Positions 1 through 64,000 of a stretch of 64,000 nucleotides of DNA are shown one piece after another. The DNA lies in the NCBI GenBank assembly GCA_958009055.1, contig OY253662.1, positions 486,210 through 550,209 on the forward strand, in the 5' to 3' direction. Source of the stretch: Choricystis sp. odSpoLacu1. Lineage: Eukaryota > Chlorophyta > Trebouxiophyceae. The first letter of the stretch is position 1. Each line of letters begins with the position of its first letter. A program made the position numbers and the translations under genes. Under the pieces are notes generated by a model, which ran no database searches, had not been told where the DNA came from, and was given only the letters and a program-made list of their open reading frames with translations.

Positions 1-358
1 GGCCCAGCCTTGGCGCCAAGCCAGCAGGGGGGGAGGAGGGGGCAGCCCCCCCTGCCCAGCGCGCCGTCGACCGCGGCGGCGGCGACCGCTGCGGCACGGG
101 CGGTGTCGTCGGCTTTTGTGGTCGGACGTCACCAGGGCTGCTGCCAGGATTTTGGGCGGGGCCTGGTGTCGGCCACCAGCGACACACACGTGTGTGCAGC
201 AGCAGGGGGGGGCTGCAGGCAAGAGCACTTTGCGCGCAGCGCGTCTTTCGAAAACACTTAGTTACAGTTACAGTTCGTTACAGTTCTTACAGTTCGTTTT
301 CAAACAAAACACCTTTTGGCGTCCTTTTCCCGCCCTCCACCCCCCAAATCATCCTGCC
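1..358 (+). promoter_or_regulatory. Leader/promoter region of the unit 1 gene
   Basis: This stretch holds no convincing coding sequence. It carries a perfect 12-bp palindrome CTTGGCGCCAAG at 9-20, whose core resembles E2F-type sites. A perfect 14-bp palindrome centred on CACGTG lies at 183-196 (an E-box-like core). TTACAG occurs four times at about 262-290, within 100 bp of the start codon. No TATA box is evident. The region just before ATG 359 is pyrimidine-rich. All elements are conserved in the seven units. A promoter role is inferred from position only. Confidence 0.5.
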
Positions 359-3300
359 ATGAAGCTGTCAGGTACGAACAAAGGGCTGGGCAGGGTCAAC
401 GAGAGTCGACGTGAGCGGGGAGGCTGCGGCTTTGCCCGCCAAAGGGGAAGCCGCCCATGCGACGATGTGGGGCCGGCTCGGCGCCCGACAACACACCCCT
501 TTCCCGTACCTTCACCCTCACAGCGTGCATGTTGATTGCCCTGATGGCGGCGACTGCGTCTGCGCAGACGGTGAGTCTGAAAATGGTGGGGGTTTGGCTT
601 CCAAAGCGGAGCGCGCGTGAGGAGCGCGCGCGGAGCGCGAAACTCTGCGACACGCAGTGCGCGGCGTGCAGTCTTGGATTGCATAAAATGCGTTTTGCTA
701 CGTCGGTGGGATGTTGCCGCACGCCGCGCCAGCGGCTGAGAGTTTGCACGCAGTATCGCAAGATGGAGGGGAAACTGCCACCCTGGGGCGCAACAAAGGA
801 AGCTGCCTTTTTTGCGTGTGTTCAAAAACCACGCCCCCCCTTCCCTCTCTCTGCAGGCCGCCACGCTGGACGCAACCATCGCCAACAAGACGGCCGACGT
901 GCTGGCTGCGGTCAACGCTGCAGAGAAAGCGGTGGTGTTCGCGTCGTTGAGCGCCAAGCCTGACATCACTGTCGTGGCGGCGACGCTGGCGGCGTCCAAC
1001 AATTTAGCCTCCGGCTCCGCCTTGACGGTGGTTCAACCGTCACCCGCCACGCCGACCGTGCCATCAGGCACCCTGCAGTGCCTGGTGAACGCGGACGGCG
1101 TGGTGGTTGGGCTGGTGGGCAGCAACGGTAAGGGGAACGAGGGGTGGAGAGGGGGCAGTGTGTGTTTTGTTTCTTTTCAACCCCGACCCTCCACTCCCAC
1201 CCCAAACAAACCCCTCCCACCCACAGGCAACTACGCGTGCTCCACCACTGCCGACACGTCCGTGCCCATTCCCATTGGCGACGGCTACATCAGCGGCTTG
1301 AAAGTGGCGGTCGCCAAGGTCGGGCCGCCGTATGTCGGCAAGCTTGTCGTCAGTGTCACGCCTCGCGGCGGCGGCTGGCCCGCCACCTACACGTGCGGTT
1401 CGGGGGGCGGCTTGCCTGTGACTCTGTTGTCGCCCTTGCAAGCGTTGTTGCTCTATGACTCGCGGGTTGGGTGCGTGGGCGCGCCGGCGTCTGGCGGTGG
1501 CCGCCGCCGCCTGGCGTCATCTGCCACCGCGTTGAACGTGTCCAGCCTGCTGTTGGAGGTGGCCTTGCGTCCAGTGGCGGCTGACGCTCCTGTACCGACT
1601 CTTCTGCTGAACGGCGTGCCAGTGGCCGGGGAGGTGCCGACGCCGACGCCGTCCTCGCCCACCGTCACACCAAGCACAGCCAGCCGCGCCATCAACTCGG
1701 CAGCAGCACTGATCATCACAGGCTCTGGATTTGACGCCGCGGCAGCTGGCAACGCGGTCACACTCAGCCTTGATGCAGTCGGCAATGTGACGTCGGCGAC
1801 GTCCAACCGACTCGACGTCACGCTGACGACGGCTCCCACGAGCGTTGGCTCGCTGACCGCCATCGTGACATCGTTTGGTGTGTCCAGCGGGCCGGCTGTG
1901 CAGGTAGCGACCGTCGTGGCCCCACCAACCGTCGTTGTCAACACGTCCAGCCGTGCCCTAGACGCGCCGACACTCGTCATCGCCGGCACCGGTTTCGACG
2001 CGTCGACGCCGTCGGCCAACGTGGTGGCCTTGAGCAGCGGCAACGGCACGGTGACGGGCGCGACGCCTACTTCTCTGACCGTCGCGTTTTCCTCGCCGCC
2101 GAGCCTCGGCAATCTCACGGCTGTGGTGACGTCGTTCGGCGGGGCCAGCGGCGCGGCTGTGCAGGTGGCCACCGTGGTGGCCGCACCGACCGTCGTTGTC
2201 AACACGTCCAGCCGTGCCCAAGACGCGCCGACACTCGTCATCGCTGGCACCGGTTTCGACGCGTCGACGCCGTCGGCCAACGTGGTGGCCTTGAGCAGCG
2301 GCAACGGCACGGTGACGGGCGCGACGCCTACTTCTCTGACCGTCGCGTTTTCCTCGCCGCCGAGCCTCGGCAATCTCACGGCTGTGGTGACGTCGTTCGG
2401 CGGGGCCAGCGACGCCCCTGTGCAGGTGGCCACCGTGGTGGCCGCACCGACCGTCGTTGTCAACACGTCCAACCTGGCCCAAGACGCGCCGACACTCGTC
2501 ATCGCCGGCACCGGTTTCGACGCGTCGACGCCGTCGGCCAACGTGGTGGCCTTGAGCAGCGGCAACGGCACGGTGACGGGCGCGACGCCTACTTCTCTGA
2601 CCGTCGCGTTTTCCTCGCCGCCGAGCCTTGGCGATCTCACGGCTGTTGTGACGTCGTTCGGCGGGGCCAGCGTCGCCCCTGTGCAGGTGGCCACCGTCGT
2701 GGCCGCACCGACCGTCGTTGTCAACACGTCCAACCTGGCCCAAGACGCGCCGACACTCGTCATCGCCGGCACCGGTTTCGACGCGTCGACGGCGTCGGCC
2801 AACGTGGTGGCCTTGAGCAGCGGCAACGGCACGGTGACCGGCGCGACGCCTACTTCTCTGACCGTCGCGTTTTCCTCGCCGCCGAGCCTTGGCAATCTCA
2901 CGGCTGTGGTGACGTCGTTCGACGGGGCCAGCGTCGCCCCTGTGCAGGTGGCCACCGTCGTGGCCGCACCGACCGTCGTTGTCAACACGTCCAGCCGTGC
3001 CCAAGACGCGCCGACACTCGTCATCGCCGGCACCGGTTTCGACGCGTCGACGCCGTCGGCCAACGTGGTGGCCTTGAGCGGCGGCAACGGCACGGTGACG
3101 GGCGCGACGCCTACTTCTCTGACCGTCGCGTTTTCCTCGCCGCCGAGCCTTGGCGATCTCACGGCTGTGGTGACGTCGTTCGGCGGGGCCAGCGGCGCGG
3201 CTGTGCAGGTGGCCACCGTCGTGGCCGCACCGACCGTCGTTGTCAACACGTCCAGCCGTGCCCTAGACGCGCCGACACTCGTCATCGCCGGCACCGGTTT

Positions 3301-4939
3301 CGACGCGTCGACGCCGTCGGCCAACGTGGTGGCCTTGAGCAGCGGCAACGGCACGGTGACGGGCGCGACGCCTACTTCTCTGACCGTCGCGTTTTCCTCG
3401 CCGCCGAGCCTTGGCGATCTCACGGCTGTTGTGACGTCGTTTGGCGGGGCCAGCGACGCGGCTGTGCAGGTGGCCACCGTCGTGGCCGCACCGACCGTCG
3501 TTGTCAACACGTCCAACCTGGCCCAAGACGCGCCGACACTGGTCATCGCCGGCACCGGTTTCGACGCGTCGACGCCGTCGGCCAACGTGGTGGCCTTGAG
3601 CAGCGGCAACGGCACGTTGACGGGCGCGACGCCTACTTCTCTGACCGTCGCGTTTTCCTCGCCGCCGAGCCTTGGCGATCTCACGGCTGTCGTGACGTCG
3701 TTCGGCGGGGCCAGCGACGCGGCTGTGCAGGTGGCCATCGTCGTGGCCGCACCGACCGTCGTTGTCAACACGTCCAGCCTGGCCCAAGACGCGCCGACAC
3801 TGGTCATCGCCGGCACCGGTTTCGACGCGTCGACGCCGTCGGCCAACGTGGTGGCTTTGAGCAGCGGCAACGGCACGGTGACGGGCGCGACGCCTACTTC
3901 TCTGACCGTCGCGTTTTCCTCGCCGCCGAGCCTTGGCGATCTCACGGCTGTTGTGACGTCGTTTGGCGGGGCCAGCGGCACGGCTGTGCAGGTGGCCACC
4001 GTCGTGGCCCCACCCCCGAAGCTGGCTGCTGTGGTTATACGCGGCGGCATCTACACGAGTTCCAACTTTGGCGGGACGTGGACTCCGTCGACCTCTGGTC
4101 TGCCTGCGTCGGGTCTCTGGTATTCGATCACGTCGTCGTCGGACGGCACGAAGCTGGCTGCTGTGATTTATGGCGGCGGCATCTACACGAGTTCCAACTC
4201 TGGCGCGACGTGGACTCAGTCGACCGCTGGTCTGCCGAGTGACATGCTCGAATGGATTTCGATCACGTCGTCGTCGGACGGCACGAAGCTGGCTGCTGTG
4301 ATTGCTGGCGGCGGCATCTACACGAGTTCCTACTCTGGCGGGAGGACGTGGACTCTGGCGACCTCTGGTCTGCCTGGGTCGGCCAGCTGGCGTTCGATCA
4401 CGTCGTCGTCGGACGGCACGAAGCTGGCTGCTGTGGTTGATGACGGCGGCATCTACACGAGTTCCAACTCTGGCGGGACGTGGACTCTGGCGACCTCTGG
4501 TCTGCCTGGAAGGGCCGGCTGGCGTTCGATCACGTCGTCGGCGGACGGCACGAAGCTGGCTGCTGGGGTTGAAGGCGGCGGCATCTACACGAGTTCCAAC
4601 TCTGGCGCGACGTGGACTCGGGCGGCGACCTCTGGTAACGCCTTCTGGCGTTCGATCACGTTGTCGGCGGACGGCACGAAGCTGGCTGCTGTGGTTGAAG
4701 GCGGCGGCATCTACTTGAGTTCCAACTTTGGCAGGACGTGGACTCAGGCCATCTCTGGTCTGCCTGCGTCGGCCGTCTGGCGTTCGATCACGTCGTCGCC
4801 GGACGGCACGAAGCTGGCTGCTGTGGGTATACGCGGCGGCATCTACACGAGTTCCAACTCTGGCGGGACGTGGACTCAGTCGACCTCTGGTCTGCCGAGT
4901 GACAAGCTCGATTGGATTTCGATCACGTTGTCAGCGTGA
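359..4939 (+). CDS. Secreted IPT/TIG-repeat plus Asp-box repeat protein, unit 1 (spliced)
   Basis: Four-exon model: 359-371, 524-570, 857-1127, 1227-4939, with GT-AG introns of 152, 286 and 99 nt. It predicts 1347 residues. Exons 1-2 join into a signal peptide MKLSACMLIALMAATASA, with an ASA cleavage motif before Q19. Residues 21 to about 250 are an Ala/Val-rich region I do not recognise. A divergent IPT/TIG-like repeat (about 255-343) is followed by eight nearly identical 87-residue repeats (345-1040). Each is a beta-rich unit with an AGTGFDAS core and an LTAVVTSFGGAS end. Seven Asp-box repeats of about 43 residues follow, with SSNSGGTW (S-x-D-x-G-x-T-W with Asp replaced) and DGTKLAAV. IPT/TIG and Asp-box folds are typical of secreted or surface binding proteins; the ligand is unknown. 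No membrane anchor is seen. The protein ends early at ITLSA because of a frameshift shared by all units. Splicing is supported because the 4-bp indel in intron 3 leaves the product unchanged. Confidence 0.8.
1928..4015 (+). repeat. 261-bp IPT/TIG-like coding repeat array, 8 copies
   Basis: Eight tandem 261-bp units, each 87 codons, almost identical at the DNA level. Differences sit at a few fixed places: SSRAL/SSRAQ/SNLAQ/SSLAQ near the start, TPS/TAS, SSGNG/SGGNG, TVTG/TLTG, GNL/GDL, and GGAS followed by G/D/V with A/P/T. Each repeat holds the perfect palindrome TCGACGCGTCGA. Confidence 0.95.
4019..4936 (+). repeat. Seven Asp-box (BNR-like) coding repeats, unit 1
   Basis: Seven repeats of about 129 bp, each KLAAV-variable-GGIYTSSNSGGTWT-variable-SGLP-variable-W-x-SITSSxDGT. 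The codon before the glycines reads I, Y, A, D, E, E, I in order. Asp-box repeats of this kind form beta-propeller blades in sialidase- and sortilin-type proteins; seven would suit a closed propeller. Confidence 0.85.
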
Positions 4940-4940
4940 C

Positions 4941-5228
4941 ACGAGTTCCAACTCTGGCGGGACGTGGACTCCGGCGACCTCTGGTCTACCTGCGTCGGCT
5001 TACTGGGGATCGATCACGTCGTCGTCGGACGGCACGAAGCTGGCTGCTGTGATTTTTGGCGGCGGCATCTACACGAGTTCCGACTCTGGCGGGACGTGGA
5101 CTCCGTATGTGCTGGCGTACAAGTCGTCTGTGTGAGGCAACATGACCGCGGCGGGCACCGTTAACGAGTACTTGTTTGCCGCCATGTCGGGCGTGAGGTA
5201 CACGTTCAGCATGAACAACACCTGCTAA
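4941..5228 (+). pseudogene. Out-of-frame remnant of the ancestral C-terminus, unit 1
   Basis: Just past the TGA at 4937-4939 the repeat continues in another frame: about one and a half Asp-box repeats, with the last keeping the canonical aspartate (SSDSGGTW). It reads to LAYKSSV and a TGA at 5133-5135. The same frame then stays open (28 codons from an ATG at 5142, ending FSMNNTC) to a TAA at 5226-5228. This looks like an original C-terminal end cut off by an internal deletion that joined two blades out of frame. No GT-AG intron of suitable length restores the frame. Confidence 0.65.
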
Positions 5229-6384
5229 ACAACACGACACCCAATTGTGCATAGATCATGTCGACCTCCCTGTGGCTCACGAAACCGCACACATGCCACT
5301 GTGGCACCCCCCCTCTCCCCCTTTTTTCGACCCCTTTTTTTCAAACACCATTTCATGTGTTTTACGTGGCACCCACGACCCGCCCGGCTGGTGCAACAAC
5401 GCCGGCCAACATCGGCGCGCGTTGTGGTCGTCCTGCTGGATGACAAAATCGCGCTACTGGATCGGGGGAACAACCACCCCCCTCCCGCCGTCGTCCTCCC
5501 TCCCCCCCCCCCCCCCCGCCCCCTTCCGTCCAGCCTTTGCTGGAATGAAGGGGGCGGGGGGGGGAGGGGTGGGTGATGGCGACGTACGGCATTTCCCCCC
5601 TCCGACCTTTTCTTTCGTTTTAGACCGCACCCTCCCCTCCACCCGCCCGCCCCCCTTCCCGCACTTCCCACCCTCCCCCATCCACACGAGGAAAGAGAGT
5701 TCTGAACTCTTGTTGCCTTGTTTTTTTTCTTCAAGTTTCATCAGTGCCTGGTGCACCAGCCCTGAAATCACTCGACTCTAGCGCGCCACTGTGGCCACCA
5801 AGCGGTGTCTGTGTTTCGAGCGGCCTTTTTTTATCAATTTTGTGTAACGCATGCCCGGCTGCTTTGTGTGGCCGCCAACTGTGCCAACATGAGGGTGCGC
5901 CCCCGCGTGGTGGGGCAGGTTTTGTGGCGGGCGTCATTCCACAGGTGATGGGCGTGTGTTTTCCTATTTCCTTTGTCACGCCCGGGACGTGGCTCTGGGG
6001 TTGAGCGGGTCGGCCGCAGAGGCCGCAGAGAGGGACCACCATCAAAACAACAGGATTTTGTTGGTGCAAAGAACGTGGTACGGACGCGACGTCTCTCTCT
6101 ACGGCTCTGCACCCCCACACTCCACCCACTTCCCCCCCCCCCCCCTCCTGCGCACCCGCGCGCGGCCCTCATCCCACTCTTCCACTGGTCTCGAGTGATA
6201 CGCACGACTTTGTACCGCCCGCCCTGGCGCGCACACTGGTGGGTGGCGTTGGTTTGGGGCGGGGCGGGGCAGCAGACGCGCGTGCGTGTGTCTCGCAAGA
6301 TGGCGACGAATCAGACTGCATCCAACGCGCGGCGCCCCAATCGCGGCTCGCTCGCACGCGCGGCGTGCGTCCTTGCGCGCCCGC
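5229..6384. other. Spacer between the secreted-protein gene and the interstitial telomere
   Basis: I recognise no gene here. It holds long C and G homopolymers (C runs near 5504-5518 and 6136-6149, a G run near 5551-5558) that vary by one or two bases between units. It also has a short hairpin (CCAGC-CTTT-GCTGG), a near-palindrome AGAGTTC-T-GAACTCT near 5697, and a GGCCGCAGA direct repeat near 6012-6031. The 3' end of the transcript probably lies at its left edge, but no clear polyadenylation signal is seen. Equivalent stretches are 14145-15300, 24101-25257, 33011-34166, 44281-45437, 53727-54881 and 62389-63543. Confidence 0.6.
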
Positions 6385-6425
6385 TTAGGGTTAGGGTTAG
6401 GGTTAGGGTTAGGGTTAGGGTTAGG
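6385..6425 (+). repeat. Interstitial telomeric tract, unit 1 (6 x TTAGGG)
   Basis: Six perfect TTAGGG followed by TTAGG, in the same orientation as the terminal telomere. The left flank (GCGCGCCCGC) is the same sequence that borders the terminal telomere at 63543. Confidence 0.97.
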
Positions 6426-6437
6426 CTGGGGTGGGGC

Positions 6438-6551
6438 TGGAGTGGGTGCGCGTGGGGGTGGGAGAGGAGGGGGCGCGCGGGGGGCTCTCTCTCCGTCGCG
6501 CCGAGTGAGAGAGAGCCGTCGAGCACGAGAGAGCGCGGCAGGCGGTGCTGC
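6438..6551 (+). repeat. 114-bp direct repeat, copy A (unit 1)
   Basis: It matches 9006-9119 at 113 of 114 positions. It begins 12 bp after the interstitial telomere and ends just inside the protease fragment. Copy A in the other units: 15348-15461, 25305-25418, 34214-34327, 45491-45604, 54935-55048. Confidence 0.9.
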
Positions 6552-6812
6552 TCGGCGTCGTGGTGCACCTGGGCAGCATGCTGGGGGGGGCATTATGTCG
6601 CGTACGTGCGGCGGGATGTCGACGCCAAGAAGAAGAAGAAGAAAAATGACGAGGACGAGGGTGGCGACGACTCGCCATCCACCACCACCACCACCCAATG
6701 TTACCGGGCGTCCGACTCGCACGTGGCCGCGGTGGGCGAGGCCGAGGTGCTGGCGTGTGAGGCGTACATTCTGTTGTATGGGCGGGTGGAGGATGAGGTG
6801 GAGAGAGGGTGA
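6545..6812 (+). pseudogene. C-terminal fragment of a ubiquitin-specific protease, frameshifted (unit 1)
   Basis: The other units read LLGVVVHLGSMLGGHYVAYV, a Lys/Asp-rich insert, then YRASDSHVAAVGEAEV and LACEAYILLYGR. This is the His box and the following Asp/Asn region of USP (peptidase C19) ubiquitin hydrolases. The Cys box and the rest of the catalytic domain are missing, so it cannot be an active protease. In unit 1 a run of eight G (6583-6590) replaces seven and breaks the frame just before GHY. The left edge falls inside the 114-bp repeat, and a plausible CAG acceptor precedes the conserved part, so this may be the last exon of a captured gene. Confidence 0.75.
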
Positions 6813-6927
6813 GAGAGAGAGGAGGGGGTTCAGTTTTTCGTTTTGCACGGGGGCCTCTGTTATTGCACAGTGGGGAAAAGGTCGATGGCGGGGTCTGTTG
6901 TTGTTGGGGGGTGTTAGCGGAAGAAGA

Positions 6928-7644
6928 GGGTTTGGCGAGAAGATCGTGCTCAGCCTCAACGCGGTCGGCGCCGTGTTCTCTGCGACCGCGACACAACTCA
7001 CTGTCACACTCTCGACGGCGCCGACGAGCACGGGCGCTCTCACCGCCGTGGTTACGTAGTCCGGTACCTCCTCTGGTGCGGCAGTGCAGGTGGCCACCAT
7101 CGTTGCCGCGCCGACTGTGACTCAAAACACTGCCAACATTTTACTCAGTGCTGTGCTGAATCGTGGCACGGCCGGCAGTGCGTCCTCAGCGACGGCGACG
7201 CAGTTGACAGTTACTTTTACGACGGCTCCGACGAGCGCTGGCGCGATGACCGCCGTGGACACGTCTTTCGGCGGCGCCAGCGGCTCGACAGTGCAGGTTG
7301 CAACGGTAGCGACCCAGTTCAATCAACCGGGCCTTTTAACCATTGAGAATGGTGACGCATTCGTGCCAAATTTCGGTGGGAGCTCTGTTTCAATTTGTCA
7401 GGTCAGCGGGACGCCGCCGACGCTCAGTGGGTGCTCCTACTCGGGCAGCGGCTTTTTGCAGCCTGTTGCAATCACTTTGGACGGCTTGGGACATGCGTAC
7501 ATCGTTAATTTCGGCACTCCTGACATCTCGGTGTGTACCGTCACGGGTTCATCGCCTCCCCCGCTGACCTCCTGCTCAACTTCTGGCAGTGAAGGGTTAG
7601 GGTTAGGGTTTGGTAGGAAAGGAGGCGGCAGGCGGATTATGTAG
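6928..7644 (+). pseudogene. Broken IPT/TIG plus NHL-like repeat gene, unit 1
   Basis: One frame reads a partial IPT/TIG-like repeat (from about 6928), an in-frame TAG at 7057-7059 (where intact repeats have TCG), and the rest of that repeat. A second IPT repeat follows that lacks about 25 central residues. Two repeats of about 45 residues come next, with the pattern QP-x-x-hydrophobic, AYIVNFG, VSxCxVxG and SC, similar to NHL/SMP-30-type propeller repeats. The conserved part ends at 7593, where GGGTTAGGGTTAGGG begins; the frame then runs through junk to TAG at 7642. The start is also cut. It is an older relative of the secreted repeat-protein family, truncated at both ends. Confidence 0.7.
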
Positions 7645-8217
7645 CTAACCAAAATTGACAAGTACGCAAAGACGCCAACAATCAAGTTCGCAAAGACGCC
7701 AACAATCCTCTCGCCCGCCGTTGGGGAGCGGCTGCAGCCCGGTACCCGCCCGTCTGATGAATCGTTGGGGTCATACAGAGCTTGTCGGTGGAAGAGGGAT
7801 GGAGTGAGGGGGAGAGGAGGAGTGCTGCTGGGGGTGTGCGCGACGGCGAGGTTGAGAGCGAAACCACAGACGCGTCGACGACGACGACGCACTTTTTCGC
7901 TGCTTGTTGGTCGCCCGCCCTCTGAAACCACGTTTCTGACACCAAATGCACACCCACCTGGCAGTCCGCTCCGTGTGGGCGCCGCTGGCGTGGCGTGGGG
8001 GTAGGGGGGGGTTGCGCGCGGGCAGAGGAGCCAGTGTTAAAACGTGTCCGGCACAACGTGACGAAAACGTGTCGAAAACGTGACAAAACGGGACGAAACG
8101 GGACGAAACGGGACAAAACATCAACGCAGCGATAGAACAGGACAAAACTCACTCTTCACTGCTGCGTTTTTTGTGGCAACTCGTCTCTGGGTTTTCCTTC
8201 CCCGCACTCAACACGCC
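7645..8217. other. Spacer in the relic block
   Basis: I see no recognisable gene. It holds two copies of CGCAAAGACGCCAACAATC (7665-7683 and 7689-7707) and a cluster of ACGGGACGAA-type 10-bp repeats (about 8086-8118). The last 60 bases are pyrimidine-rich and lead into the ATG at 8218. Equivalents: 16554-17126, 26511-27083, 35420-35992, 46697-47269, 56141-56713. Confidence 0.6.
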
Positions 8218-8256
8218 ATGCTGCCCTTGCTATTCGTCTCCCTCGTGCTGGCGCAG
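8218..8256 (+). other. Orphan signal-peptide first exon, unit 1
   Basis: ATG followed by MLPLLFVSLVLAQ, a short hydrophobic secretion signal, then a strong GTGAGC donor at 8257 in phase 0, as at the end of exon 2 of the main gene. No convincing downstream exons are seen: the candidate acceptor at about 8402 leads only to a Gly/Arg-rich frame. It overlaps, on the opposite strand, the region just beyond the minus-strand gene. It may be the first exon of a lost secreted-protein gene. Confidence 0.4.
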
Positions 8257-8353
8257 GTGAGCTGGGGCGGGCGTGGTTTTCTGCGTCGAAAGGGGGGGGG
8301 GGGAGGGCGAGAGCGAGATGAATTTCGTTTTGCGCGCGCGCGCGCCCCGGGGT

Positions 8354-8928
8354 TCACCGGCACGCCGCCCGTCCCCGGCCCCACACACGCGACACGAGCT
8401 GCAGGCAGCGGTTTGTGGGGCTGCCTTCATGCGGAGGTGGCTGCGCGCCGCGTGGGGCGCGGCGGCGAGTGTCTTTGTTTTTGGCGCTGTTGTGGTGAGG
8501 CGACTTCTGCTGCGCGAGCGCGTGGGCGCCGCCAGACGCCACCCACTGGGGCGGGGAGGTGGGGGAGGCGGCGGAGGAGGGGACGTCGGCGCCGCCCTGT
8601 GGAGAGAAGAGGGGAGGGACACAGGGGGGAGGGGGCGGGTGTGTGGGTGCGACGTCGGCCGCACACCACAACTCCCACCCTTCTCTCTCACCAACCCTCA
8701 AACCATCCTCACCTCCATCTCGCACGGCGCCTCGACATCGGGGGCGGGCGCGGCCTGAGTGAACGGCACCGCCTCACTCACGCCCGCCCGCCGCCGTGGC
8801 ACGATGTTGCCTGCGCCTCCGGCCGTCGCAGCAGGCTCGACGACGGCATCGTCATCCGCGAACGCGGTGTCGCGCTCCCGCTTGCGTGTGGGTGCGGCCG
8901 GCGCGGTGCGGCGGCCGCGCAGCGGCAT
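8354..8928 (-). CDS. Hypothetical two-exon minus-strand gene, unit 1
   Basis: Exon 1 is 8928-8713 (72 codons, from MPLRGRRTAP to CEME). A GTGAGG donor, a 116-nt intron and a CTCTCCACAG acceptor follow, then exon 2 at 8596-8354 to a TGA. Both junctions are phase 0; the model gives 152 residues. Exon 1 has a basic stretch (TRKRERD), an acidic patch (ADDDAVVE) and GC-rich third positions like the main gene. Exon 2 is rich in Pro, Ser, Ala and Arg and looks disordered. No domain is recognised. Exon 2 could instead splice on to a further exon after a C-rich acceptor near 8302 (frame ending HEGDE). It may be the 5' part of a gene cut during formation of the unit. Confidence 0.42.
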
Positions 8929-9005
8929 GGATGTGAGAGCAGAGAAGAGGGGCGGAAACTAGGGGTGGGCGGGGGGCGCCATTGAGGGTGCGTGTGTGTG
9001 TGGAG

Positions 9006-9119
9006 TGGAGTGGGTGCGCGTGGGGGTGGGAGAGGAGGGGGCGCGCGGGGGGCTCTCTCTCCGTCGCGCCGAGTGAGAGAGAGCCGTCGAGCGCGAGAGA
9101 GCGCGGCAGGCGGTGCTGC
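9006..9119 (+). repeat. 114-bp direct repeat, copy B (unit 1/2 link)
   Basis: Partner of 6438-6551, sitting about 70 bp before the next unit's leader. Copy B in the other units: 17915-18028, 27872-27985, 36781-36894, 48057-48170, 57502-57615. Unit 7 has neither copy. Confidence 0.9.
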
Positions 9120-9190
9120 GAGAGGAGGCACACCTCGACGCCTCTTTTTGTTTGCTCCTCACTTTCTCCTCCTTTCCCCGGTTTCGGAAG

Positions 9191-9548
9191 GGCCCAGCCT
9201 TGGCGCCAAGCCAGCAGGGGGGGAGGAGGGGGCAGCCCCCCCTGCCCAGCGCGCCGTCGACCGCGGCGGCGGCGACCGCTGCGGCACGGGCGGTGTCGTC
9301 GGCTTTTGTGGTCGGACGTCACCAGGGCTGCTGCCAGGATTTTGGGCGGGGCCTGGTGTCGGCCACCAGCGACACACACGTGTGTGCAGCAGCAGGGGGG
9401 GGCTGCAGGCAAGAGCACTTTGCGCGCAGCGCGTCTTTCGAAAACACTTAGTTACAGTTACAGTTCGTTACAGTTCTTACAGTTCGTTTTCAAACAAAAC
9501 ACCTTTTGGCGTCCTTTTCCCGCCCTCCACCCCCCAAATCATCCTGCC
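9191..9548 (+). promoter_or_regulatory. Leader/promoter region, unit 2
   Basis: Same layout as the unit 1 leader: 12-bp palindrome at 9199-9210, CACGTG palindrome at 9373-9386, TTACAG cluster at about 9452-9480. Confidence 0.48.
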
Positions 9549-12500
9549 ATGAAGCTGTCAGGTACGAACAAAGGGCTGGGCAGGGTCAACGAGAGTCGAC
9601 GTGAGCGGGGAGGCTGCGGCTTTGCCCGCCAAAGGGGAAGCCGCCCATGCGACGATGTGGGGCCGGCTCGGCGCCCGACAACACACCCCTTTCCCGTACC
9701 TTCACCCTCACAGCGTGCATGTTGATTGCCCTGATGGCGGCGACTGCGTCTGCGCAGACGGTGAGTCTGAAAATGGTGGGGGTTTGGCTTCCAAAGCGGA
9801 GCGCGCGTGAGGAGCGCGCGCGGAGCGCGAAACTCTGCGACACGCAGTGCGCGGCGTGCAGTCTTGGATTGCATAAAATGCGTTTTGCTACGTCGGTGGG
9901 ATGTTGCCGCACGCCGCGCCAGCGGCTGAGAGTTTGCACGCAGTATCGCAAGATGGAGGGGAAACTGCCACCCTGGGGCGCAACAAAGGAAGCTGCCTTT
10001 TTTGCGTGTGTTCAAAAACCACGCCCCCCCTTCCCTCTCTCTGCAGGCCGCCACGCTGGACGCAACCATCGCCAACAAGACGGCCGACGTGCTGGCTGCG
10101 GTCAACGCTGCAGAGAAAGCGGTGGTGTTCGCGTCGTTGAGCGCCAAGCCTGACATCACTGTCGTGGCGGCGACGCTGGCGGCGTCCAACAATTTAGCCT
10201 CCGGCTCCGCCTTGACGGTGGTTCAACCGTCACCCGCCACGCCGACCGTGCCATCAGGCACCCTGCAGTGCCTGGTGAACGCGGACGGCGTGGTGGTTGG
10301 GCTGGTGGGCAGCAACGGTAAGGGGAACGAGGGGTGGAGAGGGGGCAGTGTGTGTTTTGTTTCTTTTCAACCCCGACCCTCCACTCCCACCCCAAACCCC
10401 TCCCACCCACAGGCAACTACGCGTGCTCCACCACTGCCGACACGTCCGTGCCCATTCCCATTGGCGACGGCTACATCAGCGGCTTGAAAGTGGCGGTCGC
10501 CAAGGTCGGGCCGCCGTATGTCGGCAAGCTTGTCGTCAGTGTCACGCCTCGCGGCGGCGGCTGGCCCGCCACCTACACGTGCGGTTCGGGGGGCGGCTTG
10601 CCTGTGACTCTGTTGTCGCCCTTGCAAGCGTTGTTGCTCTATGACTCGCGGGTTGGGTGCGTGGGCGCGCCGGCGTCTGGCGGTGGCCGCCGCCGCCTGG
10701 CGTCATCTGCCACCGCGTTGAACGTGTCCAGCCTGCTGTTGGAGGTGGCCTTGCGTCCAGTGGCGGCTGACGCTCCTGTACCGACTCTTCTGCTGAACGG
10801 CGTGCCAGTGGCCGGGGAGGTGCCGACGCCGACGCCGTCCTCGCCCACCGTCACACCAAGCACAGCCAGCCGCGCCATCAACTCGGCAGCAGCACTGATC
10901 ATCACAGGCTCTGGATTTGACGCCGCGGCAGCTGGCAACGCGGTCACACTCAGCCTTGATGCAGTCGGCAATGTGACGTCGGCGACGTCCAACCGACTCG
11001 ACGTCACGCTGACGACGGCTCCCACGAGCGTTGGCTCGCTGACCGCCATCGTGACATCGTTTGGTGTGTCCAGCGGGCCGGCTGTGCAGGTAGCGACCGT
11101 CGTGGCCCCACCAACCGTCGTTGTCAACACGTCCAGCCGTGCCCTAGACGCGCCGACACTCGTCATCGCCGGCACCGGTTTCGACGCGTCGACGCCGTCG
11201 GCCAACGTGGTGGCCTTGAGCAGCGGCAACGGCACGGTGACGGGCGCGACGCCTACTTCTCTGACCGTCGCGTTTTCCTCGCCGCCGAGCCTTGGCAATC
11301 TCACGGCTGTGGTGACGTCGTTCGGCGGGGCCAGCGGCGCCCCTGTGCAGGTGGCCACCGTGGTGGCCGCACCGACCGTCGTTGTCAACACGTCCAGCCG
11401 TGCCCAAGACGCGCCGACACTCGTCATCGCCGGCACCGGTTTCGACGCGTCGACGCCGTCGGCCAACGTGGTGGCCTTGAGCAGCGGCAACGGCACGGTG
11501 ACGGGCGCGACGCCTACTTCTCTGACCGTCGCGTTTTCCTCGCCGCCGAGCCTTGGCAATCTCACGGCTGTGGTGACGTCGTTCGGCGGGGCCAGCGTCG
11601 CCCCTGTGCAGGTGGCCACCGTGGTGGCCCCACCGACCGTCGTTGTCAACACGTCCAACCTGGCCCAAGACGCGCCGACACTCGTCATCGCCGGCACCGG
11701 TTTCGACGCGTCGACGCCGTCGGCCAACGTGGTGGCCTTGAGCAGCGGCAACGGCACGGTGACGGGCGCGACGCCTACTTCTCTGACCGTCGCGTTTCCG
11801 AGCCTTGGCGATCTCACGGCTGTGGTGACGTCGTTCGGCGGGGCCAGCGGCGCCCCTGTGCAGGTGGCCACCGTCGTGGCCGCACCGACCGTCGTTGTCA
11901 ACACGTCCAGCCGTGCCCAAGACGCGCCGACACTCGTCATCGCCGGCACCGGTTTCGACGCGTCGACGCCTTCGGCCAACGTGGTGGCCTTGAGCAGCGG
12001 CAACGGCACGGTGACGGGCGCGACGCCTACTTCTCTGACCGTCGCGTTTTCCTCGCCGCCGAGCCTTGGCGATCTCACGGCTGTGGTGACGTCGTTCGGC
12101 GGGGCCAGCGGCGCGGCTGTGCAGGTGGCCACCGTCGTGGCCGCACCGACCGTCGTTGTCAACACGTCCAACCTGGCCCAAGACGCGCCGACACTCGTCA
12201 TCGCCGGCACCGGTTTCGACGCGTCGACGCCGTCGGCCAACGTGGTGGCCTTGAGCAGCGGCAACGGCACGGTGACCGGCGCGACGCCTACTTCTCTGAC
12301 CGTCGCGTTTTCCTCGCCGCCGAGCCTTGGCAATCTTACGGCTGTCGTGACGTCGTTCGGCGGGGCCAGCGACGCGGCTGTGCAGGTGGCCACCGTCGTG
12401 GCCGCACCGACCGTCGTTGTCAACACGTCCAGCCTGGCCCAAGACGCGCCGACACTGGTCATCGCTGGCACCGGTTTCGACGCGTCGACGCCGTCGGCCA

Positions 12501-13855
12501 ACGTGGTGGCCTTGAGCAGCGGCAACGGCACGGTGACCGGCGCGACGCCTACTTCTCTGACCGTCGCGTTTTCCTCGCCGCCGAGCCTCGGCAATCTCAC
12601 GGCTGTCGTGACGTCGTTCGGCGGGGCCAGCGGCGCGGCTGTGCAGGTGGCCACCGTGGTGGCCGCACCGACCGTCGTTGTCAACACGTCCAACCTGGCC
12701 CAAGACGCGCCGACACTCGTCATCGCCGGCACCGGTTTCGACGCGTCGACGCCGTCGGCCAACGTGGTGGCCTTGAGCAGCGGCAACGGCACGGTGACGG
12801 GCGCGACGCCTACTTCTCTGACCGTCGCGTTTTCCTCGCCGCCGAGCCTTGGCGATCTCACGGCTGTCGTGACGTCGTTTGGCGGGGCCAGCGGCACGGC
12901 TGTGCAGGTGGCCACCGTCGTGGCCCCACTCCCGAAGCTGGCTGCTGTGGTTATACGCGGCGGCATCTACACGAGTTCCAACTTTGGCGGGACGTGGACT
13001 CCGTCGACCTCTGGTCTGCCTGCGTCGGGTCTCTGGTATTCGATCACGTCGTCGTCGGACGGCACGAAGCTGGCTGCTGTGGTTTTAGGCGGCGGCATCT
13101 ACACGAGTTCCAACTCTGGCGGGACGTGGACTCAGTCGACCTCTGGTCTGCCGAGTGACAACCCTGATTGGATTTCGATCACGTCGTCGTCGGACGGCAC
13201 GAAGCTGGCTGCTGTGATTGCTGGCGGCGGCATCTACACGAGTTCCTACTCTGGCGGGAGGACGTGGACTCTGGCGACCTCTGGTCTGCCTGGGTCGGCC
13301 AGCTGGCGTTCGATCACGTCGTCGTCGGACGGCACGAAGCTGGCTGCTGTGGTTGATGACGGCGGCATCTACACGAGTTCCAACTCTGGCGGGACGTGGA
13401 CTCTGGCGACCTCTGGTCTGCCTGGAAGGGCCGGCTGGCGTTCGATCACGTCGTCGGCGGACGGCACGAAGCTGGCTGCTGGGGTTGAAGGCGGCGGCAT
13501 CTACACGAGTTCCAACTCTGGCGCGACGTGGACTCGGGCGGCGACCTCTGGTAACGCCTTCTGGCGTTCGATCACGTTGTCGGCGGACGGCACGAAGCTG
13601 GCTGCTGTGGTTGAAGGCGGCGGCATCTACTTGAGTTCCAACTTTGGCAGGACGTGGACTCAGGCCATCTCTGGTCTGCCTGCGTCGGCCGTCTGGCGTT
13701 CGATCACGTCGTCGCCGGACGGCACGAAGCTGGCTGCTGTGGGTATACGCGGCGGCATCTACACGAGTTCCAACTCTGGCGGGACGTGGACTCAGTCGAC
13801 CTCTGGTCTGCCGAGTGACAAGCTCGATTGGATTTCGATCACGTTGTCAGCGTGA
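9549..13855 (+). CDS. Secreted IPT/TIG-repeat plus Asp-box repeat protein, unit 2 (spliced)
   Basis: Exons 9549-9561, 9714-9760, 10047-10317 and 10413-13855 predict 1257 residues. Intron 3 is 95 nt and is not a multiple of three, so reading through it ends the frame; only splicing gives the full protein. There are seven 87-residue repeats (residues 345-950). The third lacks three residues because of a 9-bp deletion near 11798 (the SSPP turn becomes P). There are seven Asp-box repeats. Repeats 1 and 3-7 match unit 1; repeat 2 differs (LGGGI, and SDNPDW in its variable window). N-terminal parts and the shared early stop are as in unit 1. Confidence 0.8.
11114..12931 (+). repeat. 261-bp coding repeat array, 7 copies
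   Basis: Seven copies; the third is 252 bp because of an in-frame 9-bp deletion. Confidence 0.95.
12935..13852 (+). repeat. Seven Asp-box coding repeats, unit 2
   Basis: Seven repeats; the variable codon reads I, L, A, D, E, E, I. Confidence 0.85.
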
Positions 13856-13856
13856 C

Positions 13857-14144
13857 ACGAGTTCCAACTCTGGCGGGACGTGGACTCCGGCGACCTCTGG
13901 TCTACCTGCGTCGGCTTACTGGGGATCGATCACGTCGTCGTCGGACGGCACGAAGCTGGCTGCTGTGATTTTTGGCGGCGGCATCTACACGAGTTCCGAC
14001 TCTGGCGGGACGTGGACTCCGTATGTGCTGGCGTACAAGTCGTCTGTGTGAGGCAACATGACCGCGGCGGGCACCGTTAACGAGTACTTGTTTGCCGCCA
14101 TGTCGGGCGTGAGGTACACGTTCAGCATGAACAACACCTGCTAA
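13857..14144 (+). pseudogene. Out-of-frame C-terminal remnant, unit 2
   Basis: Same sequence and same two stops as in unit 1. Confidence 0.62.
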
Positions 14145-15300
14145 ACAACACGACACCCAATTGTGCATAGATCATGTCGACCTCCCTGTGGCTCACGAAA
14201 CCGCACACATGCCACTGTGGCACCCCCCCTCTCCCCCTTTTTTCGACCCCTTTTTTTCAAACACCATTTCATGTGTTTTACGTGGCACCCACGACCCGCC
14301 CGGCTGGTGCAACAACGCCGGCCAACATCGGCGCGCGTTGTGGTCGTCCTGCTGGATGACAAAATCGCGCTACTGGATCGGGGGAACAACCACCCCCCTC
14401 CCGCCGTCGTCCTCCCTCCCCCCCCCCCCCCCCGCCCCCTTCCGTCCAGCCTTTGCTGGAATGAAGGGGGCGGGGGGGGGAGGGGTGGGTGATGGCGACG
14501 TACGGCATTTCCCCCCTCCGACCTTTTCTTTCGTTTTAGACCGCACCCTCCCCTCCACCCGCCCGCCCCCCTTCCCGCACTTCCTACCCTCCCCCATCCA
14601 CACGAGGAAAGAGAGTTCTGAACTCTTGTTGCCTTGTTTTTTTTCTTCAAGTTTCATCAGTGCCTGGTGCACCAGCCCTGAAATCACTCGACTCTAGCGC
14701 GCCACTGTGGCCACCAAGCGGTGTCTGTGTTTCGAGCGGCCTTTTTTTATCAATTTTGTGTAACGCATGCCCGGCTGCTTTGTGTGGCCGCCAACTGTGC
14801 CAACATGAGGGTGCGCCCCCGCGTGGTGGGGCAGGTTTTGTGGCGGGCGTCATTCCACAGGTGATGGGCGTGTGTTTTCCTATTTCCTTTGTCACGCCCG
14901 GGACGTGGCTCTGGGGTTGAGCGGGTCGGCCGCAGAGGCCGCAGAGAGGGACCACCATCAAAACAACAGGATTTTGTTGGTGCAAAGAACGTGGTACGGA
15001 CGCGACGTCTCTCTCTACGGCTCTGCACCCCCACACTCCACCCACTTCCCCCCCCCCCCCCTCCTGCGCACCCGCGCGCGGCCCTCATCCCACTCTTCCA
15101 CTGGTCTCGAGTGATACGCACGACTTTGTACCGCCCGCCCTGGCGCGCACACTGGTGGGTGGCGTTGGTTTGGGGCGGGGCGGGGCAGCAGACGCGCGTG
15201 CGTGTGTCTCGCAAGATGGCGACGAATCAGACTGCATCCAACGCGCGGCGCCCCAATCGCGGCTCGCTCGCACGCGCGGCGTGCGTCCTTGCGCGCCCGC

Positions 15301-15335
15301 TTAGGGTTAGGGTTAGGGTTAGGGTTAGGGTTAGG
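15301..15335 (+). repeat. Interstitial telomeric tract, unit 2 (5 x TTAGGG)
   Basis: Five perfect TTAGGG plus TTAGG, at the same place in the unit. Confidence 0.97.
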
Positions 15336-15454
15336 CTGGGGTGGGGCTGGAGTGGGTGCGCGTGGGGGTGGGAGAGGAGGGGGCGCGCGGGGGGCTCTCT
15401 CTCCGTCGCGCCGAGCGAGAGAGAGCCGTCGAGCACGAGAGAGCGCGGCAGGCG

Positions 15455-15721
15455 GTGCTGCTCGGCGTCGTGGTGCACCTGGGCAGCATGCTGGGGGGGC
15501 ATTATGTCGCGTACGTGCGGCGGGATGTCGACGCCAAGAAGAAGAAGAAGAAAAATGACGAGGACGAGGGTGGCGACGACTCGCCATCCACCACCACCAC
15601 CACCCAATGTTACCGGGCGTCCGACTCGCACGTGGCCGCGGTGGGCGAGGCCGAGGTGCTGGCGTGTGAGGCGTACATTCTGTTGTATGGGCGGGTGGAG
15701 GAGGAGGTGGAGAGAGGGTGA
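15455..15721 (+). pseudogene. Ubiquitin-specific protease C-terminal fragment, unit 2
   Basis: Open for 88 codons; it carries the GGHYVAYV His box and the ASDSHV region and ends at TGA. It lacks the Cys box. Confidence 0.78.
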
Positions 15722-15836
15722 GAGAGAGAGGAGGGGGTTCAGTTTTTCGTTTTGCACGGGGGCCTCTGTTATTGCACAGTGGGGAAAAGGTCGATGGCGG
15801 GGTCTGTTGTTGTTGGGGGGTGTTAGCGGAAGAAGA

Positions 15837-16553
15837 GGGTTTGGCGAGAAGATCGTGCTCAGCCTCAACGCGGTCGGCGCCGTGTTCTCTGCGACCGCGA
15901 CACAACTCACTGTCACACTCTCGACGGCGCCGACGAGCACGGGCGCTCTCACCGCCGTGGTTACGTAGTCCGGTACCTCCTCTGGTGCGGCAGTGCAGGT
16001 GGCCACCATCGTTGCCGCGCCGACTGTGACTCAAAACACTGCCAACATTTTACTCAGTGCTGTGCTGAATCGTGGCACGGCCGGCAGTGCGTCCTCAGCG
16101 ACGGCGACGCAGTTGACAGTTACTTTTACGACGGCTCCGACGAGCGCTGGCGCGATGACCGCCGTGGACACGTCTTTCGGCGGCGCCAGCGGCTCGACAG
16201 TGCAGGTTGCAACGGTAGCGACCCAGTTCAATCAACCGGGCCTTTTAACCATTGAGAATGGTGACGCATTCGTGCCAAATTTCGGTGGGAGCTCTGTTTC
16301 AATTTGTCAGGTCAGCGGGACGCCGCCGACGCTCAGTGGGTGCTCCTACTCGGGCAGCGGCTTTTTGCAGCCTGTTGCAATCACTTTGGACGGCTTGGGA
16401 CATGCGTACATCGTTAATTTCGGCACTCCTGACATCTCGGTGTGTACCGTCACGGGTTCATCGCCTCCCCCGCTGACCTCCTGCTCAACTTCTGGCAGTG
16501 AAGGGTTAGGGTTAGGTTTTGGTAGGAAAGGAGGCGGCAGGCGGATTATGTAG
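15837..16553 (+). pseudogene. Broken IPT/TIG plus NHL-like gene, unit 2
   Basis: Same relic with the same TAG (15966-15968); conserved part ends at 16502 at the small telomeric tract. Confidence 0.7.
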
Positions 16554-17126
16554 CTAACCAAAATTGACAAGTACGCAAAGACGCCAACAATCAAGTTCGC
16601 AAAGACGCCAACAATCCTCTCGCCCGCCGTTGGGGAGCGGCTGCAGCCCGGTACCCGCCCGTCTGATGAATCGTTGGGGTCATACAGAGCTTGTCGGTGG
16701 AAGAGGGATGGAGTGAGGGGGAGAGGAGGAGTGCTGCTGGGGGTGTGCGCGACGGCGAGGTTGAGAGCGAAACCACAGACGCGTCGACGACGACGACGCA
16801 CTTTTTCGCTGCTTGTTGGTCGCCCGCCCTCTGAAACCACGTTTCTGACACCAAATGCACACCCACCTGGCAGTCCGCTCCGTGTGGGCGCCGCTGGCGT
16901 GGCGTGGGGGTAGGGGGGGGTTGCGCGCGGGCAGAGGAGCCAGTGTTAAAACGTGTCCGGCACAACGTGACGAAAACGTGTCGAAAACGTGACAAAACGG
17001 GACGAAACGGGACGAAACGGGACAAAACATCAACGCAGCGATAGAACAGGACAAAACTCACTCTTCACTGCTGCGTTTTTTGTGGCAACTCGTCTCTGGG
17101 TTTTCCTTCCCCGCACTCAACACGCC

Positions 17127-17165
17127 ATGCTGCCCTTGCTATTCGTCTCCCTCGTGCTGGCGCAG
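17127..17165 (+). other. Orphan signal-peptide exon, unit 2
   Basis: Same 13 codons and GTGAGC donor as in unit 1. Confidence 0.38.
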
Positions 17166-17262
17166 GTGAGCTGGGGCGGGCGTGGTTTTCTGCGTCGAAA
17201 GGGGGGGGGGGGAGGGCGAGAGCGAGATGAATTTCGTTTTGCGCGCGCGCGCGCCCCGGGGT

Positions 17263-17837
17263 TCACCGGCACGCCGCCCGTCCCCGGCCCCACACACGCG
17301 ACACGAGCTGCAGGCAGCGGTTTGTGGGGCTGCCTTCATGCGGAGGTGGCTGCGCGCCGCGTGGGGCGCGGCGGCGAGTGTCTTTGTTTTTGGCGCTGTT
17401 GTGGTGAGGCGACTTCTGCTGCGCGAGCGCGTGGGCGCCGCCAGACGCCACCCACTGGGGCGGGGAGGTGGGGGAGGCGGCGGAGGAGGGGACGTCGGCG
17501 CCGCCCTGTGGAGAGAAGAGGGGAGGGACACAGGGGGGAGGGGGCGGGTGTGTGGGTGCGACGTCGGCCGCACACCACAACTCCCACCCTTCTCTCTCAC
17601 CAACCCTCAAACCATCCTCACCTCCATCTCGCACGGCGCCTCGACATCGGGGGCGGGCGCGGCCTGAGTGAACGGCACCGCCTCACTCACGCCCGCCCGC
17701 CGCCGTGGCACGATGTTGCCTGCGCCTCCGGCCGTCGCAGCAGGCTCGACGACGGCATCGTCATCCGCGAACGCGGTGTCGCGCTCCCGCTTGCGTGTGG
17801 GTGCGGCCGGCGCGGTGCGGCGGCCGCGCAGCGGCAT
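17263..17837 (-). CDS. Hypothetical two-exon minus-strand gene, unit 2
   Basis: Exons 17837-17622 and 17505-17263; predicted protein identical to unit 1. Confidence 0.4.
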
Positions 17838-18099
17838 GGATGTGAGAGCAGAGAAGAGGGGCGGAAACTAGGGGTGGGCGGGGGGCGCCATTGAGGGTGC
17901 GTGTGTGTGTGGAGTGGAGTGGGTGCGCGTGGGGGTGGGAGAGGAGGGGGCGCGCGGGGGGCTCTCTCTCCGTCGCGCCGAGTGAGAGAGAGCCGTCGAG
18001 CGCGAGAGAGCGCGGCAGGCGGTGCTGCGAGAGGAGGCACACCTCGACGCCTCTTTTTGTTTGCTCCTCACTTTCTCCTCCTTTCCCCGGTTTCGGAAG

Positions 18100-18457
18100 G
18101 GCCCAGCCTTGGCGCCAAGCCAGCAGGGGGGGAGGAGGGGGCAGCCCCCCCTGCCCAGCGCGCCGTCGACCGCGGCGGCGGCGACCGCTGCGGCACGGGC
18201 GGTGTCGTCGGCTTTTGTGGTCGGACGTCACCAGGGCTGCTGCCAGGATTTTGGGCGGGGCCTGGTGTCGGCCACCAGCGACACACACGTGTGTGCAGCA
18301 GCAGGGGGGGGCTGCAGGCAAGAGCACTTTGCGCGCAGCGCGTCTTTCGAAAACACTTAGTTACAGTTACAGTTCGTTACAGTTCTTACAGTTCGTTTTC
18401 AAACAAAACACCTTTTGGCGTCCTTTTCCCGCCCTCCACCCCCCAAATCATCCTGCC
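18100..18457 (+). promoter_or_regulatory. Leader/promoter region, unit 3
   Basis: Same elements as in unit 1: palindrome 18108-18119, CACGTG palindrome 18282-18295, TTACAG cluster about 18361-18389. Confidence 0.48.
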
Positions 18458-21400
18458 ATGAAGCTGTCAGGTACGAACAAAGGGCTGGGCAGGGTCAACG
18501 AGAGTCGACGTGAGCGGGGAGGCTGCGGCTTTGCCCGCCAAAGGGGAAGCCGCCCACGCGACGATGTGGGGCCGGCTCGGCGCCCGACAACACACCCCTT
18601 TCCCGTACCTTCACCCTCACAGCGTGCATGTTGATTGCCCTGATGGCGGCGACTGCGTCTGCGCAGACGGTGAGTCTGAAAATGGTGGGGGTTTGGCTTC
18701 CAAAGCGGAGCGCGCGTGAGGAGCGCGCGCGGAGCGCGAAACTCTGCGACACGCAGTGCGCGGCGTGCAGTCTTGGATTGCATAAAATGCGTTTTGCTAC
18801 GTCGGTGGGATGTTGCCGCACGCCGCGCCAGCGGCTGAGAGTTTGCACGCAGTATCGCAAGATGGAGGGGAAACTGCCACCCTGGGGCGCAACAAAGGAA
18901 GCTGCCTTTTTTGCGTGTGTTCAAAAACCACGCCCCCCCTTCCCTCTCTCTGCAGGCCGCCACGCTGGACGCAACCATCGCCAACAAGACGGCCGACGTG
19001 CTGGCTGCGGTCAACGCTGCAGAGAAAGCGGTGGTGTTCGCGTCGTTGAGCGCCAAGCCTGACATCACTGTCGTGGCGGCGACGCTGGCGGCGTCCAACA
19101 ATTTAGCCTCCGGCTCCGCCTTGACGGTGGTTCAACCGTCACCCGCCACGCCGACCGTGCCATCAGGCACCCTGCAGTGCCTGGTGAACGCGGACGGCGT
19201 GGTGGTTGGGCTGGTGGGCAGCAACGGTAAGGGGAACGAGGGGTGGAGAGGGGGCAGTGTGTGTTTTGTTTCTTTTCAACCCCGACCCTCCACTCCCACC
19301 CCAAACCCCTCCCACCCACAGGCAACTACGCGTGCTCCACCACTGCCGACACGTCCGTGCCCATTCCCATTGGCGACGGCTACATCAGCGGCTTGAAAGT
19401 GGCGGTCGCCAAGGTCGGGCCGCCGTATGTCGGCAAGCTTGTCGTCAGTGTCACGCCTCGCGGCGGCGGCTGGCCCGCCACCTACACGTGCGGTTCGGGG
19501 GGCGGCTTGCCTGTGACTCTGTTGTCGCCCTTGCAAGCGTTGTTGCTCTATGACTCGCGGGTTGGGTGCGTGGGCGCGCCGGCGTCTGGCGGTGGCCGCC
19601 GCCGCCTGGCGTCATCTGCCACCGCGTTGAACGTGTCCAGCCTGCTGTTGGAGGTGGCCTTGCGTCCAGTGGCGGCTGACGCTCCTGTACCGACTCTTCT
19701 GCTGAACGGCGTGCCAGTGGCCGGGGAGGTGCCGACGCCGACGCCGTCCTCGCCCACCGTCACACCAAGCACAGCCAGCCGCGCCATCAACTCGGCAGCA
19801 GCACTGATCATCACAGGCTCTGGATTTGACGCCGCGGCAGCTGGCAACGCGGTCACACTCAGCCTTGATGCAGTCGGCAATGTGACGTCGGCGACGTCCA
19901 ACCGACTCGACGTCACGCTGACGACGGCTCCCACGAGCGTTGGCTCGCTGACCGCCATCGTGACATCGTTTGGTGTGTCCAGCGGGCCGGCTGTGCAGGT
20001 AGCGACCGTCGTGGCCCCACCAACCGTCGTTGTCAACACGTCCAGCCGTGCCCTAGACGCGCCGACACTCGTCATCGCCGGCACCGGCTTCGACGCGTCG
20101 ACGCCGTCGGCCAACGTGGTGGCCTTGAGCAGCGGCAACGGCACGGTGACGGGCGCGACGCCTACTTCTCTGACCGTCGCGTTTTCCTCGCCGCCGAGCC
20201 TCGGCAATCTCACGGCTGTGGTGACGTCGTTCGGCGGGGCCAGCGGCGCGGCTGTGCAGGTGGCCACCGTGGTGGCCGCACCGACCGTCGTTGTCAACAC
20301 GTCCAGCCGTGCCCAAGACGCGCCGACACTCGTCATCGCCGGCACCGGTTTCGACGCGTCGACGCCGTCGGCCAACGTGGTGGCCTTGAGCAGCGGCAAC
20401 GGCACGGTGACGGGCGCGACTCCTACTTCTCTGACCGTCGCGTTTTCCTCGCCGCCGAGCCTTGGCAATCTCACGGCTGTGGTGACGTCGTTCGGCGGGG
20501 CCAGCGTCGCCCCTGTGCAGGTGGCCACCGTGGTGGCCGCACCGACCGTCGTTGTCAACACGTCCAACCTGGCCCAAGACGCGCCGACACTCGTCATCGC
20601 CGGCACCGGTTTCGACGCGTCGACGGCGTCGGCCAACGTGGTGGCCTTGAGCAGCGGCAACGGCACGGTGACGGGCGCGACGCCTACTTCTCTGACCGTC
20701 GCGTTTTCCTCGCCGCCGAGCCTCGGCAATCTCACGGCTGTGGTGACGTCGTTCGGCGGGGCCAGCGTCGCCCCTGTGCAGGTGGCCACCGTCGTGGCCG
20801 CACCGACCGTCGTTGTCAACACGTCCAACCTGGCCCAAGACGCGCCGACACTCGTCATCGCCGGCACCGGTTTCGACGCGTCGACGGCGTCGGCCAACGT
20901 GGTGGCCTTGAGCAGCGGCAACGGCACGGTGACCGGCGCGACGCCTACTTCTCTGACCGTCGCGTTTTCCTCGCCGCCGAGCCTTGGCAATCTCACGGCT
21001 GTGGTGACGTCGTTCGACGGGGCCAGCGTCGCCCCTGTGCAGGTGGCCACCGTCGTGGCCGCACCGACCGTCGTTGTCAACACGTCCAGCCGTGCCCAAG
21101 ACGCGCCGACACTGGTCATCGCCGGCACCGGTTTCGACGCGTCGACGCCGTCGGCCAACGTGGTGGCCTTGAGCGGCGGCAACGGCACGGTGACCGGCGC
21201 GACGCCTACTTCTCTGACCGTCGCGTTTTCCTCGCCGCCGAGCCTTGGCGATCTCACGGCTGTGGTGACGTCGTTCGGCGGGGCCAGCGGCGCGGCTGTG
21301 CAGGTGGCCACCGTCGTGGCCCCACCGACCGTCGTTGTCAACACGTCCAGCCGTGCCCTAGACGCGCCGACACTGGTCATCGCCGGCACCGGTTTCGACG

Positions 21401-23811
21401 CGTCGACGCCGTCGGCCAACGTGGTGGCCTTGAGCGGCGGCAACGGCACGGTGACCGGCGCGACGCCTACTTCTCTGACCGTCGCGTTTTCCTCGCCGCC
21501 GAGCCTTGGCGATCTCACGGCTGTGGTGACGTCGTTCGGCGGGGCCAGCGGCGCGGCTGTGCAGGTGGCCACCGTCGTGGCCCCACCGACCGTCGTTGTC
21601 AACACGTCCAGCCGTGCCCTAGACGCGCCGACACTCGTCATCGCCGGCACCGGTTTCGACGCGTCGACGCCGTCGGCCAACGTGGTGGCCTTGAGCAGCG
21701 GCAACGGCACGGTGACGGGCGCGACGCCTACTTCTCTGACCGTCGCGTTTTCCTCGCCGCCGAGCCTCGGCAATCTCACGGCTGTGGTGACGTCGTTCGG
21801 CGGGGCCAGCGTCGCCCCTGTGCAGGTGGCCACCGTCGTGGCCCCACCGACCGTCGTTGTCAACACGTCCAACCTGGCCCAAGACGCGCCGACACTGGTC
21901 ATCGCCGGCACCGGTTTCGACGCGTCGACGCCGTCGGCCAACGTGGTGGCCTTGAGCAGCGGCAACGGCACGTTGACGGGCGCGACGCCTACTTCTCTGA
22001 CCGTCGCGTTTTCCTCGCCGCCGAGCCTTGGCGATCTCACGGCTGTGGTGACGTCGTTCGGCGGGGCCAGCGGCGCGGCTGTGCAGGTGGCCACCGTCGT
22101 GGCCCTACCGACCGTCGTTGTCAACACGTCCAGCCGTGCCCTAGACGCGCCGACACTGGTCATCGCCGGCACCGGTTTCGACGCGTCGACGCCGTCGGCC
22201 AACGTGGTGGCCTTGAGCAGCGGCAACGGCACGGTGACCGGCGCGACGCCTACTTCTCTGACCGTCGCGTTTTCCTCGCCGCCGAGCCTCGGCGATCTCA
22301 CGGCTGTTGTGACGTCGTTTGGCGGGGCCAGCGACGCGGCTGTGCAGGTGGCCACCGTGGTGGCCGCACCGACCGTCGTTGTCAACACGTCCAACCTGGC
22401 CCAAGACGCGCCGACACTCGTCATCGCCGGCACCGGTTTCGACGCGTCGACGCCGTCGGCCAACGTGGTGGCCTTGAGCAGCGGCAACGGCACGGTGACG
22501 GGCGCGACGCCTACTTCTCTGACCGTCGCGTTTTCCTCGCCGCCGAGCCTTGGCGATCTCACGGCTGTCGTGACGTCGTTCGGCGGGGCCAGCGACGCGG
22601 CTGTGCAGGTGGCCATCGTCGTGGCCGCACCGACCGTCGTTGTCAACACGTCCAGCCTGGCCCAAGACGCGCCGACACTGGTCATCGCCGGCACCGGTTT
22701 CGACGCGTCGACGCCGTCGGCCAACGTGGTGGCTTTGAGCAGCGGCAACGGCACGGTGACGGGCGCGACGCCTACTTCTCTGACCGTCGCGTTTTCCTCG
22801 CCGCCGAGCCTTGGCGATCTCACGGCTGTTGTGACGTCGTTTGGCGGGGCCAGCGGCACGGCTGTGCAGGTGGCCACCGTCGTGGCCCCACCCCCGAAGC
22901 TGGCTGCTGTGGTTATACGCGGCGGCATCTACACGAGTTCCAACTTTGGCGGGACGTGGACTCCGTCGACCTCTGGTCTGCCTGCGTCGGGTCTCTGGTA
23001 TTCGATCACGTCGTCGTCGGACGGCACCAAGCTGGCTGCTGTGGTTATAGGCGGCGGCATCTACACGAGTTCCAACTCTGGCGGGACGTGGACTCGGTCG
23101 ACCTCTGGTCTACCTGCGTCGGCCAGCTGGGAATCCATCACGTCGTCGGCGGACGGCACGAAGCTGGCTGCTGTGATTGCTGGCGGCGGCATCTACACGA
23201 GTTCCAACTCTGGCGGGACGTGGACTCAGTCGACCGCTGGTAACGCCTTCTGGCGTTCGATCACGTCGTCGGCGGACGGCACGATGCTGGCTGCTGTGGT
23301 TGGAGGCGGCGGCATCTACACGAGTTCCTACTCTGGCGGGAGGACGTGGACTCTGGCGACCTCTGGTCTGCCTGCGTCGGCCATATGGTTTTCGATCACG
23401 TCGTCGTCGGACGGCACGAAGCTGGCTGCTGTGGTTTCTGGCGGCGGCATCTACACGAGTTCCAACTCTGGCGGGACGTGGACTCCGGCGACCTCTGGTC
23501 TACCTGCGTCGGCTTACTGGGTATCGATCACGTCGTCGTCGGACGGCACGAAGCTGGCTGCTGTGGTTAATGGCGGCGGCATCTACACGAGTTCCAACTC
23601 TGGCGGGACGTGGACTCCGGCGACCTCTGGTCTACCTGCGTCGGCTTACTGGGTATCGATCACGTCGTCGTCGGACGGCACGAAGCTGGCTGCTGTGGTT
23701 TTAGGCGGCGGCATCTACACGAGTTCCAACTCTGGCGGGACGTGGACTCAGTCGACCTCTGGTCTGCCGAGTGACAAGCTCGATTGGATTTCGATCACGT
23801 TGTCAGCGTGA
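18458..23811 (+). CDS. Secreted IPT/TIG-repeat plus Asp-box repeat protein, unit 3 (spliced)
   Basis: Exons 18458-18470, 18623-18669, 18956-19226 and 19322-23811 predict 1606 residues with the same signal peptide. There are eleven 87-residue repeats (345-1301) and seven Asp-box repeats. Blades 2-7 are mostly different variants from those in units 1 and 2, including IGGGI, SGGGI and NGGGI forms. Blades 5 and 6 are almost identical, which suggests a recent duplication of one blade balanced by loss of another. It ends at the shared ITLSA stop. Confidence 0.8.
20023..22893 (+). repeat. 261-bp coding repeat array, 11 copies
   Basis: Eleven copies of 261 bp. Copies 3 and 4 carry the TAS variant; copies 5 and 6 are near-identical SGGNG variants, which suggests a local tandem duplication. 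Confidence 0.95.
22897..23808 (+). repeat. Seven Asp-box coding repeats, unit 3
   Basis: Seven repeats; the variable codon reads I, I, A, G, S, N, L. Confidence 0.85.
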
Positions 23812-23812
23812 C

Positions 23813-24100
23813 ACGAGTTCCAACTCTGGCGGGACGTGGACTCCGGCGACCTCTGGTCTACCTGCGTCGGCTTACTGGGGATCGATCACGTCGTCGTCGG
23901 ACGGCACGAAGCTGGCTGCTGTGATTTTTGGCGGCGGCATCTACACGAGTTCCGACTCTGGCGGGACGTGGACTCCGTATGTGCTGGCGTACAAGTCGTC
24001 TGTGTGAGGCAACATGACCGCGGCGGGCACCGTTAACGAGTACTTGTTTGCCGCCATGTCGGGCGTGAGGTACACGTTCAGCATGAACAACACCTGCTAA
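23813..24100 (+). pseudogene. Out-of-frame C-terminal remnant, unit 3
   Basis: Same sequence and same two stops as in unit 1. Confidence 0.62.
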
Positions 24101-25257
24101 ACAACACGACACCCAATTGTGCATAGATCATGTCGACCTCCCTGTGGCTCACGAAACCGCACACATGCCACTGTGGCACCCCCCCTCTCCCCCTTTTTTC
24201 GACCCCTTTTTTTCAAACACCATTTCATGTGTTTTACGTGGCACCCACGACCCGCCCGGCTGGTGCAACAACGCCGGCCAACATCGGCGCGCGTTGTGGT
24301 CGTCCTGCTGGATGACAAAATCGCGCGACTGGATCGGGGGAACAACCACCCCCCTCCCGCCGTCGTCCTCCCTCCCCCCCCCCCCCCCCGCCCCCTTCCG
24401 TCCAGCCTTTGCTGGAATGAAGGGGGCGGGGGGGGGAGGGGTGGGTGATGGCGACGCACGGCATTTCCCCCCTCCGACCTTTTCTTTCGTTTTAGACCGC
24501 ACCCTCCCCTCCACCCGCCCGCCCCCCTTCCCGCACTTCCCACCCTCCCCCATCCACACGAGGAAAGAGAGTTCTGAACTCTTGTTGCCTTGTTTTTTTT
24601 CTTCAAGTTTCATCAGTGCCTGGTGCACCAGCCCTGAAATCACTCGACTCTAGCGCGCCACTGTGGCCACCAAGCGGTGTCTGTGTTTCGAGCGGCCTTT
24701 TTTTATCAATTTTGTGTAACGCATGCCCGGCTGCTTTGTGTGGCCGCCAACTGTGCCAACATGAGGGTGCGCCCCCGCGTGGTGGGGCAGGTTTTGTGGC
24801 GGGCGTCATTCCACAGGTGATGGGCGTGTGTTTTCCTATTTCCTTTGTCACGCCCGGGACGTGGCTCTGGGGTTGAGCGGGTCGGCCGCAGAGGCCGCAG
24901 AGAGGGACCACCATCAAAACAACAGGATTTTGTTGGTGCAAAGAACGTGGTACGGACGCGACGTCTCTCTCTACGGCTCTGCACCCCCACACTCCACCCA
25001 CTTCCCCCCCCCCCCCCCTCCTGCGCACCCGCGCGCGGCCCTCATCCCACTCTTCCACTGGTCTCGAGTGATACGCACGACTTTGTACCGCCCGCCCTGG
25101 CGCGCACACTGGTGGGTGGCGTTGGTTTGGGGCGGGGCGGGGCAGCAGACGCGCGTGCGTGTGTCTCGCAAGATGGCGACGAATCAGACTGCATCCAACG
25201 CGCGGCGCCCCAATCGCGGCTCGCTCGCACGCGCGGCGTGCGTCCTTGCGCGCCCGC

Positions 25258-25292
25258 TTAGGGTTAGGGTTAGGGTTAGGGTTAGGGTTAGG
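25258..25292 (+). repeat. Interstitial telomeric tract, unit 3 (5 x TTAGGG)
   Basis: Five perfect TTAGGG plus TTAGG. Confidence 0.97.
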
Positions 25293-25411
25293 CTGGGGTG
25301 GGGCTGGAGTGGGTGCGCGTGGGGGTGGGAGAGGAGGGGGCGCGCGGGGGGCTCTCTCTCCGTCGCGCCGAGCGAGAGAGAGCCGTCGAGCACGAGAGAG
25401 CGCGGCAGGCG

Positions 25412-25678
25412 GTGCTGCTCGGCGTCGTGGTGCACCTGGGCAGCATGCTGGGGGGGCATTATGTCGCGTACGTGCGGCGGGATGTCGACGCCAAGAAGAA
25501 GAAGAAGAAAAATGACGAGGACGAGGGTGGCGACGACTCGCCATCCACCACCACCACCACCCAATGTTACCGGGCGTCCGACTCGCACGTGGCCGCGGTG
25601 GGCGAGGCCGAGGTGCTGGCGTGTGAGGCGTACATTCTGTTGTATGGGCGGGTGGAGGAGGAGGTGGAGAGAGGGTGA
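25412..25678 (+). pseudogene. Ubiquitin-specific protease C-terminal fragment, unit 3
   Basis: Same open fragment as in unit 2. Confidence 0.78.
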
Positions 25679-25793
25679 GAGAGAGAGGAGGGGGTTCAGT
25701 TTTTCGTTTTGCACGGGGGCCTCTGTTATTGCACAGTGGGGAAAAGGTCGATGGCGGGGTCTGTTGTTGTTGGGGGGTGTTAGCGGAAGAAGA

Positions 25794-26510
25794 GGGTTTG
25801 GCGAGAAGATCGTGCTCAGCCTCAACGCGGTCGGCGCCGTGTTCTCTGCGACCGCGACACAACTCACTGTCACACTCTCGACGGCGCCGACGAGCACGGG
25901 CGCTCTCACCGCCGTGGTTACGTAGTCCGGTACCTCCTCTGGTGCGGCAGTGCAGGTGGCCACCATCGTTGCCGCGCCGACTGTGACTCAAAACACTGCC
26001 AACATTTTACTCAGTGCTGTGCTGAATCGTGGCACGGCCGGCAGTGCGTCCTCAGCGACGGCGACGCAGTTGACAGTTACTTTTACGACGGCTCCGACGA
26101 GCGCTGGCGCGATGACCGCCGTGGACACGTCTTTCGGCGGCGCCAGCGGCTCGACAGTGCAGGTTGCAACGGTAGCGACCCAGTTCAATCAACCGGGCCT
26201 TTTAACCATTGAGAATGGTGACGCATTCGTGCCAAATTTCGGTGGGAGCTCTGTTTCAATTTGTCAGGTCAGCGGGACGCCGCCGACGCTCAGTGGGTGC
26301 TCCTACTCGGGCAGCGGCTTTTTGCAGCCTGTTGCAATCACTTTGGACGGCTTGGGACATGCGTACATCGTTAATTTCGGCACTCCTGACATCTCGGTGT
26401 GTACCGTCACGGGTTCATCGCCTCCCCCGCTGACCTCCTGCTCAACTTCTGGCAGTGAAGGGTTAGGGTTAGGTTTTGGTAGGAAAGGAGGCGGCAGGCG
26501 GATTATGTAG
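25794..26510 (+). pseudogene. Broken IPT/TIG plus NHL-like gene, unit 3
   Basis: Same relic with the same TAG; conserved part ends at 26459. Confidence 0.7.
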
Positions 26511-27083
26511 CTAACCAAAATTGACAAGTACGCAAAGACGCCAACAATCAAGTTCGCAAAGACGCCAACAATCCTCTCGCCCGCCGTTGGGGAGCGGCTG
26601 CAGCCCGGTACCCGCCCGTCTGATGAATCGTTGGGGTCATACAGAGCTTGTCGGTGGAAGAGGGATGGAGTGAGGGGGAGAGGAGGAGTGCTGCTGGGGG
26701 TGTGCGCGACGGCGAGGTTGAGAGCGAAACCACAGACGCGTCGACGACGACGACGCACTTTTTCGCTGCTTGTTGGTCGCCCGCCCTCTGAAACCACGTT
26801 TCTGACACCAAATGCACACCCACCTGGCAGTCCGCTCCGTGTGGGCGCCGCTGGCGTGGCGTGGGGGTAGGGGGGGGTTGCGCGCGGGCAGAGGAGCCAG
26901 TGTTAAAACGTGTCCGGCACAACGTGACGAAAACGTGTCGAAAACGTGACAAAACGGGACGAAACGGGACGAAACGGGACAAAACATCAACGCAGCGATA
27001 GAACAGGACAAAACTCACTCTTCACTGCTGCGTTTTTTGTGGCAACTCGTCTCTGGGTTTTCCTTCCCCGCACTCAACACGCC

Positions 27084-27122
27084 ATGCTGCCCTTGCTATT
27101 CGTCTCCCTCGTGCTGGCGCAG
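27084..27122 (+). other. Orphan signal-peptide exon, unit 3
   Basis: Same 13 codons and GTGAGC donor as in unit 1. Confidence 0.38.
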
Positions 27123-27219
27123 GTGAGCTGGGGCGGGCGTGGTTTTCTGCGTCGAAAGGGGGGGGGGGGAGGGCGAGAGCGAGATGAATTTCGTTTTGCG
27201 CGCGCGCGCGCCCCGGGGT

Positions 27220-27794
27220 TCACCGGCACGCCGCCCGTCCCCGGCCCCACACACGCGACACGAGCTGCAGGCAGCGGTTTGTGGGGCTGCCTTCATGCGG
27301 AGGTGGCTGCGCGCCGCGTGGGGCGCGGCGGCGAGTGTCTTTGTTTTTGGCGCTGTTGTGGTGAGGCGACTTCTGCTGCGCGAGCGCGTGGGCGCCGCCA
27401 GACGCCACCCACTGGGGCGGGGAGGTGGGGGAGGCGGCGGAGGAGGGGACGTCGGCGCCGCCCTGTGGAGAGAAGAGGGGAGGGACACAGGGGGGAGGGG
27501 GCGGGTGTGTGGGTGCGACGTCGGCCGCACACCACAACTCCCACCCTTCTCTCTCACCAACCCTCAAACCATCCTCACCTCCATCTCGCACGGCGCCTCG
27601 ACATCGGGGGCGGGCGCGGCCTGAGTGAACGGCACCGCCTCACTCACGCCCGCCCGCCGCCGTGGCACGATGTTGCCTGCGCCTCCGGCCGTCGCAGCAG
27701 GCTCGACGACGGCATCGTCATCCGCGAACGCGGTGTCGCGCTCCCGCTTGCGTGTGGGTGCGGCCGGCGCGGTGCGGCGGCCGCGCAGCGGCAT
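27220..27794 (-). CDS. Hypothetical two-exon minus-strand gene, unit 3
   Basis: Exons 27794-27579 and 27462-27220; predicted protein identical to unit 1. Confidence 0.4.
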
Positions 27795-28056
27795 GGATGT
27801 GAGAGCAGAGAAGAGGGGCGGAAACTAGGGGTGGGCGGGGGGCGCCATTGAGGGTGCGTGTGTGTGTGGAGTGGAGTGGGTGCGCGTGGGGGTGGGAGAG
27901 GAGGGGGCGCGCGGGGGGCTCTCTCTCCGTCGCGCCGAGTGAGAGAGAGCCGTCGAGCGCGAGAGAGCGCGGCAGGCGGTGCTGCGAGAGGAGGCACACC
28001 TCGACGCCTCTTTTTGTTTGCTCCTCACTTTCTCCTCCTTTCCCCGGTTTCGGAAG

Positions 28057-28414
28057 GGCCCAGCCTTGGCGCCAAGCCAGCAGGGGGGGAGGAGGGGGCA
28101 GCCCCCCCTGCCCAGCGCGCCGTCGACCGCGGCGGCGGCGACCGCTGCGGCACGGGCGGTGTCGTCGGCTTTTGTGGTCGGACGTCACCAGGGCTGCTGC
28201 CAGGATTTTGGGCGGGGCCTGGTGTCGGCCACCAGCGACACACACGTGTGTGCAGCAGCAGGGGGGGGCTGCAGGCAAGAGCACTTTGCGCGCAGCGCGT
28301 CTTTCGAAAACACTTAGTTACAGTTACAGTTCGTTACAGTTCTTACAGTTCGTTTTCAAACAAAACACCTTTTGGCGTCCTTTTCCCGCCCTCCACCCCC
28401 CAAATCATCCTGCC
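28057..28414 (+). promoter_or_regulatory. Leader/promoter region, unit 4
   Basis: Same elements as in unit 1: palindrome 28065-28076, CACGTG palindrome 28239-28252, TTACAG cluster about 28318-28346. Confidence 0.48.
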
Positions 28415-31400
28415 ATGAAGCTGTCAGGTACGAACAAAGGGCTGGGCAGGGTCAACGAGAGTCGACGTGAGCGGGGAGGCTGCGGCTTTGCCCGCCAAAG
28501 GGGAAGCCGCCCACGCGACGATGTGGGGCCGGCTCGGCGCCCGACAACACACCCCTTTCCCGTACCTTCACCCTCACAGCGTGCATGTTGATTGCCCTGA
28601 TGGCGGCGACTGCGTCTGCGCAGACGGTGAGTCTGAAAATGGTGGGGGTTTGGCTTCCAAAGCGGAGCGCGCGTGAGGAGCGCGCGCGGAGCGCGAAACT
28701 CTGCGACACGCAGTGCGCGGCGTGCAGTCTTGGATTGCATAAAATGCGTTTTGCTACGTCGGTGGGATGTTGCCGCACGCCGCGCCAGCGGCTGAGAGTT
28801 TGCACGCAGTATCGCAAGATGGAGGGGAAACTGCCACCCTGGGGCGCAACAAAGGAAGCTGCCTTTTTTGCGTGTGTTCAAAAACCACGCCCCCCCTTCC
28901 CTCTCTCTGCAGGCCGCCACGCTGGACGCAACCATCGCCAACAAGACGGCCGACGTGCTGGCTGCGGTCAACGCTGCAGAGAAAGCGGTGGTGTTCGCGT
29001 CGTTGAGCGCCAAGCCTGACATCACTGTCGTGGCGGCGACGCTGGCGGCGTCCAACAATTTAGCCTCCGGCTCCGCCTTGACGGTGGTTCAACCGTCACC
29101 CGCCACGCCGACCGTGCCATCAGGCACCCTGCAGTGCCTGGTGAACGCGGACGGCGTGGTGGTTGGGCTGGTGGGCAGCAACGGTAAGGGGAACGAGGGG
29201 TGGAGAGGGGGCAGTGTGTGTTTTGTTTCTTTTCAACCCCGACCCTCCACTCCCACCCCAAACCCCTCCCACCCACAGGCAACTACGCGTGCTCCACCAC
29301 TGCCGACACGTCCGTGCCCATTCCCATTGGCGACGGCTACATCAGCGGCTTGAAAGTGGCGGTCGCCAAGGTCGGGCCGCCGTATGTCGGCAAGCTTGTC
29401 GTCAGTGTCACGCCTCGCGGCGGCGGCTGGCCCGCCACCTACACGTGCGGTTCGGGGGGCGGCTTGCCTGTGACTCTGTTGTCGCCCTTGCAAGCGTTGT
29501 TGCTCTATGACTCGCGGGTTGGGTGCGTGGGCGCGCCGGCGTCTGGCGGTGGCCGCCGCCGCCTGGCGTCATCTGCCACCGCGTTGAACGTGTCCAGCCT
29601 GCTGTTGGAGGTGGCCTTGCGTCCAGTGGCGGCTGACGCTCCTGTACCGACTCTTCTGCTGAACGGCGTGCCAGTGGCCGGGGAGGTGCCGACGCCGACG
29701 CCGTCCTCGCCCACCGTCACACCAAGCACAGCCAGCCGCGCCATCAACTCGGCAGCAGCACTGATCATCACAGGCTCTGGATTTGACGCCGCGGCAGCTG
29801 GCAACGCGGTCACACTCAGCCTTGATGCAGTCGGCAATGTGACGTCGGCGACGTCCAACCGACTCGACGTCACGCTGACGACGGCTCCCACGAGCGTTGG
29901 CTCGCTGACCGCCATCGTGACATCGTTTGGTGTGTCCAGCGGGCCGGCTGTGCAGGTAGCGACCGTCGTGGCCCCACCAACCGTCGTTGTCAACACGTCC
30001 AGCCGTGCCCTAGACGCGCCGACACTCGTCATCGCCGGCACCGGTTTCGACGCGTCGACGCCGTCGGCCAACGTGGTGGCCTTGAGCAGCGGCAACGGCA
30101 CGGTGACGGGCGCGACGCCTACTTCTCTGACCGTCGCGTTTTCCTCGCCGCCGAGCCTTGGCAATCTCACGGCTGTGGTGACGTCGTTCGGCGGGGCCAG
30201 CGGCGCGGCTGTGCAGGTGGCCACCGTGGTGGCCGCACCGACCGTCGTTGTCAACACGTCCAGCCGTGCCCAAGACGCGCCGACACTCGTCATCGCCGGC
30301 ACCGGTTTCGACGCGTCGACGCCGTCGGCCAACGTGGTGGCCTTGAGCAGCGGCAACGGCACGGTGACGGGCGCGACGCCTACTTCTCTGACCGTCGCGT
30401 TTTCCTCGCCGCCGAGCCTCGGCAATCTCACGGCTGTGGTGACGTCGTTCGGCGGGGCCAGCGTCGCCCCTGTGCAGGTGGCCACCGTGGTGGCCGCACC
30501 GACCGTCGTTGTCAACACGTCCAACCTGGCCCAAGACGCGCCGACACTCGTCATCGCCGGCACCGGTTTCGACGCGTCGACGCCGTCGGCCAACGTGGTG
30601 GCCTTGAGCGGCGGCAACGGCACGGTGACCGGCGCGACGCCTACTTCTCTGACCGTCGCGTTTTCCTCGCCGCCGAGCCTTGGCGATCTCACGGCTGTGG
30701 TGACGTCGTTCGGCGGGGCCAGCGGCGCGGCTGTGCAGGTGGCCACCGTCGTGGCCCCACCGACCGTCGTTGTCAACACGTCCAGCCGTGCCCTAGACGC
30801 GCCGACACTCGTCATCGCCGGCACCGGTTTCGACGCGTCGACGCCGTCGGCCAACGTGGTGGCCTTGAGCAGCGGCAACGGCACGGTGACCGGCGCGACG
30901 CCTACTTCTCTGACCGTCGCGTTTTCCTCGCCGCCGAGCCTCGGCAATCTCACGGCTGTGGTGACGTCGTTTGGCGGGGCCAGCGGCGCGGCTGTGCAGG
31001 TGGCCACCGTGGTGGCCGCACCGACCGTCGTTGTCAACACGTCCAACCTGGCCCAAGACGCGCCGACACTCGTCATCGCCGGCACCGGTTTCGACGCGTC
31101 GACGCCGTCGGCCAACGTGGTGGCCTTGAGCAGCGGCAACGGCACGGTGACGGGCGCGACGCCTACTTCTCTGACCGTCGCGTTTTCCTCGCCGCCGAGC
31201 CTCGGCGATCTCACGGCTGTCGTGACGTCGTTCGGCGGGGCCAGCGACGCGGCTGTGCAGGTGGCCATCGTCGTGGCCGCACCGACCGTCGTTGTCAACA
31301 CGTCCAGCCTGGCCCAAGACGCGCCGACACTGGTCATCGCCGGCACCGGTTTCGACGCGTCGACGCCGTCGGCCAACGTGGTGGCTTTGAGCAGCGGCAA

Positions 31401-32721
31401 CGGCACGGTGACGGGCGCGACGCCTACTTCTCTGACCGTCGCGTTTTCCTCGCCGCCGGGCCTCGGCAATCTCACGGCTGTGGTGACGTCGTTTGGCGGG
31501 GCCAGCGACGCGGCTGTGCAGGTGGCCACCGTGGTGGCCGCACCGACCGTCGTTGTCAACACGTCCAACCTGGCCCAAGACGCGCCGACACTCGTCATCG
31601 CCGGCACCGGTTTCGACGCGTCGACGCCGTCGGCCAACGTGGTGGCCTTGAGCAGCGGCAACGGCACGGTGACGGGCGCGACGCCTACTTCTCTGACCGT
31701 CGCGTTTTCCTCGCCGCCGAGCCTTGGCGATCTCACGGCTGTTGTGACGTCGTTTGGCGGGGCCAGCGGCACGGCTGTGCAGGTGGCCACCGTCGTGGCC
31801 CCACCCCCGAAGCTGGCTGCTGTGATTTATGGCGGCGGCATCTACACGAGTTCCAACTTTGGCGGGACGTGGACTCCGTCGACCTCTGGTCTGCCTGCGT
31901 CGGGTCTCTGGTATTCGATCACGTCGTCGTCGGACGGCACGAAGCTGGCTGCTGTGATTTATGGCGGCGGCATCTACACGAGTTCCAACTCTGGCGGGAC
32001 GTGGACTCCGGCGACCTCTGGTCTACCTGCGTCGGGTCTCTGGTATTCGATCACGTCGTCGTCGGACGGCACGAAGCTGGCTGCTGTGGTTTATGGCGGC
32101 GGCATCTACACGAGTTCCAACTCTGGCGGGACGTGGACTCAGTCGACCGCTGGTAACGCCTTGTGGCGTTCGATCACGTCGTCGCCGGACGGCACGAAGC
32201 TGGCTGCTGTGGTTATACGCGGCGGCATCTACACGAGTTCCAACTCTGGCGGGACGTGGACTCCGGCGACCTCTGGTCTGCCTGCGTCGGGTCTCTGGTA
32301 TTCGATCACGTCGTCGTCGGACGGCACCAAGCTGGCTGCTGTGGTTATATACGGCGGCATCTACACGAGTTCCAACTCTGGCGGGACGTGGACTCGGTCG
32401 ACCTCTGGTCTACCTGCGTCGGCCAGCTGGGAATCCATCACGTCGTCGGCGGACGGCACGAAGCTGGCTGCTGTGGTTGCTGGCGGCGGCATCTACACGA
32501 GTTCCAACTCTGGCGGGACGTGGACTCCGGCGACCTCTGGTCTACCTGCGTCGGCTTACTGGGTATCGATCACGTCGTCGTCGGACGGCACGAAGCTGGC
32601 TGCTGTGGTTTTAGGCGGCGGCATCTACACGAGTTCCAACTCTGGCGGGACGTGGACTCAGTCGACCTCTGGTCTGCCGAGTGACAAGCTCGATTGGATT
32701 TCGATCACGTTGTCAGCGTGA
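28415..32721 (+). CDS. Secreted IPT/TIG-repeat plus Asp-box repeat protein, unit 4 (spliced)
   Basis: Exons 28415-28427, 28580-28626, 28913-29183 and 29279-32721 predict 1257 residues. There are seven 87-residue repeats (345-953); the sixth has a PPGLG variant turn in place of PPSLG. The seven Asp-box repeats begin with three tyrosine variants (YGGGI). The total length equals that of unit 2 only by coincidence: unit 2 has the 9-bp deletion and a slightly longer Asp-box region. N-terminus and early stop are as in the other copies. Confidence 0.8.
29980..31806 (+). repeat. 261-bp coding repeat array, 7 copies
   Basis: Seven full-length copies. The repeat types and their order match the first copies of the unit 5 array closely. 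Confidence 0.95.
31810..32718 (+). repeat. Seven Asp-box coding repeats, unit 4
   Basis: Seven repeats; the variable codon reads Y, Y, Y, I, I, A, L. Confidence 0.85.
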
Positions 32722-32722
32722 C

Positions 32723-33010
32723 ACGAGTTCCAACTCTGGCGGGACGTGGACTCCGGCGACCTCTGGTCTACCTGCGTCGGCTTACTGGGGATCGATCACG
32801 TCGTCGTCGGACGGCACGAAGCTGGCTGCTGTGATTTTTGGCGGCGGCATCTACACGAGTTCCGACTCTGGCGGGACGTGGACTCCGTATGTGCTGGCGT
32901 ACAAGTCGTCTGTGTGAGGCAACATGACCGCGGCGGGCACCGTTAACGAGTACTTGTTTGCCGCCATGTCGGGCGTGAGGTACACGTTCAGCATGAACAA
33001 CACCTGCTAA
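32723..33010 (+). pseudogene. Out-of-frame C-terminal remnant, unit 4
   Basis: Same sequence and same two stops as in unit 1. Confidence 0.62.
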
Positions 33011-34166
33011 ACAACACGACACCCAATTGTGCATAGATCATGTCGACCTCCCTGTGGCTCACGAAACCGCACACATGCCACTGTGGCACCCCCCCTCTCC
33101 CCCTTTTTTCGACCCCTTTTTTTCAAACACCATTTCATGTGTTTTACGTGGCACCCACGACCCGCCCGGCTGGTGCAACAACGCCGGCCAACATCGGCGC
33201 GCGTTGTGGTCGTCCTGCTGGATGACAAAATCGCGCGACTGGATCGGGGGAACAACCACCCCCCTCCCGCCGTCGTCCTCCCTCCCCCCCCCCCCCCCCG
33301 CCCCCTTCCGTCCAGCCTTTGCTGGAATGAAGGGGGCGGGGGGGGGAGGGGTGGGTGATGGCGACGTACGGCATTTCCCCCCTCCGACCTTTTCTTTCGT
33401 TTTAGACCGCACCCTCCCCTCCACCCGCCCGCCCCCCTTCCCGCACTTCCCACCCTCCCCCATCCACACGAGGAAAGAGAGTTCTGAACTCTTGTTGCCT
33501 TGTTTTTTTTCTTCAAGTTTCATCAGTGCCTGGTGCACCAGCCCTGAAATCACTCGACTCTAGCGCGCCACTGTGGCCACCAAGCGGTGTCTGTGTTTCG
33601 AGCGGCCTTTTTTTATCAATTTTGTGTAACGCATGCCCGGCTGCTTTGTGTGGCCGCCAACTGTGCCAACATGAGGGTGCGCCCCCGCGTGGTGGGGCAG
33701 GTTTTGTGGCGGGCGTCATTCCACAGGTGATGGGCGTGTGTTTTCCTATTTCCTTTGTCACGCCCGGGACGTGGCTCTGGGGTTGAGCGGGTCGGCCGCA
33801 GAGGCCGCAGAGAGGGACCACCATCAAAACAACAGGATTTTGTTGGTGCAAAGAACGTGGTACGGACGCGACGTCTCTCTCTACGGCTCTGCACCCCCAC
33901 ACTCCACCCACTTCCCCCCCCCCCCCCTCCTGCGCACCCGCGCGCGGCCCTCATCCCACTCTTCCACTGGTCTCGAGTGATACGCACGACTTTGTACCGC
34001 CCGCCCTGGCGCGCACACTGGTGGGTGGCGTTGGTTTGGGGCGGGGCGGGGCAGCAGACGCGCGTGCGTGTGTCTCGCAAGATGGCGACGAATCAGACTG
34101 CATCCAACGCGCGGCGCCCCAATCGCGGCTCGCTCGCACGCGCGGCGTGCGTCCTTGCGCGCCCGC

Positions 34167-34201
34167 TTAGGGTTAGGGTTAGGGTTAGGGTTAGGGTTAG
34201 G
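34167..34201 (+). repeat. Interstitial telomeric tract, unit 4 (5 x TTAGGG)
   Basis: Five perfect TTAGGG plus TTAGG. Confidence 0.97.
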
Positions 34202-34320
34202 CTGGGGTGGGGCTGGAGTGGGTGCGCGTGGGGGTGGGAGAGGAGGGGGCGCGCGGGGGGCTCTCTCTCCGTCGCGCCGAGCGAGAGAGAGCCGTCGAGC
34301 ACGAGAGAGCGCGGCAGGCG

Positions 34321-34587
34321 GTGCTGCTCGGCGTCGTGGTGCACCTGGGCAGCATGCTGGGGGGGCATTATGTCGCGTACGTGCGGCGGGATGTCGACGC
34401 CAAGAAGAAGAAGAAGAAAAATGACGAGGACGAGGGTGGCGACGACTCGCCATCCACCACCACCACCACCCAATGTTACCGGGCGTCCGACTCGCACGTG
34501 GCCGCGGTGGGCGAGGCCGAGGTGCTGGCGTGTGAGGCGTACATTCTGTTGTATGGGCGGGTGGAGGAGGAGGTGGAGAGAGGGTGA
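34321..34587 (+). pseudogene. Ubiquitin-specific protease C-terminal fragment, unit 4
   Basis: Same open fragment as in unit 2. Confidence 0.78.
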
Positions 34588-34702
34588 GAGAGAGAGGAGG
34601 GGGTTCAGTTTTTCGTTTTGCACGGGGGCCTCTGTTATTGCACAGTGGGGAAAAGGTCGATGGCGGGGTCTGTTGTTGTTGGGGGGTGTTAGCGGAAGAA
34701 GA

Positions 34703-35419
34703 GGGTTTGGCGAGAAGATCGTGCTCAGCCTCAACGCGGTCGGCGCCGTGTTCTCTGCGACCGCGACACAACTCACTGTCACACTCTCGACGGCGCCGAC
34801 GAGCACGGGCGCTCTCACCGCCGTGGTTACGTAGTCCGGTACCTCCTCTGGTGCGGCAGTGCAGGTGGCCACCATCGTTGCCGCGCCGACTGTGACTCAA
34901 AACACTGCCAACATTTTACTCAGTGCTGTGCTGAATCGTGGCACGGCCGGCAGTGCGTCCTCAGCGACGGCGACGCAGTTGACAGTTACTTTTACGACGG
35001 CTCCGACGAGCGCTGGCGCGATGACCGCCGTGGACACGTCTTTCGGCGGCGCCAGCGGCTCGACAGTGCAGGTTGCAACGGTAGCGACCCAGTTCAATCA
35101 ACCGGGCCTTTTAACCATTGAGAATGGTGACGCATTCGTGCCAAATTTCGGTGGGAGCTCTGTTTCAATTTGTCAGGTCAGCGGGACGCCGCCGACGCTC
35201 AGTGGGTGCTCCTACTCGGGCAGCGGCTTTTTGCAGCCTGTTGCAATCACTTTGGACGGCTTGGGACATGCGTACATCGTTAATTTCGGCACTCCTGACA
35301 TCTCGGTGTGTACCGTCACGGGTTCATCGCCTCCCCCGCTGACCTCCTGCTCAACTTCTGGCAGTGAAGGGTTAGGGTTAGGTTTTGGTAGGAAAGGAGG
35401 CGGCAGGCGGATTATGTAG
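34703..35419 (+). pseudogene. Broken IPT/TIG plus NHL-like gene, unit 4
   Basis: Same relic with the same TAG; conserved part ends at 35368. Confidence 0.7.
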
Positions 35420-35992
35420 CTAACCAAAATTGACAAGTACGCAAAGACGCCAACAATCAAGTTCGCAAAGACGCCAACAATCCTCTCGCCCGCCGTTGGG
35501 GAGCGGCTGCAGCCCGGTACCCGCCCGTCTGATGAATCGTTGGGGTCATACAGAGCTTGTCGGTGGAAGAGGGATGGAGTGAGGGGGAGAGGAGGAGTGC
35601 TGCTGGGGGTGTGCGCGACGGCGAGGTTGAGAGCGAAACCACAGACGCGTCGACGACGACGACGCACTTTTTCGCTGCTTGTTGGTCGCCCGCCCTCTGA
35701 AACCACGTTTCTGACACCAAATGCACACCCACCTGGCAGTCCGCTCCGTGTGGGCGCCGCTGGCGTGGCGTGGGGGTAGGGGGGGGTTGCGCGCGGGCAG
35801 AGGAGCCAGTGTTAAAACGTGTCCGGCACAACGTGACGAAAACGTGTCGAAAACGTGACAAAACGGGACGAAACGGGACGAAACGGGACAAAACATCAAC
35901 GCAGCGATAGAACAGGACAAAACTCACTCTTCACTGCTGCGTTTTTTGTGGCAACTCGTCTCTGGGTTTTCCTTCCCCGCACTCAACACGCC

Positions 35993-36031
35993 ATGCTGCC
36001 CTTGCTATTCGTCTCCCTCGTGCTGGCGCAG
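35993..36031 (+). other. Orphan signal-peptide exon, unit 4
   Basis: Same 13 codons and GTGAGC donor as in unit 1. Confidence 0.38.
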
Positions 36032-36128
36032 GTGAGCTGGGGCGGGCGTGGTTTTCTGCGTCGAAAGGGGGGGGGGGGAGGGCGAGAGCGAGATGAATTT
36101 CGTTTTGCGCGCGCGCGCGCCCCGGGGT

Positions 36129-36703
36129 TCACCGGCACGCCGCCCGTCCCCGGCCCCACACACGCGACACGAGCTGCAGGCAGCGGTTTGTGGGGCTGCC
36201 TTCATGCGGAGGTGGCTGCGCGCCGCGTGGGGCGCGGCGGCGAGTGTCTTTGTTTTTGGCGCTGTTGTGGTGAGGCGACTTCTGCTGCGCGAGCGCGTGG
36301 GCGCCGCCAGACGCCACCCACTGGGGCGGGGAGGTGGGGGAGGCGGCGGAGGAGGGGACGTCGGCGCCGCCCTGTGGAGAGAAGAGGGGAGGGACACAGG
36401 GGGGAGGGGGCGGGTGTGTGGGTGCGACGTCGGCCGCACACCACAACTCCCACCCTTCTCTCTCACCAACCCTCAAACCATCCTCACCTCCATCTCGCAC
36501 GGCGCCTCGACATCGGGGGCGGGCGCGGCCTGAGTGAACGGCACCGCCTCACTCACGCCCGCCCGCCGCCGTGGCACGATGTTGCCTGCGCCTCCGGCCG
36601 TCGCAGCAGGCTCGACGACGGCATCGTCATCCGCGAACGCGGTGTCGCGCTCCCGCTTGCGTGTGGGTGCGGCCGGCGCGGTGCGGCGGCCGCGCAGCGG
36701 CAT
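36129..36703 (-). CDS. Hypothetical two-exon minus-strand gene, unit 4
   Basis: Exons 36703-36488 and 36371-36129; predicted protein identical to unit 1. Confidence 0.4.
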
Positions 36704-36965
36704 GGATGTGAGAGCAGAGAAGAGGGGCGGAAACTAGGGGTGGGCGGGGGGCGCCATTGAGGGTGCGTGTGTGTGTGGAGTGGAGTGGGTGCGCGTGGGG
36801 GTGGGAGAGGAGGGGGCGCGCGGGGGGCTCTCTCTCCGTCGCGCCGAGTGAGAGAGAGCCGTCGAGCGCGAGAGAGCGCGGCAGGCGGTGCTGCGAGAGG
36901 AGGCACACCTCGACGCCTCTTTTTGTTTGCTCCTCACTTTCTCCTCCTTTCCCCGGTTTCGGAAG

Positions 36966-37323
36966 GGCCCAGCCTTGGCGCCAAGCCAGCAGGGGGGGAG
37001 GAGGGGGCAGCCCCCCCTGCCCAGCGCGCCGTCGACCGCGGCGGCGGCGACCGCTGCGGCACGGGCGGTGTCGTCGGCTTTTGTGGTCGGACGTCACCAG
37101 GGCTGCTGCCAGGATTTTGGGCGGGGCCTGGTGTCGGCCACCAGCGACACACACGTGTGTGCAGCAGCAGGGGGGGGCTGCAGGCAAGAGCACTTTGCGC
37201 GCAGCGCGTCTTTCGAAAACACTTAGTTACAGTTACAGTTCGTTACAGTTCTTACAGTTCGTTTTCAAACAAAACACCTTTTGGCGTCCTTTTCCCGCCC
37301 TCCACCCCCCAAATCATCCTGCC
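36966..37323 (+). promoter_or_regulatory. Leader/promoter region, unit 5
   Basis: Same elements as in unit 1: palindrome 36974-36985, CACGTG palindrome 37148-37161, TTACAG cluster about 37227-37255. Confidence 0.48.
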
Positions 37324-40300
37324 ATGAAGCTGTCAGGTACGAACAAAGGGCTGGGCAGGGTCAACGAGAGTCGACGTGAGCGGGGAGGCTGCGGCTTTGC
37401 CCGCCAAAGGGGAAGCCGCCCATGCGACGATGTGGGGCCGGCTCGGCGCCCGACAACACACCCCTTTCCCGTACCTTCACCCTCACAGCGTGCATGTTGA
37501 TTGCCCTGATGGCGGCGACTGCGTCTGCGCAGACGGTGAGTCTGAAAATGGTGGGGGTTTGGCTTCCAAAGCGGAGCGCGCGTGAGGAGCGCGCGCGGAG
37601 CGCGAAACTCTGCGACACGCAGTGCGCGGCGTGCAGTCTTGGATTGCATAAAATGCGTTTTGCTACGTCGGTGGGATGTTGCCGCACGCCGCGCCAGCGG
37701 CTGAGAGTTTGCACGCAGTATCGCAAGATGGAGGGGAAACTGCCACCCTGGGGCGCAACAAAGGAAGCTGCCTTTTTTGCGTGTGTTCAAAAACCACGCC
37801 CCCCCTTCCCTCTCTCTGCAGGCCGCCACGCTGGACGCAACCATCGCCAACAAGACGGCCGACGTGCTGGCTGCGGTCAACGCTGCAGAGAAAGCGGTGG
37901 TGTTCGCGTCGTTGAGCGCCAAGCCTGACATCACTGTCGTGGCGGCGACGCTGGCGGCGTCCAACAATTTAGCCTCCGGCTCCGCCTTGACGGTGGTTCA
38001 ACCGTCACCCGCCACGCCGACCGTGCCATCAGGCACCCTGCAGTGCCTGGTGAACGCGGACGGCGTGGTGGTTGGGCTGGTGGGCAGCAACGGTAAGGGG
38101 AACGAGGGGTGGAGAGGGGGCAGTGTGTGTTTTGTTTCTTTTCAACCCCGACCCTCCACTCCCACCCCAAACCCCTCCCACCCACAGGCAACTACGCGTG
38201 CTCCACCACTGCCGACACGTCCGTGCCCATTCCCATTGGCGACGGCTACATCAGCGGCTTGAAAGTGGCGGTCGCCAAGGTCGGGCCGCCGTATGTCGGC
38301 AAGCTTGTCGTCAGTGTCACGCCTCGCGGCGGCGGCTGGCCCGCCACCTACACGTGCGGTTCGGGGGGCGGCTTGCCTGTGACTCTGTTGTCGCCCTTGC
38401 AAGCGTTGTTGCTCTATGACTCGCGGGTTGGGTGCGTGGGCGCGCCGGCGTCTGGCGGTGGCCGCCGCCGCCTGGCGTCATCTGCCACCGCGTTGAACGT
38501 GTCCAGCCTGCTGTTGGAGGTGGCCTTGCGTCCAGTGGCGGCTGACGCTCCTGTACCGACTCTTCTGCTGAACGGCGTGCCAGTGGCCGGGGAGGTGCCG
38601 ACGCCGACGCCGTCCTCGCCCACCGTCACACCAAGCACAGCCAGCCGCGCCATCAACTCGGCAGCAGCACTGATCATCACAGGCTCTGGATTTGACGCCG
38701 CGGCAGCTGGCAACGCGGTCACACTCAGCCTTGATGCAGTCGGCAATGTGACGTCGGCGACGTCCAACCGACTCGACGTCACGCTGACGACGGCTCCCAC
38801 GAGCGTTGGCTCGCTGACCGCCATCGTGACATCGTTTGGTGTGTCCAGCGGGCCGGCTGTGCAGGTAGCGACCGTCGTGGCCCCACCAACCGTCGTTGTC
38901 AACACGTCCAGCCGTGCCCTAGACGCGCCGACACTCGTCATCGCCGGCACCGGTTTCGACGCGTCGACGCCGTCGGCCAACGTGGTGGCCTTGAGCAGCG
39001 GCAACGGCACGGTGACGGGCGCGACGCCTACTTCTCTGACCGTCGCGTTTTCCTCGCCGCCGAGCCTTGGCAATCTCACGGCTGTGGTGACGTCGTTCGG
39101 CGGGGCCAGCGGCGCGGCTGTGCAGGTGGCCACCGTGGTGGCCGCACCGACCGTCGTTGTCAACACGTCCAGCCGTGCCCAAGACGCGCCGACACTCGTC
39201 ATCGCCGGCACCGGTTTCGACGCGTCGACGCCGTCGGCCAACGTGGTGGCCTTGAGCAGCGGCAACGGCACGGTGACGGGCGCGACGCCTACTTCTCTGA
39301 CCGTCGCGTTTTCCTCGCCGCCGAGCCTCGGCAATCTCACGGCTGTGGTGACGTCGTTCGGCGGGGCCAGCGTCGCCCCTGTGCAGGTGGCCACCGTGGT
39401 GGCCGCACCGACCGTCGTTGTCAACACGTCCAGCCGTGCCCAAGACGCGCCGACACTCGTCATCGCCGGCACCGGTTTCGACGCGTCGACGCCGTCGGCC
39501 AACGTGGTGGCCTTGAGCGGCGGCAACGGCACGGTGACCGGCGCGACGCCTACTTCTCTGACCGTCGCGTTTTCCTCGCCGCCGAGCCTTGGCGATCTCA
39601 CGGCTGTGGTGACGTCGTTCGGCGGGGCCAGCGGCGCGGCTGTGCAGGTGGCCACCGTCGTGGCCCCACCGACCGTCGTTGTCAACACGTCCAGCCGTGC
39701 CCTAGACGCGCCGACACTCGTCATCGCCGGCACCGGTTTCGACGCGTCGACGCCGTCGGCCAACGTGGTGGCCTTGAGCAGCGGCAACGGCACGGTGACG
39801 GGCGCGACGCCTACTTCTCTGACCGTCGCGTTTTCCTCGCCGCCGAGCCTCGGCAATCTCACGGCTGTGGTGACGTCGTTTGGCGGGGCCAGCGGCGCGG
39901 CTGTGCAGGTGGCCACCGTGGTGGCCGCACCGACCGTCGTTGTCAACACGTCCAACCTGGCCCAAGACGCGCCGACACTCGTCATCGCCGGCACCGGTTT
40001 CGACGCGTCGACGCCGTCGGCCAACGTGGTGGCCTTGAGCAGCGGCAACGGCACGGTGACGGGCGCGACGCCTACTTCTCTGACCGTCGCGTTTTCCTCG
40101 CCGCCGAGCCTTGGCGATCTCACGGCTGTCGTGACGTCGTTCGGCGGGGCCAGCGACGCGGCTGTGCAGGTGGCCATCGTCGTGGCCGCACCGACCGTCG
40201 TTGTCAACACGTCCAGCCTGGCCCAAGACGCGCCGACACTGGTCATCGCCGGCACCGGTTTCGACGCGTCGACGCCGTCGGCCAACGTGGTGGCTTTGAG

Positions 40301-43300
40301 CAGCGGCAACGGCACGGTGACGGGCGCGACGCCTACTTCTCTGACCGTCGCGTTTTCCTCGCCGCCGGGCCTCGGCAATCTCACGGCTGTGGTGACGTCG
40401 TTTGGCGGGGCCAGCGGCGCGGCTGTGCAGGTGGCCACCGTGGTGGCCGCACCGACCGTCGTTGTCAACACGTCCAACCTGGCCCAAGACGCGCCGACAC
40501 TCGTCATCGCCGGCACCGGTTTCGACGCGTCGACGCCGTCGGCCAACGTGGTGGCCTTGAGCAGCGGCAACGGCACGGTGACGGGCGCGACGCCTACTTC
40601 TCTGACCGTCGCGTTTTCCTCGCCGCCGAGCCTTGGCGATCTCACGGCTGTCGTGACGTCGTTCGGCGGGGCCAGCGACGCGGCTGTGCAGGTAGCGACC
40701 GTCGTGGCCCCACCAACCGTCGTTGTCAACACGTCCAGCCGTGCCCTAGACGCGCCGACACTCGTCATCGCCGGCACCGGTTTCGACGCGTCGACGCCGT
40801 CGGCCAACGTGGTGGCCTTGAGCAGCGGCAACGGCACGGTGACGGGCGCGACGCCTACTTCTCTGACCGTCGCGTTTTCCTCGCCGCCGAGCCTTGGCGA
40901 TCTCACGGCTGTGGTGACGTCGTTCGGCGGGGCCAGCGGCGCGGCTGTGCAGGTGGCCACCGTGGTGGCCGCACCGACCGTCGTTGTCAACACGTCCAGC
41001 CGTGCCCAAGACGCGCCGACACTCGTCATCGCCGGCACCGGTTTCGACGCGTCGACGCCGTCGGCCAACGTGGTGGCCTTGAGCAGCGGCAACGGCACGG
41101 TGACGGGCGCGACGCCTACTTCTCTGACCGTCGCGTTTTCCTCGCCGCCGAGCCTCGGCAATCTCACGGCTGTGGTGACGTCGTTCGGCGGGGCCAGCGG
41201 CGCGGCTGTGCAGGTGGCCACCGTGGTGGCCGCACCGACCGTCGTTGTCAACACGTCCAGCCGTGCCCTAGACGCGCCGACACTGGTCATCGCCGGCACC
41301 GGTTTCGACGCGTCGACGCCGTCGGCCAACGTGGTGGCCTTGAGCAGCGGCAACGGCACGGTGACGGGCGCGACGCCTACTTCTCTGACCGTCGCGTTTT
41401 CCTCGCCGCCGAGCCTTGGCGATCTCACGGCTGTGGTGACGTCGTTCGGCGGGGCCAGCGGCGCGGCTGTGCAGGTGGCCACCGTCGTGGCCGCACCGAC
41501 CGTCGTTGTCAACACGTCCAGCCGTGCCCAAGACGCGCCGACACTCGTCATCGCCGGCACCGGTTTCGACGCGTCGACGCCGTCGGCCAACGTGGTGGCC
41601 TTGAGCAGCGGCAACGGCACGGTGACCGGCGCGACGCCTACTTCTCTGACCGTCGCGTTTTCCTCGCCGCCGAGCCTTGGCGATCTCACGGCTGTGGTGA
41701 CGTCGTTCGGCGGGGCCAGCTGCGCGGCTGTGCAGGTGGCCACCGTCGTGGCCGCACCGACCGTCGTTGTCAACACGTCCAGCCGTGCCCTAGACGCGCC
41801 GACACTCGTCATCGCCGGCACCGGTTTCGACGCGTCGACGCCGTCGGCCAACGTGGTGGCCTTGAGCAGCGGCAACGGCACGGTGACGGGCGCGACGCCT
41901 ACTTCTCTGACCGTCGCGTTTTCCTTGCCGCCGAGCCTCGGCAATCTCACGGCTGTGGTGACGTCGTTTGGCGGGGCCAGCGGCGCGGCTGTGCAGGTGG
42001 CCACCGTGGTGGCTGCACCGACCGTCGTTGTCAACACGTCCAACCTGGCCCAAGACGCGCCGACACTCGTCATCGCCGGCACCGGTTTCGACGCGTCGAC
42101 GCCGTCGGCCAACGTGGTGGCCTTGAGCAGCGGCAACGGCACGGTGACGGGCGCGACGCCTACTTCTCTGACCGTCGCGTTTTCCTCGCCGCCGAGCCTT
42201 GGCGATCTCACGGCTGTCGTGACGTCGTTCGGCGGGGCCAGCGACGCGGCTGTGCAGGTGGCCATCGTCGTGGCCGCACCGACCGTCGTTGTCAACACGT
42301 CCAGCCTGGCCCAAGACGCGCCGACACTGGTCATCGCCGGCACCGGTTTCGACGCGTCGACGCCGTCGGCCAACGTGGTGGCTTTGAGCAGCGGCAACGG
42401 CACGGTGACGGGCGCGACGCCTACTTCTCTGACCGTCGCGTTTTCCTCGCCGCCGAGCCTCGGCAATCTCACGGCTGTGGTGACGTCGTTTGGCGGGGCC
42501 AGCGGCGCGGCTGTGCAGGTGGCCACCGTGGTGGCCGCACCGACCGTCGTTGTCAACACGTCCAACCTGGCCCAAGACGCGCCGACACTCGTCATCGCCG
42601 GCACCGGTTTCGACGCGTCGACGCCGTCGGCCAACGTGGTGGCCTTGAGCAGCGGCAACGGCACGGTGACGGGCGCGACGCCTACTTCTCTGACCGTCGC
42701 GTTTTCCTCGCCGCCGAGCCTTGGCGATCTCACGGCTGTCGTGACGTCGTTCGGCGGGGCCAGCGACGCGGCTGTGCAGGTGGCCATCGTCGTGGCCGCA
42801 CCGACCGTCGTTGTCAACACGTCCAGCCTGGCCCAAGACGCGCCGACACTGGTCATCGCCGGCACCGGTTTCGACGCGTCGACGCCGTCGGCCAACGTGG
42901 TGGCTTTGAGCAGCGGCAACGGCACGGTGACGGGCGCGACGCCTACTTCTCTGACCGTCGCGTTTTCCTCGCCGCCGAGCCTTGGCGATCTCACGGCTGT
43001 TGTGACGTCGTTTGGCGGGGCCAGCGGCACGGCTGTGCAGGTGGCCACCGTCGTGGCCCCACCCCCGAAGCTGGCTGCTGTGATTTATGGCGGCGGCATC
43101 TACACGAGTTCCAACTTTGGCGGGACGTGGACTCCGTCGACCTCTGGTCTGCCTGCGTCGGCCATATGGTTTTCGATCACGTCGTCGTCGGACGGCACGA
43201 AGCTGGCTGCTGTGGTTGCTGGCGGCGGCATCTACACGAGTTCCAACTCTGGCGGGACGTGGACTCCGGCGACCTCTGGTCTACCTGCGTCGGCTTACTG

Positions 43301-43991
43301 GGGATCGATCACGTCGTCGTCGGACGGCACGAAGCTGGCTGCTGTGGTTATATACGGCGGCATCTACACGAGTTCCAACTCTGGCGGGACGTGGACTCGG
43401 TCGACCTCTGGTCTACCTGCGTCGGCCAGCTGGGAATCCATCACGTCGTCGGCGGACGGCACGAAGCTGGCTGCTGTGGTTGCTGGCGGCGGCATCTACA
43501 CGAGTTCCAACTCTGGCGGGACGTGGACTCCGGCGACCTCTGGTCTACCTGCGTCGGCTTACTGGGTATCGATCACGTCGTCGTCGGACGGCACGAAGCT
43601 GGCTGCTGTGGTTTTAGGCGGCGGCATCTACACGAGTTCCAACTCTGGCGGGACGTGGACTCAGTCGACCTCTGGTCTGCCGAGTGACAAGCTCGATTGG
43701 ATTTCGATCACGTCGTCGTCGGACGGCACGAAGCTGGCTGCTGTGGTTTATGGCGGCGGCATCTACACGAGTTCCAACTCTGGCGGGACGTGGACTCTGG
43801 CGACCTCTGGTCTGCCTGGGTCGGCCAGCTGGCGTTCGATCACGTCGTCGCCGGACGGCACGAAGCTGGCTGCTGTGATTTTTGGCGGCGGCATCTACAC
43901 GAGTTCCAACTCTGGCGGGACGTGGACTCAGTCGACCTCTGGTCTGCCGAGTGACAAGCTCGATTGGATTTCGATCACGTTGTCAGCGTGA
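37324..43991 (+). CDS. Secreted IPT/TIG-repeat plus Asp-box repeat protein, unit 5 (spliced; longest)
   Basis: Exons 37324-37336, 37489-37535, 37822-38092 and 38188-43991 predict 2044 residues. There are sixteen 87-residue repeats (345-1736), then again only seven Asp-box repeats. The end of repeat 7 (about 40686-40720) carries the base signature that otherwise occurs only where the divergent first repeat meets repeat 1. The array therefore looks like a 7-copy and a 9-copy array joined by unequal crossover. Repeat 11 has a Gly-to-Cys change (GGASCAA, near 41721), the only cysteine in any 87-residue repeat in the window. Confidence 0.8.
38889..43064 (+). repeat. 261-bp coding repeat array, 16 copies
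   Basis: Sixteen copies. The junction of copies 7 and 8 carries the array-start signature (GGTAGCGACC followed by CCACCAACC), and copies 13-14 and 15-16 form similar pairs. Confidence 0.95.
43068..43988 (+). repeat. Seven Asp-box coding repeats, unit 5
   Basis: Seven repeats; the variable codon reads Y, A, I, A, L, Y, F. Confidence 0.85.
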
Positions 43992-43992
43992 C

Positions 43993-44280
43993 ACGAGTTC
44001 CAACTCTGGCGGGACGTGGACTCCGGCGACCTCTGGTCTACCTGCGTCGGCTTACTGGGGATCGATCACGTCGTCGTCGGACGGCACGAAGCTGGCTGCT
44101 GTGATTTTTGGCGGCGGCATCTACACGAGTTCCGACTCTGGCGGGACGTGGACTCCGTATGTGCTGGCGTACAAGTCGTCTGTGTGAGGCAACATGACCG
44201 CGGCGGGCACCGTTAACGAGTACTTGTTTGCCGCCATGTCGGGCGTGAGGTACACGTTCAGCATGAACAACACCTGCTAA
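43993..44280 (+). pseudogene. Out-of-frame C-terminal remnant, unit 5
   Basis: Same sequence and same two stops as in unit 1. Confidence 0.62.
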
Positions 44281-45437
44281 ACAACACGACACCCAATTGT
44301 GCATAGATCATGTCGACCTCCCTGTGGCTCACGAAACCGCACACATGCCACTGTGGCACCCCCCCTCTCCCCCTTTTTTCGACCCCTTTTTTTCAAACAC
44401 CATTTCATGTGTTTTACGTGGCACCCACGACCCGCCCGGCTGGTGCAACAACGCCGGCCAACATCGGCGCGCGTTGTGGTCGTCCTGCTGGATGACAAAA
44501 TCGCGCGACTGGATCGGGGGAACAACCACCCCCCTCCCGCCGTCGTCCTCCCTCCCCCCCCCCCCCCCCGCCCCCTTCCGTCCAGCCTTTGCTGGAATGA
44601 AGGGGGCGGGGGGGGGGAGGGGTGGGTGATGGCGACGTACGGCATTTCCCCCCTCCGACCTTTTCTTTCGTTTTAGACCGCACCCTCCCCTCCACCCGCC
44701 CGCCCCCCTTCCCGCACTTCCCACCCTCCCCCATCCACACGAGGAAAGAGAGTTCTGAACTCTTGTTGCCTTGTTTTTTTTCTTCAAGTTTCATCAGTGC
44801 CTGGTGCACCAGCCCTGAAATCACTCGACTCTAGCGCGCCACTGTGGCCACCAAGCGGTGTCTGTGTTTCGAGCGGCCTTTTTTTATCAATTTTGTGTAA
44901 CGCATGCCCGGCTGCTTTGTGTGGCCGCCAACTGTGCCAACATGAGGGTGCGCCCCCGCGTGGTGGGGCAGGTTTTGTGGCGGGCGTCATTCCACAGGTG
45001 ATGGGCGTGTGTTTTCCTATTTCCTTTGTCACGCCCGGGACGTGGCTCTGGGGTTGAGCGGGTCGGCCGCAGAGGCCGCAGAGAGGGACCACCATCAAAA
45101 CAACAGGATTTTGTTGGTGCAAAGAACGTGGTACGGACGCGACGTCTCTCTCTACGGCTCTGCACCCCCACACTCCACCCACTTCCCCCCCCCCCCCCTC
45201 CTGCGCACCCGCGCGCGGCCCTCATCCCACTCTTCCACTGGTCTCGAGTGATACGCACGACTTTGTACCGCCCGCCCTGGCGCGCACACTGGTGGGTGGC
45301 GTTGGTTTGGGGCGGGGCGGGGCAGCAGACGCGCGTGCGTGTGTCTCGCAAGATGGCGACGAATCAGACTGCATCCAACGCGCGGCGCCCCAATCGCGGC
45401 TCGCTCGCACGCGCGGCGTGCGTCCTTGCGCGCCCGC

Positions 45438-45478
45438 TTAGGGTTAGGGTTAGGGTTAGGGTTAGGGTTAGGGTTAGG
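45438..45478 (+). repeat. Interstitial telomeric tract, unit 5 (6 x TTAGGG)
   Basis: Six perfect TTAGGG plus TTAGG. Confidence 0.97.
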
Positions 45479-45597
45479 CTGGGGTGGGGCTGGAGTGGGT
45501 GCGCGTGGGGGTGGGAGAGGAGGGGGCGCGCGGGGGGCTCTCTCTCCGTCGCGCCGAGTGAGAGAGAGCCGTCGAGCACGAGAGAGCGCGGCAGGCG

Positions 45598-45864
45598 GTG
45601 CTGCTCGGCGTCGTGGTGCACCTGGGCAGCATGCTGGGGGGGCATTATGTCGCGTACGTGCGGCGGGATGTCGACGCCAAGAAGAAGAAGAAGAAAAATG
45701 ACGAGGACGAGGGTGGCGACGACTCGCCATCCACCACCACCACCACCCAATGTTACCGGGCGTCCGACTCGCACGTGGCCGCGGTGGGCGAGGCCGAGGT
45801 GCTGGCGTGTGAGGCGTACATTCTGTTGTATGGGCGGGTGGAGGATGAGGTGGAGAGAGGGTGA
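45598..45864 (+). pseudogene. Ubiquitin-specific protease C-terminal fragment, unit 5
   Basis: Same fragment with one substitution near the end (VEDEVERG in place of VEEEVERG), shared with units 1 and 6. Confidence 0.78.
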
Positions 45865-45979
45865 GAGAGAGAGGAGGGGGTTCAGTTTTTCGTTTTGCAC
45901 GGGGGCCTCTGTTATTGCACAGTGGGGAAAAGGTCGATGGCGGGGTCTGTTGTTGTTGGGGGGTGTTAGCGGAAGAAGA

Positions 45980-46696
45980 GGGTTTGGCGAGAAGATCGTG
46001 CTCAGCCTCAACGCGGTCGGCGCCGTGTTCTCTGCGACCGCGACACAACTCACTGTCACACTCTCGACGGCGCCGACGAGCACGGGCGCTCTCACCGCCG
46101 TGGTTACGTAGTCCGGTACCTCCTCTGGTGCGGCAGTGCAGGTGGCCACCATCGTTGCCGCGCCGACTGTGACTCAAAACACTGCCAACATTTTACTCAG
46201 TGCTGTGCTGAATCGTGGCACGGCCGGCAGTGCGTCCTCAGCGACGGCGACGCAGTTGACAGTTACTTTTACGACGGCTCCGACGAGCGCTGGCGCGATG
46301 ACCGCCGTGGACACGTCTTTCGGCGGCGCCAGCGGCTCGACAGTGCAGGTTGCAACGGTAGCGACCCAGTTCAATCAACCGGGCCTTTTAACCATTGAGA
46401 ATGGTGACGCATTCGTGCCAAATTTCGGTGGGAGCTCTGTTTCAATTTGTCAGGTCAGCGGGACGCCGCCGACGCTCAGTGGGTGCTCCTACTCGGGCAG
46501 CGGCTTTTTGCAGCCTGTTGCAATCACTTTGGACGGCTTGGGACATGCGTACATCGTTAATTTCGGCACTCCTGACATCTCGGTGTGTACCGTCACGGGT
46601 TCATCGCCTCCCCCGCTGACCTCCTGCTCAACTTCTGGCAGTGAAGGGTTAGGGTTAGGTTTTGGTAGGAAAGGAGGCGGCAGGCGGATTATGTAA
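45980..46696 (+). pseudogene. Broken IPT/TIG plus NHL-like gene, unit 5
   Basis: Same relic with the same internal TAG; the final stop is TAA instead of TAG, shared with unit 6. Confidence 0.7.
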
Positions 46697-47269
46697 CTAA
46701 CCAAAATTGACAAGTACGCAAAGACGCCAACAATCAAGTTCGCAAAGACGCCAACAATCCTCTCGCCCGCCGTTGGGGAGCGGCTGCAGCCCGGTACCCG
46801 CCCGTCTGATGAATCGTTGGGGTCATACAGAGCTTGTCGGTGGAAGAGGGATGGAGTGAGGGGGAGAGGAGGAGTGCTGCTGGGGGTGTGCGCGACGGCG
46901 AGGTTGAGAGCGAAACCACAGACGCGTCGACGACGACGACGCACTTTTTCGCTGCTTGTTGGTCGCCCGCCCTCTGAAACCACGTTTCTGACACCAAATG
47001 CACACCCACCTGGCAGTCCGCTCCGTGTGGGCGCCGCTGGCGTGGCGTGGGGGTAGGGGGGGGTTGCGCGCGGGCAGAGGAGCCAGTGTTAAAACGTGTC
47101 CGGCACAACGTGACGAAAACGTGTCGAAAACGTGACAAAACGGGACGAAACGGGACGAAACGGGACAAAACATCAACGCAGCGATAGAACAGGACAAAAC
47201 TCACTCTTCACTGCTGCGTTTTTTGTGGCAACTCGTCTCTGGGTTTTCCTTCCCCGCACTCAACACGCC

Positions 47270-47308
47270 ATGCTGCCCTTGCTATTCGTCTCCCTCGTGC
47301 TGGCGCAG
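47270..47308 (+). other. Orphan signal-peptide exon, unit 5
   Basis: Same 13 codons and donor; the G run in the following intron-like sequence is one base shorter than in the other units. Confidence 0.38.
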
Positions 47309-47404
47309 GTGAGCTGGGGCGGGCGTGGTTTTCTGCGTCGAAAGGGGGGGGGGGAGGGCGAGAGCGAGATGAATTTCGTTTTGCGCGCGCGCGCGCCCCG
47401 GGGT

Positions 47405-47979
47405 TCACCGGCACGCCGCCCGTCCCCGGCCCCACACACGCGACACGAGCTGCAGGCAGCGGTTTGTGGGGCTGCCTTCATGCGGAGGTGGCTGCGCGCC
47501 GCGTGGGGCGCGGCGGCGAGTGTCTTTGTTTTTGGCGCTGTTGTGGTGAGGCGACTTCTGCTGCGCGAGCGCGTGGGCGCCGCCAGACGCCACCCACTGG
47601 GGCGGGGAGGTGGGGGAGGCGGCGGAGGAGGGGACGTCGGCGCCGCCCTGTGGAGAGAAGAGGGGAGGGACACAGGGGGGAGGGGGCGGGTGTGTGGGTG
47701 CGACGTCGGCCGCACACCACAACTCCCACCCTTCTCTCTCACCAACCCTCAAACCATCCTCACCTCCATCTCGCACGGCGCCTCGACATCGGGGGCGGGC
47801 GCGGCCTGAGTGAACGGCACCGCCTCACTCACGCCCGCCCGCCGCCGTGGCACGATGTTGCCTGCGCCTCCGGCCGTCGCAGCAGGCTCGACGACGGCAT
47901 CGTCATCCGCGAACGCGGTGTCGCGCTCCCGCTTGCGTGTGGGTGCGGCCGGCGCGGTGCGGCGGCCGCGCAGCGGCAT
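47405..47979 (-). CDS. Hypothetical two-exon minus-strand gene, unit 5
   Basis: Exons 47979-47764 and 47647-47405; predicted protein identical to unit 1. Confidence 0.4.
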
Positions 47980-48241
47980 GGATGTGAGAGCAGAGAAGAG
48001 GGGCGGAAACTAGGGGTGGGCGGGGGGCGCCATTGAGGGTGCGTGTGTGTGTGGAGTGGAGTGGGTGCGCGTGGGGGTGGGAGAGGAGGGGGCGCGCGGG
48101 GGGCTCTCTCTCCGTCGCGCCGAGTGAGAGAGAGCCGTCGAGCGCGAGAGAGCGCGGCAGGCGGTGCTGCGAGAGGAGGCACACCTCGACGCCTCTTTTT
48201 GTTTGCTCCTCACTTTCTCCTCCTTTCCCCGGTTTCGGAAG

Positions 48242-48599
48242 GGCCCAGCCTTGGCGCCAAGCCAGCAGGGGGGGAGGAGGGGGCAGCCCCCCCTGCCCAG
48301 CGCGCCGTCGACCGCGGCGGCGGCGACCGCTGCGGCACGGGCGGTGTCGTCGGCTTTTGTGGTCGGACGTCACCAGGGCTGCTGCCAGGATTTTGGGCGG
48401 GGCCTGGTGTCGGCCACCAGCGACACACACGTGTGTGCAGCAGCAGGGGGGGGCTGCAGGCAAGAGCACTTTGCGCGCAGCGCGTCTTTCGAAAACACTT
48501 AGTTACAGTTACAGTTCGTTACAGTTCTTACAGTTCGTTTTCAAACAAAACACCTTTTGGCGTCCTTTTCCCGCCCTCCACCCCCCAAATCATCCTGCC
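48242..48599 (+). promoter_or_regulatory. Leader/promoter region, unit 6
   Basis: Same elements as in unit 1: palindrome 48250-48261, CACGTG palindrome 48424-48437, TTACAG cluster about 48503-48531. Confidence 0.48.
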
Positions 48600-51500
48600 A
48601 TGAAGCTGTCAGGTACGAACAAAGGGCTGGGCAGGGTCAACGAGAGTCGACGTGAGCGGGGAGGCTGCGGCTTTGCCCGCCAAAGGGGAAGCCGCCCATG
48701 CGACGATGTGGGGCCTGCTCGGCGCCCGACAACACACCCCTTTCCCGTACCTTCACCCTCACAGCGTGCATGTTGATTGCCCTGATGGCGGCGACTGCGT
48801 CTGCGCAGACGGTGAGTCTGAAAATGGTGGGGGTTTGGCTTCCAAAGCGGAGCGCGCGTGAGGAGCGCGCGCGGAGCGCGAAACTCTGCGACACGCAGTG
48901 CGCGGCGTGCAGTCTTGGATTGCATAAAATGCGTTTTGCTACGTCGGTGGGATGTTGCCGCACGCCGCGCCAGCGGCTGAGAGTTTGCACGCAGTATCGC
49001 AAGATGGAGGGGAAACTGCCACCCTGGGGCGCAACAAAGGAAGCTGCCTTTTTTGCGTGTGTTCAAAAACCACGCCCCCCCTTCCCTCTCTCTGCAGGCC
49101 GCCACGCTGGACGCAACCATCGCCAACAAGACGGCCGACGTGCTGGCTGCGGTCAACGCTGCAGAGAAAGCGGTGGTGTTCGCGTCGTTGAGCGCCAAGC
49201 CTGACATCACTGTCGTGGCGGCGACGCTGGCGGCGTCCAACAATTTAGCCTCCGGCTCCGCCTTGACGGTGGTTCAACCGTCACCCGCCACGCCGACCGT
49301 GCCATCAGGCACCCTGCAGTGCCTGGTGAACGCGGACGGCGTGGTGGTTGGGCTGGTGGGCAGCAACGGTAAGGGGAACGAGGGGTGGAGAGGGGGCAGT
49401 GTGTGTTTTGTTTCTTTTCAACCCCGACCCTCCACTCCCACCCCAAACCCCTCCCACCCACAGGCAACTACGCGTGCTCCACCACTGCCGACACGTCCGT
49501 GCCCATTCCCATTGGCGACGGCTACATCAGCGGCTTGAAAGTGGCGGTCGCCAAGGTCGGGCCGCCGTATGTCGGCAAGCTTGTCGTCAGTGTCACGCCT
49601 CGCGGCGGCGGCTGGCCCGCCACCTACACGTGCGGTTCGGGGGGCGGCTTGCCTGTGACTCTGTTGTCGCCCTTGCAAGCGTTGTTGCTCTATGACTCGC
49701 GGGTTGGGTGCGTGGGCGCGCCGGCGTCTGGCGGTGGCCGCCGCCGCCTGGCGTCATCTGCCACCGCGTTGAACGTGTCCAGCCTGCTGTTGGAGGTGGC
49801 CTTGCGTCCAGTGGCGGCTGACGCTCCTGTACCGACTCTTCTGCTGAACGGCGTGCCAGTGGCCGGGGAGGTGCCGACGCCGACGCCGTCCTCGCCCACC
49901 GTCACACCAAGCACAGCCAGCCGCGCCATCAACTCGGCAGCAGCACTGATCATCACAGGCTCTGGATTTGACGCCGCGGCAGCTGGCAACGCGGTCACAC
50001 TCAGCCTTGATGCAGTCGGCAATGTGACGTCGGCGACGTCCAACCGACTCGACGTCACGCTGACGACGGCTCCCACGAGCGTTGGCTCGCTGACCGCCAT
50101 CGTGACATCGTTTGGTGTGTCCAGCGGGCCGGCTGTGCAGGTAGCGACCGTCGTGGCCCCACCAACCGTCGTTGTCAACACGTCCAGCCGTGCCCTAGAC
50201 GCGCCGACACTCGTCATCGCCGGCACCGGTTTCGACGCGTCGACGCCGTCGGCCAACGTGGTGGCCTTGAGCAGCGGCAACGGCACGGTGACGGGCGCGA
50301 CGCCTACTTCTCTGACCGTCGCGTTTTCCTCGCCGCCGAGCCTTGGCAATCTCACGGCTGTGGTGACGTCGTTCGGCGGGGCCAGCGGCGCGGCTGTGCA
50401 GGTGGCCACCGTGGTGGCCGCACCGACCGTCGTTGTCAACACGTCCAGCCGTGCCCAAGACGCGCCGACACTCGTCATCGCCGGCACCGGTTTCGACGCG
50501 TCGACGCCGTCGGCCAACGTGGTGGCCTTGAGCAGCGGCAACGGCACGGTGACGGGCGCGACGCCTACTTCTCTGACCGTCGCGTTTTCCTCGCCGCCGA
50601 GCCTCGGCAATCTCACGGCTGTGGTGACGTCGTTCGGCGGGGCCAGCGTCGCCCCTGTGCAGGTGGCCACCGTGGTGGCCGCACCGACCGTCGTTGTCAA
50701 CACGTCCAGCCGTGCCCAAGACGCGCCGACACTCGTCATCGCCGGCACCGGTTTCGACGCGTCGACGCCGTCGGCCAACGTGGTGGCCTTGAGCGGCGGC
50801 AACGGCACGGTGACCGGCGCGACGCCTACTTCTCTGACCGTCGCGTTTTCCTCGCCGCCGAGCCTTGGCGATCTCACGGCTGTGGTGACGTCGTTCGGCG
50901 GGGCCAGCGGCGCGGCTGTGCAGGTGGCCACCGTCGTGGCCCCACCGACCGTCGTTGTCAACACGTCCAGCCGTGCCCTAGACGCGCCGACACTCGTCAT
51001 CGCCGGCACCGGTTTCGACGCGTCGACGCCGTCGGCCAACGTGGTGGCCTTGAGCAGCGGCAACGGCACGGTGACCGGCGCGACGCCTACTTCTCTGACC
51101 GTCGCGTTTTCCTCGCCGCCGAGCCTCGGCAATCTCACGGCTGTGGTGACGTCGTTCGGCGGGGCCAGCGGCGCGGCTGTGCAGGTGGCCACCGTGGTGG
51201 CCGCACCGACCGTCGTTGTCAACACGTCCAACCTGGCCCAAGACGCGCCGACACTCGTCATCGCCGGCACCGGTTTCGACGCGTCGACGCCGTCGGCCAA
51301 CGTGGTGGCTTTGAGCAGCGGCAACGGCACGGTGACGGGCGCGACGCCTACTTCTCTGACCGTCGCGTTTTCCTCGCCGCCGAGCCTCGGCAATCTCACG
51401 GCTGTGGTGACGTCGTTCGGCGGGGCCAGCGTCGCCCCTGTGCAGGTGGCCACCGTGGTGGCCGCACCGACCGTCGTTGTCAACACGTCCAGCCGTGCCC

Positions 51501-53437
51501 AAGACGCGCCGACACTCGTCATCGCCGGCACCGGTTTCGACGCGTCGACGCCGTCGGCCAACGTGGTGGCCTTGAGCGGCGGCAACGGCACGGTGACCGG
51601 CGCGACGCCTACTTCTCTGACCGTCGCGTTTTCCTCGCCGCCGAGCCTTGGCGATCTCACGGCTGTGGTGACGTCGTTCGGCGGGGCCAGCGGCGCGGCT
51701 GTGCAGGTGGCCACCGTCGTGGCCCCACCGACCGTCGTTGTCAACACGTCCAGCCGTGCCCTAGACGCGCCGACACTCGTCATCGCCGGCACCGGTTTCG
51801 ACGCGTCGACGCCGTCGGCCAACGTGGTGGCCTTGAGCAGCGGCAACGGCACGGTGACCGGCGCGACGCCTACTTCTCTGACCGTCGCGTTTTCCTCGCC
51901 GCCGAGCCTCGGCAATCTCACGGCTGTGGTGACGTCGTTTGGCGGGGCCAGCGGCGCGGCTGTGCAGGTGGCCACCGTGGTGGCCGCACCGACCGTCGTT
52001 GTCAACACGTCCAACCTGGCCCAAGACGCGCCGACACTCGTCATCGCCGGCACCGGTTTCGACGCGTCGACGCCGTCGGCCAACGTGGTGGCTTTGAGCA
52101 GCGGCAACGGCACGGTGACGGGCGCGACGCCTACTTCTCTGACCGTCGCGTTTTCCTCGCCGCCGAGCCTTGGCGATCTCACGGCTGTCGTGACGTCGTT
52201 CGGCGGGGCCAGCGACGCGGCTGTGCAGGTGGCCATCGTCGTGGCCGCACCGACCGTCGTTGTCAACACGTCCAGCCTGGCCCAAGACGCGCCGACACTG
52301 GTCATCGCCGGCACCGGTTTCGACGCGTCGACGCCGTCGGCCAACGTGGTGGCTTTGAGCAGCGGCAACGGCACGGTGACGGGCGCGACGCCTACTTCTC
52401 TGACCGTCGCGTTTTCCTCGCCGCCGAGCCTTGGCGATCTCACGGCTGTTGTGACGTCGTTTGGCGGGGCCAGCGGCACGGCTGTGCAGGTGGCCACCGT
52501 CGTGGCCCCACCCCCGAAGCTGGCTGCTGTGATTTTTGGCGGCGGCATCTACACGAGTTCCAACTTTGGCGGGACGTGGACTCCGTCGACCTCTGGTCTA
52601 CCTGCGTCGGCTTACTGGGGATCGATCACGTCGTCGTCGGACGGCACGAAGCTGGCTGCTGTGGTTTATGGCGGCGGCATCTACACGAGTTCCAACTCTG
52701 GCGGGACGTGGACTCCGGCGACCTCTGGTCTACCTGCGTCGGGTCTCTGGTATTCGATCACGTCGTCGTCGGACGGCACGAAGCTGGCTGCTGTGGTTAT
52801 AGGCGGCGGCATCTACACGAGTTCCAACTCTGGCGGGACGTGGACTCCGGCGACCTCTGGTCTACCTGCGTCGGCTTACTGGGTATCGATCACGTCGTCG
52901 TCGGACGGCACGAAGCTGGCTGCTGTGGTTAATGGCGGCGGCATCTACACGAGTTCCAACTCTGGCGGGACGTGGACTCCGGCGACCTCTGGTCTACCTG
53001 CGTCGGCTTACTGGGGATCGATCACGTCGTCGCCGGACGGCACGAAGCTGGCTGCTGTGGTTGCTGGCGGCGGCATCTACACGAGTTCCAACTCTGGCGG
53101 GACGTGGACTCCGGCGACCTCTGGTCTACCTGCGTCGGCTTACTGGGGATCGATCACGTCGTCGTCGGACGGCACGAAGCTGGCTGCTGTGGTTAATGGC
53201 GGCGGCATCTACACGAGTTCCAACTCTGGCGGGACGTGGACTCTGGCGACCTCTGGTCTGCCTGGGTCGGCCAGCTGGCGTTCGATCACGTCGTCGCCGG
53301 ACGGCACGAAGCTGGCTGCTGTGATTTTTGGCGGCGGCATCTACACGAGTTCCAACTCTGGCGGGACGTGGACTCAGTCGACCTCTGGTCTGCCGAGTGA
53401 CAAGCTCGATTGGATTTCGATCACGTTGTCAGCGTGA
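48600..53437 (+). CDS. Secreted IPT/TIG-repeat plus Asp-box repeat protein, unit 6 (spliced)
   Basis: Exons 48600-48612, 48765-48811, 49098-49368 and 49464-53437 predict 1434 residues. There are nine 87-residue repeats (345-1127). Repeats 2-4 reappear as a similar trio at 5-7, which points to a block duplication. The seven Asp-box repeats encode the same residues as in unit 7. Signal peptide, introns and shared early stop are as in the other copies. Confidence 0.8.
50165..52513 (+). repeat. 261-bp coding repeat array, 9 copies
   Basis: Nine copies; relative to unit 7 it has exactly three more. Confidence 0.95.
52517..53434 (+). repeat. Seven Asp-box coding repeats, unit 6
   Basis: Seven repeats; the variable codon reads F, Y, I, N, A, N, F. 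Confidence 0.85.
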
Positions 53438-53438
53438 C

Positions 53439-53726
53439 ACGAGTTCCAACTCTGGCGGGACGTGGACTCCGGCGACCTCTGGTCTACCTGCGTCGGCTTA
53501 CTGGGGATCGATCACGTCGTCGTCGGACGGCACGAAGCTGGCTGCTGTGATTTTTGGCGGCGGCATCTACACGAGTTCCGACTCTGGCGGGACGTGGACT
53601 CCGTATGTGCTGGCGTACAAGTCGTCTGTGTGAGGCAACATGACCGCGGCGGGCACCGTTAACGAGTACTTGTTTGCCGCCATGTCGGGCGTGAGGTACA
53701 CGTTCAGCATGAACAACACCTGCTAA
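53439..53726 (+). pseudogene. Out-of-frame C-terminal remnant, unit 6
   Basis: Same sequence and same two stops as in unit 1. Confidence 0.62.
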
Positions 53727-54881
53727 ACAACACGACACCCAATTGTGCATAGATCATGTCGACCTCCCTGTGGCTCACGAAACCGCACACATGCCACTGT
53801 GGCACCCCCCCTCTCCCCCTTTTTTCGACCCCTTTTTTTCAAACACCATTTCATGTGTTTTACGTGGCACCCACGACCCGCCCGGCTGGTGCAACAACGC
53901 CGGCCAACATCGGCGCGCGTTGTGGTCGTCCTGCTGGATGACAAAATCGCGCTACTGGATCGGGGGAACAACCACCCCCCTCCCGCCGTCGTCCTCCCTC
54001 CCCCCCCCCCCCCCCGCCCCCTTCCGTCCAGCCTTTGCTGGAATGAAGGGGGCGGGGGGGGGAGGGGTGGGTGATGGCGACGTACGGCATTTCCCCCCTC
54101 CGACCTTTTCTTTCGTTTTAGACCGCACCCTCCCCTCCACCCGCCCGCCCCCCTTCCCGCACTTCCCACCCTCCCCCATCCACACGAGGAAAGAGAGTTC
54201 TGAACTCTTGTTGCCTTGTTTTTTTTCTTCAAGTTTCATCAGTGCCTGGTGCACCAGCCCTGAAATCACTCGACTCTAGCGCGCCACTGTGGCCACCAAG
54301 CGGTGTCTGTGTTTCGAGCGGCCTTTTTTTATCAATTTTGTGTAACGCATGCCCGGCTGCTTTGTGTGGCCGCCAACTGTGCCAACATGAGGGTGCGCCC
54401 CCGCGTGGTGGGGCAGGTTTTGTGGCGGGCGTCATTCCACAGGTGATGGGCGTGTGTTTTCCTATTTCCTTTGTCACGCCCGGGACGTGGCTCTGGGGTT
54501 GAGCGGGTCGGCCGCAGAGGCCGCAGAGAGGGACCACCATCAAAACAACAGGATTTTGTTGGTGCAAAGAACGTGGTACGGACGCGACGTCTCTCTCTAC
54601 GGCTCTGCACCCCCACACTCCACCCACTTCCCCCCCCCCCCCTCCTGCGCACCCGCGCGCGGCCCTCATCCCACTCTTCCACTGGTCTCGAGTGATACGC
54701 ACGACTTTGTACCGCCCGCCCTGGCGCGCACACTGGTGGGTGGCGTTGGTTTGGGGCGGGGCGGGGCAGCAGACGCGCGTGCGTGTGTCTCGCAAGATGG
54801 CGACGAATCAGACTGCATCCAACGCGCGGCGCCCCAATCGCGGCTCGCTCGCACGCGCGGCGTGCGTCCTTGCGCGCCCGC

Positions 54882-54922
54882 TTAGGGTTAGGGTTAGGGT
54901 TAGGGTTAGGGTTAGGGTTAGG
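54882..54922 (+). repeat. Interstitial telomeric tract, unit 6 (6 x TTAGGG)
   Basis: Six perfect TTAGGG plus TTAGG. Confidence 0.97.
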
Positions 54923-55041
54923 CTGGGGTGGGGCTGGAGTGGGTGCGCGTGGGGGTGGGAGAGGAGGGGGCGCGCGGGGGGCTCTCTCTCCGTCGCGCCG
55001 AGTGAGAGAGAGCCGTCGAGCACGAGAGAGCGCGGCAGGCG

Positions 55042-55308
55042 GTGCTGCTCGGCGTCGTGGTGCACCTGGGCAGCATGCTGGGGGGGCATTATGTCGCGTA
55101 CGTGCGGCGGGATGTCGACGCCAAGAAGAAGAAGAAGAAAAATGACGAGGACGAGGGTGGCGACGACTCGCCATCCACCACCACCACCACCCAATGTTAC
55201 CGGGCGTCCGACTCGCACGTGGCCGCGGTGGGCGAGGCCGAGGTGCTGGCGTGTGAGGCGTACATTCTGTTGTATGGGCGGGTGGAGGATGAGGTGGAGA
55301 GAGGGTGA
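55042..55308 (+). pseudogene. Ubiquitin-specific protease C-terminal fragment, unit 6
   Basis: Same fragment, VEDEVERG version. Confidence 0.78.
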
Positions 55309-55423
55309 GAGAGAGAGGAGGGGGTTCAGTTTTTCGTTTTGCACGGGGGCCTCTGTTATTGCACAGTGGGGAAAAGGTCGATGGCGGGGTCTGTTGTTGT
55401 TGGGGGGTGTTAGCGGAAGAAGA

Positions 55424-56140
55424 GGGTTTGGCGAGAAGATCGTGCTCAGCCTCAACGCGGTCGGCGCCGTGTTCTCTGCGACCGCGACACAACTCACTGT
55501 CACACTCTCGACGGCGCCGACGAGCACGGGCGCTCTCACCGCCGTGGTTACGTAGTCCGGTACCTCCTCTGGTGCGGCAGTGCAGGTGGCCACCATCGTT
55601 GCCGCGCCGACTGTGACTCAAAACACTGCCAACATTTTACTCAGTGCTGTGCTGAATCGTGGCACGGCCGGCAGTGCGTCCTCAGCGACGGCGACGCAGT
55701 TGACAGTTACTTTTACGACGGCTCCGACGAGCGCTGGCGCGATGACCGCCGTGGACACGTCTTTCGGCGGCGCCAGCGGCTCGACAGTGCAGGTTGCAAC
55801 GGTAGCGACCCAGTTCAATCAACCGGGCCTTTTAACCATTGAGAATGGTGACGCATTCGTGCCAAATTTCGGTGGGAGCTCTGTTTCAATTTGTCAGGTC
55901 AGCGGGACGCCGCCGACGCTCAGTGGGTGCTCCTACTCGGGCAGCGGCTTTTTGCAGCCTGTTGCAATCACTTTGGACGGCTTGGGACATGCGTACATCG
56001 TTAATTTCGGCACTCCTGACATCTCGGTGTGTACCGTCACGGGTTCATCGCCTCCCCCGCTGACCTCCTGCTCAACTTCTGGCAGTGAAGGGTTAGGGTT
56101 AGGTTTTGGTAGGAAAGGAGGCGGCAGGCGGATTATGTAA
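55424..56140 (+). pseudogene. Broken IPT/TIG plus NHL-like gene, unit 6
   Basis: Same relic with the same internal TAG and a final TAA. Confidence 0.7.
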
Positions 56141-56713
56141 CTAACCAAAATTGACAAGTACGCAAAGACGCCAACAATCAAGTTCGCAAAGACGCCAACA
56201 ATCCTCTCGCCCGCCGTTGGGGAGCGGCTGCAGCCCGGTACCCGCCCGTCTGATGAATCGTTGGGGTCATACAGAGCTTGTCGGTGGAAGAGGGATGGAG
56301 TGAGGGGGAGAGGAGGAGTGCTGCTGGGGGTGTGCGCGACGGCGAGGTTGAGAGCGAAACCACAGACGCGTCGACGACGACGACGCACTTTTTCGCTGCT
56401 TGTTGGTCGCCCGCCCTCTGAAACCACGTTTCTGACACCAAATGCACACCCACCTGGCAGTCCGCTCCGTGTGGGCGCCGCTGGCGTGGCGTGGGGGTAG
56501 GGGGGGGTTGCGCGCGGGCAGAGGAGCCAGTGTTAAAACGTGTCCGGCACAACGTGACGAAAACGTGTCGAAAACGTGACAAAACGGGACGAAACGGGAC
56601 GAAACGGGACAAAACATCAACGCAGCGATAGAACAGGACAAAACTCACTCTTCACTGCTGCGTTTTTTGTGGCAACTCGTCTCTGGGTTTTCCTTCCCCG
56701 CACTCAACACGCC

Positions 56714-56752
56714 ATGCTGCCCTTGCTATTCGTCTCCCTCGTGCTGGCGCAG
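56714..56752 (+). other. Orphan signal-peptide exon, unit 6
   Basis: Same 13 codons and GTGAGC donor as in unit 1. Confidence 0.38.
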
Positions 56753-56849
56753 GTGAGCTGGGGCGGGCGTGGTTTTCTGCGTCGAAAGGGGGGGGGGGGA
56801 GGGCGAGAGCGAGATGAATTTCGTTTTGCGCGCGCGCGCGCCCCGGGGT

Positions 56850-57424
56850 TCACCGGCACGCCGCCCGTCCCCGGCCCCACACACGCGACACGAGCTGCAG
56901 GCAGCGGTTTGTGGGGCTGCCTTCATGCGGAGGTGGCTGCGCGCCGCGTGGGGCGCGGCGGCGAGTGTCTTTGTTTTTGGCGCTGTTGTGGTGAGGCGAC
57001 TTCTGCTGCGCGAGCGCGTGGGCGCCGCCAGACGCCACCCACTGGGGCGGGGAGGTGGGGGAGGCGGCGGAGGAGGGGACGTCGGCGCCGCCCTGTGGAG
57101 AGAAGAGGGGAGGGACACAGGGGGGAGGGGGCGGGTGTGTGGGTGCGACGTCGGCCGCACACCACAACTCCCACCCTTCTCTCTCACCAACCCTCAAACC
57201 ATCCTCACCTCCATCTCGCACGGCGCCTCGACATCGGGGGCGGGCGCGGCCTGAGTGAACGGCACCGCCTCACTCACGCCCGCCCGCCGCCGTGGCACGA
57301 TGTTGCCTGCGCCTCCGGCCGTCGCAGCAGGCTCGACGACGGCATCGTCATCCGCGAACGCGGTGTCGCGCTCCCGCTTGCGTGTGGGTGCGGCCGGCGC
57401 GGTGCGGCGGCCGCGCAGCGGCAT
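56850..57424 (-). CDS. Hypothetical two-exon minus-strand gene, unit 6
   Basis: Exons 57424-57209 and 57092-56850; predicted protein identical to unit 1. Unit 7 has no copy. Confidence 0.4.
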
Positions 57425-57686
57425 GGATGTGAGAGCAGAGAAGAGGGGCGGAAACTAGGGGTGGGCGGGGGGCGCCATTGAGGGTGCGTGTGTGTGTGGA
57501 GTGGAGTGGGTGCGCGTGGGGGTGGGAGAGGAGGGGGCGCGCGGGGGGCTCTCTCTCCGTCGCGCCGAGTGAGAGAGAGCCGTCGAGCGCGAGAGAGCGC
57601 GGCAGGCGGTGCTGCGAGAGGAGGCACACCTCGACGCCTCTTTTTGTTTGCTCCTCACTTTCTCCTCCTTTCCCCGGTTTCGGAAG

Positions 57687-58044
57687 GGCCCAGCCTTGGC
57701 GCCAAGCCAGCAGGGGGGGAGGAGGGGGCAGCCCCCCCTGCCCAGCGCGCCGTCGACCGCGGCGGCGGCGACCGCTGCGGCACGGGCGGTGTCGTCGGCT
57801 TTTGTGGTCGGACGTCACCAGGGCTGCTGCCAGGATTTTGGGCGGGGCCTGGTGTCGGCCACCAGCGACACACACGTGTGTGCAGCAGCAGGGGGGGGCT
57901 GCAGGCAAGAGCACTTTGCGCGCAGCGCGTCTTTCGAAAACACTTAGTTACAGTTACAGTTCGTTACAGTTCTTACAGTTCGTTTTCAAACAAAACACCT
58001 TTTGGCGTCCTTTTCCCGCCCTCCACCCCCCAAATCATCCTGCC
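57687..58044 (+). promoter_or_regulatory. Leader/promoter region, unit 7
   Basis: Same elements as in unit 1: palindrome 57695-57706, CACGTG palindrome 57869-57882, TTACAG cluster about 57948-57976. Confidence 0.48.
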
Positions 58045-61000
58045 ATGAAGCTGTCAGGTACGAACAAAGGGCTGGGCAGGGTCAACGAGAGTCGACGTGA
58101 GCGGGGAGGCTGCGGCTTTGCCCGCCAAAGGGGAAGCCGCCCATGCGACGATGTGGGGCCGGCTCGGCGCCCGACAACACACCCCTTTCCCGTACCTTCA
58201 CCCTCACAGCGTGCATGTTGATTGCCCTGATGGCGGCGACTGCGTCTGCGCAGACGGTGAGTCTGAAAATGGTGGGGGTTTGGCTTCCAAAGCGGAGCGC
58301 GCGTGAGGAGCGCGCGCGGAGCGCGAAACTCTGCGACACGCAGTGCGCGGCGTGCAGTCTTGGATTGCATAAAATGCGTTTTGCTACGTCGGTGGGATGT
58401 TGCCGCACGCCGCGCCAGCGGCTGAGAGTTTGCACGCAGTATCGCAAGATGGAGGGGAAACTGCCACCCTGGGGCGCAACAAAGGAAGCTGCCTTTTTTG
58501 CGTGTGTTCAAAAACCACGCCCCCCCTTCCCTCTCTCTGCAGGCCGCCACGCTGGACGCAACCATCGCCAACAAGACGGCCGACGTGCTGGCTGCGGTCA
58601 ACGCTGCAGAGAAAGCGGTGGTGTTCGCGTCGTTGAGCGCCAAGCCTGACATCACTGTCGTGGCGGCGACGCTGGCGGCGTCCAACAATTTAGCCTCCGG
58701 CTCCGCCTTGACGGTGGTTCAACCGTCACCCGCCACGCCGACCGTGCCATCAGGCACCCTGCAGTGCCTGGTGAACGCGGACGGCGTGGTGGTTGGGCTG
58801 GTGGGCAGCAACGGTAAGGGGAACGAGGGGTGGAGAGGGGGCAGTGTGTGTTTTGTTTCTTTTCAACCCCGACCCTCCACTCCCACCCCAAACCCCTCCC
58901 ACCCACAGGCAACTACGCGTGCTCCACCACTGCCGACACGTCCGTGCCCATTCCCATTGGCGACGGCTACATCAGCGGCTTGAAAGTGGCGGTCGCCAAG
59001 GTCGGGCCGCCGTATGTCGGCAAGCTTGTCGTCAGTGTCACGCCTCGCGGCGGCGGCTGGCCCGCCACCTACACGTGCGGTTCGGGGGGCGGCTTGCCTG
59101 TGACTCTGTTGTCGCCCTTGCAAGCGTTGTTGCTCTATGACTCGCGGGTTGGGTGCGTGGGCGCGCCGGCGTCTGGCGGTGGCCGCCGCCGCCTGGCGTC
59201 ATCTGCCACCGCGTTGAACGTGTCCAGCCTGCTGTTGGAGGTGGCCTTGCGTCCAGTGGCGGCTGACGCTCCTGTACCGACTCTTCTGCTGAACGGCGTG
59301 CCAGTGGCCGGGGAGGTGCCGACGCCGACGCCGTCCTCGCCCACCGTCACACCAAGCACAGCCAGCCGCGCCATCAACTCGGCAGCAGCACTGATCATCA
59401 CAGGCTCTGGATTTGACGCCGCGGCAGCTGGCAACGCGGTCACACTCAGCCTTGATGCAGTCGGCAATGTGACGTCGGCGACGTCCAACCGACTCGACGT
59501 CACGCTGACGACGGCTCCCACGAGCGTTGGCTCGCTGACCGCCATCGTGACATCGTTTGGTGTGTCCAGCGGGCCGGCTGTGCAGGTAGCGACCGTCGTG
59601 GCCCCACCAACCGTCGTTGTCAACACGTCCAGCCGTGCCCTAGACGCGCCGACACTCGTCATCGCCGGCACCGGTTTCGACGCGTCGACGCCGTCGGCCA
59701 ACGTGGTGGCCTTGAGCAGCGGCAACGGCACGGTGACGGGCGCGACGCCTACTTCTCTGACCGTCGCGTTTTCCTCGCCGCCGAGCCTTGGCAATCTCAC
59801 GGCTGTGGTGACGTCGTTCGGCGGGGCCAGCGGCGCGGCTGTGCAGGTGGCCACCGTGGTGGCCGCACCGACCGTCGTTGTCAACACGTCCAGCCGTGCC
59901 CAAGACGCGCCGACACTCGTCATCGCCGGCACCGGTTTCGACGCGTCGACGCCGTCGGCCAACGTGGTGGCCTTGAGCAGCGGCAACGGCACGGTGACGG
60001 GCGCGACGCCTACTTCTCTGACCGTCGCGTTTTCCTCGCCGCCGAGCCTCGGCAATCTCACGGCTGTGGTGACGTCGTTCGGCGGGGCCAGCGTCGCCCC
60101 TGTGCAGGTGGCCACCGTGGTGGCCGCACCGACCGTCGTTGTCAACACGTCCAGCCGTGCCCAAGACGCGCCGACACTCGTCATCGCCGGCACCGGTTTC
60201 GACGCGTCGACGCCGTCGGCCAACGTGGTGGCCTTGAGCGGCGGCAACGGCACGGTGACCGGCGCGACGCCTACTTCTCTGACCGTCGCGTTTTCCTCGC
60301 CGCCGAGCCTTGGCGATCTCACGGCTGTGGTGACGTCGTTCGGCGGGGCCAGCGGCGCGGCTGTGCAGGTGGCCACCGTCGTGGCCCCACCGACCGTCGT
60401 TGTCAACACGTCCAGCCGTGCCCTAGACGCGCCGACACTCGTCATCGCCGGCACCGGTTTCGACGCGTCGACGCCGTCGGCCAACGTGGTGGCCTTGAGC
60501 AGCGGCAACGGCACGGTGACCGGCGCGACGCCTACTTCTCTGACCGTCGCGTTTTCCTCGCCGCCGAGCCTCGGCAATCTCACGGCTGTGGTGACGTCGT
60601 TTGGCGGGGCCAGCGGCGCGGCTGTGCAGGTGGCCACCGTGGTGGCCGCACCGACCGTCGTTGTCAACACGTCCAACCTGGCCCAAGACGCGCCGACACT
60701 CGTCATCGCCGGCACCGGTTTCGACGCGTCGACGCCGTCGGCCAACGTGGTGGCTTTGAGCAGCGGCAACGGCACGGTGACGGGCGCGACGCCTACTTCT
60801 CTGACCGTCGCGTTTTCCTCGCCGCCGAGCCTTGGCGATCTCACGGCTGTCGTGACGTCGTTCGGCGGGGCCAGCGACGCGGCTGTGCAGGTGGCCATCG
60901 TCGTGGCCGCACCGACCGTCGTTGTCAACACGTCCAGCCTGGCCCAAGACGCGCCGACACTGGTCATCGCCGGCACCGGTTTCGACGCGTCGACGCCGTC

Positions 61001-62099
61001 GGCCAACGTGGTGGCTTTGAGCAGCGGCAACGGCACGGTGACGGGCGCGACGCCTACTTCTCTGACCGTCGCGTTTTCCTCGCCGCCGAGCCTTGGCGAT
61101 CTCACGGCTGTTGTGACGTCGTTTGGCGGGGCCAGCGGCACGGCTGTGCAGGTGGCCACCGTCGTGGCCCCACCCCCGAAGCTGGCTGCTGTGATTTTTG
61201 GCGGCGGCATCTACACGAGTTCCAACTTTGGCGGGACGTGGACTCCGTCGACCTCTGGTCTACCTGCGTCGGCTTACTGGGGATCGATCACGTCGTCGTC
61301 GGACGGCACGAAGCTGGCTGCTGTGGTTTATGGCGGCGGCATCTACACGAGTTCCAACTCTGGCGGGACGTGGACTCCGGCGACCTCTGGTCTACCTGCG
61401 TCGGGTCTCTGGTATTCGATCACGTCGTCGTCGGACGGCACGAAGCTGGCTGCTGTGGTTATAGGCGGCGGCATCTACACGAGTTCCAACTCTGGCGGGA
61501 CGTGGACTCCGGCGACCTCTGGTCTACCTGCGTCGGCTTACTGGGTATCGATCACGTCGTCGTCGGACGGCACGAAGCTGGCTGCTGTGGTTAATGGCGG
61601 CGGCATCTACACGAGTTCCAACTCTGGCGGGACGTGGACTCCGGCGACCTCTGGTCTACCTGCGTCGGCTTACTGGGGATCGATCACGTCGTCGCCGGAC
61701 GGCACGAAGCTGGCTGCTGTGGTTGCTGGCGGCGGCATCTACACGAGTTCCAACTCTGGCGGGACGTGGACTCCGGCGACCTCTGGTCTACCTGCGTCGG
61801 CTTACTGGGGATCGATCACGTCGTCGTCGGACGGCACGAAGCTGGCTGCTGTGGTTAATGGCGGCGGCATCTACACGAGTTCCAACTCTGGCGGGACGTG
61901 GACTCTGGCGACCTCTGGTCTGCCTGGGTCGGCCAGCTGGCGTTCGATCACGTCGTCGCCGGACGGCACGAAGCTGGCTGCTGTGATTTTTGGCGGCGGC
62001 ATCTACACGAGTTCCAACTCTGGCGGGACGTGGACTCAGTCGACCTCTGGTCTGCCGAGTGACAAGCTCGATTGGATTTCGATCACGTTGTCAGCGTGA
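58045..62099 (+). CDS. Secreted IPT/TIG-repeat plus Asp-box repeat protein, unit 7 (spliced; nearest telomere)
   Basis: Exons 58045-58057, 58210-58256, 58543-58813 and 58909-62099 predict 1173 residues, the shortest copy. There are six 87-residue repeats (345-866) and seven Asp-box repeats identical in protein to unit 6. Exon 4 is shorter than that of unit 6 by 783 bp, which is three repeats. The stop lies about 1.45 kb from the telomere, so a telomere position effect on expression is plausible but not shown. Confidence 0.8.
59610..61175 (+). repeat. 261-bp coding repeat array, 6 copies
   Basis: Six copies, the smallest array of the seven. Confidence 0.95.
61179..62096 (+). repeat. Seven Asp-box coding repeats, unit 7
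   Basis: Seven repeats with the same protein sequence as unit 6 (F, Y, I, N, A, N, F at the variable codon). Confidence 0.85.
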
Positions 62100-62100
62100 C

Positions 62101-62388
62101 ACGAGTTCCAACTCTGGCGGGACGTGGACTCCGGCGACCTCTGGTCTACCTGCGTCGGCTTACTGGGGATCGATCACGTCGTCGTCGGACGGCACGAAGC
62201 TGGCTGCTGTGATTTTTGGCGGCGGCATCTACACGAGTTCCGACTCTGGCGGGACGTGGACTCCGTATGTGCTGGCGTACAAGTCGTCTGTGTGAGGCAA
62301 CATGACCGCGGCGGGCACCGTTAACGAGTACTTGTTTGCCGCCATGTCGGGCGTGAGGTACACGTTCAGCATGAACAACACCTGCTAA
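62101..62388 (+). pseudogene. Out-of-frame C-terminal remnant, unit 7
   Basis: Same sequence and same two stops as in unit 1. Confidence 0.62.
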
Positions 62389-63543
62389 ACAACACGACAC
62401 CCAATTGTGCATAGATCATGTCGACCTCCCTGTGGCTCACGAAACCGCACACATGCCACTGTGGCACCCCCCCTCTCCCCCTTTTTTCGACCCCTTTTTT
62501 TCAAACACCATTTCATGTGTTTTACGTGGCACCCACGACCCGCCCGGCTGGTGCAACAACGCCGGCCAACATCGGCGCGCGTTGTGGTCGTCCTGCTGGA
62601 TGACAAAATCGCGCTACTGGATCGGGGGAACAACCACCCCCCTCCCGCCGTCGTCCTCCCTCCCCCCCCCCCCCCCCGCCCCCTTCCGTCCAGCCTTTGC
62701 TGGAATGAAGGGGGCGGGGGGGGGAGGGGTGGGTGATGGCGACGTACGGCATTTCCCCCCTCCGACCTTTTCTTTCGTTTTAGACCGCACCCTCCCCTCC
62801 ACCCGCCCGCCCCCCTTCCCGCACTTCCCACCCTCCCCCATCCACACGAGGAAAGAGAGTTCTGAACTCTTGTTGCCTTGTTTTTTTTCTTCAAGTTTCA
62901 TCAGTGCCTGGTGCACCAGCCCTGAAATCACTCGACTCTAGCGCGCCACTGTGGCCACCAAGCGGTGTCTGTGTTTCGAGCGGCCTTTTTTTATCAATTT
63001 TGTGTAACGCATGCCCGGCTGCTTTGTGTGGCCGCCAACTGTGCCAACATGAGGGTGCGCCCCCGCGTGGTGGGGCAGGTTTTGTGGCGGGCGTCATTCC
63101 ACAGGTGATGGGCGTGTGTTTTCCTATTTCCTTTGTCACGCCCGGGACGTGGCTCTGGGGTTGAGCGGGTCGGCCGCAGAGGCCGCAGAGAGGGACCACC
63201 ATCAAAACAACAGGATTTTGTTGGTGCAAAGAACGTGGTACGGACGCGACGTCTCTCTCTACGGCTCTGCACCCCCACACTCCACCCACTTCCCCCCCCC
63301 CCCCTCCTGCGCACCCGCGCGCGGCCCTCATCCCACTCTTCCACTGGTCTCGAGTGATACGCACGACTTTGTACCGCCCGCCCTGGCGCGCACACTGGTG
63401 GGTGGCGTTGGTTTGGGGCGGGGCGGGGCAGCAGACGCGCGTGCGTGTGTCTCGCAAGATGGCGACGAATCAGACTGCATCCAACGCGCGGCGCCCCAAT
63501 CGCGGCTCGCTCGCACGCGCGGCGTGCGTCCTTGCGCGCCCGC

Positions 63544-64000
63544 TTAGGGTTAGGGTTAGGGTTAGGGTTAGGGTTAGGGTTAGGGTTAGGGTTAGGGTTA
63601 GGGTTAGGGTTAGGGTTAGGGTTAGGGTTAGGGTTAGGGGTAGGGGTAGGGGTAGGGGTAGGGGTAGGGGTAGGGGTAGGGGTAGGGGTAGGGGTAGGGG
63701 TAGGGGTAGGGGTAGGGGTAGGGTTAGGGTTAGGGTTAGGGTTAGGGTTAGGGTTAGGGTTAGGGTTAGGGTTAGGGTTAGGGTTAGGGTTAGGGTTAGG
63801 GTTAGGGTTAGGGTTAGGGTTAGGGTTAGGGTTAGGGTTAGGGTTAGGGTTAGGGTTAGGGTTAGGGTTAGGGTTAGGGTTAGGGTTAGGGTTAGGGTTA
63901 GGGTTAGGGTTAGGGTTAGGGTTAGGGTTAGGGTTAGGGTTAGGGTTAGGGTTAGGGTTAGGGTTAGGGTTAGGGTTAGGGTTAGGGTTAGGGTTAGGGT
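63544..64000 (+). repeat. Terminal telomere (TTAGGG)n
   Basis: 457 bp of telomeric repeat run to the end of the window, G-rich strand 5'->3' outward, as expected for a right chromosome end. Perfect TTAGGG fills 63544-63633 and 63724-64000. A block of TAGGGG variants lies between them. Confidence 0.97.
63635..63718 (+). repeat. TAGGGG variant block inside the telomere (14 copies)
   Basis: Fourteen consecutive TAGGGG units lie between perfect TTAGGG tracts. The period stays six bases. Variant blocks usually mark the proximal, rarely renewed part of telomeres, but here perfect repeats also lie on the proximal side. Confidence 0.9.

Follow-up and report, generated by a model that had tools for sequence, protein, structure and literature searches.

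A putative tip-derived tandem array with telomeric tracts between its units at one chromosome end of the green alga Choricystis sp. odSpoLacu1

The right end of contig OY253662.1 of Choricystis sp. odSpoLacu1 (C14; 550209 bases) is built of blocks of 9 to 11 kb that closely resemble one another, arranged in tandem and separated by short telomeric tracts. This arrangement raises the question of why the telomere of the chromosome begins at the very base at which the units inside the array have their tracts, and how such an array came into being. We analysed a window of 64,000 nucleotides (C14:486210–550209), the right edge of which is the end of the contig, within a genome of 14593115 bases assembled in 19 contigs, 16 of them large. 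Positions given without a contig name are those of the window. A repeat scan located the following tracts.

6385–6420, + strand: internal tract of 6 TTAGGG, opening unit U2
15301–15330, + strand: internal tract of 5 TTAGGG, opening unit U3
25258–25287, + strand: internal tract of 5 TTAGGG, opening unit U4
34167–34196, + strand: internal tract of 5 TTAGGG, opening unit U5
45438–45473, + strand: internal tract of 6 TTAGGG, opening unit U6
54882–54917, + strand: internal tract of 6 TTAGGG, opening unit U7
63544–64000, + strand: terminal telomere, (TTAGGG)16 (GTAGGG)14 (TTAGGG)46 T, reaching the contig end

The preliminary description had reported six internal tracts of 5–6 TTAGGG, each followed by more unit, and the same sequence to the left of each tract and of the terminal telomere. 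Both statements agree with the data: the counts are 6, 5, 5, 5, 6, and 6, the same 20 bases precede all seven sites in the window, and exact identity extends over at least 252 bp in 21 of the 21 pairs, so that chance is no issue. Left-flank identity reaches 715–929 bp among the sites at 6385, 15301, 34167, and 45438; for the last pair of sites (54882 and 63544) it is 3571 bp. On the right, at least 85 bp are common to the six internal tracts of the window. A further tract of 5 repeats lies to the left of the window at C14:469711, giving seven internal tracts and the tip on C14. The statement that the TTAGGG simply continue to the end requires an amendment, as the sequence is telomeric up to the contig end but is interrupted by 14 GTAGGG after the first 16 TTAGGG. 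GTAGGG blocks inside TTAGGG telomeres, here at 63640–63723, also occur at, for example, C1R, C5L, C8L, C8R, and C13R; the longest has 56 repeats (C8R), and telomerase slippage, copying, and base-calling are candidate sources.

Matches to the last whole unit reach leftward beyond the window to C14:460168.

54882–63543, + strand: last whole unit, U7, 8662 bp

Eight copies of the right end of the unit are present on C14, and its gene has ten copies, with main matches from C14:463972, 473672, 479376, 487390, 496561, 505470, 515427, 524336, 535612, and 545057. A single-copy left part of 4.3 kb occurs in nine copies (one shorter) that are 99.8–100% identical to the last unit, and a single-copy right part of 1.36 kb in eight copies that are 99.7–100% identical to it; mean pairwise substitution is 0.07% and 0.10%, respectively. 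The single-copy sequence common to the units thus amounts to about 5.7 kb with an identity of 99.7% or more, in addition to long repeats. Length differences among the units of the window reflect mainly the count of 261-bp repeats, which ranges from 6.2 to 16.2 copies. In the parts compared, three 261-bp repeats (783 bp), a single substitution, and one base of run length separate U7 from U6, and the repeat regions of the two units have identical sets of 1468 25-mers. Two joints of the array, at C14:479382 and 484032, carry no tract and lie inside the repeat gene, indicating that other rearrangements also happened in the array. Both fall in the region C14:469711–492594, where the composite units (C14:476516–484031), whose joints are inside the repeat gene, include one gene copy with a glycine-rich 3′ end and about 1.1 kb that had no match in the other stretches compared. 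The search of other chromosome ends for the unit, proposed in the preliminary description, located the left edge on C14 only, and the right end on C14 and in one 93–95% identical copy at C12L.

The innermost copy of the unit edge, at C14:460168, differs from all the others. The long frame to its left encodes a UCH domain (E 7.6e-18; extracted locus L039:2450–4219) and continues in frame into the unit, so that the gene passes the joint position as one uninterrupted open frame. In contrast, the seven other copies of the protease edge start in the middle of the gene behind a tract, and U7 retains only the last 87 codons of the UCH protease gene (E 5.6e-9). Because the gene runs whole into the unit there, C14:460168 would be the original place, and on this sequence comparison the unit is read as starting inside a ubiquitin-specific protease gene, with the copy at C14:460168 as the founder. 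The pieces of the tract-bearing joint, as they stand in U7, are listed below.

54918–54934, + strand: 17-base G-rich filler, identical in 7/7 internal joints
54935–55048, + strand: 114-bp insert copied from the unit interior, with a C/T site at 55003
55045–55048, + strand: CTGC common to the insert and the protease gene
55045–55308, + strand: 3′ end of the UCH protease gene, start missing
57502–57615, + strand: interior source of the insert, found in nine places on C14, including the founder unit (462626)

All seven internal joints follow one plan, namely 5–6 TTAGGG, the filler, the insert, the CTGC overlap, and the protease gene. A pattern of 18 bases (15 of the filler and 3 of the insert) has seven exact matches in the genome, all at internal joints, and two further matches with one mismatch, on C3 and C12. 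The insert of U7 is identical to its interior source in 113 of 114 bases. Across the seven joints, it varies at the C/T site alone, which is T beside 6-repeat tracts and C beside 5-repeat tracts in every case. Insert and protease part occur together at the same seven places, whereas the founder has the protease part without the insert; the interior source is present in the founder unit and the joint copy is absent. With the same filler, insert, and CTGC join in 7/7 joints, the tract-bearing joint arose once, from a tip that already carried its telomere, and was copied later.

The orientation of the joint bears on the way it was made. A plain end-to-end fusion would put TTAGGG facing CCCTAA, and the orientation found therefore argues against fusion; neither the window nor C14:456210–486209 contains a run of two or more CCCTAA, as a head-to-head telomere fusion would leave. 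All joint pieces are oriented alike, which is what DNA synthesis primed by a 3′ TTAGGG strand requires. The joint also holds a templated insertion from nearby DNA, as in microhomology-mediated break-induced replication, with the filler at the first switch point and CTGC at the second, although an overlap of 4 bp could be due to chance. The anatomy of the joint is directly visible, and from it we infer microhomology-mediated break-induced replication as the probable cause.

A mechanism in three steps would account for these features. The right arm would have broken and received a telomere, giving an end of the form ...GCGCGCCCGC(TTAGGG)n. This telomere would then have eroded to about 5–6 repeats, and its 3′ G-rich strand could have primed synthesis on the same arm of the sister, or of its own, chromatid. 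Synthesis would have produced a short filler and then a copy of 114 bases that lie within the terminal region, before a template switch at CTGC into the ubiquitin-protease gene, about 8.5–9.5 kb from the end, and copying to the tip. Such an event would be a case of microhomology-mediated break-induced replication and would leave the old telomere behind as an internal tract. In the last step, homologous recombination between units would have multiplied the tip, chiefly by lengthening it and with some exchange within the array. As the repeated unit would be the old chromosome tip including its telomere, the present telomere and all right ends of units would share their start base, which offers an answer to the question posed above. 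We give this account, a single telomere-primed template switch followed by homologous recombination that multiplied the tip mainly at the end, about an even chance of being correct.

Information on the origin of the telomere comes from the other chromosome ends. Among the ends of the 16 large contigs, 31 of 32 are telomeric, the exception being the left end of C14. This set of 16 chromosomes is reminiscent of Medakamo hakoo, which has 16 non-organellar contigs with TTAGGG on their flanks (PMC9871001). One other end carries a homologue of the sequence that adjoins the C14 telomere.

62839–63539, + strand: right end of the unit, 94.9% identical to C12:2626–3328 (706 aligned columns)

The C12L copy has the same direction relative to the telomere and is followed by about 2.3 kb of other sequence before the C12 telomere. 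The alignment stops 4 bp before the C14 joint, from where C12 runs on as non-telomeric sequence. The mark of a de novo telomere, a homologue that continues past the joint, is thus found at C12L. The simplest reading suggests that C14 lost the sequence beyond the joint and was then capped anew, although it may instead be the arrangement on C12 that is derived.

Several other features of the contigs were recorded. At C15L, the telomere lies inside a ubiquitin-protease paralogue that is 82.8% identical to C14:456617–459663. The tips C2R and C6R are 99.85% identical over 5.2 kb, and C4L and C13L 99.5% over 4.9 kb, in both pairs including the first variant telomeric repeats; this degree of likeness may reflect recent copying between chromosome ends. 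With a gene cut by a telomere and long shared tips, the ingredients of the proposed mechanism are seen elsewhere in the genome. C6 encodes a telomerase RNA-binding domain (42.5 bits against a cut-off of 25, and 38.8 bits in a second scan); a scan of a 729-aa slice, which extends past the edge of the C6 locus examined, showed no reverse-transcriptase domain. C17 is exactly 26000 bp long with low G+C at both ends (0.38 and 0.46), unlike the chromosomes, and C19 (91072 bp) encodes a Rubisco large chain of 475 aa. Its best database match is 92% identical, and the named sequences near it come from green plants and algae, Batophora at 90% among them, as expected of a green alga or of a host with a green plastid.

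The order of variants along the array was used to follow its growth. The two single-copy parts have 23 variable columns, nine of which are shared, that is, found in at least two units on each side; the C/T site of the joint makes ten. Five of the ten (L1061, L1097, L1457, L4156, and R1113) change a single time along the array, with the founder state on the inner side; two of these, L1457 and R1113, concern run lengths. Three changes were counted for each of the joint site, L247, L3102, and R434, and four for L1746, which is also a run-length column. Shuffled orders gave so small a number of changes in 0.9% of cases; for the seven substitutions alone, three of which change once, the figure is 1.3%. 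Similarity of the repeat region drops with separation (Mantel r 0.49, p 0.007; 8 units, with the composite units B and B′ omitted). Founder-like states occupy the inner end, and no pair of units is more alike than the two outermost ones. The variant order therefore leans towards growth at the tip, a signal that is weakened by the small number of sites, their linkage, and local exchange, since likeness of neighbouring units also arises from local unequal exchange. Stepwise growth at the tip alone is insufficient, given the five variants that change three or four times. For R434, about 930 bp to the left of the joint, and tract length, each of the four possible combinations is present among the seven joints, so recombination has also fallen within the approximately 0.9 kb to the left of the tracts.

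Each unit carries a gene, the features of which are listed for U7.

55394–55918, + strand: gene remnant, a weak match to the repeats of the unit gene (54% and 46%) with one in-frame TAG
58830–62099, + strand: main open frame of the unit gene
59547–61174, + strand: 261-bp repeats
61177–62053, + strand: 132-bp (44-aa) BNR repeats

The last exon spans approximately 58911–62096, with splice sites judged by eye. The protein contains 87-aa repeats like those of IPT/TIG proteins, followed by the 44-aa BNR repeats. A Pfam scan of the main exon (1062 aa) returned BNR and Sortilin-Vps10, and, without a stretch that passed, F420H2_quin_red and DUF995. Frames in the remnant matched no Pfam family, and an Rfam scan of the window returned nothing at the gathering threshold. 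The unit as a mobile element was considered and rejected, as a Pfam scan of every U7 frame of 110 aa or more (40 frames) detected no reverse transcriptase, transposase, or helicase. Relatives of the repeat gene are found near the C1L, C1R, C2R, and C6R ends and are cut by the telomere at C2R and C6R, which would make it a member of a subtelomeric gene family. In the BNR repeats (61177–62053 and the other units), positions 24, 26, and 42 are filled by 6, 7, and 9 different codons, respectively; of the remaining 41 positions, 33 have one or two codons and 8 have three to five. This count covers 39 repeats of exactly 44 aa (24 distinct), with 15 of 54 repeats of other length omitted. Such a pattern looks like diversifying selection or focused mutation.

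Our likelihoods for the competing explanations overlap, as several readings can hold together. The preliminary description had proposed growth in the manner of yeast Y′ elements, in which an eroded end pairs with an internal TTAGGG tract and copies units to the tip. The separation of the units by tracts and the lean of the variants to the tip agree with tandem subtelomeric amplification of this kind, and the four combinations of R434 with tract length place recombination in the stretch beside the tracts. Pairing at the tracts themselves is unproven: at 30–36 bp, they stand against kilobases of unit homology, which offers far more sequence for recombination outside the tracts, and an exchange is not placeable at a tract. 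Moreover, tract length is tied to the C/T site 86 bp to the right in all seven joints, which points to tracts that were copied through and not extended anew, and a joint of single origin already explains the common start base, which is then no pointer to repeated tract invasion. We therefore consider tract invasion as the motor of the array unlikely. A somewhat better case, though still on the unlikely side, can be made for unequal sister-chromatid exchange with gene conversion, which would have multiplied a single founding duplication without the tip as the site of growth. This process is ordinary for tandem repeats; the joint site, L247, L1746, L3102, and R434 depart from array order, and the region of B and B′ is recombinant. 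It allows founder-like states on the inner side and the greatest likeness between units at the tip but fails to predict them. The alternative named in the preliminary description was that a longer array broke at an internal tract and was re-extended by telomerase. A telomere that starts at the same base would also be expected from such healing, a telomerase domain is encoded, and the C15L telomere lies inside a gene. Yet healing covers the present tip alone and not the array, the 16 perfect repeats do not discriminate, and an unbroken tip would look alike, so healing is unnecessary for the present tip. As the origin of the present end we find it quite unlikely; breakage and healing likely made the original telomere, as the C12 homologue suggests, and in that role they are no true alternative to recombination as the maker of the array.

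Two further readings concern the gene and the assembly. The amplification could have been driven by selection for a larger number, or a greater variety, of repeat-protein copies, a reading that would be compatible with any mechanism. The main matches of all ten gene copies contain no internal stop, and variation is focused in three codons of the 44-aa repeat; against this, repeats may shuffle anyway and the gene may ride on amplification of the tip, and we regard selection as an improbable driver. An assembly artefact, in which units were miscounted or misordered or the telomere was falsely joined, seems less probable still. In its favour, the protein database places 11 array proteins on a contig of 658541 bp, compared with 550209 for C14, and two of the 11 (P0004 and P0008) are absent from C14:456210–550209, the best place for P0008 in the whole genome reaching 99%. 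The 1959-aa protein of U5 was not returned by its own database query, although clustering at 90% might hide it, and the left end of C14 has no telomere. In contrast, nine of the 11 database proteins are found in C14:456210–550209, letter for letter after the first residue, and 31 of 32 large-contig ends are telomeric. Units differ in single-copy sequence as well as in repeat number and are thus no simple looped copy. Another version of the chromosome, with at least two other gene copies, seems to exist; it may stem from genuine variation, from the part that C14 lacks at its left end, or from an error of assembly.

A bolder proposal can be added, which we consider rather doubtful. The array could still be active and growing at its tip in a free-living alga that encodes telomerase, with the telomere-primed template switch, made once, serving as a reserve of homology at the tip. 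Break-induced replication would then lengthen and shorten the array at present, and the number of units would vary between cells or assemblies of one strain.

Arrays in the subtelomeres of Chlamydomonas were reportedly treated by Sultan in 2021. Among the papers listed by the literature searches, no title or beginning of an abstract described an array such as that of C14 in a green alga. C14 preserves a base-level record of the birth of a telomere-flanked tandem subtelomere, with a founder that holds the whole gene, the joint together with the source of its insert, and the series of copies. Arrays of this type are known best from telomerase-null cells of yeast, worm, and mouse, and they are also described in natural yeast and in some mouse and worm strains (PMC13177704, PMC7889907, PMC9071541). 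Since the array resides in an alga with a small genome and an encoded telomerase domain, priming by short telomeres becomes directly testable in normal cells.

Several known systems can be compared with the array. In the green alga Auxenochlorella, a de novo telomere on chromosome B05 has telomeric repeats directly on internal sequence (PMC12633428), one new end where C14 has an array, and interstitial telomeric repeats are described in C. reinhardtii (PMC6549138). Tandem Y′ elements of yeast resemble the array. A telomeric tract is present at 145 of 234 of their tandem junctions (PMC13177704), and in Y′ arrays and Type I survivors, tandem units are amplified by recombination including break-induced replication (PMC13177704, PMC6410037). 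The C14 units are likewise tandem, subtelomeric, and separated by tracts, apart from the two tractless joints. In contrast to Y′ elements, the C14 array consists of a captured tip that includes a protease gene end, lacks a helicase in the 40 U7 frames of at least 110 aa scanned with Pfam, and is confined to one end; given the last two points, it is not classed as a Y′ element.

In anatomy, the array matches TALT and mTALT. In C. elegans, short telomeres prime subtelomeric copying with simple and complex duplications (Seo 2015, Lowden 2011, Kim 2019; PMC9071541), telomere-primed copying has also been proposed for wild strains that have telomerase, about 5% of uncapped telomeres start at existing tracts, and TALT was copied to all telomeres (PMC9071541). 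The C14 joint is unlike worm TALT in its filler and 114-bp templated insert and in an array on one end. In mouse embryonic stem cells, mTALT is a subtelomeric unit of about 7.4 kb, arranged head-to-tail with telomeric borders of uniform direction; local duplication came first and amplification later, with spread to many telomeres in telomerase-null cells, and mTALT is also found after short telomeric repeats in telomerase-proficient strains (PMC7889907). As in mTALT and TALT, the C14 unit is non-telomeric, lies head-to-tail between telomeric repeats of one direction, and can be traced by local duplication to a subtelomeric site, the founder at C14:460168. Unlike mTALT, the C14 array is present at one end of one chromosome, in a genome predicted to encode a telomerase domain. 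By analogy with these systems, the array at C14 probably works like TALT and mTALT and would represent a natural tandem array derived from a chromosome tip, with the stubs of the old telomere retained between its units.
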